Shown: one piece after another, positions 1 through 40,085 of the stretch
Numbering within the stretch: position 1 is the stretch's first letter
How the letters are laid out: each line of letters begins with the position of its first letter
Source of the DNA: Planctomycetia bacterium
GTDB lineage: Bacteria > Planctomycetota > Planctomycetia > Pirellulales > JALHLM01
Length of the DNA: 40,085 bases
Reading direction: 5' to 3'
NCBI GenBank assembly: GCA_034440135.1
Contig: JAWXBP010000387.1
Span: forward strand, 1-40,085
Notes under the pieces: model-generated
Databases searched by the model: none
What the model saw: only the letters and a program-made list of their open reading frames with translations
Told to the model about the DNA's origin: nothing
Program-made: the position numbers and the translations under genes

Positions 1-1
1 C

Positions 2-979
2 CCGCCCGGCTGGCAACTGGTGTTGGACGAACGCTTCGGCGCGAGCGATCCGCCACCGACCGGCGAGGCGATCTATTATCGCCACGAATTGTCGCCGTCG
101 CGCGTGCAGAACGATCGCGGCGGGGATGTAACGAGCGTCGTCGCGGACGTCGACAACCAGGCGGCGCCGCCGGGCCCGCGCGACGCGCGATTCGTCGGCC
201 GCACCGAGCGCTCGACCCTCGAACTGGAATTCGCCGCGCCGCTCGACGCGCACGCCGGCGCACCGGTGCTAATTGCCGACGGCTGGGTTGAATACCCGTA
301 CTCGCAAACGATGTTCGCCGCCTGGCAAGCCGGCGCAAAATACGAAGCGCCCACGCTCGAAGCCCGCGACGCAGATGGCGTCTGGCAAGTCGTCCACCAC
401 GAGTTCGGCTACCCAGCCGGCATGCCGCGCCGCATGGCGCTGCCGCTCGCCAATTTGCCAGCTGGTACGACGGCGCTTCGCTTGTCGACGACGTACGAAG
501 TATATTGGGACCGCCTCGCCATCGTTTACAGCGAACCCTGTCCCGAAGCGCGTCGCACCGTCGTTCGGGCGGACAATGCGAAACTCGCGCGCACCGGGTT
601 CCCGCTGCGCACCAACGGCCCGCAGCGCCGCCCGTACTACGACTATCAACAACGCGCGCCGTTCGACGACATGCGTCATCAGGCCGGCTGGTACACAGAA
701 TTCGGCGACGTCAATGAACTCGTGTCGCATGCCGACGACGCGCTGGCGATCTTCGGTCCCGGCGAAGAAGTCCACCTGGAATTTGCCGCACCGCCCGCCG
801 CCCCCGAAGGATGGCAACGCCACCTGGTGCTGGAAACTGTCGGCTGGTGCAAAGACATGGACCTCATGACGGCCGACGGCGACACCGTGGACCCCTTGCC
901 GCGCCGCGCATCGGACGAGTCCGCGGACGCGGCGGCATTCCACGAACGCACGCGTACCCGCTACGAGTCGGGACGATAG
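2..979 (+). CDS. C-terminal part of a large secreted FG-GAP/CRTAC1-like protein (5' truncated by window)
   Basis: The frame is open from the first in-frame codon at position 2, so the true start lies outside the window; the TTG at 20 is not a convincing start. About 325 residues are visible and the frame ends at TGA 977-979. The segment is rich in Pro, Ala, Asp and aromatic residues and looks like beta-sandwich domains (for example residues around 60-170, with an Asp/Trp-rich strand pattern). Near the end is a motif of the form LETVGWCKDMDLMTADGDTV, followed by Pro-Leu-Pro. I associate such endings with the C-terminal region of large exported FG-GAP/TPR proteins in planctomycetes and acidobacteria, but this is from memory and not verified. 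No catalytic residues can be named. Function unknown; probably extracellular or periplasmic. Confidence 0.6.
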   Translation, partial: PPGWQLVLDERFGASDPPPTGEAIYYRHELSPSRVQNDRGGDVTSVVADVDNQAAPPGPRDARFVGRTERSTLELEFAAPLDAHAGAPVLIADGWVEYPYSQTMFAAWQAGAKYEAPTLEARDADGVWQVVHHEFGYPAGMPRRMALPLANLPAGTTALRLSTTYEVYWDRLAIVYSEPCPEARRTVVRADNAKLARTGFPLRTNGPQRRPYYDYQQRAPFDDMRHQAGWYTEFGDVNELVSHADDALAIFGPGEEVHLEFAAPPAAPEGWQRHLVLETVGWCKDMDLMTADGDTVDPLPRRASDESADAAAFHERTRTRYESGR

Positions 980-992
980 CGCCGACGCGCGC

Positions 993-1814
993 TCAACGCC
1001 CGCCGGATTTCGGCGCGAGAATCAAATAACTCGCCAGCCGGGTTTTCACTACGTCGTACGCGGCGCCTTGCGTCTTGACGTCGAAGTGCGACGTGAAATC
1101 GCTGGCCTGGATGACGTAATTGTCCGCGTCGATCGTGACCTTCCTCGCCCCGGCCTCTTGTTCCTTGATGAACTTCACGAGCACGCGTCCGCTTGGTTGA
1201 TCGAAACCGAGCATGCAGTGGGCTTGCACTTCGACGTTCTCGGCCACGTTCGCTTTCGGAATCACCAGGGCGCCGTTCGCCTTGCGGAAAAACGCGGGCG
1301 TTTGCGGCTTTTTGGCTTCCTGCTTGGGCGTGAACAGGCAGAATTCTTCTTCCGGCGCGGCGTCCAACTGCCGTCCCAGATGGCGGAGCAATTCGTTGAT
1401 GCCGACGCTTCCGACCAGCCGCTGCTGCTCGTCCAGCACCGGCAGACAACTGACCGAATACGTGGTCATCGCCACGGCCACCCCTGACAAGGCGGTCCCT
1501 TTCTCCGCAGTGATCGGCTTGCGTTGAATCAGGTTGACCAGTTCCCAAGGCCGCGTATCGTTCGACGCGCTTTCGGCCTCGTCCTTCGTATCGGACAGCG
1601 AATCGACCAGAAACTTGAGAATCTCGCGATTCGATAACACGCCGATCACATGCTGCTCGCCATCGACGACGAAGAGATGGCGCTGACGAGAGTCGGCCAA
1701 CTGATTCGCGCCTTCCGCGGCCGACATCGTCGGCGGCACGGCCAGAAAATCGGTCGACATCACCTCTTCCACCGTGGCGGTCAATTCAACCGCCGGTTCT
1801 GCCGCAACACTCAT
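993..1814 (-). CDS. Two-CBS-domain protein with a C-terminal conserved domain
   Basis: A 273-residue soluble protein. CBS domain 1 spans roughly residues 12-75 (EEVMSTDFLAVPP, then HLFVVDGEQHVIGVLSNREI). CBS domain 2 spans roughly 95-155 (LPVLDEQQRLVGSVGINEL). CBS pairs usually bind adenine nucleotides and act as energy or redox sensors, but no ligand can be read from the sequence. Residues about 160-273 form a separate region with no recognised catalytic motif; it contains a VLVKFIKEQEAGARKVTID strand pattern and may be a small beta domain. The start is ATG 1814, preceded on the minus strand by a good GAGGTGA ribosome-binding site. The gene converges with the preceding truncated gene (13 bases between them) and is transcribed away from the 2160 gene. 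The CBS call is secure; the role is not. Confidence 0.85.
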   Translation of the reverse strand: MSVAAEPAVELTATVEEVMSTDFLAVPPTMSAAEGANQLADSRQRHLFVVDGEQHVIGVLSNREILKFLVDSLSDTKDEAESASNDTRPWELVNLIQRKPITAEKGTALSGVAVAMTTYSVSCLPVLDEQQRLVGSVGINELLRHLGRQLDAAPEEEFCLFTPKQEAKKPQTPAFFRKANGALVIPKANVAENVEVQAHCMLGFDQPSGRVLVKFIKEQEAGARKVTIDADNYVIQASDFTSHFDVKTQGAAYDVVKTRLASYLILAPKSGGR

Positions 1815-2159
1815 GAATCACCTCACGCACCCAAGACGAATTCGCGCTCACGAGACAACCTGGACGGTCCGAAGGCGATGCCGCGCAGCGGCAAATTACG
1901 TCCGGGACGTCGCTCGCTGCCCGCGATGACGCCAAAAACGGGACAACCTCGATGCGCGCCGGTCTCCCATCTAATATCTAGCTCAAGCCTGGGCGAACGC
2001 CAAAACCTCCTCCATCATGAGCGGGCCCGCCAAGTTGGTACAACCGTTGCCATCTGAATGTTGCTTTCAGGCTGCCTGCCCGGATCATTTGAGCAAGGAG
2101 GACCGGCAAGCTACGTTCTAGGGAAGCACATTCCAGCCCCTCCCTGAGGAATCCCCGCC
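1815..2159. other. Intergenic region between divergent genes
   Basis: This 345-base stretch separates the CBS-protein gene (minus) from the YqjD-like gene (plus), so it should hold two promoters. I see no convincing sigma-70 boxes and no conserved protein in any frame. The ribosome-binding site of the plus-strand gene (GAGGA) lies just before 2160. Confidence 0.5.
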
Positions 2160-2477
2160 ATGTCCACGGGCGACGCCTACGCCGGCAGTTCACCGCAGCC
2201 AGGCGCCTTTGAAACGTTCGGCAAGCAGCTCGACGAACGTCCTGAAATCCAGGCCGCCGAAGCAGCGTTGCGCGAGGCGCGCGAGCAATTCGAACGCGCC
2301 CAAAACTATTGCCAACAACTGCGCAGCGAGGCCGCGACGGAAATCGAATCGCTCCGGGGCGCGAACGTCGGCGATCTGCTGGACAAGTCGCTGGCCTTCG
2401 TGCGTCGGAACCCCGGCGCGGGAGTTTGCTTCGCCGCGATTATCGGGTATTTCCTCGGACGGCTGTTTCGGCGCTAA
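2160..2477 (+). CDS. YqjD/ElaB-like (DUF883-type) membrane-anchored protein
   Basis: A 105-residue protein. Residues about 15-70 are a charged helix rich in Glu, Ala, Arg and Gln (EAALREAREQFERAQNY), suited to a coiled coil. A short hydrophobic C-terminal segment follows at about 83-101 and ends in FLGRLFRR. That layout (N-terminal helix, C-terminal glycine-containing anchor ending in Arg-Arg) is the layout of the YqjD/ElaB family, whose members tether to the inner membrane and have been linked to ribosome association and stress in enterobacteria. The start ATG 2160 has a GAGGA site upstream. It is the first gene of a three-gene unit with the two genes that follow (gaps of 9 and 25 bases). 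The family assignment rests on layout and not on a database match. Confidence 0.7.
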   Translation: MSTGDAYAGSSPQPGAFETFGKQLDERPEIQAAEAALREAREQFERAQNYCQQLRSEAATEIESLRGANVGDLLDKSLAFVRRNPGAGVCFAAIIGYFLGRLFRR

Positions 2478-2486
2478 CGTCGAGAA

Positions 2487-2837
2487 ATGCGATCCATGAG
2501 CGCCTCGAATCCCGCCGAACATCTCCGTTTGCGCCGCGAGCTGCGGATGGAAATCGCGCGGCGGCGACGCGCGATCAACGCTTCATTCCACGAAGTGAAA
2601 GCGGCGGGCCGTCGCGCCTTCTCGTGGCAAAACCAGGTCGCGCGCCATCCCTTGGCAGCGCTAGCGACGGCATTTGGCGTCGGCTGGGCGATGTCCGCTG
2701 GCCTGCCACGCCGAGGTTGGCTGCGTTGGCTCGCCGCCTGGGGCGCGAAGACCGCTTTCGCAAACTTGCCGGCCAGCGTCTGGCAAGATTTGGCGAGCGC
2801 GTTCACGGACACGTACATGAAATGGCGAAAAGGCTAA
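2487..2837 (+). CDS. Small membrane-associated protein, middle gene of a YqjD/YqjE-like trio
   Basis: A 116-residue basic protein (107-113 if a later Met is used; ATG 2487 and ATG 2496 are both possible). Residues 10-50 are a strongly charged helix with many Arg (LRRELRMEIARRRRAI). A modestly hydrophobic segment follows (HPLAALATAFGVGWAMSAGL) and then a Trp-rich amphipathic tail. The position between a YqjD-like and a YqjE-like gene recalls the enterobacterial yqjD-yqjE-yqjK cluster, where the third member is also short and basic. I cannot show that this is a YqjK homologue. The reading frame is supported by tight spacing to both neighbours. Confidence 0.6.
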   Translation: MRSMSASNPAEHLRLRRELRMEIARRRRAINASFHEVKAAGRRAFSWQNQVARHPLAALATAFGVGWAMSAGLPRRGWLRWLAAWGAKTAFANLPASVWQDLASAFTDTYMKWRKG

Positions 2838-2862
2838 ACCCTCGGAAAGCGCGCAACACCCC

Positions 2863-3279
2863 TTGAAAGCGCAGGAACGCGAGCCATTGTTCGCCGAAGT
2901 CTCCGCGGAAGCCGCGGCGCTAGCGGACGAAGTACGCGCGCTGTTCGACGCGCGTTGGCGGCTATTGCGGCTCGAAGCGCTCGATGCGCGCGACCATCTG
3001 CGCCGACTGGCGATCTGCCTCGGCGTTGCCGTGCTCGCCGCGTTGACATCACTTCCGGTGCTCGTCGTAGCAGCGGGAGACGCGCTCGACGGCGCCTGGG
3101 GATTGCCGAGCTGGGCGTGGCATCTGATCAGCAGCGGTTTACTGATAGCCGGCGCATCGCTAGTCGCCTGGCTCGCCTGGCGGCGCTTTCAACGCGAATT
3201 CGTCGGGCTGTCCGAATCGATCGAAGAACTGCGCGAGGACGCCGTTTGGCTGCGCGAGTTCTCCTCACGCCGCGATTGA
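2863..3279 (+). CDS. YqjE-like / holin-superfamily-type membrane protein
   Basis: A 138-residue protein. It has an acidic-Ala N-terminal helix (residues 8-45), two hydrophobic segments at about 48-72 (LAICLGVAVLAALTSLPVLVV) and 84-107 (WHLISSGLLIAGASLVAWLAW), and a charged C-terminal helix (VGLSESIEELREDAVWL). This two-TM hairpin flanked by charged helices matches the YqjE/DUF1469 type of membrane protein. The start is TTG 2863: an in-frame stop at 2818 and the absence of any ATG or GTG between them leave it as the earliest start. It is the last gene of the trio. Such trios are thought to be membrane-associated stress factors; the exact role is unknown. Confidence 0.65.
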   Translation: MKAQEREPLFAEVSAEAAALADEVRALFDARWRLLRLEALDARDHLRRLAICLGVAVLAALTSLPVLVVAAGDALDGAWGLPSWAWHLISSGLLIAGASLVAWLAWRRFQREFVGLSESIEELREDAVWLREFSSRRD

Positions 3280-3308
3280 ACCCGCGCCGCGCGGTTCAAG
3301 CCGCGCTC

Positions 3309-3373
3309 AAGCCCAGGGAAGGCCCTCGTAGATTTAACTATCGGCGAAATCTGTGGTGGCCTTCCCTGGGCTT
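3309..3373. terminator. Large perfect inverted repeat between convergent genes
   Basis: The arms at 3309-3324 (AAGCCCAGGGAAGGCC) and 3358-3373 are perfect 16-bp reverse complements around a 33-base loop. The loop holds a further small GATTT/AAATC pairing. The repeat lies between the stop of the YqjE-like gene (3279) and the stop of the thioredoxin-fold gene (3391). A bidirectional transcription stop is the obvious role, but there is no clear T-tract on either side. It could instead be a copy of a dispersed repeat. Confidence 0.55.
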
Positions 3374-3390
3374 AGCAGCAACAACCTCGC

Positions 3391-3969
3391 TTAGCCAAAA
3401 TAGTCAGGCGCATTCCCCTCGCGCCATTTGATATTGCAGCCGAGACTTGGAAGTTGCTCGTCTGGCACTTTTTGTCCCGCCAACACAGCGTCGAGCGCCG
3501 CGCGCAGGTCGGCGCCCGTGACCGGTTTGCCATTGTCCGGACGGCTGGCGTCGAGTTGTCCGCGATAAACCAGATGACGCCTGCCATCGAACAAGAAAAA
3601 GTCTGGCGTGCAGGCGGCGCGGTACGCCTTGGCGACCTCTTGTGTCGGATCAGAGAGATACGGGAACGTATAACCGCGGCGCTCGATCTCTTCCGCCATC
3701 TTGGCCGGCGCATCATCCGGATATTTTTCCGCGTCGTTCGATTGAATCGCGACCAACGCCGCACCGCGCGGTTGATAATCCTGCGCGAGTTGCGCGATTC
3801 CGGACGCCACGTGTTTCACGAACGGGCAATGGTTGCAAATGAACATTACGACGAGCGCCTGAGCGTCCGCGAAATCGCCCAGCGCATACGGCTTGCCCTG
3901 AGGGTCGAGCAGCGAGAAGTCTGGCGCCGGCGTGCCAATCGGAAACATCGTGCTGAGAGTGCGAGCCAT
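3391..3969 (-). CDS. Thioredoxin-fold (AhpC/TSA-type) redox protein
   Basis: A 192-residue protein when started at ATG 3969, which has an AAGGA site on the minus strand at the right distance; the longer open frame to 4221 has no such support and overlaps the promoter side of the next gene. Residues 10-30 hold the APDFSLLDPQG start typical of peroxiredoxin/thioredoxin-like proteins. The active site CNHCPF is at residues 45-50 (Cys45 and Cys48, CxxC). A TPDFFLFD segment and a YRGQLDASRP segment further on match the bacterial thioredoxin family protein of about 190 residues. There is no signal peptide, so it is probably cytosolic. The likely role is thiol-disulfide or peroxide chemistry; the partner is unknown. 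It is divergent from the DUF1501 gene. Confidence 0.85.
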   Translation of the reverse strand: MARTLSTMFPIGTPAPDFSLLDPQGKPYALGDFADAQALVVMFICNHCPFVKHVASGIAQLAQDYQPRGAALVAIQSNDAEKYPDDAPAKMAEEIERRGYTFPYLSDPTQEVAKAYRAACTPDFFLFDGRRHLVYRGQLDASRPDNGKPVTGADLRAALDAVLAGQKVPDEQLPSLGCNIKWREGNAPDYFG

Positions 3970-4145
3970 CTGTGTTCCTTGCGGTGCAATTCGGATTCGT
4001 AATGTTTTGGCTGCTGCCTGTCGCGCGATGTTGGTCGGCCAATGCGGCTGATTTTCGTGCTTGCCATGGACGCCGAAAAGACGCATAATCTTTGGTTGAT
4101 ACGTCCCCGCCGCTCCGACTTCATCCCACCCCACGGAGTGCAACG

Positions 4146-5543
4146 ATGGCCCTGCCGCCCGTCGCTCACGCCGCGCCTTGCACGGACTTTCGCCGCACCT
4201 GGCGAACCTCGCGTCGGGCATTGCTGCAAGCCGGCGCCGTAAGTTGGCTGGGACTCAGTCTACCGCGTTTGCTCGCCGCACAGCAGCAGGCAGGCGGCAC
4301 AGGCAAGGCGAAGCGTTGCATCCTCCTCTTCATGTGGGGCGGGCCGAGCCAACTCGATACGTTCGACATGAAGCCGCACGCGCCGGCGGAGATCCGCGGC
4401 GACTTCCAAGGCATCGACACGTCCGTTCCTGGCTTACGAATCTGCGAACATTTCCAGCGCATGGTGCCGTTAATGGATCGCGTGGCGCTCGTTCGCTCGC
4501 TGACGCACAACGACCCAGCGCATTTATCCAGCGCTCATGCCACGTTGACGGGCCATCGCGCGCCGGTGCTGTTCAGCGACGCCGATCCGCCGAGTTCCAA
4601 AGACACGCCGCACTTGGGCAGCGTGATGGCCAAGTTGCGGCCCGCGTCGTCGGCGTTGCCGTCGTTCGTAACGCTGCCTTGGCTGGCGTATCATCCCGCC
4701 GCGCCAGGCGGTCAAGCGCCTGGGCAGCATGGCGGCTGGTTGGGCAAGCAATACGATCCGATGCTCCTCAGTGGCGATCCCAACGCGGAACAATGGGGCG
4801 TGCCCGAACTGCAGCTGCGCGACGGCGTCGATCTCGGCCGTTTGGAACAACGCAAGTCGCTGCTGAATCATCTCGCGCAGGAACGCGATCGCTTCACGGC
4901 CAACGCGACCGCCGCGAACATGGACGGCCTCCGCGCGAAGGCCTGCGAACTGTTGCTATCTTCGCGAACGCACGAGGCCTTCGATCTGAGCCAGGAAACC
5001 GCCGCGACGCGCGACCGCTACGGACGCAATACGCACGGCCAGTGCGTGCTCCTGGCGCGACGCCTGGTCGAGCAAGGCGTACCGCTCGTGAACGTCAACT
5101 GGCACGACGACGGGCGCAGCTTCTGGGACACGCACGGCAACAACTTCAATCGACTCAAGGACGACCTGATTCCGCCGGCCGATCAGGCCCTCGCCGCGCT
5201 GCTCACCGACTTGGAAGAGCGCGGCATGCTGGAGGACACCATCGTCGCCTGGGTCGGGGAGTTCGGGCGTCGGCCCCAGATCACAGCCGGCAATGCCGGC
5301 CGCGAACATTGGCCCTTCTGCTACGTGGGTCTCCTCGCCGGCGGCGGCATTCGAGGCGGGGCGATCTATGGCGAAAGCGATAACCGCGCGGCCTATCCCG
5401 CACGCGATCCGGTCACGCCGCAAGATTTCGCGGCCACGATCTACCAGGCCCTCGGCGTGCCCGCCGACCTCACGCTCCCGGATCAACTCGGCCGGCCGCT
5501 ACGGGTCTGCGAGGGAACGCCGATCGGCTCACTCTTCAGTTGA
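4146..5543 (+). CDS. DUF1501 (sulfatase-like fold) exported protein
   Basis: A 465-residue protein. The start ATG 4146 is preceded by GGAG; the upstream TTG at 4092 is rejected. Residues about 18-45 contain RRALLQAGAVSWLGLSLPRL and then Ala-Ala, a twin-arginine-like export signal. The body carries DUF1501 hallmarks: CILLFMWGGPSQLDTFDMKP near residue 60, SADTHLSS-type His-rich segments (AHLSSAHATLTGH), and a C-terminal VAWVGEFGRRP plus GREHWPFCYVGLLAGGGI. DUF1501 proteins are abundant in planctomycetes, usually next to DUF1549/DUF1553 cytochrome-containing partners. No such partner is beside this copy, so it is an orphan. The biochemical role is not established for the family. Confidence 0.9.
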   Translation: MALPPVAHAAPCTDFRRTWRTSRRALLQAGAVSWLGLSLPRLLAAQQQAGGTGKAKRCILLFMWGGPSQLDTFDMKPHAPAEIRGDFQGIDTSVPGLRICEHFQRMVPLMDRVALVRSLTHNDPAHLSSAHATLTGHRAPVLFSDADPPSSKDTPHLGSVMAKLRPASSALPSFVTLPWLAYHPAAPGGQAPGQHGGWLGKQYDPMLLSGDPNAEQWGVPELQLRDGVDLGRLEQRKSLLNHLAQERDRFTANATAANMDGLRAKACELLLSSRTHEAFDLSQETAATRDRYGRNTHGQCVLLARRLVEQGVPLVNVNWHDDGRSFWDTHGNNFNRLKDDLIPPADQALAALLTDLEERGMLEDTIVAWVGEFGRRPQITAGNAGREHWPFCYVGLLAGGGIRGGAIYGESDNRAAYPARDPVTPQDFAATIYQALGVPADLTLPDQLGRPLRVCEGTPIGSLFS

Positions 5544-5573
5544 ACCGCGGAGACGCTGAGACGCAGAGGCGGG
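5543..5573. repeat. Dispersed GC-rich repeat starting at the DUF1501 stop codon
   Basis: The sequence AACCGCGGAGACGCTGAGAC followed by GCAGAGGCGGG abuts the TGA stop at 5541-5543. I recognise this from memory as a very common intergenic repeat motif in environmental bacterial genomes. Only one copy is present here, so copy number cannot be shown from the window. Confidence 0.4.
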
Positions 5574-5702
5574 TGTCAATAGATGTTGTGGCCGGTCTCC
5601 CGACCGTGCCACGGGATCGGCGAGGGGGATTTGTTCTTTCGTATTCCGCGTTCTGCGTTTCCTCTCCTACCTCCTTTTCACTTCACCAGCTACGCTGCTG
5701 GC

Positions 5703-6011
5703 ATGGCGACGATCGCTGACAACGAAGATCCCGTGGTGCGCAGTTCACGGCGCGAGGCGTTGTGGATCTTTCTGATTTGGTGCGTGACGCTCATCTACTG
5801 CGTCACTTACTGCGCTGCCTATGGATATGGTCGTTCGGCCGAGGAATTGACCTTTGTGCTCGGCTTTCCGAGTTGGGTCTTCTGGGGCGTGATTGTGCCT
5901 TGGGGCGTCTGCACGGTGTTGTCGGCGGCGTTCACCTGGTTCGTGATCTCCGACGACCCCTTGGGGGCGGAAATCGAATACCCTGACGAGCCGGAGCGCG
6001 ACCATGCCTGA
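5703..6011 (+). CDS. YhdT-like (DUF997-type) small membrane protein
   Basis: A 102-residue protein from ATG 5703; the longer frame to 5583 runs through the repeat region and is not favoured. Two hydrophobic segments are visible: about residues 18-37 (ALWIFLIWCVTLIYCVTYC) and 56-79 (FPSWVFWGVIVPWGVCTVLS), followed by an acidic tail (EIEYPDEPE). In enterobacteria a DUF997 protein (YhdT) is encoded just ahead of the sodium:pantothenate symporter gene panF. The same arrangement is seen here, with an 8-base overlap between this stop codon and the symporter's ATG 6004. That coupling suggests a subunit or assembly partner of the symporter. No ribosome-binding site is obvious. Confidence 0.75.
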   Translation: MATIADNEDPVVRSSRREALWIFLIWCVTLIYCVTYCAAYGYGRSAEELTFVLGFPSWVFWGVIVPWGVCTVLSAAFTWFVISDDPLGAEIEYPDEPERDHA

Positions 6012-7659
6012 CGCCGTGCCGGAAGCCGGTTGGGGATTGCCCACGGTCCTGGTCATCGTGATCGTGGCCAGCGTCTATTTGGGCACGCTCGCGCAGCGGG
6101 CCATGGCCAAAAGCGGCTTCTTGAAGGGCTTCTTTCTCGGCAACCGCGGACTCGGCGTTTGGGCGATGGCCCTCACTGCCACAGTGCAAAGCGGCGGCAC
6201 CTTCATGGGCGTACCGTCGTACATCTACACCTACGGTTGGATCGTCGCCCTCTGGATCGGCAGCTACATGCTGGTCCCGCTCACCGGCTTCGGCATCTTG
6301 GGGAAACGCATCGCCCAACTCTCGCGCCGCACCGGCGCGGTGACCGTGCCGGAACTGTTTCGTCGCCGCTTCGATAGCCCAGCGCTCGGCATCGTGGCAT
6401 CGACGTTCATTTTGATATTTCTGTCGTTCCTGTTCATCGCGCAATTCAAAGCCGGCGCGATTGTGATGAAGATCGCCATCCCCAATTCCGGCGCGTTGGC
6501 GCTCGCGGAAGAGCTGCCGGCGGCGTCCGACGTTGCCTTACTAAGTTTATGGGACAGTCTCGACAAGAAGTACCTGTTCGGGCTCGTGATCTTTGCCTGC
6601 ACCGTCGTCGGCTACACGCTGATCGGCGGGTTCCTGGCCTCCGTCTGGACTGACTTGTTTCAGAGCGTACTGATGTGGTTCGGTGTGCTGATTCTGCTGG
6701 GACTGACGCTCTACCACGTCGGCGGACTGGAGAACGCGACGCGCACGGCGATTGAAAACACGGGGCCCGGCTATGCTTACGGACCAGGCTACGGCGCTGT
6801 GAACCCGGAAACCGGCCAAGCCCGAGAGTTCTTGCCCGTGAGCCTGGCCGTTTCGATGTTCGTGATCTGGATCTTCGGCGGCGTGGCGACGCCGGCCGGG
6901 CTCGTCCGCTTGATGGCCAGCAAGGACACGGCCACGCTACGGCGCAGCGTGCTCGTGCTGAGCCTTTACAACTGCTGCATCTACATTCCGCTGATCGTGA
7001 TCTGTATCGCCGCGCGGGGCATCATGCCGGACCTGGATAAGAGCGACGAAGTGATCCCGCGGATGGCGCTCATGATGACGCAGGATTTCGCCGGCGGCTC
7101 GCTCGTGGCGGGATTGATTCTGGCCGCGCCGTTCGGAGCGATCATGGCCACGGTCAGCACCTTCTTGATCGTCATCTCGTCCGGCATCGTCCATGACATC
7201 TATCAGCAGGTGTTTCATCCCCACGCGGACGAAAAACACCTGAAGCGCCTCACGCGAATCGTAATGATCGTCGTCGGCATGATCGCCGTCTTGGCGAACA
7301 TCAAGCCCATCGACTATCTGCAGGCCTTGATCGTCTTTTGCACCTCCGGCGCGGCCGCCACCTTCCTGGCCCCGGCGCTGCTGGCCGCTTACTGGCGTCG
7401 TGCGAACGCCGCCGGAGCGATCGCCGCGATGGTCACCGGCGCCAGCGTCGTGCTCGTACTATTTCTCGTCGGCCAGTTCACGCCCGACCCGAACTTCGGC
7501 CCGACCAGCATGCGGCCGTATTATCTGTTCGGACTCGATCCCGTGGTCTGGGGCATTCCTGGTTCGCTGCTCGCAGGCGTCGCAGTAAGCCTGTTCACGC
7601 CGCCCCCGTCGCCGGAACTCGTGGCGAGGATGTTCGATCGACTGCCGGCGACTAAATGA
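6004..7659 (+). CDS. Sodium:solute symporter (SSS family, PanF-like)
   Basis: A 551-residue integral membrane protein with about 13 hydrophobic segments, the usual length for the SSS family. Family-typical features include an early GFFLGNRGLG-like segment (residues 39-50), TATVQSGGTFMGVPSYIYTYGW near 60-82, and GYTLIGGFLASVWTDLFQ near 200-218, which matches the SSS signature region. The substrate cannot be read from the sequence; the DUF997-like partner just upstream suggests a pantothenate-type or organic-acid symporter driven by sodium. The start ATG 6004 overlaps the stop of the preceding gene, so the two are translationally coupled. The family call is firm and the substrate call is inference. 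Confidence 0.85.
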   Translation: MPDAVPEAGWGLPTVLVIVIVASVYLGTLAQRAMAKSGFLKGFFLGNRGLGVWAMALTATVQSGGTFMGVPSYIYTYGWIVALWIGSYMLVPLTGFGILGKRIAQLSRRTGAVTVPELFRRRFDSPALGIVASTFILIFLSFLFIAQFKAGAIVMKIAIPNSGALALAEELPAASDVALLSLWDSLDKKYLFGLVIFACTVVGYTLIGGFLASVWTDLFQSVLMWFGVLILLGLTLYHVGGLENATRTAIENTGPGYAYGPGYGAVNPETGQAREFLPVSLAVSMFVIWIFGGVATPAGLVRLMASKDTATLRRSVLVLSLYNCCIYIPLIVICIAARGIMPDLDKSDEVIPRMALMMTQDFAGGSLVAGLILAAPFGAIMATVSTFLIVISSGIVHDIYQQVFHPHADEKHLKRLTRIVMIVVGMIAVLANIKPIDYLQALIVFCTSGAAATFLAPALLAAYWRRANAAGAIAAMVTGASVVLVLFLVGQFTPDPNFGPTSMRPYYLFGLDPVVWGIPGSLLAGVAVSLFTPPPSPELVARMFDRLPATK

Positions 7660-7752
7660 CGAATGACAAAGCTCGATTGTCGAATGAGTGAAACACAACG
7701 CCTTCTTTCATTCGACTTTCAGTCATTCGGATTTAGAAATTCGTCATTCCAT
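7656..7752. repeat. Inverted-repeat element rich in AATGACGAAT / ATTCGTCATT
   Basis: Immediately after the symporter gene the sequence carries AAATGACGAATGAC and, about 80 bases on, AAATTCGTCATTCC, which are near reverse complements. Between them are further CGAATGA/TCATTCG pairs. This looks like a palindromic dispersed element and not a gene. From memory similar elements are widespread in planctomycete intergenic DNA; that is not verified here. Confidence 0.45.
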
Positions 7753-7784
7753 CTCCGCCGCACAAACGGCCTTGCTACAAAAAC

Positions 7785-7820
7785 AAAAAAGCCCGCCCTG
7801 GTTTTCACCAGGGCGGGCTT
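7785..7820 (-). terminator. Strong rho-independent terminator of the cysteine-rich protein gene
   Basis: A perfect 12-bp stem pairs GCCCGCCCTGGT (7791-7802) with 7807-7818 around a 4-base loop. On the minus strand the stem is followed by a run of T (the plus strand reads AAAACAAAAAA at 7780-7790). This is a canonical intrinsic terminator 29 bases past the stop codon of the gene at 7849-8487. Confidence 0.9.
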
Positions 7821-7848
7821 CAATCAGCAGTCAGACCTCACGCAGCCG

Positions 7849-8487
7849 TTAGTTGCGATAGGAGACCTGGCGATGGGCACGGGTCGACTTGCGAACGCGG
7901 GCCGAGCTGTCCTGCATCGGAGCAGCGGGCACCGGGGCTTCTTCGCTGCTCGATTCGACCGCGGCGCCGCCGCCGCCGCACGAGCTGCATCCGCCGGTCG
8001 AGCAGCAGCTCGAGCAGCTATTGCAACTCTTGTGGCTGAACAAGCCTAAGAGGTCCAGGCCGCAGCACTTCTTTTTCTTGCAGCAGGAATCGCCGCAAGG
8101 ATCGCAGCACGCGGTCTCGGCTTCGCAGCTCGGTTCGCAGGCGTCCGCACACGGATCACTGCAAGGATCGCAGCACGCCGAGGCGCACGGATCGCAGCAG
8201 GAATCACTGCAGCACGGATCACAGCAGCCGCAATCAAACAAGCCGTGCAAGCCCTCGAACAACTCGCGGATCGGGTGGCAGCACTTCTTGCCGCAAGGAT
8301 CGCAGCACGCGTCGCCGCACGGATCGCATTCCGTCGTGGCTTCGCAGGACGGTTCGCAGGCGTCAGCACAGGAGCTGCACCCGCCCTTGTGGTTGCTGAG
8401 CATCCGATCGAGCAACTCGAAGCCGTAGCTCTGGCTACAAACTCCCAAGCTGACGACCAGAGCTCCAACTAGGCTAGTCCATTTCAT
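7849..8487 (-). CDS. Exported protein extremely rich in cysteine, with CDPC repeats
   Basis: A 212-residue protein from ATG 8487, which has an AAGGAGA site nine bases upstream; the open frame extends to 8736 but has no start support. Residues 1-22 form a Sec signal peptide (MKWTSLVGALVVSLGVCSQS). I count about 39 cysteines, nearly all in residues 36-170. They come in repeating units such as CDPCGDACCDPC, CCDPCSDPCADACEPSCE and KKKKCC. Two long units (around CADACEPSCEA) are near copies, so internal duplication is likely. Near residue 75 is a cysteine-poor segment (HPIRELFEGLHGLF). The tail (about 170-212) is Ser/Ala/Glu-rich and then basic. Cys pairs of this density suggest metal binding or a disulfide-crosslinked envelope component; no named family is claimed. 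It is a single-gene unit ending at a strong terminator. Confidence 0.85.
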   Translation of the reverse strand: MKWTSLVGALVVSLGVCSQSYGFELLDRMLSNHKGGCSSCADACEPSCEATTECDPCGDACCDPCGKKCCHPIRELFEGLHGLFDCGCCDPCCSDSCCDPCASACCDPCSDPCADACEPSCEAETACCDPCGDSCCKKKKCCGLDLLGLFSHKSCNSCSSCCSTGGCSSCGGGGAAVESSSEEAPVPAAPMQDSSARVRKSTRAHRQVSYRN

Positions 8488-9236
8488 CGAACATCGTCTC
8501 CTTCTGCTGTGAACCAGGAGTGCGCGCATTCCCGACGGCCAACCTCTCGCGGACACCGTTCGTACCCTTGGGCGTGAGGAGTGACTCCGGCCGGACTGGG
8601 CGTTTCGTGCGGGACGAAGGCCGAGGCTGATCGGGGTGTCGGCGGGCGTAGGTCGCGGGCGAGGGTCTCGATCCCCCGGTTCACAAGGTGTATTCCACCA
8701 GTGCCGTCGAGCCATTCCTTGACTCGAAAAGTCCAACGGCTGGGTCTGGCGCTCCCTCGCATGCCTTGTACAAGAGGCATGCTTTCCTCGTTAAGGGACA
8801 CTGACGGTATCGTCCGCCGAATCGCAGGGCCTTGAGCGGTCGGAAGTATTTTTCGCACAAGGATTTACCGCTCCTTGTGGGCAAACCTTTCCGCGCGACG
8901 AAGCTGGTGAAACCCTGCCGATTATGCATCCCCGACGCGACCGATTTTGCCGAACTTGCCGACGGAAAAGTCCCGCGCAAACGCGCGGCTCCCCAATCCG
9001 TCAGAGTCAACATCTTCAAAGGATGTCGCCACCGCACACTAACCCGAAGCGCCGGCGAGGGGGAGAGGACGTCGACGCAGCGGGCACAGCGCACTGAGGA
9101 TCGACGAATCGCATGGGATGTGCTCTTTGCGCGTCATGGCTCTCGGTCACCAGCGTCCCCTCCCCCTCGCTGGCGCTTCGGGTTAGTGTGTTGGTCGCTG
9201 CCTCAATACCCTACTCGCCAACGACTGGCAAACTCC
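8488..9236. other. Long intergenic region, partly occupied by an inverted-repeat element
   Basis: About 750 bases separate the cysteine-rich gene (minus) from the RraA-like gene (plus). The short open frames here give low-complexity basic translations and none looks conserved. The only strong structure is the 37-bp inverted repeat at 9035-9190, described separately. The rest should include promoters for both flanking genes, but I could not fix their boxes. Confidence 0.5.
9035..9190. repeat. Long inverted repeat (37-bp arms, 82-base spacer), MITE-like
   Basis: The left arm 9035-9071 begins CACACTAACCCGAAGCGCC; the right arm 9154-9190 ends GGCGCTTCGGGTTAGTGTG. The arms are reverse complements with two mismatches. 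The spacer (9072-9153) shows no coding potential. The element ends 46 bases before the RraA-like start codon. Its form is that of a non-autonomous mobile or repeat element; I recall the CGCTTCGGGTTAGTGTG core as recurrent in planctomycete genomes, unverified. Confidence 0.7.
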
Positions 9237-9977
9237 ATGTCACCCGAAACCCTTCGCAAGCTTGCGCAGTTTGATACGCCGACCATTTGCAACGTGATTG
9301 AGCTGTTCGGCATCCGCCCGCGCAACGAAGGCTACATGGACGGCCGCATTCGCGCGGCATTTCCGGAGCTGCCTCCCATGGTCGGGTTCGCCACGACAGC
9401 GGCCTTTCGCAGCGATTGCGCACCTGGGAAAGGCGACGCGTATGGCAGCCTCGAAGCGCAGCTTGGCACTTTCGCCGCGTTGCCCGGCCCAGCGGTGGTC
9501 GTGTTTCAGGACCTTGATGATCCCGCCGTGGCGGCCACGTTCGGCGAAGTAATGTGCAGCACGTACCAGGGCTTTGGTTCGGCCGGTCTCATCACTTCCG
9601 GCGGCGGCCGCGATTTGGAGCAGGTCCGCGCGCTGCGTTACCCGACATTCACGGGTGGCACGATTTGCTCGCACGCTTACTGCCACATCCTGCACATCGG
9701 CCTGCCGGTGCGCGTGGGCGGCCTGGTCGTGAATCCAGGCGACCTGTTGCACGGCGACGCCAACGGCGTGACCAATATTCCGCTGTCGATCGCCGCGGCG
9801 GTGGCTGACTTCGCGCAGGAATTCATCGACATCGAACGTGTCCTCATGGACTACGTCCGCGGCTCCGGCAAGAAAACCGTCGACGGCTTCACCGCCGCGC
9901 GGCAGGAGTTCGCCAAGCGCACGGCGGCGCTAGCTGCCAAGGCGCGCGAATGGCTAGCGTCCGGGCGTACTACGTAG
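9237..9977 (+). CDS. RraA-like / HMG-aldolase-family protein
   Basis: A 246-residue protein from ATG 9237; the longer frame to 8832 passes through the inverted-repeat element and is rejected. The N-terminus (LAQFDTPTICNVIELFGIRP) and the core GSAGLITSGGGRDLEQVRAL (residues 115-134) are typical of the RraA/4-hydroxy-4-methyl-2-oxoglutarate aldolase fold. In active aldolases this core reads close to DGAVRD; here it is SGGGRD, with the Arg-Asp pair kept. Later, VNPGDLLHGDANGVTNIP matches the family's GDxDGV segment. Family members include metal-dependent aldolases and a ribonuclease E inhibitor, so the substrate is open. Cytosolic, single gene, no visible ribosome-binding site. Confidence 0.8.
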   Translation: MSPETLRKLAQFDTPTICNVIELFGIRPRNEGYMDGRIRAAFPELPPMVGFATTAAFRSDCAPGKGDAYGSLEAQLGTFAALPGPAVVVFQDLDDPAVAATFGEVMCSTYQGFGSAGLITSGGGRDLEQVRALRYPTFTGGTICSHAYCHILHIGLPVRVGGLVVNPGDLLHGDANGVTNIPLSIAAAVADFAQEFIDIERVLMDYVRGSGKKTVDGFTAARQEFAKRTAALAAKAREWLASGRTT

Positions 9978-10083
9978 ATCACTTGGCTGACCAGCACGTG
10001 CGGTCAACCGCATTCTTAATTCGGGGAAGTTCGCGGGGAATTTTCTTGCGATCGCTGTCGACGATTGCTATGTTGACCAGCGT

Positions 10084-10105
10084 TTGTGGCGTCCGCTGGC
10101 CACAA
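10084..10105. promoter_or_regulatory. Small inverted repeat upstream of the peptidase locus
   Basis: TTGTGGC (10084-10090) and GCCACAA (10099-10105) are perfect reverse complements around an 8-base loop, about 150 bases ahead of the peptidase start. It could be an operator or a small RNA hairpin. The evidence is only the symmetry. No clear promoter boxes were found in 9978-10253. Confidence 0.3.
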
Positions 10106-10253
10106 CGAAATTAATAGTGGGATGCGTATTGGGCTATCGTCGCGAGTTTGTTGAGCAGCAGTTTGGGGCAAGGTTCTTGGTCTAAGTCGGCGGTGACTAC
10201 GCAGGTATTGGGTTCGGTTTCGTTTCTTTCTAAACGTTTCAAGGAGAACAGCG

Positions 10254-11321
10254 ATGTCAAACGGTGGAATCGGACTAGGCGAAATAAAATCCGCTTTGGA
10301 AAACGCCGGGGAACCTTGGCAGGCTGGCATGACCAGCATCGCCCGCTTGGCTCCGGAGGAACGCCGGCGCCGGCTGGGAGTTCCTGGTGGAGCTAAGGCG
10401 GCGAAAGCCGCTATGCCGACCGCAGGCACAGTGCGGGCTCCGTCGGCTTACGACCTGCGCAATGTAGGCGGCAAGAACTTTGTGACGCCGATCAAGGATC
10501 AAGGCTCATGCGGTTCCTGCGTCTCGTTTGGCGTCGTGGCGACCGTCGAAAGTACGTTGATGGTGCAGCAGGGCTCCACCGATCCGGTGGACCTCAGCGA
10601 AGCCCACTTGTTTTTCTGCCATGCCCGGGACCGCGGCTATAACTGCAATACCGGCTGGTGGCCGAACGAGGCCCTAGACGATTTTCGCGACAAAGGCGTC
10701 GTCGACGATGCCTGCTATCCCTACAACCTCGCCAATACGGATTGCAGCGGACTATGTGACGATTGGCAGAATCGCCTCACCCGGATAGCCGGCTATCAGG
10801 ACCTGACGAACAAGGCGGACGCAATCAAGGATTGGGTATCCACCCGTGGGGCCGTAGCCGCCTGTTTTGAGGTGTATGAAGACTTCTTCTATTACCAGAG
10901 CGGAGTCTACCGGCACGTCACCGGCGGCTTGATGGGCGGGCACTGCGTGACGATCGTCGGGTATGACGACGCGCAGTCCTGTTGGATCTGCAAGAACAGT
11001 TGGACCACCGGCTGGGGCGAGCAGGGCTTTTTCCGCATTGGTTATGGCGAATGCGGGATTGAGACCTGGCTGAACCACGGCGCCGAGGGCGTCCAAGTCA
11101 GCGGTTGGATCAACTCCACGCGCGTCCAAGGCCTATGGACGATCAACCAGGAGTGCAACGCCTGGGCCTATCTGGCGAACAAAGGTTGGTGCAAAGTCTC
11201 GCCCGACAATTTGCAGATTTTCTCGACCATGTTAGCGCAGCTGGCGTCGGCGAAAACCGGCGGCCGCGTCGTCAACGTGTATACGGATCGGGACGTGATT
11301 AAGCAGGTCTATGTGTTTTGA
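10254..11321 (+). CDS. Papain-family (C1A) cysteine peptidase with a C-terminal accessory domain
   Basis: A 355-residue protein from ATG 10254 with a strong AAGGAG site (10241-10246). There is no signal peptide. Residues 8-45 form a short pro-region-like helix ending ERRRRLGVPGG. The catalytic domain runs about 60-285: oxyanion Gln83 and nucleophile Cys89 in QGSCGSCVSF, catalytic His230 in GGHCVTIVGYDD, and Asn248 in CKNSWTTGWGEQGFF. The Trp that usually follows the nucleophile is Val90 here. Extra Cys pairs (122, 131, 154, 164, 168) suggest disulfides or metal binding, odd for a protein without an export signal. Residues 290-355 form a separate domain (QGLWTINQECNAWAYL ... KQVYVF) that recurs in the next gene product. 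A chagasin-type inhibitor is encoded two genes on, as expected for a regulated papain-like enzyme. Peptidase call firm; substrate unknown. Confidence 0.92.
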   Translation: MSNGGIGLGEIKSALENAGEPWQAGMTSIARLAPEERRRRLGVPGGAKAAKAAMPTAGTVRAPSAYDLRNVGGKNFVTPIKDQGSCGSCVSFGVVATVESTLMVQQGSTDPVDLSEAHLFFCHARDRGYNCNTGWWPNEALDDFRDKGVVDDACYPYNLANTDCSGLCDDWQNRLTRIAGYQDLTNKADAIKDWVSTRGAVAACFEVYEDFFYYQSGVYRHVTGGLMGGHCVTIVGYDDAQSCWICKNSWTTGWGEQGFFRIGYGECGIETWLNHGAEGVQVSGWINSTRVQGLWTINQECNAWAYLANKGWCKVSPDNLQIFSTMLAQLASAKTGGRVVNVYTDRDVIKQVYVF

Positions 11322-11369
11322 TCGCTACGTTTCTGCTTGCTAATTCACTTAATGATGAAGGAGAACGAT

Positions 11370-11798
11370 ATGAGTCAAGCTACGCCTCAAGCCTCTCCGG
11401 CGAATTCGCCTTCGGCGGGGACTTCGAATTCTGGGCCCGCAGCGCCGGCGAAAACCGCGGCCGGATGCGGTTGCTCGGGTCAGACGGCAAGCGCCATGAT
11501 GGCGGGACCGGCAGGACCTGCGTCAGGCGCCGCGCCATCGATGCGCCCCGCCGGCGTCGGCGGCGCGATCGGCGGCCAATGGCACAACGCTAAGCGCATT
11601 ACCGGTACTTGGTGCATCAACGAAGTCCGTAACGCCTGGGTCTACGTCGACGGACTATCCTGGCGAAAGCTAGCCAACGGCTTGGATAGCGCAACGATCG
11701 CGCTGTCTTTGCTCGGCGCCAGCGCACTAGCCACGGGTACCGCGACGGATTTGCGAGAAGAAGCGGACGGTATGATCCACGAAATGTACGTGTGGTAG
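11370..11798 (+). CDS. Small protein sharing the peptidase's C-terminal domain
   Basis: A 142-residue protein from ATG 11370, preceded at six bases by AAGGAG (11358-11363); the context AAGGAGAAC is identical to that of the peptidase gene 48 bases upstream. Residues 1-68 are low-complexity Ala/Pro/Gly/Ser with a CGCSG motif (33-37) and end in a GGAIGG segment (64-69). Residues 75-142 align by eye with residues 290-355 of the peptidase: both have Arg, then GxW, IN, NAW, a Tyr strand, a Trp-x-Lys, a helical stretch and a C-terminal YVF or YVW. I do not recognise this domain. No signal peptide is visible. The layout suggests a precursor or partner of the peptidase, perhaps cleaved near the Gly-Gly site. 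That is inference. Confidence 0.8.
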   Translation: MSQATPQASPANSPSAGTSNSGPAAPAKTAAGCGCSGQTASAMMAGPAGPASGAAPSMRPAGVGGAIGGQWHNAKRITGTWCINEVRNAWVYVDGLSWRKLANGLDSATIALSLLGASALATGTATDLREEADGMIHEMYVW

Positions 11799-11827
11799 CC
11801 GCTTTCTCGACGTGATCGAAATCGCTT

Positions 11828-11872
11828 CCGACGGCGGCGCGCCTCGCCGCCGTCGGTCGATGACTTTTTTTC
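11828..11872 (+). terminator. GC-rich hairpin with downstream T-run between the small protein and inhibitor genes
   Basis: CCGACGGCGGCG (11828-11839) pairs perfectly with 11845-11856 around a 5-base loop. A T-run (11864-11872) follows after eight bases. It may act as a terminator or attenuator ahead of the chagasin-like gene. The gap between stem and T-run is longer than usual, so efficiency is uncertain. Confidence 0.55.
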
Positions 11873-11886
11873 AAAGGCACTGAAAC

Positions 11887-12186
11887 ATGCCACTGACCGA
11901 GAGTGACGATGGCCGCACGCTGACCGTGGACGCCAACGCGGAATTGTCCGTCAAACTAGGCGAGAACCCCACGACGGGCTATCGATGGTCCGTTGACCAA
12001 TTGACGGCCGTCGTCTTGGTATCCGATCGCTTTGAACCCGGCGACGCCATCGGCGCGGCGGGACATCATTGGTTTGTGTTTCGCGCCGGCGCGCCAGGTT
12101 CCGGCGGCGTGAAACTCAAGTTGAGTCGTCCTTGGCAAGGCGACCCACCCTTGCGCGCGTTTGCCGTCACGCTGATCGTTCAATAG
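11887..12186 (+). CDS. Chagasin-family (I42) inhibitor of papain-type cysteine peptidases
   Basis: A 99-residue protein from ATG 11887 with an AAAGG site upstream. The inhibitory loops of the chagasin family are visible: NPTTGY at residues 27-32, a Gly-containing segment (GAAGHHWFVFRA, about 56-67), and RPW at 81-83. The length fits a chagasin without a signal peptide (about 100-110 residues). In the family these three loops block the active-site cleft of C1 peptidases. The nearby C1 peptidase without a signal peptide is the obvious target in the same compartment. It follows a hairpin and so may be made at a lower or separately set level. Known: the family inhibits papain-like enzymes. Inferred: the pairing with this peptidase. 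Confidence 0.9.
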   Translation: MPLTESDDGRTLTVDANAELSVKLGENPTTGYRWSVDQLTAVVLVSDRFEPGDAIGAAGHHWFVFRAGAPGSGGVKLKLSRPWQGDPPLRAFAVTLIVQ

Positions 12187-12265
12187 CGCGCGGTCCACCC
12201 GATCACTTGCTCAATTGGCCCGAGCTAGAACTCCGCTGTGTCGGCGGACGCCAGTTTACTCTTCG

Positions 12266-13207
12266 TTACTTACCGGCCGCGATCGCCGCGTCCGCATCGT
12301 CGAGCAACTTGGCCAGATCGCCCTTGCTGGGCGTGGCGGATGGCACGCCTTCGGCCGGGATTTCCAGACCGGAAATCCAGGCCGCGCCGTTCAATAACAC
12401 CTTGCGGAAACTGTCGTCCGCCAGGTTGTCATGCAAGTGCATGCCGGTGAAGCCGAAGCCGCGCCCGCCGTCCGGGCGGTCGTACGCCCAGGCTACGACC
12501 TGCGGTCGTCCGTCTTTCACGTCCGCATGCACGGCCGGATTGCCGCCGTGAGAGCTAGATTCTTCTTTCGCGGTTTCCAACGGAGGGACGTCGCTCAGCA
12601 CCGGCGTCACGCCCTTCATGTCCGGCGCGAACCGCATGTGATAGTACCACTCGTCGTTGACGCTAAACGGCTTCACGCCCCGCGCCGTGGGATGGTCCGG
12701 AAACGTCTCGAATTTCGGCGTCCACCAAGGATTCACCGACCAAAAGGTCTCGAAGTAACCGCCCATCCAGTCGAGAAAATGCTCGCCTGCTACGCCTTTA
12801 TTGACTTCGACGCCGTAGTGAATCGCCATGAAGCCCGCCCCTTTGCGGACCGCGGCAAAGATTTCCGGGTCGGTCGCCGCCGGTTCCGCGTGGTTCAATA
12901 GCACGATGATCGCATCGGCATGGTTCAGCTTCGTCGGCCAAGCTTTATTCGTATGCACCACGGCATGCACGTTGGGATACGCCTCGTGCAGCGCGCGGGC
13001 CATCAGGATCGAGCCGCCGACGAACTCATGATTGCCTCGCGGACCATGCGTCCCGGCGTCGGCGATAAAGACGATTTTGATGACGTCATCCCCCGCCGCG
13101 ATTTGACCAGCGTAGTCAAAGGGATCGCGCTCCGCGCCGTCGGCGAGCGGGGCGACCATTGCCGTGAGCAACAGGGCGAGCGCGAGGTTTCGCAAAGTTG
13201 ATTTCAT
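12266..13207 (-). CDS. ThuA-domain exported protein
   Basis: A 313-residue protein from ATG 13207 with a Sec-type signal (residues 1-25, LRNLALALLLTAMVAPLADG). The body matches the ThuA-like domain common in planctomycetes: IKIVFIADAGTHGPRGNHEF near 42-62, ADAIIVLLNHAEP, KGAGFMAIHYGVE, GGYFETFWS, HPTARGVKPFSVNDEWYYHM, and a C-terminal GFGFTGMHLHDNLADDSFRKVLLNGAAWI. ThuA-like domains have a glutamine-amidotransferase-like fold; the original member is linked to trehalose use, but exported planctomycete forms have no proven reaction. It converges with the chagasin gene. The closing segment (AKLLDDADAAIAAGK) is charged. Confidence 0.88.
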   Translation of the reverse strand: MKSTLRNLALALLLTAMVAPLADGAERDPFDYAGQIAAGDDVIKIVFIADAGTHGPRGNHEFVGGSILMARALHEAYPNVHAVVHTNKAWPTKLNHADAIIVLLNHAEPAATDPEIFAAVRKGAGFMAIHYGVEVNKGVAGEHFLDWMGGYFETFWSVNPWWTPKFETFPDHPTARGVKPFSVNDEWYYHMRFAPDMKGVTPVLSDVPPLETAKEESSSHGGNPAVHADVKDGRPQVVAWAYDRPDGGRGFGFTGMHLHDNLADDSFRKVLLNGAAWISGLEIPAEGVPSATPSKGDLAKLLDDADAAIAAGK

Positions 13208-13377
13208 CGTTGGACCACAGAGGCGCATGCGAGGTGGGCGGGAAGTCGCGGCGGATAGCCGACAGTCGGCAAGATAACCTAGACGGCACGCAGGGGAAAG
13301 CGCTGCGCCCGCGCGATTGCGTTTCCGGGTTGACTCGTACGCCCCTCGACCGCGTTTCCGGAATGGCCTAGGATGAT

Positions 13378-16300
13378 TTGGCCTCAGACGCGACAGATGT
13401 CGCGACGGCTATTCATAAACTGCCGCTGAACAACAAGTTGCGTCGGCAAATGCTCGCGCGAGCAGCGGCCGAAATTGGACTTCCGCAAGCGAACTCATAC
13501 CGCATGGACACGCCCACGCCGCTGACGGATGCGCCTGCGGACATTGACGCGCTGTTGGGCTATCTGAACTTCTCCTCCGGCGCGCCGGACGTGCGCTTTC
13601 AGCGCGGCCTGAACCGGCTGTTCGCCGAGATTGAGGGAAATCACCCGCAAGGCGCCTGGAGCGAAGTCGGAGATATGCTGGCGGCTCGGTTGCAAGCGAA
13701 GGCTGGCGCCCCGGGGCCTTTTTCCGACGCAGGTCAGGCGTCCGGCGTGCTGCGGCTGGTGTTTGGAAAGTTGCTGCCCGCCTACCGCGCCTTTCACGCC
13801 GACCTTTTGTTCCACCAGACCGACGAAGCCTTGTTCCGGCCGTTTTTCTTGGCCCGCGCGTTCGAGACGGCGTTGTCCGTCGGTGGACCGTGGGACGAAA
13901 CCGACCGTATCGTCGCCAAGTCGATCGAGTTACTCAACGACTTCCTCGGTTATCGCCCCCTGGCGACTTTGGAAGGCAAGCGGATCGAACCGTATCCGCA
14001 TGAGTGGGTGCGCCCCGTCCCGATCATGCTGCGCGAGGCTGGCGTCGGCGCAGGGCCGTATGCGGAATTGATCGAGCGCACCTTTGAGGTGCTGCGATCA
14101 ACACCGCCGGAAATCCTGCGTCAGGCCGGCTTTGACCCCGAGTTGGTGGACGAACTGGCATTCGATCCGCGGGCGTTTGATTTCGATCACCCGGTCAACA
14201 AGCGGCCGAATTACATGTTCGGTTGCTGGGATCTGAACATCGTCGATCTCGGCGGCTTCTACCGGCGTTTTGTGATCCAACAAATTACGCTTGACGCCTT
14301 GAACGAACGCCCGCAACATGCCCAAGGCGCGGCGCGCGACGAATTGTTGTTCGAATCGGCCGTGGTGCTGGCCGGAACCATCCTGATGGCCGCTGGCGTG
14401 AGCGGCAGCGGGCCTGACGCGCACGATTCGTCGATGACATTGATGAAGATCGTCGCGCATGTGGCGAAGTATCGCGACGCCTATTACCAGGACACGCTCG
14501 CCCGCCAGTCCGGCAAACGTGGCGAGCGCTTGCAAGCCGAGGCGCAGCGCAACCAGCAGCCGTTCGGCGCCGTGCGACAATACTTGAATCACCGGCTGGC
14601 GCGGCTGCGCGCCAAGCAGTTGCAGCACGTGCAATTGGCGCAGCTGTTTTCGCGGATGGGACAGCCAGCCGCGTCGCTGCGCCAGGCCGAGGTCGTGCCC
14701 GTCGCGTCGGCGCGGTTGCTCTGTCAGATGCAATGCGCCCGCGTGACGGCGCTGCGTTCGTTTTCGTTGGGAGACGTGGCCGCTGGTGCAGAGCATGCGA
14801 GGCAAATGCGATCCTTGCTGGACCGCGGCATCCAATGCGGGGCGATCGTCGATCCCTGGAACATCCTGGGATTCACCGGCAACTTCAGCCTCTTTCCCGC
14901 CATCCAAAACTCCGTCGTCGATCACCGCATCGAGGTGCTGATCGATTCCGTGGAACAAGTATTCGCGCTCCTGACGCGGTGGGAAAGCGAAGCGGCCATC
15001 GCCGGACAAGAATCATTGCGGCAAGAGGCGCGCGAGCGATCCCAGGAGCTCGCCGAATGGTGGGACCAGTTCGCCACCACCGAAGTCAGTAACGTCCGCA
15101 GTTTCTCCGGTCGCGAAGTGACCGAGTCGGCGCGCCAGGTCGCCGCCGGTCTCGCCACCTGGCGGCGCGCGGAATCCGCCGCGGGAGACGTGGGCTTCTG
15201 GCGCAAGCATATTCACGAATTCCGCTCACCCAAGGCCTTCGGGCAGGTCGTGGCGGCGCTGCTGGAGAAGCACGATCACGTGGCCGCCATGGCGCTGATG
15301 ATGCAATGGCTTACCGCCGCCGAAGTGCCGCTCGTCGATCTGGAACATTCGTTTCACGCGTTGGCGCTACGCTGGCTTCGCACGCTCTGGGCTCGGACGG
15401 ACGAAGGCACTTCGGAAACTAAGTGGCAACTAACCCGCAAATTCCACGACTACCTGGAAGCCAACGCCGAGCATTGGTGGGAATCGCCGCGTTGGGCCTT
15501 GAACGAATACAGTCGCGAGCCGGGCGATGCGCTGTCGCATCCGAACGACGACGAAGAGGAAGACGTCTTCGGCGCGGCATATGACGAGATGACCTACCGC
15601 GACACGACCGACGACGGCGTCGAAGGAGACATGGTCTCCGGCGGCGAAGCGACCGACGACGAATGGGAACGCGAATGGCGGCGCGTTAAGTCCAGGCTCG
15701 CCATGCTGGAAGGCGTCGCGCGCTGGCGTAAGCTGGCCGTGGAATTGGCCTCGCAGTCGGGCGTCGCGGCCGATGAGATGTCCGCCACGACCATGGACTG
15801 GGATCGGCAAACCGAAGACTGGGAACGTGGGCTCCGCGAGCTACTGGTCTCCGTACAGCAACAGAGCATCCCGCGTCCGCTGCCGACGGAAGAATCGCTG
15901 TTGGATTACGATCGCCGCCGCGGATTGAAAGACCAGGTGCTGCATCACGTCGGCCAATGTCTAGTGGACGCGAACCTGGCGTCGATTTGGCTGCGTGCCG
16001 CGGCCGGAGAGGACCAGGCGACGAGTACTCAGCGCGCTACGCCGCCATGGCAGGCCTCGGCCGTCGCGCTCTTGCGCGCGGTGTTACGGACTGACGCGAA
16101 CGCGGCGCGGGCTTGTTTCCCGGAGGTGCTTGCGCGTCTCGATGCGGAGCCGATCCTGTACACGCCGCTCACCAAGGGTGGCGATCCGCGCAAGATTGTC
16201 GCTTCGCGCGTCTTTCATACGTTGATCGAATATTGGCTGGAATCGCTCCCGCGACTCGGCCTGTTGCTGGAATCTTGGCAGTTACTCGATACCGCGCGGC

Positions 16301-17412
16301 GCATGGAGCGGCATCGCGGGTCGTCGGATGGAGTCGTCACCGAATACGACCGACTCTTCGAGGCCGGCTTCGTGGCGATCGTCGACAGCGTCGTGCGATT
16401 GGAAACGCGGAGTCAGCGCCCGCTCGACGCCGACAACGAACTGATCGAGGCCCTGCAGGTTGTCTCCGAACCACTGGTCGAACGTTGGCTCAATCATAGT
16501 CGGCGCGTGCGCCTAAGCGTGCTGGAGCGCGTCGTCGACGAACGTCGTTGGAAGGAGCTCGTTGAGTTCATCCGCCGCTTCGGCCGCGATTTGTTTACGC
16601 AACAGTTCTTTCATCCCGGCAACATGCGGGCGATTCTCCATCAGGGCGTCGGCGCGTGGATCGACGGCTGTCTCGAAGCGATCGATACCGGCGAACAGCC
16701 GCGACTCATCGAGGCCATTGCCGAAGGCTACGACCGCGAGCAGGCTGCCAGCACACTGGCGCTCGTGTTGGAAGCGGTGGGCGAGAACTTCGACGTCTAT
16801 CGCGACTTCAACACGACGACGACGCAATCGGACCGCGGCGAGCTGATCTACATGCTGCTTGACCTGCTGCGACTGAAGGCCAGCTACGATCGCTTCGAAT
16901 GGAACCTGAAGCCGGTCACGCTCGCGCACCAGGTCTTGATTCAGGCCGGGCGCACCGCCGCGGCCGAAACGTGGCGGCGCGCGATCGCCGAAAAGACGTC
17001 CGACGTCGCCACCTGGCACTTGAAACGGCTCGCGGAGCTCAATGCGGAATATGGACTGCGACTCGCGACGATTCAGGATCGCCTCGAAGAGCGCTTTGTG
17101 CGCCCACTGGCGATCGACCGGATGCGCGCGTTGATTCGCCCCGCTATGCAGGAAGTCCGCGCGACCGGTACGAGCCCGAGCTTCGAACTACTGGAACATG
17201 AAGTGGTCGAATTCGCCGACGCCCCGACCGGCGCCGGTCTGGACGTGCCGCGCTGGCTCGTCGATCTGGAAGAGGAAATCGCCCGTTCCGAAGAAGCCAC
17301 CGACGCGCCGCCGCTCATCTGGCCGGCGGAACAAGTGCGGCTGACGTGGGAAGAAATCGACCGGCAACTCAAGGAATGGCTGGACGATAAGCGCTTGGCG
17401 GATGACGAGTAA
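13378..17412 (+). CDS. Large conserved-looking helical protein of unknown function (1344 residues)
   Basis: A single open frame of 4035 bases. The start is TTG 13378: a TAG stop lies nine bases upstream in the same frame (13369-13371), and AGGATGA just before the TTG is a plausible ribosome-binding site; the next ATG is at 13450. The protein is mostly alpha-helical, without a signal peptide or clear membrane segments. A central stretch (about residues 721-770) is strongly acidic (DDEEEDVFGAAYDEM, DDGVEGD, TDDEWEREW). Helix-rich segments resemble TPR-like or superhelical scaffolds, for example AAGLATWRRAESAAGDVGFW and RRVRLSVLERVVDERRWKEL, but no repeat can be defined. Codon and amino-acid composition match the neighbours. 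No catalytic motif recognised; a cytosolic scaffold is one guess. Confidence 0.85.
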   Translation: MASDATDVATAIHKLPLNNKLRRQMLARAAAEIGLPQANSYRMDTPTPLTDAPADIDALLGYLNFSSGAPDVRFQRGLNRLFAEIEGNHPQGAWSEVGDMLAARLQAKAGAPGPFSDAGQASGVLRLVFGKLLPAYRAFHADLLFHQTDEALFRPFFLARAFETALSVGGPWDETDRIVAKSIELLNDFLGYRPLATLEGKRIEPYPHEWVRPVPIMLREAGVGAGPYAELIERTFEVLRSTPPEILRQAGFDPELVDELAFDPRAFDFDHPVNKRPNYMFGCWDLNIVDLGGFYRRFVIQQITLDALNERPQHAQGAARDELLFESAVVLAGTILMAAGVSGSGPDAHDSSMTLMKIVAHVAKYRDAYYQDTLARQSGKRGERLQAEAQRNQQPFGAVRQYLNHRLARLRAKQLQHVQLAQLFSRMGQPAASLRQAEVVPVASARLLCQMQCARVTALRSFSLGDVAAGAEHARQMRSLLDRGIQCGAIVDPWNILGFTGNFSLFPAIQNSVVDHRIEVLIDSVEQVFALLTRWESEAAIAGQESLRQEARERSQELAEWWDQFATTEVSNVRSFSGREVTESARQVAAGLATWRRAESAAGDVGFWRKHIHEFRSPKAFGQVVAALLEKHDHVAAMALMMQWLTAAEVPLVDLEHSFHALALRWLRTLWARTDEGTSETKWQLTRKFHDYLEANAEHWWESPRWALNEYSREPGDALSHPNDDEEEDVFGAAYDEMTYRDTTDDGVEGDMVSGGEATDDEWEREWRRVKSRLAMLEGVARWRKLAVELASQSGVAADEMSATTMDWDRQTEDWERGLRELLVSVQQQSIPRPLPTEESLLDYDRRRGLKDQVLHHVGQCLVDANLASIWLRAAAGEDQATSTQRATPPWQASAVALLRAVLRTDANAARACFPEVLARLDAEPILYTPLTKGGDPRKIVASRVFHTLIEYWLESLPRLGLLLESWQLLDTARRMERHRGSSDGVVTEYDRLFEAGFVAIVDSVVRLETRSQRPLDADNELIEALQVVSEPLVERWLNHSRRVRLSVLERVVDERRWKELVEFIRRFGRDLFTQQFFHPGNMRAILHQGVGAWIDGCLEAIDTGEQPRLIEAIAEGYDREQAASTLALVLEAVGENFDVYRDFNTTTTQSDRGELIYMLLDLLRLKASYDRFEWNLKPVTLAHQVLIQAGRTAAAETWRRAIAEKTSDVATWHLKRLAELNAEYGLRLATIQDRLEERFVRPLAIDRMRALIRPAMQEVRATGTSPSFELLEHEVVEFADAPTGAGLDVPRWLVDLEEEIARSEEATDAPPLIWPAEQVRLTWEEIDRQLKEWLDDKRLADDE

Positions 17413-17441
17413 GCCGTCACCCTTTCCACAGACGCAATCAC

Positions 17442-18215
17442 TCAGGACGCCGCAACGGATTGTCTCGTTACGGACGGATGCGCCATTTCCAAACGCCTGC
17501 CCGTATAGACATTGATCGCCGAGCCTTCGATCAAATTCGCGGACTCCGGCGCGCCGCGAAGGACGTCTTGCCATTCTTCGCCATACATCGCGGCCACGTC
17601 GCAATCCCAAGTCACCTCAGTCGTCGGCCAAATCAGCCAGGGTGGATGCTCCACGCGATACTGCTTGGTAGTCCCATCGCGCTGCGCGGTATAGCCCCAG
17701 TAGTTTTCGGTGAAGTATTCCTCGGCCGACTCCGGCGCGGGAATTCGCGGCGCGTTCGCGGTTCGCGCACTCACTTTATTCCAGCGCCCTGCGCGCTTCC
17801 ATGAATACTCCACATGGTCGCCGTCTGCGAGTTGTTGTCCCGTGCATGAATGACGAAAGCGCATTGGGCACGTAACGTAGTTCTCGTTGTACGCGGCGCG
17901 CGCCACCCAAGTCACCGCTGGCAGGGCCACGACCTCGCGAACAAAGCAGACGCCCCGGCTCTCTGGCTCGTCCGGTTGACGCACATAGAACCGCAGATTC
18001 AGCTCTGCGAACGTGCGATGCCCCGGTATTGCCCAGCCGCGCAGTCGAGTGTCGCGAAACATGAACCCCACGATGCTCACATACGGCTGCCCCTGCCAAC
18101 GGTCCAACTCCAGTCCGCGCGGCAAGTATTGCCGCAACAAATCGTCCGGCGCCGGCCAATTGAACATCGCCAGCCAGCGCCATTCCGCCGTGAGAAATAC
18201 TTGACCGTGGTTCAT
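17442..18215 (-). CDS. DUF2071 / YqjF-family protein
   Basis: A 257-residue protein. It opens with FLTAEWRWLAMFNWPAPDDLLRQYLPRGLELD and continues with QPYVSIVGFMFRDTRLRGW, AELNLRFYVR and GVCFVREVVALPA. This is the standard pattern of the YqjF/DUF2071 family (about 240-250 residues), whose fold resembles acetoacetate decarboxylase but whose function is unknown. A later HPPWLIWPTTEVTWDCDVAAMYGEEW segment also fits. The start ATG 18215 has no clear ribosome-binding site. It converges with the 1344-residue gene, with 29 bases between the stops. Confidence 0.85.
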   Translation of the reverse strand: MNHGQVFLTAEWRWLAMFNWPAPDDLLRQYLPRGLELDRWQGQPYVSIVGFMFRDTRLRGWAIPGHRTFAELNLRFYVRQPDEPESRGVCFVREVVALPAVTWVARAAYNENYVTCPMRFRHSCTGQQLADGDHVEYSWKRAGRWNKVSARTANAPRIPAPESAEEYFTENYWGYTAQRDGTTKQYRVEHPPWLIWPTTEVTWDCDVAAMYGEEWQDVLRGAPESANLIEGSAINVYTGRRLEMAHPSVTRQSVAAS

Positions 18216-18522
18216 GGTGCGACCCTAAGAATTGCCTGGCTCAGGGCAACAACCGAAGAAGTCAGGGCGAATTAACGCGGATGCAGTGCCGACTTCTCTC
18301 AGCGGTAACAATTCCCCATCGAGCCTTAAGCGATACCGCCTGGAGCGCTTCGGAATCAACGTTGGCTGCGGTTCTCGCCGCCAGGTAAGGTGTCAATATA
18401 GCGTTTCCACCCTGTTCCCTCGGACCATCGTTTGAGCCAGAATGTGATCGTCCACCGCCGGAACTCCGCCGCATCGTCGTTTTGCGGCGTCAAATCCCAC
18501 TATTCAACCAGGCCCGATATTC
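18216..18522. other. Intergenic region between divergent DUF2071 and GH97 genes
   Basis: About 307 bases. No conserved frame and no strong repeat was seen. It must contain the promoters of both flanking genes, but no boxes stand out. Confidence 0.4.
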
Positions 18523-20556
18523 ATGCGTGATGCGCTCCGCTTGCTAAGTCGTCAATGTCGATCCTGGGAAGGCCGCCTCGCAGGTTTCGTGCTAGCCGTC
18601 GCCTGCCAATGTGTCGTTCAATCGGGCGTCTCCGCTGCGACGCCGCTGACAGCGCGTTCGCCGAACGGCCGTAACGAAATTCAACTTCAAGTCGTCGACG
18701 GTAAGTTGGCCTACGAAGTGCGGCGCGACGGTGAGCCAATCATCGAACCCTCGCTCATTGATCCCGTCATTTCGCCGAACGGCGGACTCGGGTCGGGCAC
18801 CGAACTGGTCGAAGCGCAGCGCGGCGCCATCGACCAAGAATCGCCCTTGAGTTGGGATCGATCGAAAACGCTGCACGACCATTGCACTTATGTCGTGGCG
18901 AACTGCCAAAACGCCGCCAGCGCGACTTGGCAGGTCGAACTCCGCGCGTACGACGATGGCGTGGCGTTCCGCTACCGCATTCCCCGGCAACCCGAGGCAA
19001 AACAAATTGAATTGCTGCGCGAACAAACCGAGTTCAATGTGGCCGGCGCACCCAACGCCCTCTGCAACACCCTAGACGGATTCCGCACTTCGCACGAATC
19101 CCTCTATGAATTCCAGCCACTTTCCCAAGTGCCGACCGGTCGCCTCATCGACTGCCCCATGCTGCTGGTCTGGCCCAGCGGTCAAGCCGCCGCCATCACC
19201 GAAGCCCGCGTCCGTCATTTCGCCGGCATGTATCTCGATCGTCCGGCGAGCGACAAGTCGTTGCTTCGTTCACGACTTTCGCCTTCCTTCCATCGCGACG
19301 ATGCCGCCGTCATCACCGACGAAACTCTGGAAAGCCCCTGGCGCGTCATCCTGCTAGCAGATACGGCCGGCGCACTCCTCGAAAGCAACCTGCTCTTATG
19401 CCTTAACGATCCGCCCCAAGGCGATTTCGCTTGGGCACGCCCCGGCAAGACGACCTTTGACTGGTGGGCGGGCGAATTCGAACTCGACTACCAACTCCCA
19501 CACGTGACCGAAACCTTCGTCAACCGGCACAAAAAATACATCGACTTCTGCGCCCAGCATGGCATCGCCTACCACATGCTCGCTGGCGACGGTCGGCCAT
19601 GGTATCCGCAAACCAGCACTAACTACGCCGCCCCCAGCCCGGACGCGGATGTCCGTAAGCAACGTCCCGAGCTCGATTTGCCCGCCATCTTCGCCTACGC
19701 GCGCGAGCGCGGCGTGGGCATTCGACTATGGGTGCATTGGCAACCGCTCAGCACGCATCTCGAAGAGGCGTTCACGCTCTACGAGCAATGGGGCGTCGCC
19801 GGCCTGATGGTCGATTTCCTCGATCGCGACGATCAGGAGATGATCGAATTCACGGAGCGGCTGCTGGAAAGCGCTGCGCGCCACAAACTCAACATTCAGG
19901 TCCACGGCTCATCGAAATTCAGCGGCGAGCAGCGCACTTTCCCGAACTTGTTCAATCGCGAAGGCGTGCTCAACCTGGAGTACTTGAAGTGGGGCGCGCT
20001 CTGCACGCCCGACCATAACGTCAACGTCGCTTACACGCGCGGACTGGCAGGCCCCGTCGACTACCACCTCGGCGGCTTCCGCTCCGTCTCGCGCGCCGCC
20101 TTCAAGCCTGAGGTGCTCTCGCCGGTCGTATTGGGCACGCGCTGCCATCACATGGCACTCTATCTGGTCTACGAGAACCCGATGCCGATGCTCGCGGATC
20201 GCCCCGACCACTACGAAGGTCAGCCCGGGTTCGACTTCCTCTGCAAAATGCCGTCGACTTGGGATGAAACGCGCTTCGTCGCCGGCGAACCTGGTCAATA
20301 CGTCGTCCTGGCCCGGCGAAGCGGGAAGTCGTGGTTCCTCGGCGGTATCACGAACTGGACGCCGCGCACGTTGGACGTACCGCTGACGTTCCTCGGTGAG
20401 GGCGAATTCACTCTGTCGCTCAACGCCGACGGCTCCATGGACGAGGAACAACCCAACAAGATCACCGAATCGCAACAATCAGCCACCGCCACTACCACAC
20501 TCAAAGTATCCCTCGCCCCCGGCGGCGGTTTTATCGGCCGCCTGGCGCCGCAGTGA
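18523..20556 (+). CDS. Glycoside hydrolase family 97 enzyme, exported
   Basis: A 677-residue protein. Residues 20-39 are a hydrophobic export signal (LAGFVLAVACQCVVQSGVSA). The N-terminal beta-sandwich starts LTARSPNGRNEIQLQVVDGK, typical of GH97. The barrel domain has GIAYHMLAGDGRPWYPQ, VGIRLWVHWQPLSTHLEEAF, GVAGLMVDFLDRDDQEMIEF and VHGSSKFSGEQRTFPNLFNREG then VLNLEYLKWG, all family hallmarks. Asp431 in VDFLDRDDQ sits where retaining GH97 members (alpha-galactosidase type) carry the nucleophile, so a retaining enzyme is more likely than the inverting SusB type; that is inference. A C-terminal beta domain (about 580-677) follows. Substrate: probably an alpha-linked sugar. Single gene, no sugar transporter beside it. 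Confidence 0.88.
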   Translation: MRDALRLLSRQCRSWEGRLAGFVLAVACQCVVQSGVSAATPLTARSPNGRNEIQLQVVDGKLAYEVRRDGEPIIEPSLIDPVISPNGGLGSGTELVEAQRGAIDQESPLSWDRSKTLHDHCTYVVANCQNAASATWQVELRAYDDGVAFRYRIPRQPEAKQIELLREQTEFNVAGAPNALCNTLDGFRTSHESLYEFQPLSQVPTGRLIDCPMLLVWPSGQAAAITEARVRHFAGMYLDRPASDKSLLRSRLSPSFHRDDAAVITDETLESPWRVILLADTAGALLESNLLLCLNDPPQGDFAWARPGKTTFDWWAGEFELDYQLPHVTETFVNRHKKYIDFCAQHGIAYHMLAGDGRPWYPQTSTNYAAPSPDADVRKQRPELDLPAIFAYARERGVGIRLWVHWQPLSTHLEEAFTLYEQWGVAGLMVDFLDRDDQEMIEFTERLLESAARHKLNIQVHGSSKFSGEQRTFPNLFNREGVLNLEYLKWGALCTPDHNVNVAYTRGLAGPVDYHLGGFRSVSRAAFKPEVLSPVVLGTRCHHMALYLVYENPMPMLADRPDHYEGQPGFDFLCKMPSTWDETRFVAGEPGQYVVLARRSGKSWFLGGITNWTPRTLDVPLTFLGEGEFTLSLNADGSMDEEQPNKITESQQSATATTTLKVSLAPGGGFIGRLAPQ

Positions 20557-20582
20557 CGCGTCGTTCCACATGAATCAGCAGG

Positions 20583-20717
20583 AACCACGAAAAGCACGAG
20601 CGGCGGAGTGCAGCATGGCGATTGCATTCCAAACAAACGAGTCTCCGCCAAATGTGTGTTTCGAAACGACATCCACGCCTCTACCCAAGGTTCGTGTCTT
20701 TCGTGCTTTTCGTGGTT
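20583..20717. repeat. Inverted-repeat element, AACCACGAAAAGCACGA arms
   Basis: AACCACGAAAAGCACGA (20583-20599) and its exact reverse complement (20701-20717) enclose about 100 bases with no supported gene. A related element lies at 29204-29338, so at least two copies of this family occur in the window. It lies between the GH97 and ferredoxin genes. Confidence 0.75.
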
Positions 20718-20835
20718 GCCTCTTTACCCCCAAAGAAAAGCATTCGCCTGTCAAGCACTTGGCGAATCCCGCTCAACCGCTAAGTTAGGGGCTCAAGCCA
20801 GCAATACACCCACGAGCTAGCCAAGGGAGCCAGTC

Positions 20836-21192
20836 ATGCCGAAGTTAACCGTCGAGGGAGTAGGCGAGTTCGAAGTTCCCGCCGGCAAGCGACTCGTGCT
20901 CGCCCTGACGGAAGAAGCCGGCATCGACCAGTTGCACGCCTGCGGCGGCAATGCGCGCTGCACGACCTGCCGCGTCGAGTTCCTCGCGGGCGAGCCGGAT
21001 CGCATCACCGTCGCCGAACGGGACGTCCTCGCGGCGAAAGGTCTGTCCGCGGTGCGACTGAGCTGCCAGATCGCCTGCGATCACGATATGTCGGTCCGGG
21101 CCACCAGCCGTTTGGAAGGCAGCGGCCGCAAAGACGCCGGACACGCCCCGGCCGCCGAAATCCAGCCCGCGCCGGAATGGGTCAGCAAGTAA
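20836..21192 (+). CDS. 2Fe-2S ferredoxin (plant/adrenodoxin-type fold)
   Basis: A 118-residue protein from ATG 20836 with an AAGGGAG site upstream. The iron-sulfur ligands are Cys36, Cys42, Cys45 and Cys77 (ACGGNARCTTC then RLSCQ), the C-x5-C-x2-C...C pattern of [2Fe-2S] ferredoxins. The domain covers about residues 3-90; a flexible Ala/Pro-rich tail follows (about 92-118). It is a cytosolic electron carrier; the partner is not evident. The P450 gene 2.4 kb away could in principle use such a carrier but is not in the same unit. Confidence 0.9.
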   Translation: MPKLTVEGVGEFEVPAGKRLVLALTEEAGIDQLHACGGNARCTTCRVEFLAGEPDRITVAERDVLAAKGLSAVRLSCQIACDHDMSVRATSRLEGSGRKDAGHAPAAEIQPAPEWVSK

Positions 21193-21215
21193 ATTGCAGC
21201 GGGTCGCCGCGAGAT

Positions 21216-21500
21216 CTAGTGCTTGTAAATCTTGTGCTGCGGGCGGCCCGAGAGAATCTGCTCCTTGCCCCAGCTTGTCACGTCTTTGAACGCCTGGCTG
21301 TGAATGAAATCGAGGAAGGCCTGCTCCTCCGACCACTCGCTGGTGATCAGGTACGAGGCGTCGTCGCTGACGTCTTTCCAGAGCGTCGAGCTGGTGTGCC
21401 CTTCGGCGGCCTTCAAAGCCGTGATCACGGCGGCGAACTTCTCTTCGAAATCAGCCTGTTTGCCCGGAAGTACGTGATAATTCATGCCGACGGTGATCAT
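21216..21500 (-). CDS. Antibiotic biosynthesis monooxygenase (ABM)-fold protein
   Basis: A 94-residue protein, the typical single-domain ABM length. It begins ITVGMNYHVLPGKQADFEEKF and continues with EGHTSSTLWKDV, SYLITSEWSEEQAFLDFIHS and FKDV, the usual dimeric ferredoxin-like ABM pattern. Members include quinol and heme monooxygenases and many of unknown role. The start ATG 21500 has AGGAG about 11 bases upstream on the minus strand. It converges with the ferredoxin gene (23 bases apart). Confidence 0.85.
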   Translation of the reverse strand: MITVGMNYHVLPGKQADFEEKFAAVITALKAAEGHTSSTLWKDVSDDASYLITSEWSEEQAFLDFIHSQAFKDVTSWGKEQILSGRPQHKIYKH

Positions 21501-21686
21501 GCTGAAAGGCGCTCCTGCTGAAGGTTCATGGACGAATGATCGACACTGTCGGATCAGCGGCGATTCTATCAGTCCGCCGGGAAGGCCACTAGCACGCGCC
21601 GATTGAATGGGCGTCGCGTCGCGGTTAATCTATCCGTTGCTCACCAACCGGCCTTCCCGCCGCATTTCTTCCCCGCTGGTGCGTCC

Positions 21687-22595
21687 ATGCCGATTCATTT
21701 GCCCGCCGTCGGTCGTCGTCAGTTTCTGCGCACATCGGTTGCCGCCGGTGTCGGGCTGCTGACTGTGCGGTGGACCAAGGCGGACGCCCTCGCCGCCGAC
21801 GGCGAAAGTTGGGCCCTGCTCTCCGACACACACCTCTCGGGCGATCGCGACGAAATCAAGAACGAGGTGCATCTCTTCAAGAACCTCGACCAGGTCTTGA
21901 ACGAAGTGCGCGGGCTGCCGCAACGACCCTCGGGCCTCCTCGTCAACGGCGACCTGGCCATGCTCGATGGGCAGCCAGCCGACTATCAGTTGCTAGCGGA
22001 AATGATGAGCACCGTCACGGCCGCCGACATCCCCGTACACTTGTCGCTGGGAAACCACGATCACCGTGAGAACTTCTGGCAAGCAATTGCCAACCAAAAG
22101 GCCCCGCAGCCGCCAGTCGAATCCCGGCAGATCACCGTCATCGAATCACCGCGCGTAAATTGGCTGCTGCTCGATTCCCTGGTCACGACCAATGAGGCGC
22201 CAGGCACGCTGGGCGAAACGCAATTGCATTGGCTGGTCACCGCGCTCGACGCGCAGCCCGACAAGCCAGCCATCGTCATGGTCCACCACAATCCCGATCC
22301 GAAGAACCCCAAGAGTTCGGCGCTGACGGATACTGACGCGCTGTTCGAGATCCTGCTCCCGCGCCGGCAAGTGAAAGCCTACGTCTTCGGTCACACGCAC
22401 CACTGGAGTCATCGCGAGTATGAAGGGATCCACTTCGTCAACCTGCCGCCGACGGCCTATCCATTTCAAGCTGGCGACCCGAACGGCTGGGTGCATTGCA
22501 CGCTGAACGACCACGGCGCGAAATTCGAACTCCGCGCAATCGACGCCAAGCACCCCAAGCAAGGCGAAACGCTAGACTTGAAATGGCGCACGTGA
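21687..22595 (+). CDS. Tat-exported metallophosphoesterase (calcineurin-like)
   Basis: A 302-residue protein from ATG 21687. A twin-arginine signal is present (RRQFLRTSVAAGVGLLTV, residues 10-27). Metal-binding motifs of the calcineurin-like fold are in order: Asp47 and His49 in LLSDTHLS, LVNGDLAM, LSLGNHDHREN, VMVHHNPDP and YVFGHTHHW. All five metal motifs are intact, so an active di-metal phosphoesterase is expected in the periplasm. The substrate is unknown. The longer frame starting at TTG 21603 is not favoured. Confidence 0.88.
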   Translation: MPIHLPAVGRRQFLRTSVAAGVGLLTVRWTKADALAADGESWALLSDTHLSGDRDEIKNEVHLFKNLDQVLNEVRGLPQRPSGLLVNGDLAMLDGQPADYQLLAEMMSTVTAADIPVHLSLGNHDHRENFWQAIANQKAPQPPVESRQITVIESPRVNWLLLDSLVTTNEAPGTLGETQLHWLVTALDAQPDKPAIVMVHHNPDPKNPKSSALTDTDALFEILLPRRQVKAYVFGHTHHWSHREYEGIHFVNLPPTAYPFQAGDPNGWVHCTLNDHGAKFELRAIDAKHPKQGETLDLKWRT

Positions 22596-22702
22596 AGTTG
22601 GCCCATGGATGGTTTCGCCGACAGGAGGCGATGCTGGTCAGAGCAGGCGACTCGGGCGTCGTGGCTACAACACTCAATCGCAGTCTTCGATATTGAAAAG
22701 CG

Positions 22703-23554
22703 ATGATCGACCGAAGCTTGACGATTAACGATGTCGCCGTGCCTCGCTTCCTCTACGGAACTGCGTGGAAGGAAGACCGCACGCAGCCGCTCACCGAGCT
22801 GGCGCTGCAGCAGGGATTTCGCGGCATCGACACCGCCAACCAGCGCCGCCACTATCACGAGGCGGCCGTCGGGCAGGCCATCGCGGCGTCGATCGCCACC
22901 GGCCTCGTCATCCGCGACGATCTGTTCCTGCAAACCAAGTTCACCTTCCGTGCCGGGCAAGATCATCGCCTGCCCTACAATCCCGAGTCTCCAATCGCCG
23001 AACAGGTCGCGCAGTCGTTCGCGAGCTCGTTGCAGCATTTCGGCGTCGAACGTATCGATTCCTATGTCTTGCATGGGCCTTCGACGTCCGTCGGACTGAC
23101 GGCCGACGACTGGGCCGCCTGGCGAGCCATGGAAGGCATTCACAACAGCGGTCGTGTACGCCTGCTTGGTGTCAGCAACGTGTCACTCGAACAACTTCAA
23201 CTCCTCTGCCAGCAAGCACGGATCCGTCCCAGTTTCGTGCAGAACCGTTGCTTCGCAGTTCGGGGCTGGGATCACGATGTCCGCGCCTTCTGTGCGGACA
23301 ATCGCATCGTCTATCAGGGCTTTTCGCTGTTGACGGCGAATCGCAATGTGCTGGCCGCGCCTGCAATCGCAAGTATCGCGCAACGCCACAATCGCACCAT
23401 CGCCCAAATCGTGTTCCGCTTCGCTCTCGAAGTCGGCATGCTTCCCCTGACTGGCACGACGGACCAAGAGCATATGAAATCCGATCTCGATATCTTCGAC
23501 TTCCGATTAGAACCGAGCGAAGTCGAGGAGATCCTTCATATCGGCATTCGCTGA
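22703..23554 (+). CDS. Aldo/keto reductase
   Basis: A 283-residue NADPH-dependent oxidoreductase with the (beta/alpha)8 AKR fold. The catalytic tetrad is visible: Asp43 (GIDTAN), Tyr51 (RRHYHEAAVG), Lys79 (LQTKFTF) and His124 (YVLHGP). GRVRLLGVSNVSLEQLQLL and the C-terminal LPLTGTTDQEHMKSDLDIFDF fit the cofactor-binding end. In place of the usual polar segment near Asn/Gln it has PSFVQNRCFA, still acceptable for the family. The start ATG 22703 has only a weak AAAAGCG upstream. Cytosolic; carbonyl substrate unknown. Confidence 0.9.
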   Translation: MIDRSLTINDVAVPRFLYGTAWKEDRTQPLTELALQQGFRGIDTANQRRHYHEAAVGQAIAASIATGLVIRDDLFLQTKFTFRAGQDHRLPYNPESPIAEQVAQSFASSLQHFGVERIDSYVLHGPSTSVGLTADDWAAWRAMEGIHNSGRVRLLGVSNVSLEQLQLLCQQARIRPSFVQNRCFAVRGWDHDVRAFCADNRIVYQGFSLLTANRNVLAAPAIASIAQRHNRTIAQIVFRFALEVGMLPLTGTTDQEHMKSDLDIFDFRLEPSEVEEILHIGIR

Positions 23555-23600
23555 GCGCAACAACGCGCCCAAAGGCGACGCGCTGCAGGCGAGCCGCGCC

Positions 23601-24851
23601 TCACACGCAAACCGGTAGCGCCGCCAATCCGCGCGAGCCAAACCGCTTCGTGTAACGCACGTCTTCACGTCGCCCGGCCAGCCGCAGATTCGGGAAGCGC
23701 GTGAACAACTGCCGCAGCGCGACCTCCGTCTCCATCACGGCCAATTTCGCGCCCAGGCAGTAGTGAATCCCGGCCCCGAGCGCCAGATGGCGGTTCGGCT
23801 GGCGATGCAAATCCAACGTCTCGGCGTGCGCAAAATACTGCGGATCGAAATTTGCCGCCGCCAAAAACGCCAGCACCATCTCGCCTTTGCCGATTGCCTG
23901 ACCTTGTAATTCCAAGTCCTCGCGCGCATACCGCGGCTTGGTGGTCTGGGCAAACGAAAGGTATCGAAACAACTCCGGCACCGCGGTCTCGACCAGGCGC
24001 CAATCCTCGCGCAACTCTCGAAACTGCTCCGGATGATCCAACAGTATTAACGCGCTGCCGGCGATCTGATGCAGCGTCGTCTCGTGCCCGGCGACCAGCA
24101 GCAGAAACACCATCGCCACCAACTCGTCTTCGTTCAGCCGATCCCCCGCCGCTTCCACGTGAATCAGCGCCGACAACAACCCGTCGCGGGGCCGGGCGCG
24201 TTGCCGCACAATCTCCTCGCGCACGTAATTCAATAGTTTTGACAGCCCGCTCAATGCCCGCACAATTCCCAGAATGTTCGTCACCACGCCGAATCGCGAC
24301 GCCCAGCGCGTGAACTGCGCGCGATCTTCTTGAGGCAGGCCCAACAATTCGCAGATCACGGACAGCGGGAAAGGCCGCGCGAAATGCGTAATCAAATCGA
24401 CGCCTGACGGATTGCGACGCGCTTCCACGGCGAATTGGTCGAGCGCATCGGTTGCGAGCGCTTCCAATCGAGGCCTGAGCGACTCAACCTGTTGCCGTTG
24501 AAACGCCTGATCCACCAGATTCCGCAGCCGTCGATGGTCTGGCTCGTCCTTGGCCAGCATCTGCATTCGCAACGGCTGCAAACGCTTAGGCAGGCACCGT
24601 AGTAGCAATCCCATCCCCGAATGTCCCGCCGTCGTTGGATTCTGCAAGTACCGAGTGTGATCTCTCAGTAAATCGTTCACCGCCTCATAACTGGTCGCCG
24701 CCCAGACCTGGCCGAACAACGGGACGCGCACCCGAATCACCTGCCCGGCCTCGCGCATCCGCGCCAACGTCGGAAACGGATTCGCTTTGAACGCTTGCGA
24801 GGTGAGGTCGAAACGCATCGCCGCCGGATTTTGCACTGCCGTCTCCTGCAT
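23601..24851 (-). CDS. Cytochrome P450
   Basis: A 416-residue protein if started at ATG 24851; the open frame reaches 24902 and another Met lies at 24818, so the start is uncertain. P450 hallmarks are all present: the C-helix DEPDHRRLR, the I-helix AGHETT, ExxR as ELFR (VPELFRYL), and the heme loop LGAGIHYCLGAKLA with proximal Cys365. There is no N-terminal membrane anchor, so it is a soluble bacterial class I-type enzyme needing separate electron carriers. No terpene, polyketide or other biosynthetic genes lie beside it, so the substrate cannot be inferred. It is divergent from cydA with a 140-base gap. Confidence 0.92.
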   Translation of the reverse strand: MQETAVQNPAAMRFDLTSQAFKANPFPTLARMREAGQVIRVRVPLFGQVWAATSYEAVNDLLRDHTRYLQNPTTAGHSGMGLLLRCLPKRLQPLRMQMLAKDEPDHRRLRNLVDQAFQRQQVESLRPRLEALATDALDQFAVEARRNPSGVDLITHFARPFPLSVICELLGLPQEDRAQFTRWASRFGVVTNILGIVRALSGLSKLLNYVREEIVRQRARPRDGLLSALIHVEAAGDRLNEDELVAMVFLLLVAGHETTLHQIAGSALILLDHPEQFRELREDWRLVETAVPELFRYLSFAQTTKPRYAREDLELQGQAIGKGEMVLAFLAAANFDPQYFAHAETLDLHRQPNRHLALGAGIHYCLGAKLAVMETEVALRQLFTRFPNLRLAGRREDVRYTKRFGSRGLAALPVCV

Positions 24852-24991
24852 GGGCTGTCGCCTGAATGCGGCGCATTGTACCACGCGGGCGCTCGCGCTC
24901 ATCGCCGCTTATGAGCAGGCGAAAAAGGTCTACAATAACGTCGTCTCTTGACTTGGACAGGTTCGACGCACCGTCGGTTCACCTACCCGCC

Positions 24992-26308
24992 ATGGATACG
25001 TTGACAGCCGCGCGACTCCAGATGACGGTGTCGCTCGCGTTTCATATGGTCTTTGCCGCCATCGGCATCGGACTCCCGCTCTTGCTGGTGCTCGTCGAAG
25101 GGCGCTATCTCCGCACCGGCCAGCAACACGACCTCGACCTCGGCAAACGCTGGGCGAAAGTCACCGGCCTTCTGTTCGCCGTCGGCGCCATCTCCGGCAC
25201 CGCCTTGGCGTTCGAGCTTGGCCTCCTCTGGCCGCGTTATATGGAAATCACCGGCGCGGTCGTCGGCCATATCTTCGGCCTCGAAGGTTACGCCTTTTTT
25301 CTGGAAGCCATCTTCATCGGCCTCTATCTGTATGGCTGGGATCGCTTGTCGCCTCGCGCGCATTGGTGGTGCGGCGTCGTCATTGCCGTCTCCGGCATGG
25401 TCTCCGGCATACTCGTCCTCGGCGTGAACGCTTGGATGCAATTGCCAGTCGGCTTCGAACTCGACGGCTCGCGCGTCGTCGTCAGCGACCCCATCGCCAT
25501 CTTCAAGCAGGCCGGCTGGTTCTACATGGCCGTGCATTCGACGCTCGCTTGTTATACCTCGGTGGCCTTTGCCGTCGCTGGCTACTACGCCTTCGCCTGC
25601 CTCCGCGGAAGGCAGGGCGCGAAGTCCCTGACCGCCATGAACATCGCCATGGCAGTCGGCGCCGTCGCGGCGCTTTTGCAACCGGTCAGCGGCGATTTTC
25701 TCGCCAAGTTCGTCTTTCAAACGCAGCCTGCCAAGTTCGCCGCCATGGAAGGGCAATTCGAAACGCAAGCCCGCGCTCCGCTCCGTATTGGCGGCTGGCC
25801 CGACGTGGAATCGCGCCACACCGACTGGGCCATCGAGCTTCCCGGCGGCTTGAGTTTTCTCGCGGCGCACGACATGAACGCCGTCGTGCCGGGCTTGGAT
25901 CAGCTCCCGGAGTCCGATTGGCCGAACGTGGAGCTCACGCATCTTTCGTTTCAAATCATGGTTGGCATCGGCGTCTACCTGATGTTCCTCTCCGTCTGGT
26001 ACTGGTTCGCCCGTTACCGGCAGGGCCCGGCGTTCGCGCCGAGCCGACTTCTGCTGTGGGCGCTCGTCATCTCCGCGCCGCTCGGCTTCATCGCCCTCGA
26101 AGCCGGCTGGATGGTTACCGAAGTCGGCCGCCAACCTTGGGTCATCAACGGCGTCCTTCGCACCGAGGACGCCGTCACCACCGCCGCCGGCGTTCCGGCC
26201 GTGTTCTATCTGTTCACAGCGCTGTACGCGACGTTGACCGTCACCGTACTCGTGCTGCTCTCCCGCATGGCCCGCCCACCTCAACCGGGAGCGCGGGACG
26301 CCGCATGA
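24992..26308 (+). CDS. cydA: Cytochrome bd-type quinol oxidase subunit I
   Basis: A 438-residue integral membrane protein from ATG 24992 (RLQMTVSLAFHMVFAAIGIGLP start). Heme ligands by position: His18 (b595/d region), His182 (VHSTLACY) and Met323 (FQIMVGIG). Conserved Glu98 and Glu105 lie in GLEGYAFFLEAIF. The C-terminal GWMVTEVGRQPW is a subunit I hallmark. The length and a short loop between helices 6 and 7 point to the short Q-loop (CIO-like) group. It couples quinol oxidation to oxygen reduction in the cytoplasmic membrane. cydB overlaps its stop by four bases (ATGA at 26305-26308). Upstream Met codons in the frame are rejected because the first helix begins at 24992. Confidence 0.93.
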   Translation: MDTLTAARLQMTVSLAFHMVFAAIGIGLPLLLVLVEGRYLRTGQQHDLDLGKRWAKVTGLLFAVGAISGTALAFELGLLWPRYMEITGAVVGHIFGLEGYAFFLEAIFIGLYLYGWDRLSPRAHWWCGVVIAVSGMVSGILVLGVNAWMQLPVGFELDGSRVVVSDPIAIFKQAGWFYMAVHSTLACYTSVAFAVAGYYAFACLRGRQGAKSLTAMNIAMAVGAVAALLQPVSGDFLAKFVFQTQPAKFAAMEGQFETQARAPLRIGGWPDVESRHTDWAIELPGGLSFLAAHDMNAVVPGLDQLPESDWPNVELTHLSFQIMVGIGVYLMFLSVWYWFARYRQGPAFAPSRLLLWALVISAPLGFIALEAGWMVTEVGRQPWVINGVLRTEDAVTTAAGVPAVFYLFTALYATLTVTVLVLLSRMARPPQPGARDAA

Positions 26309-27300
26309 CGCACGAACAACTCGTCAACGCCGCTGCCGCCGCCGCGCTCCTGGGCTTGATGGCCTACGCACTGCTCGGCGGCGCCGATTTCGGCGGCGGT
26401 GTCTGGGATCTCTTCGCCGCCGGGCCGCGCAAGCGCGCTCAGCGCACGGCCATTCGCCATGCCATGGGCCCCGTCTGGGAGGCCAATCACGTTTGGCTGA
26501 TCTTCGTGATCGTCGTCCTCTTCACCTGCTTCCCCCATGGCTACGCCCCGCTCAGCGTCGCGCTGTTCGCGCCGTTTCACCTCGCGCTCTTGGGAATCAT
26601 GCTGCGCGGGGCCGCCTTCGTCTTTCGCGGCGCGGCCTCCGATGGCCCCAGTCCCTGGGGCGTTGTCTTCGGCGTGGCGTCGACAATCTCGCCCGTCCTG
26701 CTGGGCGTCGCGTTCGGCGTCGTCACCGAAGGCCACATCCGCATCGACGCCAGCGGCGATATCAGCGCCATGCCGCGCGGACATTGGCTCAGCCCGTATG
26801 CGTTTGCCTGCGGCTTGCTCGCTTTGGCCGCTTGTGCTTATCTCGCGGCGGTTTATCTCGCCGTCGAAACTGACGGCGACCTCCGCGAAGATTTCCGACA
26901 ACGCGCCATCTGGGCGGGCACCGCGACGGCCGGACTTTCCTTCATCGTGCTCGGCTTCGGCGTCCAGGAAGCGAACTGGTTCGTGCGCGAACTCACGAAA
27001 TTACGTGCCTTGCCGGTGCTCAGCGCGGGCTTAATCTGCTTCGGCCTCTCCGCCTGGGCCGTGTTTAATCGCCGCTATCGATGGAGCCAAATCTTCGCCG
27101 CCGGCGAAATCATCTTCCTGCTCCTCGGCTGGGGACTCGCGCAACATCCGTATCTGATTTATCCGGACGTCACGCTCCTCGCCGCCGCGGCTCCTTCGCC
27201 CACCATCCGCTTTCTGCTCTGGACGATCCCCTTTGGCGCAGCGCTCCTCGTACCATCGCTGTGGCTACTCTTCCGCGTCTTCAAGACAGAGAAGTCGTAG
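26305..27300 (+). CDS. cydB: Cytochrome bd-type quinol oxidase subunit II
   Basis: A 331-residue membrane protein with about eight hydrophobic segments. The start LLGLMAYALLGGADFGGGVWDLF and GPVWEANHVWLIFVIVVLF are subunit II hallmarks, with LLGIMLRGAAFVFRG after them. It partners CydA; the ATGA overlap shows translational coupling. The open frame extends far upstream inside cydA, but only this ATG fits the family. No cydX-like small gene or cydCD exporter is next to it. Confidence 0.93.
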   Translation: MTHEQLVNAAAAAALLGLMAYALLGGADFGGGVWDLFAAGPRKRAQRTAIRHAMGPVWEANHVWLIFVIVVLFTCFPHGYAPLSVALFAPFHLALLGIMLRGAAFVFRGAASDGPSPWGVVFGVASTISPVLLGVAFGVVTEGHIRIDASGDISAMPRGHWLSPYAFACGLLALAACAYLAAVYLAVETDGDLREDFRQRAIWAGTATAGLSFIVLGFGVQEANWFVRELTKLRALPVLSAGLICFGLSAWAVFNRRYRWSQIFAAGEIIFLLLGWGLAQHPYLIYPDVTLLAAAAPSPTIRFLLWTIPFGAALLVPSLWLLFRVFKTEKS

Positions 27301-27329
27301 ACGCCACTTCATGCGGTGCGGAAACCAAG

Positions 27330-28016
27330 TCATTCGTCTTCCAGCATCCGCTCCACGTCGCGCCAAGTCGCCAGCCAGCGCTGATCCATCTTCGCATGCC
27401 GAATCCGCCATAGAATTAGCGACAACACGATCACGGGCGGCACGAACGGCAAGACAGCCCAGCTCCAATTCCGATCGACCTCGACCCAACTCGACCAGCG
27501 ACTCCAGCCCAACAGGCACGCGGCCAGGAACGGCGTCAGCAGCGAGACGGCGAAGTACACCACGTACATCTGACGGTTGAGGCCAAACCGCCAGCCCATT
27601 CCGAGCTTGCGGCGCCCCAGGTGCTTTTGCAGCGCCGGCAGAATTCGGGCTTCCCAATCCGATTGCCCGCTGCACGCCAAATATCCGCCGAGCATGATGA
27701 GATCGTTCAAGAACGTCCAGCCGCTCCACAAATACAACGCGTACACGCAATTCGCGGCGAACGCAGTCGCCTGCAACGGCGCGGCCAGACTGGGCCAAGC
27801 ATCGGGCGCGACGTTTCGATTGCTGATCAACACCAGCATCGTGATCGCCACGCCGCAGGCCGTGACTATGGCGTGCGAGATCTGTCCCCGGGCCGCGATG
27901 TAGCCCTGGATCTCATTCGTGATCCGCTGAACGTCGCCATCCCTGTTGGTCCGCAATCGCAGCGACGAACCTTCCGGCAATTCATCGCCTGGCATCGCAC
28001 AACTCACGACCAACAA
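27330..28016 (-). CDS. Membrane protein of unknown function (about four TM segments)
   Basis: A 228-residue protein; the start is either ATG 28016 or the Met eight codons in (27992). Hydrophobic segments lie at about residues 50-68 (IVTACGVAITMLVLIS), 83-115 (two close segments), 153-171 (VVYFAVSLLTPFLAACLLG) and 185-204 (WAVLPFVPPVIVLSLILW). The N-terminus (NRDGDVQRITNEIQGYIAARGQ) and the C-terminus (KMDQRWLATWRDVERMLEDE) are cytosolic-type charged helices. I do not recognise a family. It converges with cydB (29 bases). Confidence 0.65.
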   Translation of the reverse strand: MLVVSCAMPGDELPEGSSLRLRTNRDGDVQRITNEIQGYIAARGQISHAIVTACGVAITMLVLISNRNVAPDAWPSLAAPLQATAFAANCVYALYLWSGWTFLNDLIMLGGYLACSGQSDWEARILPALQKHLGRRKLGMGWRFGLNRQMYVVYFAVSLLTPFLAACLLGWSRWSSWVEVDRNWSWAVLPFVPPVIVLSLILWRIRHAKMDQRWLATWRDVERMLEDE

Positions 28017-28130
28017 CGCCGCGGCACAACCTCCGTGCCGCCAATAAGGAACACGGACTTATATCACGCCTTCCTGGTGATTGCAAAAGGCGCTCGCACG
28101 CAATCACGCGCAGCATCGATGTCACAACAC

Positions 28131-28490
28131 CTACCGCGGCGCCGGCAACCCCGTCACCTCCATCACCGGACGAATCTCCGCCGTCCCGCGCCGTGCTCCG
28201 GGAATCTGCGCCGCGATCGCGATCGCTTCGTCCATGCTCTCGACGTCGATCAAAAAGTAACCGCCAAGCTGCTCTTTCGTCTCGGCGTACGGTCCGTCCG
28301 AGACGATTGGCGAAGCGCCACGCACGCGCACGCACTTCGCCAGCGACACCGGCTCCAGCGGCGCCGCCCCCAAGTACTGCCCTCGCGCGTGCAACGTGTG
28401 ACACAAGTCGATCGATTCCTGCAGCGCCACCCGATGTTCCTCCGGCGGCCAGGCTCCCGGTTCAGCGTACAACAGCACCAGGTACTTCAT
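28131..28490 (-). CDS. YCII-related domain protein
   Basis: About 119 residues from ATG 28490, chosen because GCGAGG lies at the right distance on the minus strand (an ATG at 28496 is possible). The pattern MKYLVLLYAEPG, QESIDLCHTLHARGQYLG, VSDGPYAETKEQLGGYFLIDVESMDEAIAIA matches the YCII family, where GPYAETKE and GGYFLID are diagnostic. Such proteins often sit with a VOC-type protein and an ECF-like sigma factor; here only the VOC partner is present, 54 bases upstream in the same direction. Function unknown. Confidence 0.85.
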   Translation of the reverse strand: MKYLVLLYAEPGAWPPEEHRVALQESIDLCHTLHARGQYLGAAPLEPVSLAKCVRVRGASPIVSDGPYAETKEQLGGYFLIDVESMDEAIAIAAQIPGARRGTAEIRPVMEVTGLPAPR

Positions 28491-28544
28491 GTGCATCCTC
28501 GCAAAGTGTTTGGTGAAATGCGCGGACCGACCCCAGGCGAGAGT

Positions 28545-28979
28545 TCATTTCGCGCCGGCGTCCGTCGTTACGGTCACCATCCACTCGACGCCGAACCGGT
28601 CAGTCAACATGCCAAAACACGGCGACCAGAACGTCTTCGTGGGCGGCATCTGCACGCTGCCGCCATCGGAGAGCGCGCCAAACGCCTTCGTTGCCTGGGC
28701 TTCCGTCGGAAGTGACAACGCCAATTTAAACCCGCCGAAGTTCAGTCGCTCGTCGCAACCGTCGGACGCCATCAACGTCGCACCTTGAATCGTGACCGTC
28801 GCGTGCATCACCTTGTTCTCGAAGCCCGGCTGCAACATTCCCGGCGGCGGCGCATCGGGGCTTTCATTGTACCGCATCATCATCACGATCTCCGCGCCCA
28901 CGGCCTGGCCGTAGAACGCCATCGCTTCCTCGCATCGCCCGCCAAAGAACAAATAGGGCGTAATCGTCGTTCCGCTCAT
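28545..28979 (-). CDS. PhnB-like VOC (glyoxalase-fold) protein
   Basis: A 144-residue protein from ATG 28979 with an AGAGG site upstream; the Met at 29012 is not favoured. The layout is TTITPYLFFGGRCEEAMAFYGQAVG, then MHATVTIQGATLMASDGCDE, and FWSPCFGMLTDRFGVEWMV. This is the PhnB/3-demethylubiquinone methyltransferase-like branch of the VOC superfamily, in which WS...G.L.D.FGV.WM is typical. It is co-directional with the YCII-domain gene. These pairs are common, but their reaction is unknown; no methyltransferase activity should be assumed. Confidence 0.85.
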   Translation of the reverse strand: MSGTTITPYLFFGGRCEEAMAFYGQAVGAEIVMMMRYNESPDAPPPGMLQPGFENKVMHATVTIQGATLMASDGCDERLNFGGFKLALSLPTEAQATKAFGALSDGGSVQMPPTKTFWSPCFGMLTDRFGVEWMVTVTTDAGAK

Positions 28980-29677
28980 GGGAGTACCTCTTGAATTGGA
29001 ATGCCGCGGCAATGCAGGAGAGTCGTGAACCCCGACTCTCTTTGCAACTTAGTCGTCTGATGCCCGGCCAAATCGACGTCGAATTTCATTCTCGGCAAAA
29101 AACCCTCGCGGCAAAAAAACCGGTAGATGCACGGTTGCCGTGGCCTAATCCATGCACCGCATCACCCCGTGATTTCCCTCGTTGTGCTACACCTCTCAGA
29201 AGGAACCACGAAAGGCGCGAAAAACACGAACGCCTGGGATACTTGGGTGAGCTAAGGAGATCCATCCATTTCCAGCCGTCGTGTCAATTCTTGCAACGCA
29301 AACCGCTTCCTTACAAGAGGTTCGTGCTTTTCGTGGTTGTCGCCGAATGCGCGGAAACAGACGTGTAGAACAACGCCGGCGGTTTCCTCGGTGAGCGCTT
29401 GAAAAGTGGCTCGCCAAGTATTGCCCCTGACATGCCATCATTCAGTCGAGAGGCCGGGTGAATCTCGCCCGCCATTGTATTGCCGGACGGCCCCGCGACA
29501 ATCTAATCACGCGTCCCACTCCGGGCGACGCCGAGGGTGCCACTGGCGGCTGGCCCGCCAGTGCGAGCTGAGCTCGGCACCTCGCCCCGTCCCAGCCCCA
29601 GTGAACCCGCCTCCGCACCCGGTGTCCCACATTCGGAACCGAATCAAAGTCAAGGAATCAGACTCCAGCACTCTCCC
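28980..29677. other. Long intergenic region with inverted repeats
   Basis: About 700 bases between the VOC gene (minus) and the MFS gene (plus). It holds the AACCACG-type inverted repeat (29204-29338) and a short 9-bp hairpin CACTGGCGG/CCGCCAGTG at 29541-29563. No protein-coding frame is convincing. Confidence 0.5.
29204..29338. repeat. Second copy of the AACCACG-type inverted-repeat element
   Basis: The left arm AACCACGAAAGGCGCGAA plus AAACACGAA (29204-29230) and the right arm TTCGTGCTTTTCGTGGTT (29321-29338) are imperfect reverse complements; the left arm has an internal insertion. The arms match those at 20583-20717. Confidence 0.65.
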
Positions 29678-31015
29678 ATGAAAACCCCCTCCGCCAGCGA
29701 GCCCGTCATACATTCTGCCAGCAGCGAAAAGCTCATTCTGCTGATCCTCGCCGCCGTGCAGTTTACGACGATCGTGGACTTCATGATCGTCATGCCGCTC
29801 GGCCCGCAGCTCATGCGGACGCTCAACATCAATCCCGCCCAATTCGGCGTGATCGTCTCCTCGTACACCTTCGCCGCCGGCGCCGCCGGACTGGTTGCCT
29901 CGTCGATCATCGATCGCTTCGCCCGTCGCACGACCTTCATGGTCCTCTACGCGGGGTTCCTACTCGGCACTCTGCTTTGCGCATTCGCCCCGACGTACGA
30001 AACCCTCGTCGCGGCCCGCGTCCTCACCGGCGCCTTCGGAGGCATCCTCGGCGGCATGGCGATGGCCATCATCGGCGACGTCTTCCCCGAACACCGCCGC
30101 GGCCGTGCCACCGGCTCCCTCATGACCGGGTTCTCGCTCGCCTCCGTCGCTGGCGTCCCCTTCGGGCTGTTCCTCGGCACGAACTACGGCTGGCATATCC
30201 CGTTCGTCGCGCTCGTCATCGGCGGCCTGCCGGCGCTCTTGCTCACTCCCTTCGCGCTCCCCGCGCTCAACGCCCACGTCGGCAAGCAACACGCGCATCC
30301 CCTCAGCTCGCTCGTCGACACATTTTCGCAATCGAATCATCGCCGCGCCTTCGCATTGATCATCGCGCTGATGCTCAGCAGCTTCACCGTCTTCCCGTAC
30401 TTAAGTGCGTACCTCGTCAAGAACGTTGGTCTTACCGAACAGCGACTCCCCCTGATCTACATCGCCGGCGGAGCCCTTACCTTACTCGCCGCCCCCATCA
30501 TCGGCCGCCTCGCCGATCATTTTGGTAAACTCCTGACCTTCCGCGTCATCGCCCCCGGCTCGGCGATCTTGCTGCTCATCATCACGCACCTGCCGACCAC
30601 TTCGACCGCCGTCGTCGTAGCGATCTTCGGCGCCCTCATGGTCTGCAATGCCGGACGCATGATTCCCGCGATGGCCATGATCACCAGCAGCGTGGCCTCG
30701 CATCGCCGCGGCGCCTTCCTCAGCGCAAACTCGTCCGTGCAGCACATTGCCGCCGGCATCGGCGCCTACGTGGGCGGCGCGATCATCACCGAAAGTCCTT
30801 CGGGCCAGATCGGCCGCTTCGGCATAGTCGGCTGGATCGCCGCCGCCGCCACTCTCCTAAGTCTCTGGGTAGCCGGCCGCGTCCGCATCACCGACGACCC
30901 GCGAATCTCCGCCGAATCCATCAGCCTCGCAGCCGCCGCAGAAGCCACCGCCGACGCTGGCGAACCGCTGGCGGATTACCCCGAACTCACGGCCCCGAGC
31001 CGCGTGACAAGCTAA
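29678..31015 (+). CDS. Major facilitator superfamily transporter
   Basis: A 445-residue protein from ATG 29678 with about 12 hydrophobic segments. The MFS motif A-like loop is visible as SSIIDRFARRTTFMVLYAGF (between helices 2 and 3), and a second copy after helix 8 as GRLADHFGKLLTF. MAMAIIGDVFPEHRRGRATG is typical of drug/arabinose-type exporters (DHA1). The start helix begins LILLILAAVQFTTIVDFMIVMPLGPQLM. It is likely an efflux carrier; the substrate is unknown. The open frame upstream to 29537 runs through a repeat and is rejected. Confidence 0.88.
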   Translation: MKTPSASEPVIHSASSEKLILLILAAVQFTTIVDFMIVMPLGPQLMRTLNINPAQFGVIVSSYTFAAGAAGLVASSIIDRFARRTTFMVLYAGFLLGTLLCAFAPTYETLVAARVLTGAFGGILGGMAMAIIGDVFPEHRRGRATGSLMTGFSLASVAGVPFGLFLGTNYGWHIPFVALVIGGLPALLLTPFALPALNAHVGKQHAHPLSSLVDTFSQSNHRRAFALIIALMLSSFTVFPYLSAYLVKNVGLTEQRLPLIYIAGGALTLLAAPIIGRLADHFGKLLTFRVIAPGSAILLLIITHLPTTSTAVVVAIFGALMVCNAGRMIPAMAMITSSVASHRRGAFLSANSSVQHIAAGIGAYVGGAIITESPSGQIGRFGIVGWIAAAATLLSLWVAGRVRITDDPRISAESISLAAAAEATADAGEPLADYPELTAPSRVTS

Positions 31016-31323
31016 AAAGGCAACTGCCCCAAATAGGTCATGCATACCTGACCTTGTCAGCACTGCGCAAGCCATCAATGGACTAACCAAGTCCACAGTG
31101 AACGCCGTCTTGGGATTGCATGACTCGCCGCGCGCCCAGCGCTGCGTGGTAAATCATTCACTGCACTCGCCTCGGTAACTCGATATCGAATTGTCAGGGC
31201 GGCGAGCAACGGCGTTTGAAAGCCGTCGTTAGCTTTCGCGGTTGGCCGTGGACCACGATACAGTACGTCTGCGTTGGCGAGCCTGTCCGTTCCTTCGATT
31301 ACTCAAGAGCGGAGAACAAATAA
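31016..31323. other. Intergenic region
   Basis: About 308 bases between the MFS gene and a short plus-strand gene. A small GACGGCTTTC / CAACGGCGTTTGAAAGCCGT-type symmetry near 31210-31230 is visible. No gene or strong promoter is recognised. Confidence 0.35.
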
Positions 31324-31572
31324 ATGGACGAGCGAATCGACGTTTACATTGCGAGCGACGATGCGCATGAGTATTGTTTTGCCTTGATCGAAGTCGACGG
31401 AAAGCATTTGGCTTCGCTCAGCCAAGAAGAGGGCGTCGACAAGCTCGTCATTGAATTGCCTGGGCTGGGGCTGGTGGAAGACTTGGTGATTCGGTCCGTT
31501 CCACTCGAAATTTTTCAGCGAGGAGTCGAACGTGCGGTTGCGGCTCTCAAGAATAGGCGGCCCTGGGTCTAG
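31324..31572 (+). CDS. Small hypothetical protein (82 residues)
   Basis: An 82-residue acidic protein from ATG 31324. It reads as an alpha/beta fold: ERIDVYIASDDAHEYCFALI, then KLVIELPGLGLVEDLVIRSV and a closing helix (LEIFQRGVERAVAAL). No family recognised. The ribosome-binding site is weak (GGAG about 10 bases upstream). Amino-acid composition is protein-like and the reverse frame is less so, which supports a real gene. Confidence 0.55.
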   Translation: MDERIDVYIASDDAHEYCFALIEVDGKHLASLSQEEGVDKLVIELPGLGLVEDLVIRSVPLEIFQRGVERAVAALKNRRPWV

Positions 31573-31921
31573 TTCGATAGGAGCGATACGATGATCGAAT
31601 CGCAGGCGATCGAATGGCGGCATCGGTAAGTTGCCCCGCCACAACCACAGAAAGCCGCCGTCCCGCCAACAACTAACAAGTCACTCCAGCACCAATTCCC
31701 CACCCCACATCCATCCAAAACACCATTCCCCTTTTCGCACCTTTCGCGGTTCCAACTCCTCTCCTCTCCTCTCCTCTCCTCTCCTCTCCGTGCCTCCGTG
31801 GTGAACCACCAATTCCCGCCTCGCACACCTCGAAAAAATCGTATCAACGACTATTCTAAAACGACTGCCCCCTCATCCACCCCGCCTGAAACCAAACCCG
31901 CCCACCGGGAGCCCTGCCTGA
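31573..31921. other. Intergenic region with a pentanucleotide microsatellite
   Basis: About 349 bases ahead of the CBM9-like gene. It contains six tandem CTCCT units at 31756-31785, then a segment (CTCCGTGCCTCCGTGGTG) that looks like a piece of another dispersed repeat. No gene is supported. Confidence 0.5.
31756..31790. repeat. (CTCCT)6 tandem repeat
   Basis: Six perfect CTCCT units at 31756-31785 plus a near-copy (CTCCG). Such a pentanucleotide tract can change length by slippage. It lies about 135 bases ahead of the next start codon, so it could affect spacing or transcription but not the reading frame. Confidence 0.85.
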
Positions 31922-33562
31922 ATGTTCCCTCTCCGCATGTTTGCCATCCAATTCCTCTGCTACGCCTGCCTCGCCACCTCTGCCGCTGCCCAGCAAATCA
32001 CGCGCGAAATCACCTTCGAGCTCACCTACCAAAACCGCGACCTCGTCTGGCTCGGCGATCCCGCCTCACCGGCGGCCTTGGTTTATCCCAAACCCGGCGC
32101 GCAACCTGTCGCCACTGATATCCAAGTCACAACGCGCCGCGAAAATCACCAATCGCCCGCCCGCCAATACCACCGCGACGCCCGCATTGTCCTCGACAAT
32201 AACGCACGCCAGGTGCGCGCCTTCACGTCCCAGCGCGAACAACTCGTCGGCACGATCGACGACCAAGGCCGCTTCGCGCCGAACACGTTCTATCACGACA
32301 ACCGCGCTCTCCTCCCAACCTGGCCGGACGATGTCTCGCAACTCCGCTACGACGCCAACGAAAATACCCTTTACCGGGATGTCGCCGTCACCGGCCCGGT
32401 GATTACCGTATCACTGGACTTCCTGCCACTACAATTAAGCGACGCCAATGGCAACGCAGTCGCCGGAACGTTCTCGCTCAACTACGTGCCCTCTCAAGCA
32501 ACAAAGACGAAGTCGCCGGCCATGGTGTCGCTCGTACTTCAATGCGAAAACAGTACGAATACACTCGCCCAGGCCACTGTGCCAAACACGTTTCGTCGCG
32601 AAGACGTTCAATTGGGCTCCTATGACAATCAAGCCGGCACGTACTTCCAAGAAAGCAACTACCGAGTAGGCGCAGATCTCCCAGAGGACGCAATGCCCAG
32701 CGTGACGTTCACGTTTCCCGGCAACTTCACACCATCGGCCAACGGCGATGGCGAGAAGTTGATCGTGACTGCGCCCGCTCCGCGCGCGGATCAACCCAAG
32801 CCCGCGTCGTCCAAAATCAAGATCGACGGCAACTTCGACGATTGGCGCAACATAGTTGGCATCGATGATCCGCGCGGCGATCTGGTTCCGTATTTGGAAT
32901 ACGTGCCCGACGTGGATTTGCTGGAATTCAAGGTTGCACACGACGACGAGCACATCTATCTGTATGCCCGAGTGGCAGGGCAAGTCGGCCGCACGCATCC
33001 CGACGGCGGGCGAGGCTACTTCTACGCCTACATGGACGTCGATCAAAACGCCGGCACCGGCTTTCTGCCCACGCGCGACGACGAATGCTATTTCGGCGTC
33101 AATATTGGCGACGACTGCGAAGTGCAATTCGAGTTCGTCAACAACAGCTTCCGCAAATCCTTCTACGGTTTTTGTGGACTTGGCGGCGACCAACACGTCC
33201 TCAACCAAACGCTGACGCTCGGCAAGAGCCAATACGGCCGGCTCGACGCGAACGGCGTCGAACGCGCGCACTATAAATCGGAATATACCTACCGCGAAGG
33301 CGCCCCGCAGATTACCGAAGACTTGAAACTCGGCACGAGCGACACCATTCACCTGGCCGTCTCACTGGATGGCAGCGAAGTGGAGATTGCCTCGAAATTC
33401 TCAGGCTTCCTCAAAGACGCAACCGGTCGGCCGATCGTCGGGCCTGGTCAAACGATCGATCTCGCCGCCGGGATGGAGTGCGACAGCAAGCTCTTCCCCG
33501 GCAAGACCCAATGGGCCGCGGACAACACCGTCCCTATTCGCGGCTATCGAATGAGTCGTTGA
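31922..33562 (+). CDS. Exported protein with a C-terminal CBM9-like domain
   Basis: A 546-residue protein; ATG 31922 or 31937 both give a Sec signal (MFAIQFLCYACLATSAAA, cleavage near Ala-Gln). The N-terminal half (about 25-290) is beta-rich with no recognised family; it contains RYDANENTLYRDVAVTGPVI and YFQESNYRVG segments. From about residue 295 (SSKIKIDGNFDDW) a CBM9-like/DOMON-type beta-sandwich begins, with FKVAHDDEHIYLYARVAG and YFYAYMDVDQNAGTGFLP. CBM9-like domains bind sugars or sit on envelope enzymes. Role: extracellular or periplasmic binding, not proven. Its stop is 9 bases from that of the converging enolase-superfamily gene. Confidence 0.75.
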   Translation: MFPLRMFAIQFLCYACLATSAAAQQITREITFELTYQNRDLVWLGDPASPAALVYPKPGAQPVATDIQVTTRRENHQSPARQYHRDARIVLDNNARQVRAFTSQREQLVGTIDDQGRFAPNTFYHDNRALLPTWPDDVSQLRYDANENTLYRDVAVTGPVITVSLDFLPLQLSDANGNAVAGTFSLNYVPSQATKTKSPAMVSLVLQCENSTNTLAQATVPNTFRREDVQLGSYDNQAGTYFQESNYRVGADLPEDAMPSVTFTFPGNFTPSANGDGEKLIVTAPAPRADQPKPASSKIKIDGNFDDWRNIVGIDDPRGDLVPYLEYVPDVDLLEFKVAHDDEHIYLYARVAGQVGRTHPDGGRGYFYAYMDVDQNAGTGFLPTRDDECYFGVNIGDDCEVQFEFVNNSFRKSFYGFCGLGGDQHVLNQTLTLGKSQYGRLDANGVERAHYKSEYTYREGAPQITEDLKLGTSDTIHLAVSLDGSEVEIASKFSGFLKDATGRPIVGPGQTIDLAAGMECDSKLFPGKTQWAADNTVPIRGYRMSR

Positions 33563-33571
33563 AGCGGTCGC

Positions 33572-34765
33572 TTAGCTCAAATCGAAGCGAACCTTGGCCC
33601 CAGACGCGAACCGGTCCTCATCAATGGAAAGCCCAAAGCCCGGTGCGGACGGCACGGTGGCCAGGCCGTCTTTTCGAGCGTAGCCTTCCGCAACGAGCAC
33701 GTCCGTGGTGAGCGGATCGTGTTCGGCGCGATAGAAATTGTCGATCGCCCGGCCGACGTGGAGTTGGGCATAGTAGCCGATGAGCGAACCCCAATTGTGC
33801 GGCGCGACGCGCAGACCGGTTTCGCGCGCCCAGGCGGCTTCCGTCAAAATGCCTTCCACGCCGAAGTGATTCATGTCGCCTTGATAGAGCTCGATCGCCT
33901 GGGCCGAGATGAACGGCTTGAACACGTCGAGCTGCGACTGCGTTTCGCCGTCTGCCACGAGGGTCGCCCAGCTGTGCTCCTGGATGAACGCTTTCAATGC
34001 AAGACAGTCGTCGACGGTTTCCTCGAACAGCTCTTCCACGAACGCCAGGTTGGCATCGCCCGATTGTTCCAGAAAGCGTTTCGCGCCGGCCAAATCGTAG
34101 CCGTTGTTCGCATCGACGCCCAGCAGCACGTCCGGCCCGGCGTGCTCGCGGATCAACTTCACCACGGCCACGTCGCGCGCATTTCCTTCGTCGCGGCGCA
34201 TCCATTTCGCGCCACGCCCGATCTTGATCTTGAACGCGCGATGGCCGATCTCCAAGCCCATGTCGATCTCGGTCCGGAAGCGATCCTCCCACTTGTCCGC
34301 ATACTGCGGCAACAGGTCGGCGAAGTAAATCGAGCCGTCGTAGACCGGAACCTGCTCCGCGCCTTTGCCGCCGAGCAATGCGTACACCGGCTGTTGCGTG
34401 AGCTTGCCGAGCAAGTCCCAGAGCGGCATCGTCCCGGCGCCGAGCGGCCCGGACATGGCCGTGTCGCTCGCGCGGTAAAACTCCGTCAGTGGCTTGCCAA
34501 TAAGCTTCGCGACATCCTGCTCATCCGCGCGGCAGTGGCCGAAGCCTTCCGCGCCGGTGTTCGTGTAAAGGCGCACCATGCGGTCCGTCGATTGGTCGCC
34601 GTGGACTTCCTTTTGTGCATTGCGCCCAGCCACTTTCGAGCGACGACTTGTCACGTCAAAGCCGACCGCGCGCACGATGCGCACATCTTGCGGAACTTCG
34701 GCGGCGCGCGCCGCTCCGACAAAGGCCGCCGCAGCCACGGCCGCGACAAATTCTCGACGACGCAT
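33572..34765 (-). CDS. Enolase-superfamily (mandelate racemase/muconate-lactonizing type) enzyme, Tat-exported
   Basis: A 397-residue protein from ATG 34765, opening with the Tat-type signal MRRREFVAAVAAAAFVG. The superfamily pattern is clear: a capping domain, KIKIGRGAKW (a KxK base motif), metal ligands Asp in VDANNGYD, Glu in FVEELFEE and Glu/Asp in VADGETQ, and a His in VAPHNWGSLIG. These fit the mandelate-racemase subgroup, which typically dehydrates or epimerises acid sugars. Export by the Tat route is unusual for this superfamily outside planctomycetes. The frame to 34846 is longer but lacks the signal start. It is divergent from the WD40-like gene. Confidence 0.88.
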   Translation of the reverse strand: MRRREFVAAVAAAAFVGAARAAEVPQDVRIVRAVGFDVTSRRSKVAGRNAQKEVHGDQSTDRMVRLYTNTGAEGFGHCRADEQDVAKLIGKPLTEFYRASDTAMSGPLGAGTMPLWDLLGKLTQQPVYALLGGKGAEQVPVYDGSIYFADLLPQYADKWEDRFRTEIDMGLEIGHRAFKIKIGRGAKWMRRDEGNARDVAVVKLIREHAGPDVLLGVDANNGYDLAGAKRFLEQSGDANLAFVEELFEETVDDCLALKAFIQEHSWATLVADGETQSQLDVFKPFISAQAIELYQGDMNHFGVEGILTEAAWARETGLRVAPHNWGSLIGYYAQLHVGRAIDNFYRAEHDPLTTDVLVAEGYARKDGLATVPSAPGFGLSIDEDRFASGAKVRFDLS

Positions 34766-34965
34766 GATGAATCCTCTCGGGCGATTGGGCGCGATGCTTC
34801 CGTGCACACGATTTTCTTGTCCCTGACGGCCGCTGTCGAGGACCAAACCACCGATTTTTGGACGCTCGCTGGCTCATCGGGAATGGATAGCCACGCGACC
34901 CTGACGGCGGTACATTCGTCGGAGTTCTCCACAATTTACAGAACGACTTGGACGCACGAAAACAT

Positions 34966-37623
34966 ATGGTCCGCCCAGAATACTCATCGACGCGATCCTG
35001 CGCCCGGAACCAACGCCAGCTGCGCATCGTGGCCTGGAAGTGGCCTTATTTCGTCGGGGCGGCAATGCTCACGTCGCTGACCCTGAGCTGCGGGAAAGGC
35101 GCGCCGGATAGCCAGCCTGCACAAGTTCCGGCGAATACCTCGGAGGATACTGTCGCGCCGCCCAGCGCGTCGGCCGAGGACTCGGTCGAGAAAGGCGTCG
35201 GCCCTGCGAACGTCGCAAGTCCGCAAACAGCCGCGCCGGCTTCTCCCAAGGCAGCCGCGCCGCCTGCCCAGACCATTGCGGCGCCGACGGCCGATCAAAT
35301 CAAACTTTGGACGCCGGCGCCGTTTGCGCCGGTGCAGTTGCTGGGGATTCGCGAATGGGAGAAAACCAGTTTCACCTCCTGCGTAGCTGCAACCGCCGAT
35401 GGCCGGCACTTTATCGTGGCCGGCTCGCGCGTTTTGTTGTGGTCGCTGGAGGGCGACGAGCCTGAGCACGTCTTCCTGGAACTGACCCCGGAGGACGGCG
35501 AGCGATCGATTCACTCGTTGGCCGTCGCGCCGGATGGAAAATGGTTCGCCGTCGGCGACTCGACGGGCAAGGTGCGGATCTGGAGTCTCGAGGACCGCAG
35601 CGAAATCGTCGCTAAAGAACTTGGCACGAACAGCATTGAAGGTCTGGCGATCTCGCCCGACGGGCAGGAGATCGCGACCATCTCGTATGACAACAAAATC
35701 AATGTCTGGAGCGCGGATCAACTGGAACCGCGCCACGAATTCGAGGTCGATACCAACAGCGTCAATCACATCGAATACGTGGCGCCCAATGTTTTGGCCG
35801 CCGCGGGAGAGTCCACGTCGCTCTGGGACCCGAGCACCGGAAAACTGGTGCAAGCATTTTCGGCAGGCCGCTATAGCCACGCCCTGGCGCGTTCGCCGGA
35901 CGGCGCGCAATTCATCTTGGGCGGCGACGACTCGTTGCACTTTTTTAACGCCGCGGACGTAAAGCCTTCGTTTGAAATCACGCAAGGCGTTTCCGGCAGC
36001 GAACGGATCGCCTATTCGCCGGATGGAAAATTCATGGCGACCACGAATGGCGGATCGGTGCAAATCTGGAACCTGGCTGAGCGTCGCGTCACGCAGGTCA
36101 TCGACAGCTTCGGCTGGGCGATCGTCGGCGTCGGCTGGCTTCCTTCGACCAATCTGTTGGTCGTGGCGTCGGAGAGCGGTTGCACACGCGTTTGGGGCAC
36201 GCCAAGCCAAGGCGCCGCCGTGGCGTTGAAGCCATTGCATCAGCCGGTAGCACTGCCGGATAAGGCCTCCAAAGCGCCGGCGACCCAGGCTCAAATGGAA
36301 CAAGTCATTGATCTGCGAACATTCCCCCGACTTCCCGGCAACGAGTCAAACTTCATCAGCGCGGGCGATTTCGGCGGTCTCGCGGCAGTAAAGCCGGATG
36401 AAGCCAAGACCTTCTACAAGTATTTCTTGGAGCAAGCCGGCTGGACGTTGACGGAGGTCAGCGCGCTGAATCCCGCGGCCATGGAGTTCGGCAAAGGAGG
36501 CTGTCGGCTTTCCGTAAGCTGCTACGATTCCGGCGATGGAAAAACCAACATCATGGCGCACCTCGATGGCAACTACGACATGCGCTGGACGCCGCGCTTC
36601 GATGCCGCGCCCATCGAGACCGCATATGAGTCGGCGGGAAGCTTGTCGTATCGCACCAAGGCCGATCTCCTGCAGATCGAAACCACGCTCTTGCGCAAAA
36701 TGAAAGAGGCTGGTTGGATCGGCTACACGCGCCTGAAAAGTTCGCACGGCGAGACGCCCGACGAGCGCGACATGACTTTTCTGCGCAATGGAACCACGCT
36801 GCGCGTCTCGATCGGCAAGTTCCCGGTCGACCCTGACAGCTACACCATTCAATACAGCCTCTTTCCGAACAACAGTTCCGTGCCGCCGCCGCCCGATGCC
36901 GGGTACATCGAGTTCGACGGCTCGACCGATCCCACGCTGGTGGCGACGACGGCGCTGACATTGGATCAGGCGCAAAAGTTCTACGACGAAGCGCTCGTCG
37001 CCGACGGCTGGCTCATCCGCGAACAGGGCCGGTCCAAGAAGGACGATCACGCCTGGCTGACTTACCTCCGCGGCCAGAGCAACTTGACCGTCGGACTGAC
37101 GAAGCTGCCGAACGGGAACACCTTGGTCCAAGTCGGTGAGGCTACCGGTTCGCTCTGGGAATTGTCGCAAGCGGAAGAGGAACCCATCGAGGAAGGGGAC
37201 GATGTCGGCTTGGAAGCGGCCGATATCCCGACGGTAGAAGGAGCGCAGCCGCCCAAGTTTGACGTCGACTCGAAACAGATCGAAATTCAGATTCCTGGCG
37301 CCACTTTGGCCGACACCGCGGAGCGGTTCACCCAGGCCCTGGCCCCGCTGGGCTGGAAGCCGGAAGCAGGCGGCATTCGCGATGAAGAGTACACGCTGAT
37401 CACATACAAAATGGACGACAAAGAGCTGAACCTCCGCGCCCGCAAGCAGCAAGGCAACGCGGTAGTCGGCCTCGAAGGGGACGGGCTGCTCTGGACCAAG
37501 GAGCTGCCAACCGCCAAGCAAACCATTTCCTACGAAACCTGGCTCCGCCGTAACAAGCTGCCGGCGAGTCTGGAATTCCTCGATCGCTATGAAACGGAGA
37601 TGCGCGGTTTTATCGCACCTTAG
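34966..37623 (+). CDS. WD40-like lipoprotein candidate with four C-terminal repeats
   Basis: An 885-residue protein; TTG 34948, ATG 34966 or GTG 35029 could start it, none with a clear ribosome-binding site. Near residue 25-42 is a hydrophobic stretch ending TSLTLSC, a lipobox-like site with Cys42. A Pro/Ala-rich linker follows (about 45-110). Residues about 140-420 form WD40/YVTN-like blades, with APDGKWFAVGDSTGKVRIWSL, SPDGQEIATISYDNKINVW and SPDGKFMATTNGGSVQIWNL. After that come four repeats of about 90-115 residues sharing a helix ending in GW (FYKYFLEQAGW, LLRKMKEAGW, FYDEALVADGW, FTQALAPLGW). I do not recognise the repeat domain. Likely envelope-anchored; function unknown. Confidence 0.8.
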   Translation: MVRPEYSSTRSCARNQRQLRIVAWKWPYFVGAAMLTSLTLSCGKGAPDSQPAQVPANTSEDTVAPPSASAEDSVEKGVGPANVASPQTAAPASPKAAAPPAQTIAAPTADQIKLWTPAPFAPVQLLGIREWEKTSFTSCVAATADGRHFIVAGSRVLLWSLEGDEPEHVFLELTPEDGERSIHSLAVAPDGKWFAVGDSTGKVRIWSLEDRSEIVAKELGTNSIEGLAISPDGQEIATISYDNKINVWSADQLEPRHEFEVDTNSVNHIEYVAPNVLAAAGESTSLWDPSTGKLVQAFSAGRYSHALARSPDGAQFILGGDDSLHFFNAADVKPSFEITQGVSGSERIAYSPDGKFMATTNGGSVQIWNLAERRVTQVIDSFGWAIVGVGWLPSTNLLVVASESGCTRVWGTPSQGAAVALKPLHQPVALPDKASKAPATQAQMEQVIDLRTFPRLPGNESNFISAGDFGGLAAVKPDEAKTFYKYFLEQAGWTLTEVSALNPAAMEFGKGGCRLSVSCYDSGDGKTNIMAHLDGNYDMRWTPRFDAAPIETAYESAGSLSYRTKADLLQIETTLLRKMKEAGWIGYTRLKSSHGETPDERDMTFLRNGTTLRVSIGKFPVDPDSYTIQYSLFPNNSSVPPPPDAGYIEFDGSTDPTLVATTALTLDQAQKFYDEALVADGWLIREQGRSKKDDHAWLTYLRGQSNLTVGLTKLPNGNTLVQVGEATGSLWELSQAEEEPIEEGDDVGLEAADIPTVEGAQPPKFDVDSKQIEIQIPGATLADTAERFTQALAPLGWKPEAGGIRDEEYTLITYKMDDKELNLRARKQQGNAVVGLEGDGLLWTKELPTAKQTISYETWLRRNKLPASLEFLDRYETEMRGFIAP

Positions 37624-37703
37624 CGCTGTCCACCGCGGGAACTGCGCCGGCAGGGTGTAATTTGGAATGGCGCTTGATGGCGTATGCGACACATGGCATT
37701 GGC

Positions 37704-37709
37704 TATAAT
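37704..37709 (+). promoter_or_regulatory. Candidate -10 box of the retron transcript
   Basis: A perfect TATAAT lies 10 bases before the a1 repeat at 37719, so transcription would begin about 37716, just at the non-coding RNA. No good -35 box is present at 16-18 bases upstream. Confidence 0.6.
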
Positions 37710-37715
37710 GTCGAA

Positions 37716-37883
37716 CGGCGGCGGAGTGCTCCAAGCTGGCGTTGACCGTGCGTTACGCATGGAACATGCCTCTCAGGGGATACCCCTGGGGATCGTGAAT
37801 GGCTAGGATTTCGTCGCGCGAGCCGCGATGCGCTGCGAGCATGATTGCTCGCGCAGGACCCGACTCGTTGGAGCATTCCGCCG
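37716..37883 (+). ncRNA. Retron msr-msd non-coding RNA
   Basis: The ends are a 16-bp inverted repeat: a1 CGGCGGAGTGCTCCAA (37719-37734) and a2 TTGGAGCATTCCGCCG (37868-37883), paired fully with a single G-U. Right after a1 comes AGC (37734-37736), where retrons place the branching G; G37735 is the candidate. Two short msr-type hairpins follow: CCGTGCG/CGCATGG at 37746-37762 with a 3-base loop, and CAGGGG/CCCCTG at 37774-37788 with a 3-base loop. The msd-type part holds an 8-bp stem GCGCGAGC/GCTCGCGC (37816-37823 and 37847-37854), flanked by GTC/GAC, with an alternative hairpin at 37835-37852. The reverse transcriptase gene begins 17 bases after a2. Overall order (promoter, a1, msr, msd, a2, RT) is the retron order. 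The exact msr/msd boundary is not resolved by eye. Confidence 0.8.
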
Positions 37884-37899
37884 TTTTTTCGTTGTTGCC

Positions 37900-39225
37900 A
37901 TGGATTCCTCAACCGCTGTCGCCCGCGCGCTTGCCATGGCGTTCCTGGCGGACGAGTTCGACGAACAGCGGCTCGTCGACCGCGGTGCAATGGTCCTCGG
38001 GAAGTCTCCCAAGTGGTTGCCGAGCTTGGCGCGGCGCATTGTCGGCCGATTCGGCGGCACGGCGCGGCCGCGGCGAAGAGAACTGGTTTGCTTTATCCAG
38101 GACGACGTTGCCTTTCAACGCGCAAGTTCGCGGGGCAAACTGAAGATCGTCACTTGGCCGCTGATTCCGGCGCGAATGGCGCCAATGACGGCCGCCGTCG
38201 CGTGGAATGTCCCAGAGATTTGCTCGATCGGCGCGTTGAGCGAATGGCTCGGCGTTTCTGTGCGGGAGTTGGAATGGTTTGCCGACCTTCGATCCTGGGA
38301 AGCGAAGCGCGCGACGGAGCGAGCGCGGAATTATCGATATCGAGTGCTGGCCAAGAAGTTCGGCCAGGTAAGGCTCATCGAAGCGCCCAAGCCGCGACTC
38401 AAGGCGATCCAGCGACGGGTACTGGACGGAATCGTCAATCTCATACCACCGCACGACGCCGCGCACGGCTTTCGGAGCGGGTGTTCCATCCGGTCATTCG
38501 CCGCGCCGCACGTAGGGCAGGACGTTGTACTGAAGTTCGACTTGCAAGACTTCTTTCCGTCGATTGCCAAGCCGCGCATTCGTGCGATCTTCACAGCGGC
38601 AGGCTATCCCGAATCAGTCGCCGATTCGTTAGCGGGACTTTGCACGAATCGCACCCCGGATGACATTTGGCATAACTTGGATTGGCGTGGCACTGGTGCG
38701 ACGAATCGCGATCCCCGTCGCGCATACGATCTTCCCCATTTGCCACAGGGAGCGCCGACGTCGCCCGCGTTGGCGAATCTCTGCGCGTTCCGCTTAGACT
38801 GCCGACTGGAGGGAATCGCGAGATCGGCCGGCGCTAACTACACGCGCTATGCGGACGACCTGGCGTTTTCCGGCGGCGCGACTTTCGCGCGGGTTGTGCA
38901 TCGATTTCAGCATCATGCGTGCGCGATTGTGCTTGAAGAAAACTTCACGCCGAACTTTCGCAAGACGCGCATCATGCGCCAAGGCATGCGACAACGCTTG
39001 GCGGGAATCGTTGTCAACGAACGATTGAACGTCGCGCGCGTCGATTACGACCGACTGAAAGCGACGCTCACTAACTGCGTTCGCCACGGCCCAGAATCAC
39101 AGAACCGCGCAGCCATCGAGAACTTCCGAGCACATCTGACGGGCAGCGTGGCGTTTATCGAGTCGATCCATCCGGAACGGGGAAATCGGCTGCGGCAATT
39201 GCTAGAGCAAATCGACTGGACCTGA
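37900..39225 (+). CDS. Retron reverse transcriptase
   Basis: A 441-residue protein from ATG 37900; the frame is open to 37828, but that part overlaps the msd and a2, so the later start is preferred although no ribosome-binding site is seen. Residues 1-130 are a basic N-terminal extension. The RT core follows: EAPKPRLKAIQRRVL (161-175), HGFRSGCSI (189-197), AAPHVG (201-206), catalytic Asp214 in FDLQDFFPSI, LPQGAPTSPALANL (281-294), YADD (317-320), and the thumb-side segment RLAGIVVNERL (366-376). In most retron RTs this last segment has VTG; here it is LAG. The N-terminal extension and the EAPKPRLKA/HGF/AAPHVG pattern resemble myxobacterial retron RTs such as Mx162, from memory. It makes msDNA from the adjacent RNA. 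No effector gene follows on this strand. Confidence 0.9.
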   Translation: MDSSTAVARALAMAFLADEFDEQRLVDRGAMVLGKSPKWLPSLARRIVGRFGGTARPRRRELVCFIQDDVAFQRASSRGKLKIVTWPLIPARMAPMTAAVAWNVPEICSIGALSEWLGVSVRELEWFADLRSWEAKRATERARNYRYRVLAKKFGQVRLIEAPKPRLKAIQRRVLDGIVNLIPPHDAAHGFRSGCSIRSFAAPHVGQDVVLKFDLQDFFPSIAKPRIRAIFTAAGYPESVADSLAGLCTNRTPDDIWHNLDWRGTGATNRDPRRAYDLPHLPQGAPTSPALANLCAFRLDCRLEGIARSAGANYTRYADDLAFSGGATFARVVHRFQHHACAIVLEENFTPNFRKTRIMRQGMRQRLAGIVVNERLNVARVDYDRLKATLTNCVRHGPESQNRAAIENFRAHLTGSVAFIESIHPERGNRLRQLLEQIDWT

Positions 39226-39278
39226 AGCCACGACGTAGTCTCGCCGTTCAGAAAAACGCGGCGGCTATCGCGCTGCAA

Positions 39279-39656
39279 CTACCGGTCCTTCCGCTTCGGA
39301 TTCTCCCGCACGACTTCAAAGGTGATCTGTTCGCCAGGGTGTTTCGCGACCAAGTCGTGGATTCTGGCCGTCAATTGTGCGACGCTGAAGTTCTCCAACT
39401 CTTTGCGTCGTTCGCGACGCGCTCGCACGGCTTCGATTAATACCCACGCCAATTCCATTCCGCCAACGCAAAGGGCTACGAATCCAACGATCTTCATGTC
39501 TCCCGCGATGGACTGAATCGGCCAGGCTGGACCGCGATCGATCGCCCAACCAATGACGCTAAAAAGAACGCCCGCCGCAAAGACTGTGCCGCGAGGAGCG
39601 TCGCGTGTTCCACGCCAGATTGCGAATATGCCTAGAACGATGGATATGATGTGCAT
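39279..39656 (-). CDS. Small membrane protein of unknown function
   Basis: A 125-residue protein from ATG 39656 with GAGGAG about 10 bases upstream on the minus strand. Three hydrophobic segments (about residues 2-15, 22-40 and 54-76) are followed by a charged helix (VRARRERRKELENF) and a soluble tail (HDLVAKHPGEQITFEVVRE). It lies 30 bases downstream of the truncated gene and probably shares its transcript. It converges with the retron RT (53 bases), so it is not obviously part of the retron. No family recognised. Confidence 0.65.
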   Translation of the reverse strand: MHIISIVLGIFAIWRGTRDAPRGTVFAAGVLFSVIGWAIDRGPAWPIQSIAGDMKIVGFVALCVGGMELAWVLIEAVRARRERRKELENFSVAQLTARIHDLVAKHPGEQITFEVVRENPKRKDR

Positions 39657-39686
39657 GCAGAGATTGCTCCTCAGGCTTGGAGCATA

Positions 39687-40085
39687 TCATCCCCAAGCTC
39701 GCATCGCCATCATGCCGATCAGGCCCAAGAACAGCGATACCGAAGCCGCGATGCCGGTGTAGGCGGCCCAGCGGTAGCGGCGGTCGGATTTGAGGGCGCG
39801 GTGGGTCCACTCGACGTATTCTTGCTCGTCGACGAGCTTGTCGAAGACGCCTTTCACGAAGGCCTGGCGGTCTTCCGTTTCGCCGGTCGAGGCGAAGTAG
39901 CAGCCGCTGAACATGATCGGCTGATCGCCGGGCTGCTGGGCCGGGTCGTAGCCGAAGCCGGCGCCGAGGACTTCGCTCAGCCGGTACTTGAGGTAGAGCC
40001 GCACCTTGCAGAGCAAACTGTAAAGCTGCGTATTGCCGGGCCGCGCGAGTGCGCCTTGCTCGCGGAACAGCGTGTAGATCCAGTC
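39687..40085 (-). CDS. C-terminal part of a membrane-anchored protein, tentatively IcmF/TssM-like (5' end outside window)
   Basis: The minus-strand frame stays open to the window edge, so only about 132 C-terminal residues are visible; the TTG at 40016 is internal. The visible segment includes YSLLCKVRLYLKYRL, IMFSGCYFASTGETEDRQAFVKG, LVDEQEYVEWTHRALKSDRRYRW and a single TM near the end (YTGIAASVSLFLGLIGMMAM). The GCYFASTGETEDRQAFV pattern reminds me of a region of IcmF/TssM-type proteins, but this is a weak recollection. The closing TM with a short tail suggests a C-terminal membrane anchor. Confidence 0.45.
   Translation of the reverse strand, partial: DWIYTLFREQGALARPGNTQLYSLLCKVRLYLKYRLSEVLGAGFGYDPAQQPGDQPIMFSGCYFASTGETEDRQAFVKGVFDKLVDEQEYVEWTHRALKSDRRYRWAAYTGIAASVSLFLGLIGMMAMRAWG

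What the first reader, a model, noticed from the sequence alone, without database searches (positions are those of the whole stretch)
10254..12186. Compact papain-like peptidase / shared-domain protein / chagasin inhibitor locus without export signals
A C1A peptidase with intact Cys89/His230/Asn248, a small protein with the same C-terminal domain, and an I42 chagasin-type inhibitor lie in 1.9 kb on one strand. None has a visible signal peptide. The peptidase and small-protein genes share the same AAGGAGAAC site. This suggests an intracellular, self-restrained protease module, possibly acting in defence, maturation of the small protein, or killing after release. I know of no described system with this gene set.
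Basis: partly seen in the sequence, partly recalled or inferred. Interest (0 to 1): 0.82.

Follow-up and report, generated by a model that had tools for sequence, protein, structure and literature searches.

The report
Mobile protease, partner and inhibitor cassette
Three neighbouring genes encode a papain-like protein-cutting enzyme, a small partner that carries the enzyme's own tail domain, and a chagasin-type inhibitor; the same trio turns up as a unit in very different bacteria and archaea, so it looks like a self-restrained protease kit with no described counterpart found here.

Summary
A C1A peptidase with a C-terminal ~72-residue domain, a small protein with the same domain behind a disordered tail, and an I42 (chagasin) inhibitor lie in 1.9 kb. 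They are the only C1A peptidase and the only I42 protein found in this 7.3-Mb genome. The same trio recurs at 45 of the 48 loci found with a peptidase carrying that domain, in bacteria and archaea; two of the other three end at a contig edge. The shared domain is unnamed in Pfam, predicted as an OB fold, and its peptidase-borne and partner-borne copies form two separate clades: an old duplicate pair kept together.

Best reading: a leaderless, propeptide-bearing peptidase docked to its partner through paired OB domains and held off in the producer by its own chagasin. No defence or secretion neighbours recur. Inhibition, docking, export and target are inferred, not shown.

The parts
10241..10249 (+). 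AAGGAGAAC, ribosome-binding site of the peptidase gene
   Evidence: read in sequence
10254..11321 (+). C1A (papain-family) peptidase gene, 355 aa, no Sec signal peptide visible
   Evidence: PF00112 E 5.2e-48; only PF00112 match in the genome
10254..10436 (+). propeptide-like N-terminal region (residues 1-61; conserved WxAGxTSxSxLSxEExxxRLGxxPxPGE pattern among relatives)
   Evidence: VIA matches of the model start in the pro-region of procathepsins
10437..11070 (+). catalytic domain with Gln83, Cys89, His230, Asn248; co-varying Cys122/Cys164 and Cys154/Cys168
11103..11318 (+). C-terminal shared domain of the peptidase (predicted OB fold)
   Evidence: HMM
11358..11366 (+). AAGGAGAAC, ribosome-binding site of the small-protein gene
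   Evidence: read in sequence
11370..11798 (+). partner protein gene, 142 aa (ATG start; a TTG start at 11337 is less likely)
   Evidence: dN/dS 0.12 against the congener
11370..11573 (+). disordered Pro/Ala/Gly-rich tail with a CGC motif and a degenerate APSMRP in place of the PxxxPP motif of relatives
   Evidence: pLDDT about 50; motif counts
11577..11795 (+). C-terminal shared domain of the partner (OB fold, pLDDT about 90)
11887..12186 (+). I42 (chagasin-family) cysteine-peptidase inhibitor gene, 99 aa, no leader
   Evidence: PF09394 69.4 bits against cut-off 27.2; only PF09394 match in the genome

Best explanation
A horizontally spread three-gene cassette for a restrained protease complex. 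The peptidase is made without a Sec signal as a zymogen with a short propeptide. Its C-terminal OB-fold domain pairs with the paralogous OB-fold domain of the partner, which so brings its disordered, proline-motif tail to the enzyme as a tethered arm (pseudo-substrate, regulated substrate or aiming arm). The I42 protein is the dedicated inhibitor that keeps any active enzyme harmless in the producing cell. The enzyme then most likely acts outside the producer's cytosol, after release by lysis or an unknown route, on another cell or on surface protein, with I42 as self-protection. Shown by computation: the genes, conserved catalytic residues, trio linkage, two-clade ancestry of the shared domain, disordered motif-bearing tail, co-varying cysteine pairs. 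Inferred: inhibition, docking, zymogen behaviour, place of action, target.
For: Trio at 45 of 48 loci with the peptidase-plus-domain; two of the other three run off a contig end (L053, L059), and in the third (L092) no I42 was found. 43 of the 45 have I42 on the same strand. Sole C1A and sole I42 of the genome are adjacent. Peptidase-borne and partner-borne domains split on one branch, 48 against 48, support 97/95, 0 of 500 shuffles; their distance matrices agree best with each other (r 0.82, against 0.69 between the peptidase's own two domains). Inhibitor distances also track the peptidase's (r 0.53, 0 of 2000 permutations). Loose forms of the NPTTG and RPW chagasin motifs are kept in 43 and 46 of 47 inhibitors. 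Propeptide-like N-terminus: the best VIA matches are proenzymes (procathepsin B, Z 30.9, rmsd 2.7, 268 residues). PxxxPP in 36 of 47 tails, 56 copies against a shuffle mean of 2.3 and maximum of 7 in 1000. Cys122/164: 39 both, 3 neither, 0 mixed; Cys154/168: 29 both, 12 neither, 1 mixed, of 42. Lipoprotein-like inhibitor leaders in L045, L061, L075. Purifying selection on all three genes.
Against: No direct evidence of binding, inhibition or release. No Sec signal on peptidase or partner, no secretion genes recurring beside them, so an extracytoplasmic role needs an unknown exit. Most of the 47 inhibitors, the window's included, have no leader. The window's own tail and its congener's hold no exact PxxxPP copy. 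Mantel permutations ignore shared ancestry, and two copies of one domain may share a rate, so r 0.82 is weak support for docking. The losses of Cys122/164 amount to about two events (L060; L085 with L098).
Confidence: 0.5

Rival explanations
1. Intracellular defence or suicide module: the peptidase stays in the cytosol, I42 acts as an antitoxin-like brake, and infection or stress removes the brake so that the peptidase kills or arrests the cell.
For: No signal peptides in the window proteins; patchy, cross-domain spread as for conflict genes (1 of 392 genomes of the phylum sample); on a Deinococcus aetherius plasmid the trio is followed by two caspase-family genes; relative L104 has a DUF6345 gene between peptidase and I42.
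Against: PADLOC finds nothing in the trio and no family in more than 1 of 143 neighbouring ORFs; co-varying cysteine pairs; lipoprotein-like inhibitor leaders in some relatives; 17 of 17 viral-contig loci lack the shared domain and I42.
Confidence: 0.2
2. Processing module: the peptidase cuts the repeat tail of the partner, and released peptides or the trimmed partner are the product; I42 only times the reaction.
For: Recurrent short motifs in the partner tails; relatives without the shared domain have small neighbours with MPxGxM repeats (5, 5 and 4 copies in L088, L089, L094; 0 of 5000 shuffles); the L084 peptidase carries its own repeat tail.
Against: PxxxPP has proline where papain-type cutting is usually poor (recalled); tail is the least conserved part of the partner (dN/dS 0.23 against 0.04 for the domain); the window tail lacks the exact motif; several relatives have no second gene at all.
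Confidence: 0.15
3. Ordinary nutritional or housekeeping protease with a safety inhibitor, spread by chance transfers.
For: Neighbours are mostly housekeeping-like families without pattern.
Against: Absent from nearly all genomes of order and phylum (real gene in 2 of 296 and 1 of 392; two further matches are weak and partial); old partner pair kept together.
Confidence: 0.1
4. AB-type assembly: the OB domains form a ring like the B subunits of AB5 toxins, with one or more peptidase-bearing positions.
For: Best fold matches of the domain are AB5 B subunits (VIA Z 10.3, rmsd 2.9, 85 residues).
Against: No Foldseek match at E up to 0.001; no sequence relative in the PDB; SilF fits 64 residues at rmsd 1.4 (Z 9.4), so the OB fold alone may explain it; no signal peptide; oligomeric state untested.
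Confidence: 0.05

Closest known systems
Staphopain/staphostatin operons (C47 peptidase with cytoplasmic inhibitor), SpeB/Spi, and Bacteroides C10 protease/Bfi pairs (PMC3462683, abstract and passages seen; PMC8443034, passages seen)
   Same: Papain-fold protease zymogen encoded next to a small dedicated inhibitor that is thought to protect the producer's cytoplasm
   Different: Those proteases are exported (leader peptides in the Bacteroides ones) and belong to C47 or C10; inhibitors are of other families; no third protein sharing a domain with the protease and no spread across bacteria and archaea is mentioned in the passages seen
Chagasin/cruzipain and other protozoan I42/C1A pairs (PMC5014320 passages seen)
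   Same: Leaderless I42 inhibitor controlling the cell's own C1A peptidase
   Different: Here prokaryotic, with operon-like linkage, a shared OB domain on the peptidase and a partner protein
Pseudomonas syringae Cip1 (PMC5014320, passages seen)
   Same: Bacterial I42 inhibitor with NPTTG and RPW motifs
   Different: Cip1 has a signal peptide and targets plant C1A proteases; the paper says a role of bacterial chagasins had not yet been elucidated and that most Pseudomonas genomes encode no C1A protease
C1A relatives with other C-terminal modules (DUF5648 in L084, DUF346 repeats in L088)
   Same: Same N-terminal region and catalytic domain; I42 within 4 kb at 19 of 32 such loci
   Different: No shared OB domain; second gene absent or a different repeat protein

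Membership tests
Peptidase family C1A (PF00112) | Pfam model over curated cut-off | tested here: met
   164.5 bits against 20.7
Peptidase family C1A (PF00112) | Gln-Cys-His-Asn catalytic residues | tested here: met
   Q83, C89, H230, N248 invariant in 42 of 42 aligned sequences
Peptidase family C1A (PF00112) | propeptide that keeps the enzyme inactive | tested here: inconclusive
   No I29 model matched; model of the whole chain aligns with proenzymes from residue 1-7 on
Peptidase family C1A (PF00112) | proteolytic activity | not testable with these tools
   needs enzyme assay
Inhibitor family I42 (chagasin, PF09394) | Pfam model over curated cut-off | tested here: met
   69.4 bits against 27.2
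Inhibitor family I42 (chagasin, PF09394) | NPTTG, GxGG and RPW loop motifs | tested here: inconclusive
   NPTTG and RPW present; GxGG is read as GAAG in the window. Loose forms of the NPTTG and RPW motifs in 43 and 46 of 47 inhibitors
Inhibitor family I42 (chagasin, PF09394) | inhibits C1A peptidases | not testable with these tools
   needs inhibition assay
Staphopain/staphostatin-type system | protease of family C47 or C10, exported by a leader peptide | tested here: not met
   Pfam gives C1A only; no leader visible in the sequence
Staphopain/staphostatin-type system | dedicated inhibitor encoded next to the protease | tested here: met
   adjacent in the window; conserved at 45 of 48 loci, 43 of them on the same strand; that the inhibitor is dedicated is inferred
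Staphopain/staphostatin-type system | co-transcription of protease and inhibitor | not testable with these tools
   needs RNA data; the promoter and terminator scan was uninformative
AB5 toxin B subunit | OB fold of the B-subunit type | tested here: inconclusive
   VIA Z 10.3, rmsd 2.9, 85 aligned; other OB folds score close
AB5 toxin B subunit | sequence relation to known B subunits | tested here: inconclusive
   profile search of PDB sequences gave only one chance hit, E 0.5, not a B subunit
AB5 toxin B subunit | secretion signal peptide | tested here: not met
   none visible in the window partner (sequence); 2 of 48 partners had a hydrophobic stretch over 1.6, both Ala/Val-rich pieces of the tail
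Known anti-phage defence systems (PADLOC) | match to a catalogued defence protein or a defence-rich neighbourhood | tested here: not met
   0 families for the three proteins; each PADLOC family in 1 of 143 neighbours at most

The most novel reading that the evidence does not exclude
A new class of prokaryotic effector/immunity cassette that crosses the bacteria-archaea divide: a leaderless papain-family zymogen and a motif-tailed partner assemble through paralogous OB domains into a proteolytic complex that acts on other cells, with a chagasin as its immunity protein. This would be a native setting in which prokaryotic chagasins meet a peptidase of their own.
Probability: 0.3. Interest if true: 0.87.

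Novelty: new variant of a known kind. Interest (0 to 1): 0.72.

Why it matters
What bacterial and archaeal chagasins inhibit is an open question in print (PMC5014320, of 2016, says a role for bacterial chagasins had not been elucidated; passage seen). Here a genome's only chagasin sits beside its only papain-family peptidase, in a unit conserved across a dozen phylum labels, so the question becomes a direct binding assay. The unnamed shared OB domain, split into two old clades that travel together, is a clean test case for how paired domains fix a two-protein partnership through horizontal transfer.

Tried and rejected
Chance neighbourhood: rejected by the congener, the 45 of 48 loci, and one C1A plus one I42 in the whole genome.

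Phage origin: A3 in viral contigs gave 17 loci with distant peptidases only, none with the shared domain or I42; the first single-protein scan gave none; phage records gave 2 and 1 distant peptidase matches.

Defence island and secretion cluster: neighbours clustered and scanned. Beyond the trio and its other reading frames the largest cluster covers 8 loci at scattered distances. The neighbour set was 143 ORFs called by a crude longest-ORF rule around at most 39 of 48 loci (close relatives, the window, L041 and L043 left out), so weak enrichment could be missed.

Shared domain as a named family: no Pfam family in more than 1 of 27 members; the YSIRK, lachnocin and DUF1180 hits are below cut-offs and were dismissed. 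Foldseek against viral models gave nothing at E up to 0.001.

The domain of L104/L105 (in L105 the same layout: peptidase and repeat-tailed small protein with one domain, then I42) as the same family: not supported by profile comparison (probability 2.6%).

Radical-SAM peptide or metal-binding partner, suggested by CxC in 7 of 47 tails and by the SilF fold match: left as a thought only.

Rows dropped: the C-domain tree and tail counts use the 48 loci with peptidase domain and partner (window, L041 and 46 of the 80 genome loci); tail counts and Mantel tests leave out L092. A5 holds 42 of 48 peptidases (L041, L048, L058, L063, L064, L091 left out: source, N runs, uncertain starts, contig edge); A6 holds 41 of 48 partners (L041, L058, L068, L071, L072, L081, L092 left out). 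Start codons were picked by a simple rule. One search stopped with an error before its last rows.
Full report
What is in the window. The contig lies in a genome of 7.29 Mb whose congener is recorded as a Pirellulales (Planctomycetota) assembly. Three + strand genes fill 10254-12186: a 355-residue C1A peptidase (PF00112, E 5e-48), a 142-residue protein, and a 99-residue I42 inhibitor (PF09394, E 3e-19). Gaps are 48 and 88 bases. Upstream lies an RraA-like gene, downstream on the other strand a ThuA-like gene. A whole-genome search finds one PF00112 and one PF09394 match, these two neighbours.

The shared domain. The peptidase's last ~72 residues and the small protein's last ~73 residues are 33-34% identical. 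AlphaFold2 on 41 partners gives the domain pLDDT of about 90 and the layout strand-strand-strand-helix-strand-strand, with residues 1-67 disordered. Foldseek has no match at E up to 0.001; its top rows are B subunits of AB5 toxins (E 0.003 and up). VIA gives Z 10.3, rmsd 2.9, 85 residues for LT-IIb B, Z 9.4, rmsd 1.4, 64 residues for SilF, and Z 8.8, rmsd 2.8, 76 residues for CipA. I take this as an OB fold, no more: a shared fold shows no function. No Pfam family matches more than 1 of 27 members and no PDB sequence is related.

Spread. In the order sample 4 of 296 genomes gave a match to the small protein, but only the window's genome and its congener have the real gene; the other two matches are weak and partial, one of them across stop codons. 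In the phylum sample the shared domain is in 1 of 392 genomes. In the class sample 53 of 397 genomes have some C1A match, the best other one at 35% identity over residues 39-265 only. A Deinococcus aetherius plasmid carries peptidase (54%), small protein (44% over the domain) and an annotated I42 gene in a row, then two caspase-family genes. The scan of 84,980 species genomes gave 80 loci: 48 have the peptidase with the domain, 46 of these the small partner, 45 the full trio, I42 on the same strand in 43 and opposite in 2 (L076, L087). Of the three incomplete ones L053 and L059 end at the contig edge just behind the peptidase, and in L092 no I42 was found. Organism labels of the full trios include Planctomycetota, Pseudomonadota, Bacteroidota, Cyanobacteriota, Acidobacteriota, Actinomycetota, Thermodesulfobacteriota, Thermomicrobiota, a Saccharibacteria bin, Deinococcota, Methanobacteriota and a Bathyarchaeota bin; many are metagenome bins, but Methanoculleus sediminis, Niabella, Niastella, Longitalea and Poseidonocella include named strains. 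The window's peptidase is closer to a Syntrophobacteraceae bin and Methanoculleus (66% and 62%) than to another Planctomycetota bin (55%), so transfer is likely.

An old pair kept together. In a tree of 96 domains all 48 from peptidases and all 48 from partners fall on two sides of one branch (97/95; 96% of bootstrap trees; 0 of 500 shuffles), with few columns and L092 sitting near the root. So the duplication came before the spread, and the pair has stayed together since. Distance matrices of 47 trios correlate: peptidase core with inhibitor 0.53, with partner 0.63, peptidase-borne with partner-borne domain 0.82, against 0.69 between the peptidase's core and its own domain; 0 of 2000 permutations reach any of these. 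Permutation ignores common ancestry.

The enzyme. Gln83, Cys89, His230, Asn248 are invariant in 42 of 42. The N-terminal region keeps a pattern around WxAGxTSxSxLSxEExxxRLGxxPxPGE (which stopped with an error before its last rows). The model (pLDDT 89) aligns best with proenzymes of cathepsin B, papain and others, starting within the first residues, so this region is read as a propeptide; no I29 model matched. Of 14 cysteine columns two pairs co-vary positively: 122/164 (39 both, 3 neither, 0 mixed) and 154/168 (29, 12, 1), and 86, 89, 131, 231 and 246 are invariant. That papain has disulfides at the places of 86/131 and 122/164 is recalled. The three 'neither' rows of the first pair are about two events. 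This speaks for disulfides and hence for a place outside the cytosol.

The partner's tail. 36 of 47 tails hold P-x-x-x-P-P, 56 copies in all, against a shuffle mean of 2.3 and a maximum of 7 in 1000; typical form A-P-T-L/Q-x-P-P. The window's tail and the congener's have none, only APSMRP. CxC occurs in 7 of 47, the window included (0 of 2000 shuffles reach 7). Against the congener dN/dS is 0.085 for the peptidase, 0.12 for the partner (0.04 domain, 0.23 tail) and 0.17 for the inhibitor.

The inhibitor. NPTTG-type and RPW-type motifs, in loose form, are kept in 43 and 46 of 47; these are the motifs named for chagasins in PMC5014320 (passages seen). Most start at the Met just before the domain. 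Three of 47 (L045, L061, L075) have what reads as a lipoprotein leader, six more are doubtful (L044, L051, L058, L063, L071, L074), by eye and with uncertain starts.

Wider family. Of the 32 loci without the shared domain 19 have I42 within 4 kb. They keep the N-terminal region and catalytic domain, where looked at (14 loci), but end in other modules: DUF5648 (L084), DUF346 repeats (L088), others unnamed. Three have a small second gene with MPxGxM repeats and a CGC end (L088, L089, L094). L105 repeats the trio's layout with a different shared domain, not detectably related. So protease plus I42 seems to be the core, a repeat-bearing chain a frequent extra, and the shared domain one way to hold the chain to the enzyme. 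This last step is inference from few loci.

Context. Among 143 neighbouring ORFs no Pfam family is in more than 3, no PADLOC family in more than 1; the trio itself has no PADLOC match.

Mechanism and rivals. The nearest working analogues are staphopain/staphostatin, SpeB/Spi and Bacteroides C10/Bfi, where a neighbouring inhibitor is thought to guard the producer's cytoplasm (PMC3462683, abstract and passages; PMC8443034, passages). The cassette works like these but is no member: other peptidase and inhibitor families, no leader, and a third protein. I hold a released or otherwise extracytoplasmic protease with self-protection at about 0.5, an intracellular defence or suicide device at 0.2, tail processing at 0.15, a plain protease at 0.1, a ring-type assembly at 0.05.

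Novelty. Ten literature searches found no account of this gene set. The two recent papain-family surveys have no mention of chagasin in the main text (PMC10380794: term search and outline; PMC10318531: term search only); the first notes that intracellular prokaryotic C1A peptidases lack signal peptides. The library lacks most subscription journals, so this is no proof of absence.

Noticed in passing
L041:9745-16726 (Deinococcus aetherius plasmid pDAETH-2): Two caspase-family (Peptidase_C14) genes and a hypothetical protein directly follow the trio; the only annotated trio locus looked at.
   Followed up: partly
L105:7692-10041: Same three-gene layout with a different shared C-terminal domain and a tail with ALPEAPP repeats; suggests that the shared domain can be swapped while the layout stays.
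   Followed up: partly
L088:9756-10163, L089:9750-10109, L094 (after the masked stretch): Small proteins with 5, 5 and 4 MPxGxM repeats and a CGC-type end between peptidase and I42.
   Followed up: partly
L068, L073, L079, L097 (about 1 kb upstream of the trio), L075, L093: A second, more distant C1A peptidase gene lies just upstream of the trio-type peptidase in four Niabella genomes and two cyanobacterial bins.
   Followed up: partly
L015:1-951: A C1A domain fused to an I42 domain in one open frame, with Asp where the catalytic Cys is expected; a second C1A gene follows.
   Followed up: no
window 7849-8736 (-): Open frame with a leader-like stretch and many Cys-rich CCDPC/CGDxCC repeats.
   Followed up: no
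window 37828-39225 (+): Open frame with reverse-transcriptase-like motifs (YADDLAFSG, QGAPTSPALANL); possible retron-type or related reverse transcriptase near the contig end, recognised by eye only.
   Followed up: no
window 13378-17412 (+): 1344-residue open frame without a Pfam match above cut-off.
   Followed up: no

What the first reader, a model, noticed from the sequence alone, without database searches (positions are those of the whole stretch)
11121..11798. Unnamed C-terminal domain shared by the peptidase and its neighbour
Peptidase residues 290-355 and small-protein residues 75-142 share an Arg-h-x-G-x-W-x-I-N...N-A-W-h-Y pattern, a Trp-x-Lys and a terminal Tyr-Val-aromatic end. Such a repeated domain on enzyme and partner is typical of recruitment, targeting or self-recognition modules. 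It matches no family I recognise.
Basis: partly seen in the sequence, partly recalled or inferred. Interest (0 to 1): 0.75.

Follow-up and report, generated by a model that had tools for sequence, protein, structure and literature searches.

The report
Shared tail pairs protease and partner
A papain-type protease and the small protein encoded next to it end in related copies of an uncatalogued domain; together with a protease-inhibitor gene they form a three-gene cassette found, rarely but recognisably, in at least a dozen phyla of bacteria and archaea, which suggests that enzyme and partner work as one complex.

Summary
Peptidase residues 285-355 and small-protein residues 71-142 are homologous: alignment score 98 against a shuffle maximum of 69, and profile-profile E 3.9e-30 with a reversed control at 4.6% probability. 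No Pfam, NCBIfam or PDB sequence family matches credibly. AlphaFold2 gives both copies the strand/helix order b-b-b-a-b-b. The small-protein copy is OB-like, nearest to AB5-toxin B subunits (Z about 10), but is not a member of that family by sequence, and neither enzyme nor partner has an evident signal peptide. The domain, here called T, is part of a conserved cassette: zymogen-like C1A peptidase with T, small protein with a disordered proline-rich tail and T, and a chagasin-type I42 inhibitor. All 49 T-peptidase loci with room downstream hold the partner next door; 48 of 51 hold I42 nearby. Sixteen genomes searched hold exactly two T each. Peptidase and partner copies form two sides of a tree and co-vary (r = 0.82). 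Most likely T is a pairing module that builds an enzyme-partner hetero-oligomer, possibly multivalent and ligand-binding, with I42 as the brake. Assembly, ligand and biological role are inferred, not shown.

The parts
10254..11321 (+). C1A (papain-family) cysteine peptidase gene, 355 aa, cathepsin-B/C-like
   Evidence: Pfam PF00112 E 5e-48 at residues 63-271; cathepsin B/C best PDB sequences; C89, H230, N248 invariant and Q83 at least 90% conserved in 48 homologues; model pLDDT 90.8, pTM 0.88
10254..10433 (+). pro-region (residues 1-60; W-x-A-G-x-T-S...L-S-x-E-E...R-L-G)
   Evidence: conserved N-terminal motif; the model aligns with procathepsin B from residue 7, Z 31.0, 2.9 A over 270 residues
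11106..11318 (+). T domain, peptidase copy (residues 285-355)
   Evidence: in-house HMM E 7e-27; strands 284-296, 303-307, 311-315, helix 320-335, strands 339-345, 348-354
11370..11798 (+). small partner gene, 142 aa (start chosen behind an AAGGAGA ribosome-binding site; the longer TTG ORF starts at 11337)
   Evidence: no Pfam match; next to the peptidase in all 49 loci with room
11370..11579 (+). disordered Pro/Ala/Ser/Gly-rich N-terminal tail of the partner (residues 1-70)
   Evidence: pLDDT mostly under 60; relatives carry a PxxxPP motif in 36 of 50 tails against about 3 expected; the window's copy has only the weaker APSMRPA
11580..11795 (+). T domain, partner copy (residues 71-142)
   Evidence: in-house HMM E 1e-26; strands 70-83, 88-93, 97-101, helix 106-122, strands 125-130, 136-141, pLDDT about 84-95; nearest PDB fold LT-IIb B subunit, Z 10.1
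11828..11871 (+). 12-bp G+C-rich hairpin followed 8 bases later by seven T, between partner and inhibitor genes; terminator- or attenuator-like
   Evidence: fold z-score -2.4; not called by the consensus scan because of the spacer
11887..12186 (+). I42 (chagasin-family) cysteine peptidase inhibitor, 99 aa
   Evidence: Pfam PF09394 E 3.4e-19; ENPTTGYRW and RPW motifs in the sequence; I42 gene near 48 of 51 T-peptidases

Best explanation
The locus encodes a regulated protease complex. The C1A peptidase is made as a zymogen with a short cathepsin-B-like pro-region (model-based). Its C-terminal OB-like T domain co-assembles with the paralogous T domain of the small partner, giving a hetero-oligomer (dimer or ring) of enzyme and partner; the partner adds extra T surfaces and, in most lineages, a flexible proline-rich arm with PxxxPP motifs that brings in a target or a regulator. 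The I42 protein encoded next is the tight-binding brake on the mature enzyme. Shown: homology of the two tails, matching predicted topology, cassette conservation, exactly two T per genome, two sister groups, intact catalytic residues. Inferred: physical pairing of the two T domains, the job of the arm, inhibition by I42. Not known: the ligand or substrate, and where the complex acts.
For: Partner gene directly downstream of all 49 T-peptidases with room, gap usually 10-70 bp, while flanking genes recur only among close relatives. Exactly two T per genome in 16 genomes plus a Deinococcus plasmid, one per protein; none in 381 other Planctomycetota or 144 genomes of a Bacteroidota family sample. 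Peptidase and partner copies separate on the tree and their distances correlate, r 0.82 against a permutation maximum of 0.24, so the two kinds look non-interchangeable and are kept together. In L075 two partner genes consist of little more than T, so T is the essential part. The nearest folds are subunits that work as oligomers, some hetero-oligomers (the heteropentamer of pertussis toxin from general knowledge). Archaeal locus L085 repeats the design with a tail (T2) not detectably related: T2 on peptidase, T2 on small partner, I42, again exactly two copies in that genome. Pro-region and I42 support tight control.
Against: No complex was modelled; only single chains could be predicted and no coordinates were available to inspect interfaces. 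Co-inheritance and correlated distances also follow from linkage alone. OB folds are common and serve many tasks. Sister peptidases without T carry lectin-type propellers and other binding modules with no paired partner, which fits a ligand-binding role without pairing equally well. The window's own partner lacks a full PxxxPP motif.
Confidence: 0.5

Rival explanations
1. T is a lectin-like or other ligand-binding module. Enzyme and partner each bind the same outside target (glycan or surface protein) through T without pairing with each other; the partner occupies or clusters the target.
For: Nearest folds are glycan-binding AB5 B subunits (LT-IIb Z 10, cholera B Z 8, Shiga B Z 7.7). Sister peptidases carry, in the same place, PLL-type repeats (DUF346, held to be PLL-like lectins, PMC7778903), MIR, DUF5648 or FG-GAP repeats. 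A lectin-like C1A protease, Cwp84, is known (cited in PMC10380794).
Against: No evident signal peptide on enzyme or partner (hydropathy). T is restricted to this pair, whereas a general ligand module would be expected on other proteins. A shared fold shows no function.
Confidence: 0.27
2. The partner is a regulator in trans: its T binds the enzyme, and its tail, with Leu at P2 and Pro-Pro following in AP(T/S)LxPP, lies in the active site as a poorly cleavable pseudo-substrate, or is the bait whose cleavage releases the enzyme.
For: Motif strongly enriched over shuffled tails, Leu most common at its third place. OB-like propeptide of pro-protein-glutaminase among the nearest folds, Z 8.7. Free-standing pro-regions at L085 and L092 suggest that trans-acting control elements occur near such peptidases.
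Against: The motif is absent from 14 of 50 tails, including the window's; L075 partners have no tail. I42 and the pro-region already supply inhibition.
Confidence: 0.13
3. Effector-immunity style cassette for conflict with other cells or phages: peptidase is the weapon, I42 the immunity protein, T and partner the delivery or aiming parts.
For: Patchy distribution over many phyla with phyla interleaved on the peptidase tree; rare within phyla; plasmid-borne in Deinococcus aetherius next to caspase genes.
Against: No defence-model match for the three proteins, no conserved defence or secretion genes alongside, no phage or viral copies found; no toxicity data.
Confidence: 0.08

Closest known systems
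Peptidase family C1A, procathepsin B-like (PF00112)
   Same: Catalytic domain, active-site residues, and a short pro-region that superposes with procathepsin B in the model
   Different: Carries the C-terminal T domain and has a dedicated T-bearing partner
Chagasin-family inhibitor I42 (PF09394)
   Same: Family match and NPTTGY/RPW motifs; chagasin-cathepsin B complexes are solved (3cbk, 3cbj)
   Different: Encoded in one cassette with a bacterial or archaeal target enzyme and partner
AB5 toxin B subunits (LT-IIb, cholera, Shiga, pertussis)
   Same: OB-like fold, Z 7.6-10 over 65-85 residues
   Different: Sequence identity about 4-18%, no family match, no evident signal peptide; one copy is fused to the enzyme. 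Analogy of fold only
C1A peptidases with C-terminal lectin-like or repeat domains (Cwp84; DUF346/PLL, MIR, DUF5648 fusions found here)
   Same: Same catalytic core, C-terminal add-on domain, often I42 nearby
   Different: No partner with a copy of the add-on domain, except L085 (T2) and possibly L097

Membership tests
Peptidase C1A | PF00112 match above curated cut-off | tested here: met
   164.5 bits against cut-off 20.7
Peptidase C1A | Gln, Cys, His, Asn of the active site | tested here: met
   C89, H230, N248 invariant, Q83 at least 90% in 48 sequences
Peptidase C1A | inhibitory pro-region | tested here: inconclusive
   no I29 Pfam match, but the model aligns with procathepsin B through the pro-region
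I42 chagasin | PF09394 match and NPTTGY motif | tested here: met
   69.4 bits against 27.2; ENPTTGYRW
I42 chagasin | inhibits C1 peptidases | not testable with these tools
   needs an enzyme assay
AB5 toxin B subunit | OB-like b-b-b-a-b-b fold | tested here: met
   Z 10.1, 2.7 A over 83 residues to LT-IIb B; topology of both copies
AB5 toxin B subunit | membership of a B-subunit sequence family | tested here: not met
   no Pfam or NCBIfam B-subunit model among 37 members; no B-subunit chain in the profile search of PDB sequences
AB5 toxin B subunit | secretion signal peptide | tested here: not met
   no strongly hydrophobic N-terminal segment in the peptidases or partners by a hydropathy scan; not a trained predictor
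AB5 toxin B subunit | pentamer formation and glycan binding | not testable with these tools
   no complex prediction or assay available
Known anti-phage defence system | PADLOC model match | tested here: not met
   none for the three cassette proteins

The most novel reading that the evidence does not exclude
T and its partner define an unrecognised kind of enzyme assembly: an AB5-like hetero-oligomer in which a papain-type peptidase carries its own B-like domain, completed by free B-like partners, with a dedicated inhibitor in the same cassette, spread horizontally between bacteria and archaea.
Probability: 0.17. Interest if true: 0.85.

Novelty: new variant of a known kind. Interest (0 to 1): 0.6.

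Why it matters
It adds an uncatalogued domain family and a conserved protease-partner-inhibitor cassette across at least a dozen phyla, annotated at best as 'C1 family peptidase', 'hypothetical protein' and 'I42 inhibitor'. It points to a natural bacterial and archaeal target enzyme for a chagasin-type inhibitor, and offers a directly testable case of an enzyme assembling with a copy of its own accessory domain.

Tried and rejected
Chance similarity: rejected. Recent duplication in this genome: rejected, since the two kinds form two sides of a tree over all lineages (modest support 81/58; the L075 peptidase copy sits at the base of the partner side). Generic scaffold-docking domain with many clients: disfavoured, exactly two T per genome. 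Phage or viral cargo: no hits, though these searches with single proteins reach close relatives only. Viral fold library: nothing below E 0.04. Wider conserved neighbourhood: none beyond close relatives. Homology of T with T2: not established (hhalign probability 2%, from three T2 sequences); two more genome searches gave no further T2 relatives. Literature searches found no paper describing the cassette; the held library is partial, so this does not prove absence.

Full report
What is there. The peptidase ORF at 10254-11321 is a C1A cysteine peptidase (PF00112 at residues 63-271). Its last 71 residues, from Trp285, match no family. The next gene, best started at 11370, encodes a 142-residue protein with no family match, whose last 72 residues, from Trp71, are the same domain. 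I call it T. The third gene, 11887-12186, is an I42 (chagasin-family) inhibitor.

Is the similarity real? Yes. The pairwise score of 98 exceeds all of 5000 shuffles in each of two tests, and profiles built from 51 peptidase tails and 50 partner tails align at 99.8% probability, E 3.9e-30, while a reversed control does not. Each single-type profile finds every member of the other type and nothing else among the ORFs of the fetched loci.

The cassette. A scan of one genome per species with the window's and a Deinococcus plasmid's peptidase returned 80 loci. With in-house profiles, T was found on 51 peptidases, counting the window and the plasmid. In the 49 loci where the contig continues, the partner gene lies directly downstream, usually 10-70 bp away; in the other two (L035, L043) the contig ends shortly after the peptidase. 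An I42 gene is nearby in 48 of 51; only L075 lacks it with room downstream, and in L048 and L069 it is on the opposite strand. Carriers include Planctomycetota, Bacteroidota, Pseudomonadota, Cyanobacteriota, Actinomycetota, Acidobacteriota, Thermodesulfobacteriota, Verrucomicrobiota, Thermomicrobiota, Deinococcota, Methanobacteriota and Bathyarchaeota, many of them metagenome bins. Flanking genes are not conserved except among close relatives. Phyla are interleaved on the peptidase tree, which suggests but does not prove transfer.

How private is T? Whole-genome searches with the T profile found exactly two copies in each of 16 carrier genomes and in the Deinococcus plasmid record, one on the peptidase and one next to it, and none in 381 other Planctomycetota genomes or in 144 genomes of a Bacteroidota family sample. 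Peptidase copies and partner copies form two sides of the tree (83% of bootstrap trees, support 81/58), and their distance matrices correlate at 0.82 (permutation maximum 0.24). The two kinds have been distinct and kept together for long. This is what a dedicated hetero-pair would show; linkage alone also gives the correlation.

Structure. The small protein is predicted disordered to about residue 69, with T at pLDDT about 84-95. The peptidase model is confident apart from its first residues and a loop around 41-60 (pLDDT 90.8, pTM 0.88). Both T copies show three strands, a helix and two strands in the same order and similar lengths. The partner T is closest to AB5 toxin B subunits (LT-IIb B Z 10.1, 2.7 A over 83 residues), then SilF, the pro-region of protein-glutaminase, CipA, cholera and Shiga B subunits (Foldseek E 3e-3 at best). 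This is an OB-like fold; sequence tests for B-subunit membership fail. The peptidase model aligns with procathepsin B including the pro-region (Z 31), so the enzyme is probably a zymogen.

The partner's tail. It is rich in Ala, Pro, Ser and Gly. A PxxxPP motif, often AP(T/S)LxPP about 20 residues before T and sometimes a second one near the start, occurs in 36 of 50 tails against about 3 in shuffles. These 50 are not independent, since close relatives are included. The window's copy has only a weaker form. In L075 two near-identical partner genes have almost no tail, so T is the part that is always kept.

Sister peptidases. Among the best 80 relatives, those without T carry other C-terminal modules: DUF346 repeats (regarded as PLL-like lectins, PMC7778903), FG-GAP, MIR, DUF5648, DUF4114. 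On the catalytic tree the T label changes about 11 times, at least 3 on well-supported branches, so the add-on is exchangeable. This favours a binding role for T. The archaeal locus L085 has a tail (T2) not detectably related to T, again on both peptidase and small partner, and again with I42. It supports the reading that an enzyme and partner with like tails is a working design.

Mechanism. I favour assembly of enzyme and partner through their T domains into a hetero-oligomer, with I42 as brake and the proline-rich tail as a recruiting or regulating arm (0.5). The main rival is that both T domains bind the same external ligand without pairing (0.27). The cellular site is open: peptidase and partner lack evident signal peptides, while I42 proteins in several loci have hydrophobic or lipoprotein-like N-termini.

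Known or new? The peptidase and inhibitor belong to known families. T, the partner family and the three-gene cassette were in no catalogue or paper I could search. I rate it a new variant of a known kind.

Noticed in passing
L085:5971-8275: Archaeal parallel cassette with another tail (T2): C1A peptidase with T2, 150-aa partner with T2 (57% identical) and EAPP-rich tail, then an I42 protein with a hydrophobic N-terminus.
   Followed up: partly
L085:7582-7779 (-) and L092:5624-5830 (-): Free-standing ORFs that consist of little but the peptidase pro-region motif; candidate trans-acting inhibitors.
   Followed up: partly
L083:7147-8871, L086:1344-2315, L005:6659-12216: DUF6345 proteins (with an HSGHGG motif that looks caspase-like) follow T2 peptidases, and two caspase-family genes follow the Deinococcus cassette.
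   Followed up: partly
window 11828-11871: Strong G+C hairpin plus T run between partner and inhibitor genes; may lower inhibitor expression relative to the enzyme.
   Followed up: partly
L075:1201-1446 and 1870-2091: Two nearly identical partner genes that are almost only T, in a Methanosarcinales bin without I42 on the contig; its peptidase T groups at the base of the partner copies.
   Followed up: partly
L027, L044, L055, L042, L047, L058, L062 (I42 genes): I42 proteins with lipoprotein-like or strongly hydrophobic N-termini beside peptidases that lack them, so inhibitor and enzyme may sit in different compartments.
   Followed up: no
L055, L056, L059, L063, L082, directly upstream of the cassette: A second, short C1A peptidase without T directly upstream.
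   Followed up: no
L097:4094-5173 and 5980-7836: In Odoribacter laneus an upstream protein shares 325 residues (38%) with the C-terminal region of a related C1A peptidase; another case of an enzyme and neighbour sharing a region.
   Followed up: no
window 7849-8736 (-): Long ORF rich in CCDPC repeats, a cysteine-rich repeat protein.
   Followed up: no

Follow-up and report, generated by a model that had tools for sequence, protein, structure and literature searches.

This locus raises the question of whether the DNA directly upstream of a reverse transcriptase (RT) gene in the window (the whole analysed stretch of 40,085 nt from a Planctomycetia bacterium) encodes the non-coding RNA of a retron and, if so, what kind of retron it is. 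The order of elements, the conservation of the RNA fold and the identity of the RT make it very probable that the locus is a complete retron, composed of the RT and this RNA. Its features are as follows, with the evidence for each in brackets.

37704-37709, + strand: -10 box TATAAT, likely the retron promoter (offset kept in the sister species; scores in 33 relatives)
37719-37734, + strand: a1 arm, 5′ end of the ncRNA, CGGCGGAGTGCTCCAA (base check; a1/a2 covariation)
37735-37735, + strand: putative priming (branching) guanosine within A-A-G-C (AAGC context; known retron rule)
37738-37770, + strand: HP1, variable msr hairpin (fold; the lower stem covaries)
37771-37791, + strand: HP2, conserved msr hairpin with a GGGGAUACCCC triloop (fold; pairing in relatives)
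37792-37815, + strand: single-stranded linker (unpaired in the consensus; the 3′ end of the reverse transcript would be expected here)
37816-37854, + strand: msd hairpin, 8-bp stem GCGCGAGC/GCTCGCGC plus an inner 4-bp ATGC/GCAT stem (both stems covary)
37855-37867, + strand: conserved segment adjoining a2, consensus GACCAGACTCG (alignment of relatives)
37868-37883, + strand: a2 arm, TTGGAGCATTCCGCCG (base check; fold; covariation)
37900-39225, + strand: retron reverse transcriptase, 441 aa plus stop, YADD active site (PADLOC, Pfam, solved structures)
37900-38166, + strand: five-helix N-terminal domain of the RT, residues 1-89 (AlphaFold2 mean pLDDT 86)

Much of this anatomy had been proposed in an earlier note made from the letters alone. 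Base-by-base reading confirms the TATAAT box at 37704-37709, the 8-bp msd-type stem (37816-37823 with 37847-37854), the six T residues directly 3′ of a2, as sequence, and the placement of the RT shortly after a2, with its ATG at 37900. Three details required adjustment. The 16-bp a1/a2 repeat is present, and calling it exact slightly overstates the match because it includes one G-U pair. The AGC trinucleotide was said to lie right after a1; its A forms the last a1 pair, whereas G37735 is indeed the first base past the helix. Finally, two hairpins with 3-base loops were described. HP2 (UCUCAGGGG-AUA-CCCCUGGGG) has such a loop, whereas HP1, built from a lower 5-bp stem (GGCGU/AUGCC) and an upper stem (CCGUGC/GCAUGG), carries a 5-base loop at the energy minimum. 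One extra G-C pair would be needed to give HP1 a 3-base loop, and its loop is not conserved. The RNA as a whole folds with a z score of -4.3, and none of 200 shuffled sequences was as stable.

The longest such inverted repeats in first-order random 40-kb sequences span 12-14 bp. Because the window contains two longer inverted repeats elsewhere, of 31 and 18 bp, the a1/a2 repeat alone proves nothing. At the level of sequence comparison it is covariation, unlike repeat length, that proves the RNA fold. Relatives were drawn from Planctomycetota genomes, Burkholderiales and megaplasmids. A descriptor search oriented on the RT recovered a closing helix of 12-23 bp and varied sequence upstream of most RTs, accompanied by a triloop hairpin of the form GGGGnnACCCC; the RNA is also present at a locus (L014) that was oriented by tblastn. 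For 11 loci, a plain MAFFT alignment and an RNAalifold structure gave 38 pairs, with double-sided compensatory changes in 26 of them. In this set 92% of cells are paired, compared with 39-46% for slid partners, and no shuffle reaches the observed values. The result is similar for 23 relatives of the window's close group, where 95.5% of the cells of 42 pairs are paired (slid controls, at most 48%) and compensatory double changes occur in 29 of the 42 pairs (shuffled mean, 14.4).

The conserved parts of the RNA are those expected of a retron msr-msd region. Eleven of the 13 outer a1/a2 pairs covary, AAGC is kept in almost every one of the 23 aligned relatives, and HP2, which is paired in 100% of cells in this set, is found in nearly all Planctomycete homologues. 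Compensatory changes in a1/a2, proposed earlier as a check on the retron reading, are therefore present among relatives, as they are in the inner stems, and the companion check on homologous RTs likewise returned the same RNA upstream. We also built a covariance model from the 11 loci and applied it to loci outside that set. It identified the RNA in 19 of 20 newly fetched close loci of the order Pirellulales and in all three Burkholderia megaplasmid loci, with matches at E values of 3e-6 to 2e-23 across these loci, each directly upstream of the RT. Rhizobacter and Aquabacterium are matched at approximately 4e-13. More distant Planctomycete clades give weak matches at the correct position, and the alignment derived from these carries less weight because it was fitted to the model. 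The window's own genome contains no second significant match to the model, and the DNA is single copy. Since an Rfam covariance-model search of the ncRNA gave no family hit at E values up to 1, membership among retron RNAs rests on architecture, covariation and the RT. Together, a retron RT, the same RNA upstream of its homologues and covariation in a1/a2 and the inner stems support the msr-msd-RT reading.

The megaplasmids concerned are those of Burkholderia cenocepacia, B. pyrrocinia and B. arboris (L106, L107 and L109), which carry the same type of retron, upstream RNA included; for two of the three, the RT has no listed gene. As for the longer repeats, the 31-bp one (window 9035-9190, CACACTAACCCGAAGCG...) is one pair of a dispersed REPIN-like family. 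The window's genome has 97 matches to this family, most of them arranged as facing arms of some 35-45 bp. The 18-bp repeat (window 20583-20717, around ACCACGAAAAGCACGA) is possibly another dispersed repeat.

The RT matches the PADLOC profiles RT_other (3.2e-153) and RT_outgroup (7.6e-146) over nearly its full length, followed by RT_XIII (3e-96), and its type assignment rests on these PADLOC models. Pfam reports RVT_1 only, with no recognised fused effector domain. By sequence, the best match of solved structure is the Ec86 RT (6e-31), and in fold comparison the solved retron RTs are nearest. Only sequence-supported fold matches were used, because the whole-RT AlphaFold model (8 sequences, pLDDT 64) is of low confidence. 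The active site YADD is present, region Y reads RLAGIVVN, and region X reads HDAAH in place of the classical NAXXH. Among relatives the first residue of region X varies, A and H are mostly kept, and in region Y, for which a VTG-like motif is the retron criterion, many carry VTG or LTG. The N of NAXXH is likewise absent in two of 16 validated retrons (PMC6868368), so this motif is not an exclusive criterion. Apart from the strict NAXXH motif, every retron feature tested is found at this locus. A second, only distantly related RT occurs in the window's genome (L105, G000:C377:3243-3938; 43 bits to RT_other).

Because its RT best matches RT_other and RT_outgroup, the element is of a kind already known but little studied, of which the window provides a further member. 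The full-length match to these models (PDLC02949 and PDLC03740) includes most of the N-terminal region. Unlike the models of characterised systems, these retrons share an RT with the window, and RT_XIII is the best model for related Nostoc RTs and for some Planctomycete RTs. Ec86 (Eco1) and the other E. coli retrons of known structure have a homologous RT and the same order of a1, msr, msd, a2 and RT. However, their sequence similarity to the window RT is confined to the RT core, their effector is linked or fused, and they have no such five-helix N-terminal domain.

A resemblance is also seen with the myxobacterial retrons Mxa1 (Mx162), Mxa2 (Mx65), Sau1 (Sa163) and Nex2 (Ne144), whose RTs have an extended N-terminus and whose priming G lies in CAGC or GAGC. 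Within their lineage these retrons are very common and pass on vertically, and the N of NAXXH is missing from Mx65 too (PMC6868368). The extension of the RT N-terminus, the priming context and lineage-wide occurrence are alike, a comparison made by description that indicates resemblance, not membership. The msd of Mx162 measures 162 nt, compared with the 52-70 nt predicted for the window, and the window's own clade is patchy.

In known retrons the RT recognises its RNA in folded form and uses the 2′-OH of the G next to a1 as primer (PMC6868368, PMC8989520), a guanosine that lies within AGC (PMC6868368). Copying begins at the base beside a2, crosses the msd hairpin and stops within the linker (PMC6868368, PMC8989520). 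By analogy, a single transcript beginning just before a1 would carry both the msr-msd RNA and the RT message. The RNA would fold, in order, into the closing a1/a2 helix, AAGC, HP1, HP2, the linker, the msd hairpin, the conserved tail and a2. The RT would then bind this folded RNA and prime on the 2′-OH of G37735, whose proposed role as branch point fits both the near-invariant AAGC and the known priming G. Copying would start at 37867, so that segment 37855-37867 would serve as template for the msDNA 5′ end, run back across the msd hairpin and stop in the linker at approximately 37816-37798. The expected product is a branched msDNA of roughly 52-70 nt, near the 60-75 nt estimated earlier. Production of msDNA, priming, the branch, product length and termination are all predicted here from the known retron mechanism.

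Known retrons work together with toxic effectors (PMC12548924, PMC12405507). We compared the neighbouring genes in two rounds, one covering the whole collection and one restricted to the window's own clade. Across independent members, neither comparison revealed a recurring neighbour or effector beside the RT; only sister pairs or triplets share neighbours. One cluster in the whole-collection comparison proved to consist of antisense reading frames over the RT itself. In another Planctomycete family (f5) a membrane protein is often found downstream of the RT. This candidate was rejected as an effector: it occurs in 120 of 130 good genomes, several of which have no RT, and often on another contig. 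Its presence without the RT and off-contig identifies it as shared synteny, not a partner.

These comparisons bear on the possibility that the locus is a classical tripartite anti-phage retron whose effector was missed, is unlinked, or lies past the contig end. The involvement of toxic effectors in known retrons favours this possibility, as does the position of the contig end about 860 bases past the RT. However, no RT neighbour recurs across independent clade members, the RT of Burkholderia pyrrocinia has an SDR oxidoreductase on one side and a D-Ala-D-Ala carboxypeptidase on the other, and the f5 membrane protein also occurs in genomes lacking the RT. With no linked effector gene, the tripartite defence reading is unsupported and we regard it as unlikely.

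The absence of a linked effector also directs attention to the RT itself and to proteins encoded elsewhere. Most of the N-terminal five-helix domain is covered by the PADLOC RT_other profile, and a search with its fold gave no PDB match with E below 1. This domain is a candidate built-in partner or effector. It is possible, if somewhat short of an even chance, that an RT-msDNA complex serves as a sensor of phage or nucleic-acid stress, with this domain or an unlinked host protein carrying out its action.

The RNA might alternatively serve as a structured leader that regulates the RT, either as an attenuator or as an RT-binding autoregulatory element, and not as a template for msDNA. Its position directly before the RT start and the six T residues after a2 are compatible with such a role, and the earlier note had suggested that a1/a2 and the T run might form a conditional terminator. 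This idea was dropped because the T run is not conserved. At least five T within 15 nt past the modelled RNA occur in only two of 33 relatives, which are the window and its sister, and a scan found no terminator-like site. A leader is further opposed by the closing a1/a2 helix and the G after a1, with every retron feature retained, by an msd hairpin that varies in sequence and preserves its pairing, and by an RT that belongs to a retron family. We consider a purely regulatory role very improbable.

The promoter evidence agrees with transcription of a complete retron unit. In the sister species (L002), TATACT is found at an offset identical to that of TATAAT in the window, in an upstream flank that is otherwise unrelated; DNA similarity begins at 37718, adjoining a1, and continues to the window end. 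Across 33 relatives, the best -10 match located 3-14 nt before the RNA averages 4.33 of 6 positions, compared with 2.85 for shuffles (maximum 3.30 of 500) and 2.4-2.7 for neighbouring stretches. On the basis of this conserved -10 position, the start of the primary transcript is probably at a1 or right beside it. We claim no -35 box, since a consensus promoter scan requiring both hexamers found nothing.

At a threshold of E ≤ 1e-40, an RT homologue is present in 68 of the 392 genomes sampled across the phylum and in 33 of 247 genomes of the window's order. Despite this patchiness within the order, a decayed or inactive retron fossil is very improbable, because the 441-aa RT is intact, has YADD and is 85% identical to that of the sister species, and because RNA pairing and promoter are kept.

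In the tree, the window groups with members of its own order in a clade of 20 rows, with support of 97/92. This clade lies inside a larger one of 37 rows, among them Burkholderiales and plasmid members, and a distinct clade of 29 rows comes from f5 and f51. Judged from this tree and these counts, the lineage of the window has a patchy distribution and has crossed between phyla. A search of IMG/VR returned one remote match, and phage records contain RTs at no more than 33% identity, so there is no sign of phage carriage. RT homologues are carried by 135 of 170 f5 genomes (108 of the 130 good ones) and are represented in 50 of its 58 genera. Because these counts mix several RT clades, they indicate that retron-type RTs, not one orthologue, are near-universal there. 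In the f5 lineage, inheritance looks vertical.

What retrons with no linked effector do has been a question since the discovery of myxobacterial msDNA in 1984. As a proposal of rather low probability, the window may represent a retron branch with no separate effector, which uses the N-terminal five-helix domain or a core host protein instead, and which in one Planctomycete family has become a near-universal, vertically inherited cellular component and not an accessory defence cassette. This large Planctomycete group combines a well-defined RNA and a promoter with a distinct RT domain, and its lineages include near-core as well as patchy ones. It thereby offers comparative material and testable loci for the question of retrons that have no linked effector. 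The compact (~167-nt) ncRNAs and their RTs, from an untapped phylum, may also be of use in DNA production and genome editing.

Two observations concern retrons of the other Planctomycete families. The retron-type RTs of f5 resemble the lineage-wide retrons of myxobacteria, and many f5 loci (for example L023, L027, L045 and L049) have a closing helix ending in GTCGCACAA / TTGTGCG. Members of family f28 (L029, L034, L036, L059 and relatives) carry a further RNA subtype. Its closing helix is GTGTGGGAGAGATTT, and its long msd stem, of about 18 bp and almost perfectly paired, varies in sequence from one genome to another.
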